Below are positions 1 to 20,099 of a stretch of DNA of 20,099 nucleotides, one piece after another. The translations under genes were made by a program, and so were the position numbers. How positions within the stretch are numbered: the first letter of the stretch is position 1; each line of letters starts with the position of its first letter. This DNA is from a virus, in the IMG/VR virus record IMGVR_UViG_3300028844_001386, positions 1 to 20,099 of that record, one strand, 5' to 3'. Under the pieces are notes generated by a model. That model had not been told where the DNA came from, did not search any database, and saw only the letters and a list, made by a program, of their open reading frames with translations.

Positions 1-76
1 CTTACATATTTCATAAGTGTGCATGAAACAAAAAGAGCATTAACAGTGGGGAGACTAAGCCAGTTTGTCTTTTAAA

Positions 77-114
77 TCTAAGCAGGGTCTTTCGACAACT
101 TGCGACCTCTTAGA
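77..114 (+). other. Bulged hairpin of unknown role
   Basis: TCTAAG (77-82) pairs exactly with CTTAGA (109-114), and the stem continues as AGGGTC (84-89) against GACCT (104-108), leaving two single-base bulges and a 14-base loop. No T-run follows, so it is not an intrinsic terminator. It could be a small structured RNA, a processing site or chance. It does not fold as a tRNA: there is no T-loop and no 7-bp acceptor stem. Confidence 0.22.
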
Positions 115-167
115 GCCTCATTCTGATTCCTAATTACTCAGCGTCAGCATACTCGGTAAGTAAATAA

Positions 168-215
168 AAGTTATCTTTCTTATTAGGGGGTAAGGGGGAT
201 AACTTGATTTTTCTT
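168..215 (+). terminator. Rho-independent terminator-like hairpin, plus strand
   Basis: Bases 168-182 pair with 191-205 to give an uninterrupted 15-bp stem, including three G-U pairs (176-178 with 195-197), closed by the 8-base loop TTAGGGGG. A T-rich tail follows (208-212 TTTTT, then CTT). The three G-U pairs would be A-C mismatches in the opposite transcript, so the structure is strand-specific and stable only in plus-strand RNA. It most likely ends a transcript entering from the left of the window and separates it from the portal unit. Weaknesses: the tail begins two bases after the stem, and the stem has few G-C pairs. Confidence 0.55.
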
Positions 216-288
216 ACCTTTTCCTCCAACCTATTATCTTGCATTAGCATAAAGACCTCCTCTGCAATAATATATTAATTATTATTCT

Positions 289-296
289 TATATTTG
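289..296 (+). promoter_or_regulatory. Promoter-like -7 box (TATATTTG) before portal gene
   Basis: TATATTTG matches the Bacteroidota sigma-70 -7 consensus TAnnTTTG exactly. It lies 17 bases before the portal ATG, just downstream of the terminator-like hairpin. No TTG -33 box is visible 19-21 bases upstream, so it may be a phage-modified or weak promoter. If transcription starts about 7 bases downstream, the leader would be only around 10 bases. Confidence 0.45.
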
Positions 297-313
297 AAAA
301 AAATTACGTATAG

Positions 314-2617
314 ATGTTCAACGCAAACTATTACATGGGTAAAAATGTTAATTATCCAAAACATAATATTGACCCCAAAAAAAAGGATAAAAAGTGGTAT
401 AAAAAATATGCTGAAGCAGTATATGCAGACTACGTTAATAATAAGCTAACAATTCCATTTTCTATTAGAGGAGAAATAGATCTTTTAAGACTATATGCAA
501 AAGGCAATCAACCCGTAACTAAGTATATGGACAGGCTATCTCCTAGAGATAAAAAAACTAACAAAAGAAAAGGTTACATGAATGTTTCATGGGATATTCT
601 TTCTGTAGTTCCTAAATTCAAAAGAGTTGTAATGGGAATGTTGGATAAGATGGAGTATGATGTTTTTATTGATGCTCTTGACGAAAAGTCAATTTCTGAC
701 AAAGAAAGCATGAAATGGAGAGTGTGGGCTAACAAGGTTTTATCAGAAGAGTTAGGAGAAGATCCTGCTGCAACTCAAGGAATGCCTCAGATGCCTGGAA
801 TGCCTAACTTTGTTCCAAATAGTGTAGAGGAACTTGAGATGATGAAAGATTTAGGTTCTTTTAAATTAGCTATTGAAATAGCTTATGAAAAAGCATTAAA
901 TTGGTCTTATGATATGTCTTCTTGGGAAGATATAAAAAGAAGAATTTTTAGTGATTTATTTGACATAGGAATAGCAATGGCTAAAGACTACGTTGATCCT
1001 ATATCAAAGCAAGTAAAAAGTAGGTATGTTAACCCAAGAGATGCAATAATTTCTTATAGCTCTGATCCTTCGCATAAAAACATGAAGATTGCTGGAGAAA
1101 TGAGAAAAATGACTATAGCTCAATTAAGAGAGAAGGCTCCTGAAATACCAGATGAAGAAATTTTTGAAATAGCAGAAAAATATAGAAACTTTGAAAATAA
1201 CAATGCTGCTGTCGATATAAACTCTGGAATATCTGCTGACAATTTTGAAGAATATGATCTTTATGTTATGGAACTGGAATTTGTAGATTATGATTTAGAG
1301 AAGTATGAAAAAAAGAAAACATCTAGAGGTAATTACATGTACTATCCAAAATCTTTTGACTATAACAAAAAGAATACTGAAAAAAGACAGTCACATACGG
1401 TAAAGAAAAAAAAGATTAGAAAGGTTAGTTGGATTGTAGGAACTGAGGTTGTTTTTGATTGGGGAGAACAAACAGACATTCCTAAAAATGATTCAGAAGA
1501 AGTTTGTTTATCTTTTAAAGCTTATAGAGAAAACGAAAAATCAATATTATCTTCTATTATTCCTTTAGCAGATAACGTACAGCTTACATGGCTTAAGATG
1601 CAAAATGCAATAGCAATGTCTGCTCCTTCTGGAATCAAAGTCGAAGTCGGTGCTCTTACAGGAATATCTATGGGAGGTTCTAAAATGGGTCCACTAGACA
1701 TATTAAGATTATACAGACAAACTGGTGATGTTGTATATAAAGCTAGTACTCATCAGTCTCAGTTTACAGGCAATCAACCATCTCCAATAGATAGAATTTC
1801 AGGAGGTGTTGGTTCGGAATTAAACGAATATATCACCATACTTAATCATGATATTGAAATGATACGTCAAATTACAGGAATATCTCCTGCTATGGATGCA
1901 TCTACTCTAAGCACAGAAACTCCAGTAGGAACTTCTAAAATGCAAGTTGGAGCAACTAATAATGTTATGCATAATTTATTTATAGGTTATAAAACTTTAA
2001 AGACTCAATTAGCTCAAAATATGTTAGTAAGATGGCAGGTTAGAATAAGAAGCGGTGAAATAAAAGGTTTATCAAAAGCTATTGGAAATAACTCTGTTAA
2101 TATAATGAAACAATCTTCTAAGACTAGATTAGAAGAGCTAGGTCTTATTGTCCAAATGAGGCCATCTGATCAAGAGAAAAACGAGATTAAACAAATGGCT
2201 ATACAATCTTCTAATGCTAAGAAGCAAGGTGGGGTTGGTATAAGAATGTCAGATTTTATGTATATTTCTAGACTTATTGATCAAGGTTCTATTAAGTTGG
2301 CTCAAGCTTATTTAGCTATCAAAGAAAATCAAGAGCAGGAGCGTCAAGACCAAGTACAAGCACAACTTGAGCAACAGCGTCAAGAAGGAGCAGCACAATT
2401 AGCACAGCAAAAATCTGAGCAAGACTTAGGTAAAATCCAGAATACTGAAGCAGCTAAGGCTCGTAAGGAAATAGAGGTTGAGCAGGTTAAGTCAAGTCTT
2501 AGAATACAAGAAAGATCTAACAAAGCAGAACTTGATGATAATTCTAAAACAAAACAACATTATAATAAGCTTGATGAGGATTTAATGAAGTCTTCAAATA
2601 AAACTTTACGTAAGTGA
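314..2617 (+). CDS. Portal protein (crAss-like type)
   Basis: This 767-residue protein is probably the dodecameric portal, through which DNA is packaged and ejected and on which the head assembles. The N-terminus is Lys/Tyr-rich. A conserved-looking block around residues 85-125 (GYMNVSWDILSVVPKF, then GMLDKMEYDVF) resembles the start of portal bodies in crAss-like phages. The middle (about 395-570) carries helices and the DITGISPAMD-like segment (QITGISPAMD) seen near the wing/stem of this family. The C-terminus (about 670-755) is a long Gln/Glu/Lys-rich coiled coil, suited to the inward barrel. It is followed by the scaffold-like and capsid genes, the usual portal position. The chosen ATG lies just after a promoter-like box without a Shine-Dalgarno sequence; an in-frame ATG at 335 (residue 8) is an alternative and would give a longer leader. 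Function is inferred from family resemblance and synteny. Confidence 0.78.
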   Translation: MFNANYYMGKNVNYPKHNIDPKKKDKKWYKKYAEAVYADYVNNKLTIPFSIRGEIDLLRLYAKGNQPVTKYMDRLSPRDKKTNKRKGYMNVSWDILSVVPKFKRVVMGMLDKMEYDVFIDALDEKSISDKESMKWRVWANKVLSEELGEDPAATQGMPQMPGMPNFVPNSVEELEMMKDLGSFKLAIEIAYEKALNWSYDMSSWEDIKRRIFSDLFDIGIAMAKDYVDPISKQVKSRYVNPRDAIISYSSDPSHKNMKIAGEMRKMTIAQLREKAPEIPDEEIFEIAEKYRNFENNNAAVDINSGISADNFEEYDLYVMELEFVDYDLEKYEKKKTSRGNYMYYPKSFDYNKKNTEKRQSHTVKKKKIRKVSWIVGTEVVFDWGEQTDIPKNDSEEVCLSFKAYRENEKSILSSIIPLADNVQLTWLKMQNAIAMSAPSGIKVEVGALTGISMGGSKMGPLDILRLYRQTGDVVYKASTHQSQFTGNQPSPIDRISGGVGSELNEYITILNHDIEMIRQITGISPAMDASTLSTETPVGTSKMQVGATNNVMHNLFIGYKTLKTQLAQNMLVRWQVRIRSGEIKGLSKAIGNNSVNIMKQSSKTRLEELGLIVQMRPSDQEKNEIKQMAIQSSNAKKQGGVGIRMSDFMYISRLIDQGSIKLAQAYLAIKENQEQERQDQVQAQLEQQRQEGAAQLAQQKSEQDLGKIQNTEAAKARKEIEVEQVKSSLRIQERSNKAELDDNSKTKQHYNKLDEDLMKSSNKTLRK

Positions 2618-2651
2618 TTTGCATTTTAATAAAATATTATTATATCTTTAC
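2618..2651 (+). promoter_or_regulatory. Promoter-like element TTTG-21-TATCTTTAC
   Basis: TTTG at 2618-2621 and TATCTTTAC at 2643-2651 are separated by 21 bases, close to the Bacteroidota -33/-7 spacing. The -7 box deviates by having A where the consensus has G (TAnnTTTG), the same change seen at 6338 and 15250. It sits in the 71-base gap between the portal and scaffold-like genes and would give a leader of about 30 bases. This is the only one of the four boxes with a plausible -33 partner. Confidence 0.48.
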
Positions 2652-2688
2652 ATTATTATTTAACAAAATATCTTAAAATTATTCTAAA

Positions 2689-3834
2689 ATGAGTACAGAA
2701 GATGACATAACAGCAGCAATGTTTGAGGACGCTGGATTACCATATCAAGCTCCAAAAACTGAGGAAACCGTAGAAAATACGGAGGAAGTTAATCCTGAGA
2801 ATACAGAAACCGAGCCAGTAGCCGAAATGGTGAAAGAAGGAGATGTTGTAGAAGGAGAAACTCCAGAAGTAGTTTCTGAGGAAACTGATAGTTCAGAGTT
2901 TGACGAACTAAGTGCCGATGAGTACATTGACGAAATGTCAAATGGAATGTTCAAGTCGGAACAAGAGTTTAAAGATTCAGGAATATTAGAATTAGCCACA
3001 GAGTATGATCAACTAGTGGATAAGTATAATCAGTTATTGGATGAAAGCGAGAAGGAGCCAGAGTTCGCAAGTGATTATGTAAAAGGATTAAATGATTTTA
3101 TACTTAAAGGAGGTGATCCTAAAGTATATTCTGAGGTAGTGTCAGTTGATTACTCACAAAAGAGTGAATTTGATGTTATGAAGATGTCTCTTAAAGCTAA
3201 TGATGGCTTAACAGATCAAGAAGCGACAGAATATCTTAACAACAAATACAAGCTTGACGAGGAATTATATGATGCTACAGAAATGAAGTTAGGAGCTATT
3301 GAGCTTAAAAGAGATTCTAAAAGCGAGCGTGAAAACCTTGTTAATCTTCAAAAAGAAGCAATGACCCCTAGAACAGGAACTGAAAATCAGACAGGACCAA
3401 CAGACGAAGAGCTAAGTTATGCTGAAGAACAGCGAATAGACAAATGGGACGGAGTAGTTACAGAAAAAGTAAATAGTGTTTCTGATTTGAAATACGATTT
3501 TGGTTTAGAGTATTCTATAAGTGAAGAGCAAAAAGATGAGATAGATGATAAGGTTTTTAATATTATATCTGACTCTGGTTTAGAATTTACATCTGAAAAT
3601 GTTGAAAATGTAAAGTCAATGGCTATGAACTTATTTATACAGGAAAACCATCAGCAAATGATGAAAGCATCATATGATTTTGGAATTTCTCAAGCTCAAG
3701 AACAAAAAATAAAAAGTGACCACAATCCGAGTGCGGTTCCAGAAACAGAAGTAAGAGATTCTGAAACTAAAATGTCGAGAAGTGATCATGCCATTGCTAT
3801 GATTGAACGGATGGAAGGAGTGAAGTTAACATAG
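2689..3834 (+). CDS. Acidic scaffold-like protein
   Basis: This 381-residue protein lies between the portal and major capsid genes, the classic position of a scaffolding protein, which directs capsid assembly and then leaves. The first 75 or so residues are extremely acidic (Glu/Thr/Val/Pro-rich) and look disordered. Residues about 75-230 are charged and helical, with no recognisable enzyme motif. A Gly/Thr-rich linker around 225-240 leads to a second helical part, and the short C-terminus (about 350-381, ending MIERMEGVKLT) is a basic-amphipathic helix. In other phages such a helix is the part that binds the capsid protein. No protease motif was seen. It is probably co-transcribed with the capsid gene, 30 bases downstream. 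The start follows an AT-only stretch without a Shine-Dalgarno sequence. It could instead be an internal cargo protein. Confidence 0.55.
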   Translation: MSTEDDITAAMFEDAGLPYQAPKTEETVENTEEVNPENTETEPVAEMVKEGDVVEGETPEVVSEETDSSEFDELSADEYIDEMSNGMFKSEQEFKDSGILELATEYDQLVDKYNQLLDESEKEPEFASDYVKGLNDFILKGGDPKVYSEVVSVDYSQKSEFDVMKMSLKANDGLTDQEATEYLNNKYKLDEELYDATEMKLGAIELKRDSKSERENLVNLQKEAMTPRTGTENQTGPTDEELSYAEEQRIDKWDGVVTEKVNSVSDLKYDFGLEYSISEEQKDEIDDKVFNIISDSGLEFTSENVENVKSMAMNLFIQENHQQMMKASYDFGISQAQEQKIKSDHNPSAVPETEVRDSETKMSRSDHAIAMIERMEGVKLT

Positions 3835-3864
3835 AAAAATAATTTAAAATTAAAATAAAAAAAA
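3835..3864 (+). promoter_or_regulatory. A/T-only, A-rich leader of the capsid gene
   Basis: The 30 bases between the scaffold-like stop and the capsid ATG are entirely A and T, ending in a run of eight A. No Shine-Dalgarno sequence is present. In Bacteroidota, weakly structured, A-rich leaders are known to drive efficient translation in place of an anti-Shine-Dalgarno pairing. An extreme example before the capsid gene fits its need for high expression. Confidence 0.4.
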
Positions 3865-5247
3865 ATGGCAGCATCAGATTTAAATAGTTTCGCAGCAGAG
3901 TATGCTTCGGACATTGTATCAACTTTTGATATTGATAAACCAGAGGTATTAAATACCTTATTTCGTTCTAAAGGAGATCAAGGAGTAGGATTTTTCCGTA
4001 CTATTGATTCATTAGGATTTAAAAGTCCAGTTTCTCAGGATGAGTATTCTCACCATGAAGAAGATTGGATTCATGAAACAATTCACGCTAACGCACTAAC
4101 AGCAGCAGGAGTAGCTAATGCACCAGTAGATATTGTTTTACAAGCTTCAACTGATATTAGATTGAATAAATACTACCCAAGATTATGGGATATTGTAATG
4201 TTCCCTGATGGAGTTACTGCTTCAGTTACTAATATTTCTGGTACTGTACCAGTTATTACTGTTCAGCTTACTCCTAATCAATTAGGTGATAATATTCCAG
4301 AAATCGCAGCAGGTCAAGAATTAATTATCATGTCAGCAGCTTTCTCTGAAGGTTCTGATCAACCAGAGTCTGCATTTGCAGGAACGTACAAGTACACAAA
4401 TAATGTTCAAATCATTAAAGAACGTATGACTGTTACTGGTACTGAAATGACAAACAGAAAATGGTTTGACAAAGATTCAGATGGACGAGCTATAAACGCT
4501 TATTATGTTAAAGGGCAGTTAGACGCTGATTACAGAATGAACTTGAAAATTGATGGAGCATTATTATTTGGTAGAAAAACTACAAATACAAATGCAGCAT
4601 TAGTTGATTCTTCTACACAGAGAGTAATTAAATCAACTGAAGGATTATTCCCATATGTTGAGTCTAATGGAAACATTGTTAATTATACTCCAGGTTCTTA
4701 TAGCGTTGCTAAATTCAATGAAACTGCTAAATTGTTAGATAAGGAGTTCGCTTCTAGAAACATAGCATGTTTTAATGGTATTGACTTAAACATCGACATC
4801 GAAGATGCTTTAGTTGATTACTTTGCAACAACTGATATTAACTACACTAAATCTGCTTATAGCCAAATGTTTGGTGGTGACGAAGGTTTAGCTGCTTCAG
4901 TTGGGTTCAAATGCTTAACGAAAGCAGGACGAACATTTGCCTTTAAACAATTAGGTATTCTATCTCACGCAAAGCTTTACGGAGCTTCTGGGTATGACTA
5001 CTCTAAGCAAGGTATCTGGTGTCCAGTTGGAAAGAAGAAAGATACTAAAACGCAAAATGATGTACCTACTTTTGGGTGTCGTTACAAAGCGATGGGTAAC
5101 TACTCAAGAATGATGGAGTCTTGGCAAATCAACGGTGCTGGAAACGGTCAGAAAGTGATTTCTAAAGATGTAAACAACTACGATTTGAGAACGCATATTG
5201 GTGCTCACTTCGCAGCAGGTAATCAAATGGTTATAGTAAAGCCTTAA
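3865..5247 (+). CDS. Major capsid protein (HK97-fold, crAss-like type)
   Basis: This 460-residue protein is the most likely capsid subunit. It follows portal and scaffold-like genes and is directly followed by a strong terminator, as expected for an abundant product. The N-terminal arm (about 1-35) leads to the segment QDEYSHHEEDWIHETI (about 57-72), acidic and His-rich like the E-loop region of crAss-like capsid proteins. A beta-rich insertion with VTNISGTVPVITVQLTPNQL (about 118-140) may form an outer-surface domain. The central helical P-domain-like part spans about 180-260. The C-terminal half contains the Gly/Tyr/Lys-rich GASGYDYSKQGIWCP (about 373-388) and ends with beta-strands (HFAAGNQMVIVKP). 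No prohead protease gene or delta-domain is obvious. The fold is inferred from length, context and remembered family features. Confidence 0.75.
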   Translation: MAASDLNSFAAEYASDIVSTFDIDKPEVLNTLFRSKGDQGVGFFRTIDSLGFKSPVSQDEYSHHEEDWIHETIHANALTAAGVANAPVDIVLQASTDIRLNKYYPRLWDIVMFPDGVTASVTNISGTVPVITVQLTPNQLGDNIPEIAAGQELIIMSAAFSEGSDQPESAFAGTYKYTNNVQIIKERMTVTGTEMTNRKWFDKDSDGRAINAYYVKGQLDADYRMNLKIDGALLFGRKTTNTNAALVDSSTQRVIKSTEGLFPYVESNGNIVNYTPGSYSVAKFNETAKLLDKEFASRNIACFNGIDLNIDIEDALVDYFATTDINYTKSAYSQMFGGDEGLAASVGFKCLTKAGRTFAFKQLGILSHAKLYGASGYDYSKQGIWCPVGKKKDTKTQNDVPTFGCRYKAMGNYSRMMESWQINGAGNGQKVISKDVNNYDLRTHIGAHFAAGNQMVIVKP

Positions 5248-5261
5248 TAATGGCAAATTAA

Positions 5262-5296
5262 AAAAGCTCCTGGGTTATCTCAGGAGCTTTTATTAT
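5262..5296 (+). terminator. Intrinsic terminator after the major capsid gene
   Basis: AAAAGCTCCTG (5262-5272) and CAGGAGCTTTT (5281-5291) form a perfect 11-bp stem with an 8-base loop, and the descending arm runs into TTTTATTATT. It begins 14 bases after the capsid stop. It is strong and, because of the A and T runs on both sides, could also work in the reverse direction. It would sharply lower transcription of everything after the capsid gene. Confidence 0.85.
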
Positions 5297-5329
5297 TAAC
5301 AATAATGTGTTCAACTAAAAATAACACCA

Positions 5330-6268
5330 ATGTTAGAATTAAACGGAAAAGAAGAAAAAGTAAACAAGGCATATCTTGCCAAATTAGGGATAGAAAAATA
5401 TCCTGTAACATTTAAGCTTGTAAATCGACTTAAGAAGTTCGATAATGTAAACAAGAGGTGGCAGATACCAAGAAGTTTTAATTTAGAAAACTCATTCAGT
5501 ACTTATACTGACGATGGTTCTTTACTATTTAGATATTATAAAACAAAAAGACCTAAAGAAATAGGCAATAAAGTTGTTGAAGATTATTATCCATTGACTA
5601 CCCAAATTGGTCATACAGGAGAATTAACTCTTGACGAAAAAGATTTAGATCTTATTGCATTTCTAGTATTAAGCGACAGAAACGCTACTAGTAAATATAA
5701 AGCAAAAGATAAGCAAACATTTTTCTTTACCGAAAACAAAGCAAAAGAGGCAAAAGCTGCATCTAAGCTATTTAAGAAAGAAAACAAAGTAACAAGCTTA
5801 TTATTATCTCTTACCCTAGAAAAGGTTACAGATATAGCTAAAAGTTATCAGATTCCTGGCATAGACTCTATGGATATTGAAGAAATTCAAATGTCTATTA
5901 AGCCTTATATTTCTGGAAGAGACTTAGAAAGAAAGCTAGATACTTTTTTAGATAAAGTTGGTTCAGACGGTGATGTAGAATTATTAGCTTTAATTAGTGA
6001 TTGCATTGAGTTTAATATAATTAAGCACAATAAAGAAAGAGGTAAATGGTATCTACTTACTGCAACAGGAAAGGAAGATGAAGCTATTTGTGAAGTTAGA
6101 GGAGGAGAAGAAGGAATTAGTAGACTTGCAAGTTATTTAATTAAGTTTGATGATAAAAACTGGAGACAATATTTAACTACAAAAGTAGAAGAGGTAAAGC
6201 TAGAAACTTTACCTAAACCTACAAAAAGTAAAAAAACTCCTAAAAAAGAAGCGACAGCAAAAGCTTAG
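5330..6268 (+). CDS. Unknown virion-cluster protein, possible SAP/HeH-like domain
   Basis: This 312-residue protein lies between the capsid and head-fibre genes. I do not recognise it with certainty. Residues about 1-150 form an alpha/beta domain that opens with KYPVTFKLVNRLKKFDNVNKRWQIPRS and is rich in Tyr, Lys and Arg. Residues about 155-195 (LSLTLEKVTDIAKSY, then IPGIDSMDIEEIQMSIKPYI) have the helix-loop-helix spacing of SAP or HeH/LEM domains, which bind DNA in other proteins. A helical and beta part follows (about 200-285), then a Lys/Pro tail (KPTKSKKTPKKEATAKA) suited to contacting DNA or RNA. A role in genome packing or the head neck is inference. The gene is isolated between two terminators and has no visible promoter, so it probably depends on read-through from the capsid transcript. 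No Shine-Dalgarno sequence is present. Confidence 0.5.
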   Translation: MLELNGKEEKVNKAYLAKLGIEKYPVTFKLVNRLKKFDNVNKRWQIPRSFNLENSFSTYTDDGSLLFRYYKTKRPKEIGNKVVEDYYPLTTQIGHTGELTLDEKDLDLIAFLVLSDRNATSKYKAKDKQTFFFTENKAKEAKAASKLFKKENKVTSLLLSLTLEKVTDIAKSYQIPGIDSMDIEEIQMSIKPYISGRDLERKLDTFLDKVGSDGDVELLALISDCIEFNIIKHNKERGKWYLLTATGKEDEAICEVRGGEEGISRLASYLIKFDDKNWRQYLTTKVEEVKLETLPKPTKSKKTPKKEATAKA

Positions 6269-6288
6269 TATTATTATTGTAATGTATT

Positions 6289-6332
6289 AAAAGCTACGTT
6301 TCTATTTTTTATAGTGGGAATGTAGCTTTTTT
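6289..6332 (+). terminator. Intrinsic terminator after the unknown gene at 5330
   Basis: Bases 6289-6305 pair with 6314-6330 in a stem of 17 pairs including several G-T wobbles. The base of the stem is AAAAGCTAC against GTAGCTTTT, with an 8-base loop, and TTTTTT follows on the descending side. It starts 20 bases after the stop codon. The wobbles favour the plus-strand RNA. The next promoter-like box begins only a few bases downstream. Confidence 0.8.
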
Positions 6333-6337
6333 ATTCA

Positions 6338-6346
6338 TATATTTAC
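6338..6346 (+). promoter_or_regulatory. Promoter-like box TATATTTAC before the head-fibre gene
   Basis: This 9-base box is identical to the one at 15250 and resembles the Bacteroidota -7 element TAnnTTTG with A in place of G. It lies just after a terminator and 14 bases before an ATG preceded by an A-rich leader (ACAAAAAAAATACACA). No TTG -33 box is visible. It would start the transcript for the fibre, ring and muzzle-like genes. Confidence 0.5.
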
Positions 6347-6360
6347 AAAAAAAATACACA

Positions 6361-8295
6361 ATGGCTTTTACAAATAGTTCAATTAATTTAAGTACTACAT
6401 TTGATTTGTCAAATTCCTCTAAGGTGTTCTCTTTTACAGATAATACTGACTATGTAGGAACTTTCGGCATAGCTCTTGCAGATGTAGTTGGTATATTTAC
6501 CATTATAGACCCAACAGGAGCAACAGTTTATCAGAACAATAGTTTTGCATCTCCAGACATAGATGCAGATGTGTCCTTGTCATTTAACACTGTAGAGCTT
6601 CCTTTAGATGTCAATAGACAGGTATTAAAAGGAAATTACTCTATTCAGTATAGAGTTGAAATTACAGGAGCTACAGATCCAGGGCAATACCTCTCAGAAA
6701 GCACGTTTAATTATAGTTTAGATGTACCTTGCTTAAAGTTAGACGTTTCTTATGATTTGGAACAAGCAACTTTAACAAGTGTAGATGTAACTGATTATGG
6801 AAGTTATTTAGTAAGTGTATCTAGAGTTCATACTTTAGTTCCTCCTGTAGAAAGTGGTCTTTCAAATACAGTTTCTTCTTTGGAAAGAGTTACAGCTACT
6901 CCAATAGCTACAAAAACTTGGACTGCTAAGATTGTTTCTACAATTACGGTAGATATAGGTGATGGTCCAATAGTTTACTTATTAGACGGACAAAAAGAAA
7001 TTGTAGTAGTAAAAGCAGATGGTTCTTGCGATTTACATAACTGTATTGAAAGTATTAGTAATAAATACGATGCTCAAAAGAACAGTAATCCAACTTTAGC
7101 TTCTGCAACTAGAAAAGAATTAGATGACGCAGTATTATATTATAATTTATATAAAATGGCGTTACAATGCGGTAATTTAGAATTAGCTGCATCTTATAAA
7201 GGTAAAATATTAGTTTGTACAGATAAGTGTGGTTGTGATACCTCATCATGTTCTGAAACTACTCCTGCTGATTGTGATACATCTATCTCGGAAGTTATAA
7301 ATCCATTTCAGGTAACTACTATTGCAGGACCTCAAGGGCCTCAAGGTATTAAGGGTGGAAATGGTGCTCAAGGAGCAGCAGGCACAAACGGAACAAACGG
7401 AACAAACGGAACAAACGGAACAGATGGAACAAACGGAGCAGACGGTGCTCCAGGAGCTGTAGGAGATCCAGGAGGATATTCTAGTAATTGGCTTTTTTCT
7501 ACAACAACGTCAAGTGGCCCATCTTCTACACAATTAAGGTTTAATTCTGCAACTTCTTCTTCTGTTTCTGAAATTTACGTATCAGACATAAATAGTAACA
7601 GTATAGATGTTAATGAATTTATTGAAAGTTTTAATAATGGTGGAGCGTTTGGAAGGGTTAAACTATTTAAGGCAGATGATGCTACCAAATTTTGGTTTGG
7701 GGAAGTAACTTCTGTAACGGACAATACAACGGACTTTACTTTAGGGGTATCGTATATTGATAGCAACTCTGCATTTTCTTTATCAGATGAGGTGGTACTA
7801 TCATTTACTGGATCAGGACAAGACAATGTTATTTCATTACACAATGACTTTACGTCTAGCGGAAGCTCTAGTGCTTCTCTAGTTCCTGTAAAAACTTTTA
7901 CTTTGTTACGAGATACTTTAAATAAGGTTGGAGATGGATTACTAATAAGAACATCTGCAACTAAAGTAGCTGATCATGTTGGTGCTTTAAATATTAAACT
8001 AGGCACAGGGAATATAAGTCTTCCTGGTTCTTGGAGTTTTCCTGCTCTTAGTATTAATGCAGCTATTAGAATAGAAGTGTTTTATATGACTAATATACAA
8101 TTTTATTATAGACTTAGAATTGATTATACGGATGCAGCAGGAGCTTCTACAGGCTCTTTAACTTTATTTTCTTCTAAAGGTCTTTTTGCTGGTGAAGATT
8201 TCACCCTAGGTAATCTAGACATAGAAGTAATAGTAGCTACTGATGGAGTTCGGACAACAAATATAGAAGACTTTCAGGTAACTAAAATACAATAA
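6361..8295 (+). CDS. Collagen-containing head fibre protein
   Basis: This 644-residue protein is a modular fibre. Residues about 1-125 and 125-220 look like two beta-sandwich domains, probably the part that attaches to the capsid. A Cys-rich helical segment follows, with cysteines at 223, 228, 270, 286, 290, 292, 297 and 305. Residues 323-370 are sixteen uninterrupted Gly-X-Y triplets (GPQ, GPQ, GIK ... GTN, GTN ... GDP), which in phage fibres form a collagen-like trimeric stalk. The distal part (about 371-644) is Ser/Thr/Asn-rich and beta-stranded, likely a knob that binds glycans or surfaces. The position after the capsid gene and the general design match head fibres of crAss-like and other Bacteroidota phages; a tail fibre cannot be excluded. 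No signal peptide is present. Translation starts without a Shine-Dalgarno sequence, after an A-rich leader. Confidence 0.68.
   Translation: MAFTNSSINLSTTFDLSNSSKVFSFTDNTDYVGTFGIALADVVGIFTIIDPTGATVYQNNSFASPDIDADVSLSFNTVELPLDVNRQVLKGNYSIQYRVEITGATDPGQYLSESTFNYSLDVPCLKLDVSYDLEQATLTSVDVTDYGSYLVSVSRVHTLVPPVESGLSNTVSSLERVTATPIATKTWTAKIVSTITVDIGDGPIVYLLDGQKEIVVVKADGSCDLHNCIESISNKYDAQKNSNPTLASATRKELDDAVLYYNLYKMALQCGNLELAASYKGKILVCTDKCGCDTSSCSETTPADCDTSISEVINPFQVTTIAGPQGPQGIKGGNGAQGAAGTNGTNGTNGTNGTDGTNGADGAPGAVGDPGGYSSNWLFSTTTSSGPSSTQLRFNSATSSSVSEIYVSDINSNSIDVNEFIESFNNGGAFGRVKLFKADDATKFWFGEVTSVTDNTTDFTLGVSYIDSNSAFSLSDEVVLSFTGSGQDNVISLHNDFTSSGSSSASLVPVKTFTLLRDTLNKVGDGLLIRTSATKVADHVGALNIKLGTGNISLPGSWSFPALSINAAIRIEVFYMTNIQFYYRLRIDYTDAAGASTGSLTLFSSKGLFAGEDFTLGNLDIEVIVATDGVRTTNIEDFQVTKIQ
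7381..7434 (+). repeat. 9-bp tandem repeat coding Gly-Thr-Asn
   Basis: Six in-frame 9-base units encode GTN GTN GTN GTN GTD GTN. Units 2, 3, 4 and 6 are the exact sequence GGAACAAAC; unit 1 differs by one base and unit 5 (GGAACAGAT) by two. The near-identity at synonymous positions shows recent expansion by slippage rather than only protein-level selection. Gain or loss of units keeps the frame and would change the length of the collagen stalk. Confidence 0.85.
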
Positions 8296-8304
8296 TAAGA
8301 GTCA

Positions 8305-9021
8305 ATGATTTCAATAGACACACTTAAACAATACGTTGATTATATATCAAATAAAGAGCAGTCGGGGAATAACTATTCTCCAAAGCAGTTTAATATGCTT
8401 GTGTCAAGGGCTGTTGATGATATTGAAAGGTGGCTTATAGGATTAGTTTCTGAATATAAGCCAATGCAACCACTTCCAAGTGTAGCTTATGATATTACTC
8501 AAAAAGTAAAGGATGATTTAAGGTTTTTAAAGAATACAGAGGTGTTAAGTGTGGATGCTAATGGTTTTATGGACATTCCCGTAGACTATGTATATTTAGC
8601 ATCTATTGCTTATAGGCGTGTTGAGAACAATGCAGAAACAGGGACTCCTGATGTTGAGCCTATTTCAGTAGAGGTTATGTCAGATGATAATTGGACAGGA
8701 AGATTAAATAACGCTATTAAAAAGCCAACTCACGAATTTCCAGTATGTAACTTTTATGACAAGACTAAAGTTTTGTTTAGTCCTAAAGATTTAGGCTCGG
8801 TTACGTTTACTTATTTAAAAAAAATGGAAACTCCAGTTTGGGGTTATACTTTAGATGTAAACGACAACCCTATATTTGATCCAGTTTCTAGTGTAGACAT
8901 AGATTTACCAGAAATATTATTGAATGATATTGCAAGAGTAATTATAGGTTACATGGGGATAAATATAAGAGAAAACGAATTAATTCAATATGCTGAGTTG
9001 GTAAAAACTAAAGGAATATAG
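8305..9021 (+). CDS. Ring/connector protein 1 (neck or tail ring)
   Basis: This 238-residue protein belongs, by resemblance, to the ring proteins that stack below the portal in crAss-like phages. The helical N-terminus (about 1-80) contains YVDYISNKEQSGNNYSPKQF and YDITQKVKDDLRFL, patterns I recall from this family. Then comes MDIPVDYVYLASIAYRRV (about 88-106), a beta segment shared in outline with the next two proteins, and SVTFTYLKKMETPVWGYTL (about 170-188). The C-terminal helix (about 205-235) follows DLPEILLNDIARVIIGYMG. It begins 9 bases after the fibre stop, with only a weak AAGAG element upstream, and its TAG stop is directly followed by the next ATG, suggesting translational coupling. 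Confidence 0.6.
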   Translation: MISIDTLKQYVDYISNKEQSGNNYSPKQFNMLVSRAVDDIERWLIGLVSEYKPMQPLPSVAYDITQKVKDDLRFLKNTEVLSVDANGFMDIPVDYVYLASIAYRRVENNAETGTPDVEPISVEVMSDDNWTGRLNNAIKKPTHEFPVCNFYDKTKVLFSPKDLGSVTFTYLKKMETPVWGYTLDVNDNPIFDPVSSVDIDLPEILLNDIARVIIGYMGINIRENELIQYAELVKTKGI

Positions 9022-9642
9022 ATGTCATTAACAAAAGCAAAAATAGCAGCATTAATAAGCGAAATCAAACATGGCGGTGATGCACCTTCTAAGCCTAAAT
9101 TTCACTATACTATAATCTATGCTATGGCAGAAGTTGCCAGAAATCAAATTATAGATATTGCTTATAAAGAGATGCGAAAAGATGGTGAAAATAGCCTTCC
9201 AGGAGAATTTTACAAAGCATATAAAAATATAGAAGTTAAAGAGGATTGTGATACTGACAGAAAGTATGTTGATTTGCCTTCAAGAATAATAACATTACCT
9301 CACAACAAAGGGTTGCTTTCAGTAAGTCCTATGAAAGAAGTTAGTAATACTTTTAATATTATGGACGCAGGTTCAGACTCTATATTCTTAGGTTTAGATG
9401 CTGATTCTTTTTATTACCCTGAAGTTTATATTGAAGATGAAAGACTATACTTGAGAAACCTTCCAGTAGGTGTTAGCAGTTTGTTTATTAGAATGATTCC
9501 TGCTATTGACGATTTTAAGAGTGACGATATAATTCCAATTCCTGCTGTGCTAGAAGCAGAATACATTACGATGATTTCAAAATTATTGGACGAAGAAAAA
9601 GAAACGCCACAAGACCATTATAACGATTCTAACGCTAATTAA
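9022..9642 (+). CDS. Ring/connector protein 2
   Basis: This 206-residue protein starts at the base after the preceding stop codon. It shares a layout with its neighbours: a helical N-terminus (about 1-65, with a Tyr-Ala-Met-Ala-Glu-Val-rich helix), then KYVDLPSRIITLPHNKGLLS (about 80-100), a beta-strand region with RLYLRNLPVGVSSLFIRMIP (about 140-160), and a closing helix (about 175-195). This fits a stacked head-tail adaptor or tail ring. AAAGGA upstream (9009-9014, inside the previous gene) may act as a weak ribosome-binding site, unusual here. The exact position in the tail cannot be told from sequence. Confidence 0.52.
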   Translation: MSLTKAKIAALISEIKHGGDAPSKPKFHYTIIYAMAEVARNQIIDIAYKEMRKDGENSLPGEFYKAYKNIEVKEDCDTDRKYVDLPSRIITLPHNKGLLSVSPMKEVSNTFNIMDAGSDSIFLGLDADSFYYPEVYIEDERLYLRNLPVGVSSLFIRMIPAIDDFKSDDIIPIPAVLEAEYITMISKLLDEEKETPQDHYNDSNAN

Positions 9643-9644
9643 TT

Positions 9645-10433
9645 ATGGGAAAAGAACATACATCAGGATATGTATCATTAAACTACATAGTAAATTTAGT
9701 TTTAATGGATATAAATGAAAACACTTCTGTAAAAAGAAAGAAAGCTCTTCAGTATGCTATTTTAGGACTTACAAGGTTAAACTTATATACACTAGATTCT
9801 GTTAGGACAGCTTATTTAACTCAAAATGATAATTTCACCGTAGACGTACCTAACGATTACATAGATTACACAAAGGTTGGGGTGATTGTAGATGGACAAT
9901 TAATAACACTTAGTTTAAATCCAGACATTCCTTTTCCAGATAAGAATAAATGTGCTCCTGCAAGCTCTATGTCTAAAGACGAGAATGGGTTTAATCTTTT
10001 TGGCAGTGATTACTACTTCCCTGACTTTGGATATTCTTATTTAGACTATTATAGAAACGGACAATATGTTGGAGAACAATATGGTTTAGGAGGTGGTCTT
10101 GGGTTATTTGAATTTAGATATAACCCTGAAGACAGGCAAATAGCGTTCACAGACAAGGCTAGTAATGGAGAAATAATATTAGAATATAAATCTTCGGGGA
10201 TAAATAAAGATGGCTCATCTATAATTCCTAGAGAGGCTGTAGAGCCATTAAGAAGGTGGGTTCATTGGCAGTTAGATGAATATAATGATAAGATAGCTCA
10301 GTCAGCTAAAACTCGTAGAGAGCGATTATTTTTAGAGGCTGAGGCTGATTTAAGACATTTTAACTTTATCTTTACTATTGATGAATACATGGACAATAAG
10401 TATTCTGTTTCTAAACAAACAATTAGTAGATAA
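9645..10433 (+). CDS. Ring/connector protein 3
   Basis: This 262-residue protein is the third and clearest of the ring-like set. The N-terminal helices (about 1-60) precede FTVDVPNDYIDYTKVGVIVDG (about 64-84), a Gly/Tyr/Phe-rich loop (about 110-150) and an IAFTDKASNGEIILEYKSSG beta hairpin (about 166-185). The C-terminal helices (about 195-262) contain PREAVEPLRRWVHWQLDEYN and a charged RRERLFLEAEADLRHF helix. Such arrangements are typical of short-tail ring or gatekeeper proteins in Bacteroidota phages. Its last base is the first base of the muzzle-like ATG (TAATG), so the two are translationally coupled. Confidence 0.58.
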   Translation: MGKEHTSGYVSLNYIVNLVLMDINENTSVKRKKALQYAILGLTRLNLYTLDSVRTAYLTQNDNFTVDVPNDYIDYTKVGVIVDGQLITLSLNPDIPFPDKNKCAPASSMSKDENGFNLFGSDYYFPDFGYSYLDYYRNGQYVGEQYGLGGGLGLFEFRYNPEDRQIAFTDKASNGEIILEYKSSGINKDGSSIIPREAVEPLRRWVHWQLDEYNDKIAQSAKTRRERLFLEAEADLRHFNFIFTIDEYMDNKYSVSKQTISR

Positions 10434-13400
10434 TGCAAAACGTAGAAAGAGAGGGCTTTGCTGGTTTAAATTCAGATGATGAGGACAGAGCAATGCCAAA
10501 AGGCGATTATAGAAGTGCTACCAATATAAGAAATGGTTCTAGCGACACAGGAAGCGTTGGTGCCATAGAAAACTTAAAAGGAAATCTGCAAATTGAAGAT
10601 AATCTTCCAGAGGGGGTATATAATACTATAGGAGCCTATGAGGATGTTGTAGGAAACAGCATTATATATTTTCTATTTAATCTTAGCGTAATTAAGCAAA
10701 CACCAACTGGCCCTATATCTAAGGTTGTTAATAATGGCTTAATCATGAGATTCTTCTTAGATACAGAAGAAATAGTCACTGTAGGAAGTAGTAAATTATT
10801 TGATTTTAATGCTGATAGTAATATACACTCTATAGATTTAGTAGATAATAAACTTTATTGGACAGACGGTGAAACAGAGCCAAAGAAGATAAACATTGAT
10901 AAAGGCTTAAATAGTTCTGTCCCTAGAAAAATAAATATATTCTTTCCTGATGCTTATGAGCTATATTGGGATACCAATGTTTACACAGGCTCTATAGAGG
11001 TGACAGATGCTTTTAGTGCAACTACTTTTACCGTATATATTCCAGAAATAGGTGGAGTTCCTACAACTTTAGATAGTTTTTCTAGTCAAGCAGCAGCAGC
11101 AATTAATGATCAAGTAGAGGGTGATAATACTATAGTTGCAAACGCTTGTGGTAGTTTCTTGCAAATAGAATTTTTAAATCCAGGAAATAGCGATATACAG
11201 TTTTTAACAGGAGGGTTTGATTTTTTAGTAGTTCCAGATAATTTTTATAAAAGCATTAACACAGACGTTGTTAATCAAATTAAAGCATCTCCTGCTTGTC
11301 AGCCTAGCTTTGAGTTGTTTGCTAATACAGCAAAGCTTTCTAATTACATTGTTAAAAAGAACTTTCAGTTTGCTGTAAGGTATGTTTTCGATGATAATGA
11401 AAAAACAACACTTAGCCCTTATAGTCTTATTAGTTATCCTGAAGTTTCTTATGGCAATCCTAACGAAAACTTAAATGGAATAAGAATATTTTATACTGAT
11501 GATAGGTTGTTGGATGTATCTTCTAGGGCTGTTATAAAGCAAGTTGAATTGTGCTTTAGAGAGGGAAATGGAGGAAAATGGAAATTAATAGAATCTCTTA
11601 CTGAATCAGAAATTGGAGCTAAAGAGGTAGACCATTTTTTTGATTTTTATAATGACGAAGCATATACTTTTTTACCAGAGGCTGAGTCAAACATTAACTA
11701 TCACGAAGTCCCTAAGAAATCAGATACTCAAGAATTTGTTGAAAACAGGCTTTATCATGGAGGAATAACTAGAGGTTTTGATCCAGTGTGTGTTGAGGCT
11801 GACATTAATATTGGTTATAATAACCCTATTGAAATTCCAGACACATATTCAATTTCAGGCTCAATACTTATAAAAAATAAATATAAGACAAATGATTATT
11901 CGCAGCAAGTTATATGGCAAGAGGATGAAGGAGGGGCTATTAAATTTGGAGGTGTCGATGGAAACACTAAACTAAATACAGATGAAGAATATGACCAAGG
12001 AATACCTTTAGGAGGGTTTGTTGTTTATTTAGCAGGAACCGATTTTTATGCTATTACAGAACAAGATGTTAGATTATCAGCTCCAACTGTCGGTAATAGG
12101 GGTGTATATAGAGCTTGGTCAAATTCAGATAAAACTGATATGGAGCATGCTATTGAAGATGGCCCTATATATCAAAGGTTTGAAATAAAAAATGTTCCTC
12201 CAGGAAAGTATATGATGAGGGTAGCTAGTCATAAAACAACATCGGATTCACTAGCAAATGGGAGCTATCAAAACACTAGTACAACTGTGTCTTATGATCC
12301 TAGAGTTTCACTTGTTTGGGGTACTGAAAAAATAGTTGAAGTAACAAGTTCAAATGTAACATATGATCCTGCTGTAGAGGGATTTTCTGTAATGGATTTT
12401 TCTGATCCAGGTGGGGGAACCGCTGTAGCTCAAGTAGGTTATTTAATCGAAGATGATTCAGGTGTTTTAAATGAGTTTGGACCTCCTATAGAACTAGCAA
12501 GGGTAGGATTAACTACATTAGCTCTAGGGGCTTTTGCATCAGGGCCAAATGAGGCCATACAATACGTCAACGCAAGAGCATATACTGATCACAATGGGTT
12601 TTATTATGCGTTTGGACCTAGTGTTGGTATTGATACAGGTGGAGTTATATCACTATCAAACTCCTTATCAATAGATGGATTTCAAGGGCCTGGTTCTTCT
12701 AGTGTTTTAGGTAGTAATTATTTACAAGGAAGTAATCCTAATTTAGATGTTTCTTCTAAAGTAAAAATAAAAGGCTTTGTTAGAAATGACGCTGGTTTTG
12801 GGGCAGAAGGAGTTGTTATTGTGCCTAGATTTGCAAGGCCAACACAAACAGATGGAAACGGAAACTATAGTAAAAATCTTTACGGTGATACTTACTTATA
12901 TGACACTTCTGTATCTCCTCTTAATGCAGCTAGAAGAGATCCGTCTGTTTTAACGATTGGCTATCCTTTATGGGCTGAGTTTTCGGTTGATAATTCTGGA
13001 TACCCTCTTATAGGAGTAGGAACAAATACAGGTTATTACAATGTAAATAATCCATTTGAGCTTAATGATAATGAAATAACTTCTTCTGAAGTGGGTGGTG
13101 GCTCAGGATTTAAGAGAGGCTATGATGGTAGATTTGGTATAATATATAGAGACAATGGAAGTAGGGTTTCACAGGTATTCACTGATGAAAGTTTACAAAC
13201 TCATGTTAATTTTTATACAGAAAGAAATGAGTATGGAGTGCAAGAAAACTATGGTAAACCATCTTTAGAATGGTCTATAGCACATAAAGCTCCTGAGTGG
13301 GCTACAAACTATCAATGGGTAAGAACTAAAAATGAATCTGCATTAGACTTTTTTCAATTTATCATTTCTGATGTAACTTTTTATGACGAGGATAATAACG

Positions 13401-15238
13401 TAACAGGGGCTTTTGCTAGTGCTGTTAAAGTCGTAATGAACCTAGCTAATATCACTCAATATGGGGATCAAAACCCAGGGACAACAGTTTCTATGCCTGC
13501 TTCAATAGACTTAGATTGGAGGATTAGATTTATAAACACTGCTGGTGGAAGTTATTATGACTTTTTTGACGAGGCTTTAGTTGAGGCAGACCCGACAACA
13601 CTTGCTATTGCAAAAAACTCAGAAATAGAGCCTTTAGCAGGAGGGCTTATTGAGGTTTATCGTCCACAAAGACTTTCTGAAACCAAGCTTTATTACGAAT
13701 TTGGCCAGTGTTATGAGGTTGTAAATGGCTTTCACCAAGGGCCTGCTAAAAACCAGTCTGAATGGAAGTTTACAGATAATCAGTTTAACACAGGAAACTT
13801 GTCTTTTATAGGTAGTGGTTCTCATGATTTTGTAGTTGGTCAAATTGTAGATGTTTATCAAGACTATCCATATACAAATGGAACTTATAATGGAAAAGCT
13901 ACAATAATAGAGATACCTACATCTAACTCAATAGTTTTAGATAAAGCATTTGGAGCCACTTCTGGTCCTGAAGGTGGAATTATTATAGGAAGAGCTAGTG
14001 GTGTGTTTGAGAGGGGCGATTCTTATTACAGAACAAGAGTCATGACATATAATAATCTTGTAGATAGAGTAACAAAAGCTATTGAGGATCCTAATATATC
14101 AGATTTTTATGATAGTGAGCATACAGACATAGGTAGGTTACATATAGAGGCTCCGTTAGAAAAAGAAAAGAAAGAAGAGTCTCTTATAGTTTTTAGTGAC
14201 TTTTTAGATGAAGCATCAAACATTAATAAGTTAAATGACTTTATAGGGGTAAACAATGAGTTGTTGCCGATTGAATATGGAGCTATAAGAAAACTAATTA
14301 AAGCAAATAATGTTTTATTATCTATATGTGAGCTTAGGACGGTTTCTTTATATATAAACGAGGCTGTAATTACATCTGCATCTGGTGATGACACTTTAGT
14401 AGCTACAGAAAGGGTTATTGGAAATGTTCGGGCTATGCAAGACCATTATGGAACTATTAACCCTGAGAGCGTTTATGAAAGGGAAGGAACCGTTGTTTTT
14501 TGGGACGGACTAAAAGGTGCGGTGGTTCAAGTGTCTAGCAATGGCTTATTTCCTATATCATCATTTAAGATGGTTAAACACTTTAATGATATATCTAAAG
14601 CTTATAGAGATTCTGGAAAAGAAATGAGAGTATATGGTGTAAATGACCAATACTTCAAGGATAATTTATTAGTTTTTGAAGGAGTTACTGGTTTTGTTGA
14701 TCCTCAAACTGTAGTATATTCAAATCAAATAAAAAGATGGACTAGTTTTAGAGATTATGTTCCAGAAAGAGTTGCAAGTACTTCTATGAAGCTTATAACA
14801 TTTAATGACGGAAAGTTATACGTTCATAATTCTAATCCTATTCACAATAACTTCTATGGTACTCAGTACACATCTAAGATACAAACGGTTTCTAATGAAA
14901 ATGCTAAAAACATTAAAGTATTTAGAGCTATGTCTTATGAGTCTAACCTACCTTGGTCAGCTCCTTTAATCACTGTACCTGCTAATAGTCAGTATAAATT
15001 AGGTATGCAAAGTAGGTTAAAAGCAGGTAAGTTTATCAATAAAGAAGGTATATATTATTCGGAGTTTTTAAAAGATTTAAATTCTCCTGGATTTGCTACT
15101 GCTACAGAAGCTTTGATTGATGGCAGAGACTTGAGAGGAAAGGTTCTTGAAATGGTTTTAGAGTCTGATAATACCGAACATACAGTATTATTTTCTTTAA
15201 ATGTCAAATCTACTCCTAGCGAAATGTCGAATAGGTGA
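10433..15238 (+). CDS. Giant tail muzzle/stabilisation-like protein
   Basis: At 1601 residues this is the largest complete gene. The N-terminus (about 8-51: GFAGLNSDDEDRAMPKGDYR, then NIRNGSSDTGSVGAIENLKGN) resembles the start of the large muzzle or stabilisation proteins that close the tail of crAss-like phages; such proteins often form beta-propeller-like repeats, and KLYWTDGETEPKKINI (about 141-156) fits one blade. Residues about 525-605 and 777-825 look like inserted carboxypeptidase-regulatory/Cna-B-like beta-sandwiches: the first ends FEIKNVPPGKYMMRVASH, the second has KIKGFVRNDAGFGAEGVVIV followed by TDGNGNYSKN. The rest is beta-rich, including propeller-like blades at about 1290-1480, and ends with a strand region (about 1560-1595). 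It follows the ring genes, as expected for the tail tip, and stops with TGA directly followed by TAA. The role in DNA retention or receptor contact is inference. Confidence 0.65.
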   Translation: MQNVEREGFAGLNSDDEDRAMPKGDYRSATNIRNGSSDTGSVGAIENLKGNLQIEDNLPEGVYNTIGAYEDVVGNSIIYFLFNLSVIKQTPTGPISKVVNNGLIMRFFLDTEEIVTVGSSKLFDFNADSNIHSIDLVDNKLYWTDGETEPKKINIDKGLNSSVPRKINIFFPDAYELYWDTNVYTGSIEVTDAFSATTFTVYIPEIGGVPTTLDSFSSQAAAAINDQVEGDNTIVANACGSFLQIEFLNPGNSDIQFLTGGFDFLVVPDNFYKSINTDVVNQIKASPACQPSFELFANTAKLSNYIVKKNFQFAVRYVFDDNEKTTLSPYSLISYPEVSYGNPNENLNGIRIFYTDDRLLDVSSRAVIKQVELCFREGNGGKWKLIESLTESEIGAKEVDHFFDFYNDEAYTFLPEAESNINYHEVPKKSDTQEFVENRLYHGGITRGFDPVCVEADINIGYNNPIEIPDTYSISGSILIKNKYKTNDYSQQVIWQEDEGGAIKFGGVDGNTKLNTDEEYDQGIPLGGFVVYLAGTDFYAITEQDVRLSAPTVGNRGVYRAWSNSDKTDMEHAIEDGPIYQRFEIKNVPPGKYMMRVASHKTTSDSLANGSYQNTSTTVSYDPRVSLVWGTEKIVEVTSSNVTYDPAVEGFSVMDFSDPGGGTAVAQVGYLIEDDSGVLNEFGPPIELARVGLTTLALGAFASGPNEAIQYVNARAYTDHNGFYYAFGPSVGIDTGGVISLSNSLSIDGFQGPGSSSVLGSNYLQGSNPNLDVSSKVKIKGFVRNDAGFGAEGVVIVPRFARPTQTDGNGNYSKNLYGDTYLYDTSVSPLNAARRDPSVLTIGYPLWAEFSVDNSGYPLIGVGTNTGYYNVNNPFELNDNEITSSEVGGGSGFKRGYDGRFGIIYRDNGSRVSQVFTDESLQTHVNFYTERNEYGVQENYGKPSLEWSIAHKAPEWATNYQWVRTKNESALDFFQFIISDVTFYDEDNNVTGAFASAVKVVMNLANITQYGDQNPGTTVSMPASIDLDWRIRFINTAGGSYYDFFDEALVEADPTTLAIAKNSEIEPLAGGLIEVYRPQRLSETKLYYEFGQCYEVVNGFHQGPAKNQSEWKFTDNQFNTGNLSFIGSGSHDFVVGQIVDVYQDYPYTNGTYNGKATIIEIPTSNSIVLDKAFGATSGPEGGIIIGRASGVFERGDSYYRTRVMTYNNLVDRVTKAIEDPNISDFYDSEHTDIGRLHIEAPLEKEKKEESLIVFSDFLDEASNINKLNDFIGVNNELLPIEYGAIRKLIKANNVLLSICELRTVSLYINEAVITSASGDDTLVATERVIGNVRAMQDHYGTINPESVYEREGTVVFWDGLKGAVVQVSSNGLFPISSFKMVKHFNDISKAYRDSGKEMRVYGVNDQYFKDNLLVFEGVTGFVDPQTVVYSNQIKRWTSFRDYVPERVASTSMKLITFNDGKLYVHNSNPIHNNFYGTQYTSKIQTVSNENAKNIKVFRAMSYESNLPWSAPLITVPANSQYKLGMQSRLKAGKFINKEGIYYSEFLKDLNSPGFATATEALIDGRDLRGKVLEMVLESDNTEHTVLFSLNVKSTPSEMSNR

Positions 15239-15249
15239 TAAAAAATTAA

Positions 15250-15258
15250 TATATTTAC
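15250..15258 (+). promoter_or_regulatory. Promoter-like box TATATTTAC before the cupin-like gene
   Basis: Identical in all nine bases to the box at 6338, and 7 bases before the ATG at 15266. If transcription starts about 7 bases downstream of the box, the mRNA would be leaderless or nearly so. It lies in one of the few gaps between genes. No -33 box is evident. Confidence 0.42.
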
Positions 15259-15265
15259 AAGATAT

Positions 15266-15781
15266 ATGAGTCTTAAGGATATAAATAAAAGTCTTGAGAG
15301 CTACAGTAGTGATGCTAGAGCTTCTATAGTTGGGTTTGAAGAAGCGTTAAAAGGAGTAAAAAGTTCTTTTTCAGGCGATTCAAAAGTTTGTCCCCTAGTA
15401 CATAGGTTTTCAGACCAAATGTATGTAAGAGAAATAACTATTCCTGCTGACACTGTTTTAGTTGGAAAGATTCATAAACATGATCACCCTAATTTTTTAA
15501 TGAAAGGTAGGGTTAGAGTTGTTACTGAAGGAGCAGGTGAAGAAATGTTAGAAGGCCCTATGTCAATAATATCTCCTCCAGGCACAAAAAGAGTGTTATA
15601 TGCAGAGACTGAACTAGTATGGGTTACTGTTCATCATAATCCATCTAATACTCAGGATTTAGAAGAATTAGAAGACTTGGTTATAGCAGACTCTTTTGAG
15701 GACTACGAGAAGTTCAAGAAGAAGGATAATCGAATTATAAATAAATTTAAAAGATTAATAATTAAAAAATTAAGCATATGA
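15266..15781 (+). CDS. Cupin-like (RmlC-fold) virion-cluster protein
   Basis: This 171-residue protein has a helical N-terminus (about 1-40) and a central cupin-like beta barrel (about 45-125). The barrel carries G67-KI-H70-K-H72-D-H74-PN with G81, reminiscent of cupin motif 1, then G97 with P104-P-G106, reminiscent of motif 2, and a final H123-H124. The Glu expected in motif 1 is not at the usual place (N76 and F77 stand there), and the motif 2 His is Arg109, so a standard 3His-1Glu metal site is not conserved; metal binding by H70, H72, H74 and H123 remains possible. The basic C-terminus ends FKRLIIKKLSI. Similar small proteins occur in phage virion clusters I recall, of unknown role. The stop overlaps the next start by four bases (ATGA). 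Enzyme or structural role is unknown. Confidence 0.55.
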   Translation: MSLKDINKSLESYSSDARASIVGFEEALKGVKSSFSGDSKVCPLVHRFSDQMYVREITIPADTVLVGKIHKHDHPNFLMKGRVRVVTEGAGEEMLEGPMSIISPPGTKRVLYAETELVWVTVHHNPSNTQDLEELEDLVIADSFEDYEKFKKKDNRIINKFKRLIIKKLSI

Positions 15782-16431
15782 GTTGGGTATCAGTAGGCAT
15801 AGCAGGAGCTTCCGCTATTACAAGTGGAGTTATTGCGGCAAAACAAAAAAAGGCAGCTAAAGGAATTAAGGTTGGTAAAGAAACTGTGTCCGATGAGGAA
15901 AAGAAAGCCTTAGAAATGCAAAAAGCAAAGGCAGCTCAAGGTTTTGCAGGAAAGGCTCAAGCATTAGAATTAGGTGGTGCAGCTAGAGCAAATGTACTAG
16001 GTCAATCTGGTCCTGGAGGTAGAAACGCAATGCTTGGAGAAGCAATGAAGCAAGGTTCAACCGAAGCTCTTAAATTATCTGCACTAGACGCAGAATCTAA
16101 AGAGGATAATCAAGAGTCTTATATGTCTGCACTAAGAGGAATGGGAGATAAAAAAGAAGCTATTCAAAGAAGTGAAATAGATAAAGCTTCAGCAGCTAAA
16201 GCAGCGTTGTTAGCATCTTCTCAACAAAACGTGTCTAACGCTATGTCAGCAGCAGCAGGAGCAGCTTCTACAGCAGCAGCAGGAGCACCAAAAGCAGGAA
16301 CAGACGCTTCAACTACTACAAGTGGTGGAGCTGTTAGTGATGCAGGACTAAAAACAGCAGCAGAGGTTTCTGTAATGACTCCAGAACAACAGGCTGCATA
16401 TAAATCAAAGTACGGAGAGAAATATAAATAA
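15778..16431 (+). CDS. Ala-rich internal virion (ejection) protein candidate
   Basis: This 217-residue protein starts with a hydrophobic, Gly/Ala-rich segment (WVSVGIAGASAITSGVIAA, residues 3-21), followed by a Lys/Ala/Glu-rich helical region (about 22-140) and a low-complexity Ala/Gly/Thr/Ser stretch (about 155-185). Short phage proteins with an N-terminal membrane-active helix and a helical body often serve as internal ejection proteins, such as T7 gp14, which insert into the host envelope during DNA entry. This role is inferred from composition and position, not from a recognised family. It overlaps the cupin-like gene by four bases (ATGA) and is followed two bases later by the next ORF. 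The TAA stop is at 16429-16431. Confidence 0.5.
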   Translation: MSWVSVGIAGASAITSGVIAAKQKKAAKGIKVGKETVSDEEKKALEMQKAKAAQGFAGKAQALELGGAARANVLGQSGPGGRNAMLGEAMKQGSTEALKLSALDAESKEDNQESYMSALRGMGDKKEAIQRSEIDKASAAKAALLASSQQNVSNAMSAAAGAASTAAAGAPKAGTDASTTTSGGAVSDAGLKTAAEVSVMTPEQQAAYKSKYGEKYK

Positions 16432-16433
16432 TA

Positions 16434-17855
16434 ATGGCAGAACAAAGCACAACAGGATCAGCCCTATATAATGTAGGCACAGGAGTTATCGGTGATTTTT
16501 CAGTTGAGGCTAGGAAAAATGCTATGGACAGAATTAAGGCTGAAGGAGTAGAACGTAGGCGTAAGCAACAGGAAACCGAGAAAAAGTCTGAACTAGCTTT
16601 TGAAAGATTAAAAGAACTTAAAACAGGAGGCCCTAGAGCTTATGGTGACTATCATCAAGAAAAAAGACAGGGCATTTCTGATTGGCTAACAGAAGGGTTC
16701 CAAAAGTCTGATGGTAACTTTTTTTCAGGTCCTGAAGGAAGAAAAAACCGAGTTGAATTTAACAATAAGATTGCTGAGTTTAATAACAGTGTAGCTTATG
16801 CAACGCAAACGCAAGCAGATTTAGAAAAACAGCAGGCATTATTAGCTCAAGCTCCTGAGTCATATACTGATGAAAGTGTAGAGGCTAATAAAAATTATAT
16901 GTCCCTGGGTATAGAAGAACGAAAGGGAGTAGAAGTTCCAAGACTACAACTAAAAGTAGACCCTGTAGATTGGGAAACTAATTTGGTAAGTGGTTTAAAG
17001 CCCAACATGTTTACGGAGCAAGACCCTAGATCAAGTGGATCAAACAGGTATATTTTAAAAGAAGATGCTTTAGATGCTCATGTTGATGGAGTGATAAGAA
17101 CAACTTTTACTGAAGGAGCTGGAAATCAATATACAGATGGGTTTAAAAAGGCTATTACAGCTTTATATGACAATGATCCACTAACTATAGCTAGTGCTCC
17201 GAGTAGAATTGTAGACCCTGAAACAGGATCTTCTGAGTATCTTGAAGGCTTAAAAGAATTTGCTAAAAAACAGTTAAGAGATAGAATAGTAGCGACACAA
17301 TCTTCGGGTAAAATAAGAGCAGCTACACCTAAAAAAGCTACAGAAGAAGAAACTGGAGTAGCTCCTACTAGAGGTGCTGGTGGAGTTCAGACATTCGCAA
17401 CTTATAAAGAGGGTGACGAAACTAAGCAAGATGCAGACCTTAACTATACAGAATCAGCAAATGTTAATTTTGATTCTGGAGATAATGCCCTTAGAGAATT
17501 TGATGCTCCAGTTACATTTACAACAACTGGAGAAATTGAAAAAAGAAGAGTCAACACAACTCTTCCAAAAGAAGGTGGTTTTGTTATGTATAATATTCCA
17601 ATAACAGACTTTTCTGAAAAGAAGCAAAAACTAATGAAGGAATCTGGAATAACTGGACCAACAGTAGATGTGTTAAGAATTTCGGAGACACAAAAAGAGG
17701 TTTTAAATAAAGACAATGAAATAATTAAAGCTGCTGGGAAAAAGTCAACTTTAATACCTATAACTCCATCAGTTAGAAACTCTCTAAAAGCGACATCAAG
17801 TAGGTTTAACGAATTAGAATCAGGAAGTACAGGATTTGATCCTAACGCTTACTAA
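16434..17855 (+). CDS. Unknown protein, probably internal virion
   Basis: I do not recognise this 473-residue protein. The N-terminal part (about 1-80) has a Gly/Val start (SALYNVGTGVIGDF) and a long basic helix (KAEGVERRRKQQETEKKSEL) that may form a coiled coil. Residues about 80-150 include a GISDWLTEGFQKSDGNFF segment and a Gln/Ala-rich helix. The middle (about 170-290) is mixed alpha/beta, followed by a Thr/Gly-rich linker (about 290-320) and a beta-rich C-terminal domain (about 330-450). No transmembrane helix, catalytic motif or peptidoglycan-hydrolase signature was seen. Its place between an ejection-like protein and a large internal-like protein suggests a packaged protein. It starts two bases after the previous stop and lies 13 bases before the next gene, with no terminator. 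Confidence 0.55.
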   Translation: MAEQSTTGSALYNVGTGVIGDFSVEARKNAMDRIKAEGVERRRKQQETEKKSELAFERLKELKTGGPRAYGDYHQEKRQGISDWLTEGFQKSDGNFFSGPEGRKNRVEFNNKIAEFNNSVAYATQTQADLEKQQALLAQAPESYTDESVEANKNYMSLGIEERKGVEVPRLQLKVDPVDWETNLVSGLKPNMFTEQDPRSSGSNRYILKEDALDAHVDGVIRTTFTEGAGNQYTDGFKKAITALYDNDPLTIASAPSRIVDPETGSSEYLEGLKEFAKKQLRDRIVATQSSGKIRAATPKKATEEETGVAPTRGAGGVQTFATYKEGDETKQDADLNYTESANVNFDSGDNALREFDAPVTFTTTGEIEKRRVNTTLPKEGGFVMYNIPITDFSEKKQKLMKESGITGPTVDVLRISETQKEVLNKDNEIIKAAGKKSTLIPITPSVRNSLKATSSRFNELESGSTGFDPNAY

Positions 17856-17868
17856 TAAACACTGAATA

Positions 17869-20099
17869 ATGAACGAGGAATATTTAAAAGGTTTACATGG
17901 CAGCTTAGGAATAAAAGATGATTATTCTGTTTGGGTTGAGAAGGTAAAGGGTAATGATAAGTATTTAAAAGGACTTCATGGAAGCATAGGAGTAAAGGAT
18001 GATTATGATACATGGAAAAGTGCTGTTTGGGGTGATGTAAAAAAAAAAGAGGAAACTGTATCTCCAGAGCCTACTCAAGTATCTCCAGAGCCTGTTCAAG
18101 AGCCTGCTCAAATTTCTACGGAATCTGTTCAGGAACCCATAAAATCACCATTAATATCGTCAGAAAGCAAAGACGATGATTTAGTAGGCCCTACAAGAAC
18201 TGAGGAGCAAGCTAAAATGGGTGGTCCAAAATTTATGGACAGAAAAGCACTTGCTGCTAATTTACAGGAAGAATATATCCCAACTACATCTCAGACCGAA
18301 AACCTTTATAAGCCTGATTTACCTTTAGAAGATGTTGAATTAAAAGTTAGCAAACAAGATGCTGATGTAGCTAAAAAAGTATTTGACAAGACAGTTGATA
18401 GATATGCAGACCCTAAAGGACCAGTTGAAGAGATAGGAGGGTATGCTTATGAACAAGAAATGAAAAACAGACTTTCAATGTCTGAAAATGTTCAAGATCC
18501 TAAAAGACAAGCAGTCATAATTAATGAATTATCAAAACTGCATGAACAAGCTATAAACAAGAATTTAAGAAACGCTAGAGAAGTTTCCCAAAAGAAAAAA
18601 GAAAACAAGCTTGTTAAAGATTTTGGTAAAGAGTCTTTAAGTGAGCTTAAGTCCGATGCTTATAAAAAATTATGGGGTAAAGAAACTTTTGATATTAAAG
18701 ACACTAAGGACAGGAGTCTTGACGATATGGTTGACAGGCAACTTAGAAATGGAGAGTATGAACGTATGGGTAGTGCTTTTGACTCTCCAAGAGATATGCC
18801 AAATATTGATGCAGATGAATATCTTCGTTTACATGAAAAAAGTGAATTAGATGGTCTTAAGTATCTTTATGAAAAAGGATCTATTAGTATTAAAAACCCT
18901 TTAAAACAAGAAGAGTATCAAGGCTATGTTTCAGGATTAATGAGTTCTGAGTCTAAGGACTATGCCTATAATGAAGACATGAAGGCTATTAGAGCTGAAG
19001 AAAGAATGCTGTCCGATTCTGAAGAGTCATCAGGAGCGTTTGGTGGCGAGAGTTTTGACGCTCAAGTTTCTAGAAGAAAGAAAGCGGTTGATAGACTTAA
19101 TTCTAGTTTTGATTTTACATTTGAAGATCGTTTCATGACTACTTATGAGCTTAAAATATCTGGATGGGTTAATGAACTTGAGGCTTTAAAGAAAAAGGCT
19201 AACTCAAAAGAAATAAGCGAGGATGAACAATCTAAATTAGAAAAAGAAATAGCAGTAGCATCTAAAAGAATTAATGAGGCTAGACGTAACGGAGCAGACC
19301 TTCTTTTTGATCCTGCAACAGGAGAGCCAATATACGAAAGTGATGCTTCTGAAGAGGTTAAAAATTTACATAAAGAAATAGATGAAAGAGCTATCAAGTT
19401 AACAGGCAACACAAGAACTGATTTGCAAAATATGAGGAGAGACTTATATTGGAGGTTTCAATATTTAGACTCAAAAGTAAATAATAATATCGAAGAGGTT
19501 GCTGAAGATGCTCCTTGGTTTGGCTTGAGATGGTCCGAAAGAGAAGATCTTGAATATGCGAATGCATTACCTTTATATGGAGGCTCTCCTTTGTTGGATG
19601 AATATAGAGACACTTATCAAGACATGATAGCTGTTAATAGAGCCTTAATGCTTAATGAAGATCCTGGAACAATAGAAAGGGGTTTGTGGGCTACTTTTGG
19701 AGAATCATTAGCTGAGGCTATGGGTTCTGGTGGAGGTAGGGTTTCTACAGAAGAAGATATTATAGAGGCTTTTGGCTCTGCAATGAATGAATATGGAGTT
19801 GAGCTTTCTCAGGCACAAAAAGATAGAATACAAGATTCTTTTGGGGAAGAGGTGATGAAGGGAATAGCTAATACAATTCCAGAATTAGGTAAGTTTATTG
19901 CTATATCTTTAGCTACAGAAGGATTAGGTATTGGAAAAGCTATAGAAAGTTCTTTTTCAGCAATGAAATTAGCAACTAATTCTAAGACAGCTAAGGCTTT
20001 GTTAACTTTCTTAGAGCCAACACTAAAGATGGAGGCTCAATTTCAACTAGCAGGACAAGATGCAGGTACAGGTGCTGGTGAGGCTATAGGTCAAATGAG
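17869..20099 (+). CDS. Large protein with N-terminal YLKGLHGS repeats, partial (3' end missing)
   Basis: The frame is open from the ATG at 17869 to the window edge (743 complete codons). Two adjacent 27-residue repeats start at Y5 and Y32 (YLKGLHGSLGIKDDY, then YLKGLHGSIGVKDDY), each with a Trp 17 residues later. A Pro/Glu/Gln linker follows (about 61-95), then a long, highly charged helical region (about 130-640). Near the edge the protein becomes Gly/Ala-rich and partly hydrophobic (about 660-743: NTIPELGKFIAISLATEGLG, later GQDAGTGAGEAIGQ), as in large ejection or tape-measure-like phage proteins. I infer an internal virion protein; crAss-like phages also place giant virion proteins in this region, and the missing part could hold an enzyme such as a transglycosylase or RNA polymerase, none of which is visible here. 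A run of ten A at 18039-18048 lies in the linker. No Shine-Dalgarno sequence is present. Confidence 0.65.
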   Translation, partial: MNEEYLKGLHGSLGIKDDYSVWVEKVKGNDKYLKGLHGSIGVKDDYDTWKSAVWGDVKKKEETVSPEPTQVSPEPVQEPAQISTESVQEPIKSPLISSESKDDDLVGPTRTEEQAKMGGPKFMDRKALAANLQEEYIPTTSQTENLYKPDLPLEDVELKVSKQDADVAKKVFDKTVDRYADPKGPVEEIGGYAYEQEMKNRLSMSENVQDPKRQAVIINELSKLHEQAINKNLRNAREVSQKKKENKLVKDFGKESLSELKSDAYKKLWGKETFDIKDTKDRSLDDMVDRQLRNGEYERMGSAFDSPRDMPNIDADEYLRLHEKSELDGLKYLYEKGSISIKNPLKQEEYQGYVSGLMSSESKDYAYNEDMKAIRAEERMLSDSEESSGAFGGESFDAQVSRRKKAVDRLNSSFDFTFEDRFMTTYELKISGWVNELEALKKKANSKEISEDEQSKLEKEIAVASKRINEARRNGADLLFDPATGEPIYESDASEEVKNLHKEIDERAIKLTGNTRTDLQNMRRDLYWRFQYLDSKVNNNIEEVAEDAPWFGLRWSEREDLEYANALPLYGGSPLLDEYRDTYQDMIAVNRALMLNEDPGTIERGLWATFGESLAEAMGSGGGRVSTEEDIIEAFGSAMNEYGVELSQAQKDRIQDSFGEEVMKGIANTIPELGKFIAISLATEGLGIGKAIESSFSAMKLATNSKTAKALLTFLEPTLKMEAQFQLAGQDAGTGAGEAIGQM
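17881..18042 (+). repeat. Two 81-bp direct repeats coding the YLKGLHGS motif
   Basis: Unit 1 (17881-17961) and unit 2 (17962-18042) encode 27-residue copies sharing YLKGLHGS, G, KDDY and W at matching positions. The DNA has diverged more than the protein, so the repeat is old and selected at protein level. The Trp, Tyr and KDDY pattern suggests a small folded motif used for docking. Confidence 0.75.
18058..18099 (+). repeat. 21-bp tandem repeat in the Pro/Glu linker
   Basis: Two copies of a 21-base unit encode VSPEPTQ and VSPEPVQ. They differ at two bases, and a further partial copy follows (EPAQ). It is a low-complexity linker between the repeats and the helical body. Confidence 0.6.

Follow-up and report, generated by a model that had tools for sequence, protein, structure and literature searches.

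The closest described counterparts of the signals reported here are the sigma-ABfr promoters of Flavobacterium johnsoniae (PMC6847099), F. psychrophilum (PMC9723704) and B. thetaiotaomicron (PMC7366714). According to parts of the F. johnsoniae report, the last base of the -7 element is a nearly invariant G, a -33 element stands out far less among probable promoters, transcription from probable promoters starts 4–5 nt after the box, and leaders exceed 10 nt in 87% of transcripts with a probable promoter (PMC6847099). Excerpts of the other two reports give leaders shorter than 10 nt as about 3.7% in B. thetaiotaomicron (PMC7366714) and leaderless mRNAs as 5.5% of those considered in F. psychrophilum (PMC9723704); as far as these portions of the three reports go, very short leaders are uncommon in the Bacteroidota phylum. 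No promoter map for Flavobacteriia podoviruses was present among the literature matches listed.

We analysed a 20,099-base virus record of an uncultured phage (IMG/VR IMGVR_UViG_3300028844_001386, here G000), hereafter the window, which may be a fragment. It holds a structural module of portal, scaffold-position gene, major capsid, collagen-like fibre, virion proteins, a 1601-aa protein and short tail fibre. Ten of its 13 proteins were submitted to each of the PHROG and Pfam family searches, and the genes that matter below are these:

314–2617, plus strand: portal gene (phrog_6547, E 7.4e-71)
2689–3834, plus strand: scaffold-position gene (function presumed from position; no PHROG or Pfam match)
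3865–5247, plus strand: major capsid gene (phrog_13704, E 7.9e-34; PF17236, E 4e-7)
6361–8295, plus strand: collagen-like tail fibre gene (PF01391)
15266–15781, plus strand: short tail fibre gene (phrog_12032, E 5.1e-35)

Relatives of the portal occur in 87 named-phage records, from phages of Flavobacterium (68), Cellulophaga (15), Tenacibaculum (2) and Maribacter (1) and one unclassified member of the Caudoviricetes. The phage collection searched with the window contained no near nucleotide match, zero relatives of the protein of the window's last gene were found, and no RNA family in the window reached the gathering score. When further contigs of the same phage were sought, a 21-base probe matched only the contig L007.

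The original prediction had singled out four near-identical boxes, each in one of the rare gaps between genes and shortly before an ATG, as a phage promoter set. Direct reading of the sequence confirmed the boxes at 289, 2643, 6338 and 15250 and their location in gaps that are indeed rare, noncoding sequence amounting to 641 nt or 3.2% of the window:

289–296, plus strand: box TATATTTG ahead of the portal gene; matches the host -7 consensus exactly; start predicted at about 301–302
2643–2651, plus strand: box TATCTTTAC ahead of the scaffold-position gene; A in place of G; start predicted at about 2655–2656
6338–6346, plus strand: box TATATTTAC ahead of the collagen-like fibre gene; A in place of G; start predicted at about 6350–6351
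15250–15258, plus strand: box TATATTTAC ahead of the short tail fibre gene; A in place of G; start predicted at about 15262–15263
2618–2621, plus strand: TTTG 21 nt upstream of box 2643, at -33 distance

Counted from the 8-mer, the boxes stand 17, 38, 15 and 8 nt before the ATG (the earlier range of 7–37 nt was counted from the 9-mer). All four fit the sigma-A -7 pattern of TA, two non-G bases and TTT. The last-base G of the Bacteroidota sigma-A -7 element is present at 289 and, as had been claimed, is replaced by A in three of the four boxes (2643, 6338 and 15250). Box 289 alone is therefore filed as a strict TAHHTTTG member, since the other three, which are said to work like one, lack the final G. 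Also as claimed, a TTTG at suitable -33 spacing (17–23 nt tested; spacer 21) precedes box 2643 only. The gaps before the capsid gene (3835–3864) and before 5330 were searched and hold no box, and a search for an upstream element common to the window boxes returned none that was convincing.

Hairpins accompany several of these gaps:

6289–6330, plus strand: terminator hairpin directly upstream of box 6338 (fold of 6285–6333, z -7.8)
168–205, plus strand: terminator-like hairpin preceding box 289 (weak, a match in the scan only)
5262–5291, plus strand: hairpin after the capsid gene (fold of 5259–5293, z -6.6; listed on the minus strand by the scan)

The total of the hairpin scan, 12 against 8.8 in shuffles, is weak on its own. 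The terminator just upstream of box 6338 calls for a new start at that point. No box follows the hairpin after the capsid gene, as is also the case in the relative L008 described below.

Scored on the same sites from which it was derived, TATMTTTAC is concentrated in the gaps as predicted, with three plus-strand occurrences in 641 gap nt against two in 19,458 gene nt (6492 and 10367; a further intragenic occurrence, at 5691, is on the minus strand), and its three forward matches compare with 0.036 expected, 0 of 5000 shuffles of the gaps reaching three. Patterns of the same origin behave alike: TATMTTT(AC or G) occurs four times in the gaps against 0.10 expected (0 of 5000 gap shuffles reach four), and TATMTTTRC six times in the whole window on both strands against 1.85 (0 of 100 shuffles reach six). 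When the independent host pattern is applied to the leaders, TAHHTTTA (3 against 1.7, p 0.24) and TAHHTTTG (1 against 0.3, p 0.28) both occur at about the shuffled level; the sole host-type form to stand out is TAHHTTTAC (3 against 0.17, p 0.001, 1000 shuffles). Since the gaps show no enrichment of this independent pattern, it is comparison, rather than statistics within the window, that carries the case.

The main comparison is with L008 (IMG/VR record G155, 33,503 bases), the closest syntenic relative found besides L007. Identity between the two in the best aligned segments is 25% for the portal, 31% for the capsid, 31% for the collagen-like protein, 26% for the 1601-aa protein and 60% for the short tail fibre; for the scaffold-position gene the match (E 0.52) falls short of significance, and neither the gene following the capsid nor the one at 9022 has a match, so that these were paired by position. 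All ten comparable boundaries agree, four carrying a -7-type box in both phages (portal, scaffold-position gene, collagen-like gene and short-tail-fibre unit) and six carrying none (capsid, the gene that follows it and four closely packed genes), and the agreement extends to six of six boundaries that are at least 15 nt long in both. In L008 all four boxes are TATATTTG. The portal box lies 17 nt from the ATG in both phages, and the tail-fibre unit of L008 starts with one extra gene, its TATATTTG being 4 nt before that gene. The idea that the four boxes form a promoter set for the structural genes is thus backed by a distant relative.

Because this related phage has the same four signals in the usual host spelling, those of the window are probably ordinary host-read promoters. 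Our preferred reading, which we hold to be likely, is that the boxes are the -7 elements of structural-unit promoters read by the host polymerase with the Bacteroidota primary sigma factor. Host RNA polymerase carrying this factor (-7 consensus TAHHTTTG) would recognize the boxes and start 4–5 nt downstream, initiating separate units at the portal, at the scaffold-position gene with the capsid, at the collagen-like fibre onward and at the short tail fibre unit. Leaders would then be about 13, 34, 11 and 4 nt long, or one less, and the short-tail-fibre mRNA would therefore be almost leaderless. The promoter at 6338 would restart transcription just past the terminator. Promoters ending in A would be expected to be weaker alone, and a phage activator may help them. 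The box positions, their enrichment and the agreement with L008 at each boundary are observed; that the units are transcribed, by which enzyme and when, and what the A does, are inferred.

L008 also carries a 19-bp element, TTATAATCATTCTAAATAA or variants of it, that ends exactly 5 nt before four -7 boxes on the structural strand (4506, 7172, 15397 and 18576 in reversed coordinates). These are the boxes of the portal, the scaffold-position gene, the gene after GroEL and the collagen-like gene, on the portal strand. With the motif taken from the scored sites themselves, the four match it at 18, 19, 15 and 19 of 19 positions, among 40 boxes examined; a fifth box reaches 13 of 19, which is also the maximum in 50 shuffles. 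The element looks like a candidate activator site that replaces the -33 element, and L008 looks as though it has a dedicated class of structural promoters, marked by this element upstream of a normal TATATTTG and not by an altered -7 box. A counterpart was looked for in the window and nothing comparable was found.

The close sister contig L007 (5.2 kb) aligns to the window at 90%. Its spacer between the end of terL and the portal is 660 nt long (117–776), holds two extra TATATTTG boxes and terminator-like hairpins, and has its window counterpart within 1–313. The spacer boxes at 231, 333 and 752 all end in TTTG, those at 231 and 333 are TATATTTG, and that at 333 has a -33 TTTG. The window part of the spacer (1–252) is 96% identical between the two and the portal 86%. 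A small ORF of 38 aa lies on the minus strand of L007 at 597–713. The stretches of the spacer that we folded were not clearly better than shuffles (z -1.2, 0.7 and 2.0), and the three weak RNA family matches in L007 1–800 all fell below the cut-off. Between window and L007, 65 of 231 fourfold sites are changed in the portal gene and 2 of 87 from window 2614 to about 3400, the drop beginning at the promoter gap before the scaffold-position gene. This stretch is likely a recombination tract, probably from a recent exchange. Since box 2643 adjoins it, conservation in L007 says little for that box, and the near-zero synonymous change rules it out as proof of selection there.

We surveyed the gap between the portal and the next gene at 117 loci, taking in 80 loci from one list and 32 of the 36 from another plus the window, L007, L024, L025 and L027, with phi13:2 and L139–L142 left out. 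Eight loci were cut and five had no next gene, leaving 104 readable, among them near-duplicates (L138/L143; L039/L058/L065). TAHHTTTG occurs in 23 of these gaps and TAHHTTTAC in two, the window and L007 only; an AT-rich motif ending directly at the ATG, assigned by a loose pattern, occurs in 63, and 16 have none of these classes. A further clade that shares this structural module has such an AT-rich motif, for example TTAATTATATTATATT, abutting the ATG in place of a -7 box (as in L038, L074 and L088); it is also found after capsid genes.

Leaders of relatives are enriched in TAHHTTTG: 9 against 0.6 in L024, 10 against 1.0 in L025, 6 against 1.5 in L026 and 8 against 1.5 in L027 (40 shuffles each). 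Later gaps of L024, L025 and L127 contain a hairpin and T run, judged by eye and not folded, followed by TATCTTTG, an arrangement comparable to window 6289–6346. Leaders of the short tail fibre were inspected at 16 loci. The homologues in L009 and L010 have TATCTTTG 7 nt before the ATG, and that in L013 has TAGCTTTG at 6 nt, its third base violating TAHH; L008 has its box before the preceding gene, and the remaining 12 of the 16, many from other clades, have no such box there. The L024 gene at the corresponding position, which need not be a tail fibre, has TATCTTTG 6 nt before its ATG. TTTAC leaders also occur singly in L015, L017, L025, L031, L045 and L088 and twice in L074. The records behind L015, L017, L031, L088 and L045 were searched for another lineage using TTTAC promoters, an idea that was rejected, each holding 0–2 TAHMTTTACA; TATMTTTACA stands at 4 against 1 for the control in the L074 record and 4 against 0 in phi13:2. 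Among TATMTTTGYA matches in the Flavobacterium phage elemoE (NC_055854), all six on the structural strand are TATC and all six on the other strand TATA, regardless of location; fewer are close before genes.

Host genomes were examined in a sample of 149 from the class to which G001 belongs (a genome titled Polaribacter MAG, in which L143 lies), with the reversed pattern as control. TATMTTTGCA occurs 7519 times against 1694 for the control (4.4-fold) and TATMTTTACA 4531 against 3908, an excess of only 1.16-fold, on which the idea that the host class uses TTTAC was rejected. Single genomes show a clearer excess of TATMTTTACA (G124, 90 against 32; G045, 78 against 30). Sites were sampled from three genomes in which this excess is 2.5- to 2.8-fold: of 30 TTTACA sites, 7 lie within 150 nt before a same-strand gene, against 3 of 30 for the control, the samples being the first 10 listed per genome (30 of 237 sites; control, 30 of 88). 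The weak excess and the few gene-proximal sites indicate that in hosts the A form amounts to no more than a minor variant. No genome with sizeable counts among the 149 has TTTAC above TTTGC relative to the control; G049 does, at 9 against 2 sites.

The original prediction had also suggested a phage or phage-modified polymerase, which our results do not support, given the plain TAHHTTTG of relatives and the searches for the enzymes themselves. The single-subunit RNA polymerase family PF00940 was found in 0 of 10 records (the window, four named records and five contigs; T7 control positive), and sigma-70 region 2 (PF04542) in 0 of 7 (controls positive in 10 of 14); because the window and the contigs may be fragments, this absence speaks for the phage group. 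We rejected the missing -33 element as a sign of a special polymerase: it is faint in the part of the F. johnsoniae report that treats it (PMC6847099), for which reason its lack at three of the four boxes excludes nothing, and the boxes of related phages that a -33 TTTG precedes number 0 of 13 (elemoE), 1 of 11 (part of MW202828), 0 of 6 (part of phi13:2) and 7 of 13 (Panino). In Panino (Maribacter phage, PP540027) three gene-proximal boxes of the packaging and structural module (52628, 46712 and 42025) lack it, and the nearby box at 53636 has it.

The A-for-G change in the -7 box is real and is so far seen in one lineage only. One rival reading is that TATMTTTAC constitutes a dedicated late class, read only by a host polymerase altered by a phage factor so that the final G is dispensable. 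Three of the four window boxes are TTTAC followed by A while the L007 spacer boxes all end in TTTG, host genomes do not favour TTTAC, and L008 appears to mark its structural promoters with its own upstream element. We nevertheless regard this reading as unlikely: it draws on three sites in a single lineage, relatives have TTTG at the same places, the window boxes share no upstream element, and the searches for sigma region 2 in seven records and PF00940 in ten came back empty. Three sites are also too few to separate a dedicated class from drift. An extension of the idea, in which the altered -7 class here and the 19-bp element in L008 are two solutions to one late switch, would need a phage factor and is similarly doubtful.

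Alternatively, the primary sigma factor of this phage's own host might accept or prefer A, making the boxes plain consensus there. The excess in G124 and G045 lends this some colour; the dominance of TTTGC over TTTAC across the sizeable-count genomes, and the presence of TATATTTG in the same phage at 289 and in L007 at 231 and 333, make it very improbable. If anything even less credible is that AT-rich leaders spell the box by chance, or that A-rich sequence there serves translation start only. The gaps are very AT-rich, TAHHTTTA is at chance level in them and the exact pattern was fitted afterwards, but shuffled gaps never yield three TATMTTTAC, L008 agrees boundary by boundary and a terminator stands right before box 6338. 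Reading by the host polymerase and its primary sigma factor accounts best for the four boxes together. From the comparison comes a concrete set of probable promoters for the structural genes of this phage group, host-like in form, together with two candidate switches: the altered -7 base in the window lineage and the fixed upstream element in L008.

Among characterized phages, the nearest parallel is crAss001, a crAss-like Bacteroidota phage for which, in the portion of the report that bears on this, the host polymerase is proposed to transcribe middle and late genes, as proposed here (PMC8375218). Unlike the ten records searched here, in which no PF00940 was seen, crAss001 carries its own virion polymerase, and the same portion leaves open that some phage polymerase subunits serve late genes (PMC8375218). 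With the sigma-ABfr promoters, as parts of the three reports describe them (PMC6847099, PMC9723704, PMC7366714), the window boxes share TA, two non-G bases and TTT; box 289 is exact, box 2643 has a TTTG at -33 distance, and the boxes stand shortly before start codons. They differ from these promoters in that three of four end in A and in that one predicted leader would be only 3–4 nt long. The structural boxes of related phages (L008, elemoE, MW202828 and Panino) end in TTTG, unlike three of the window boxes, and L008 adds its 19-bp element 5 nt upstream; like those of the window, they occupy the equivalent gaps and frequently follow a hairpin with a T run.
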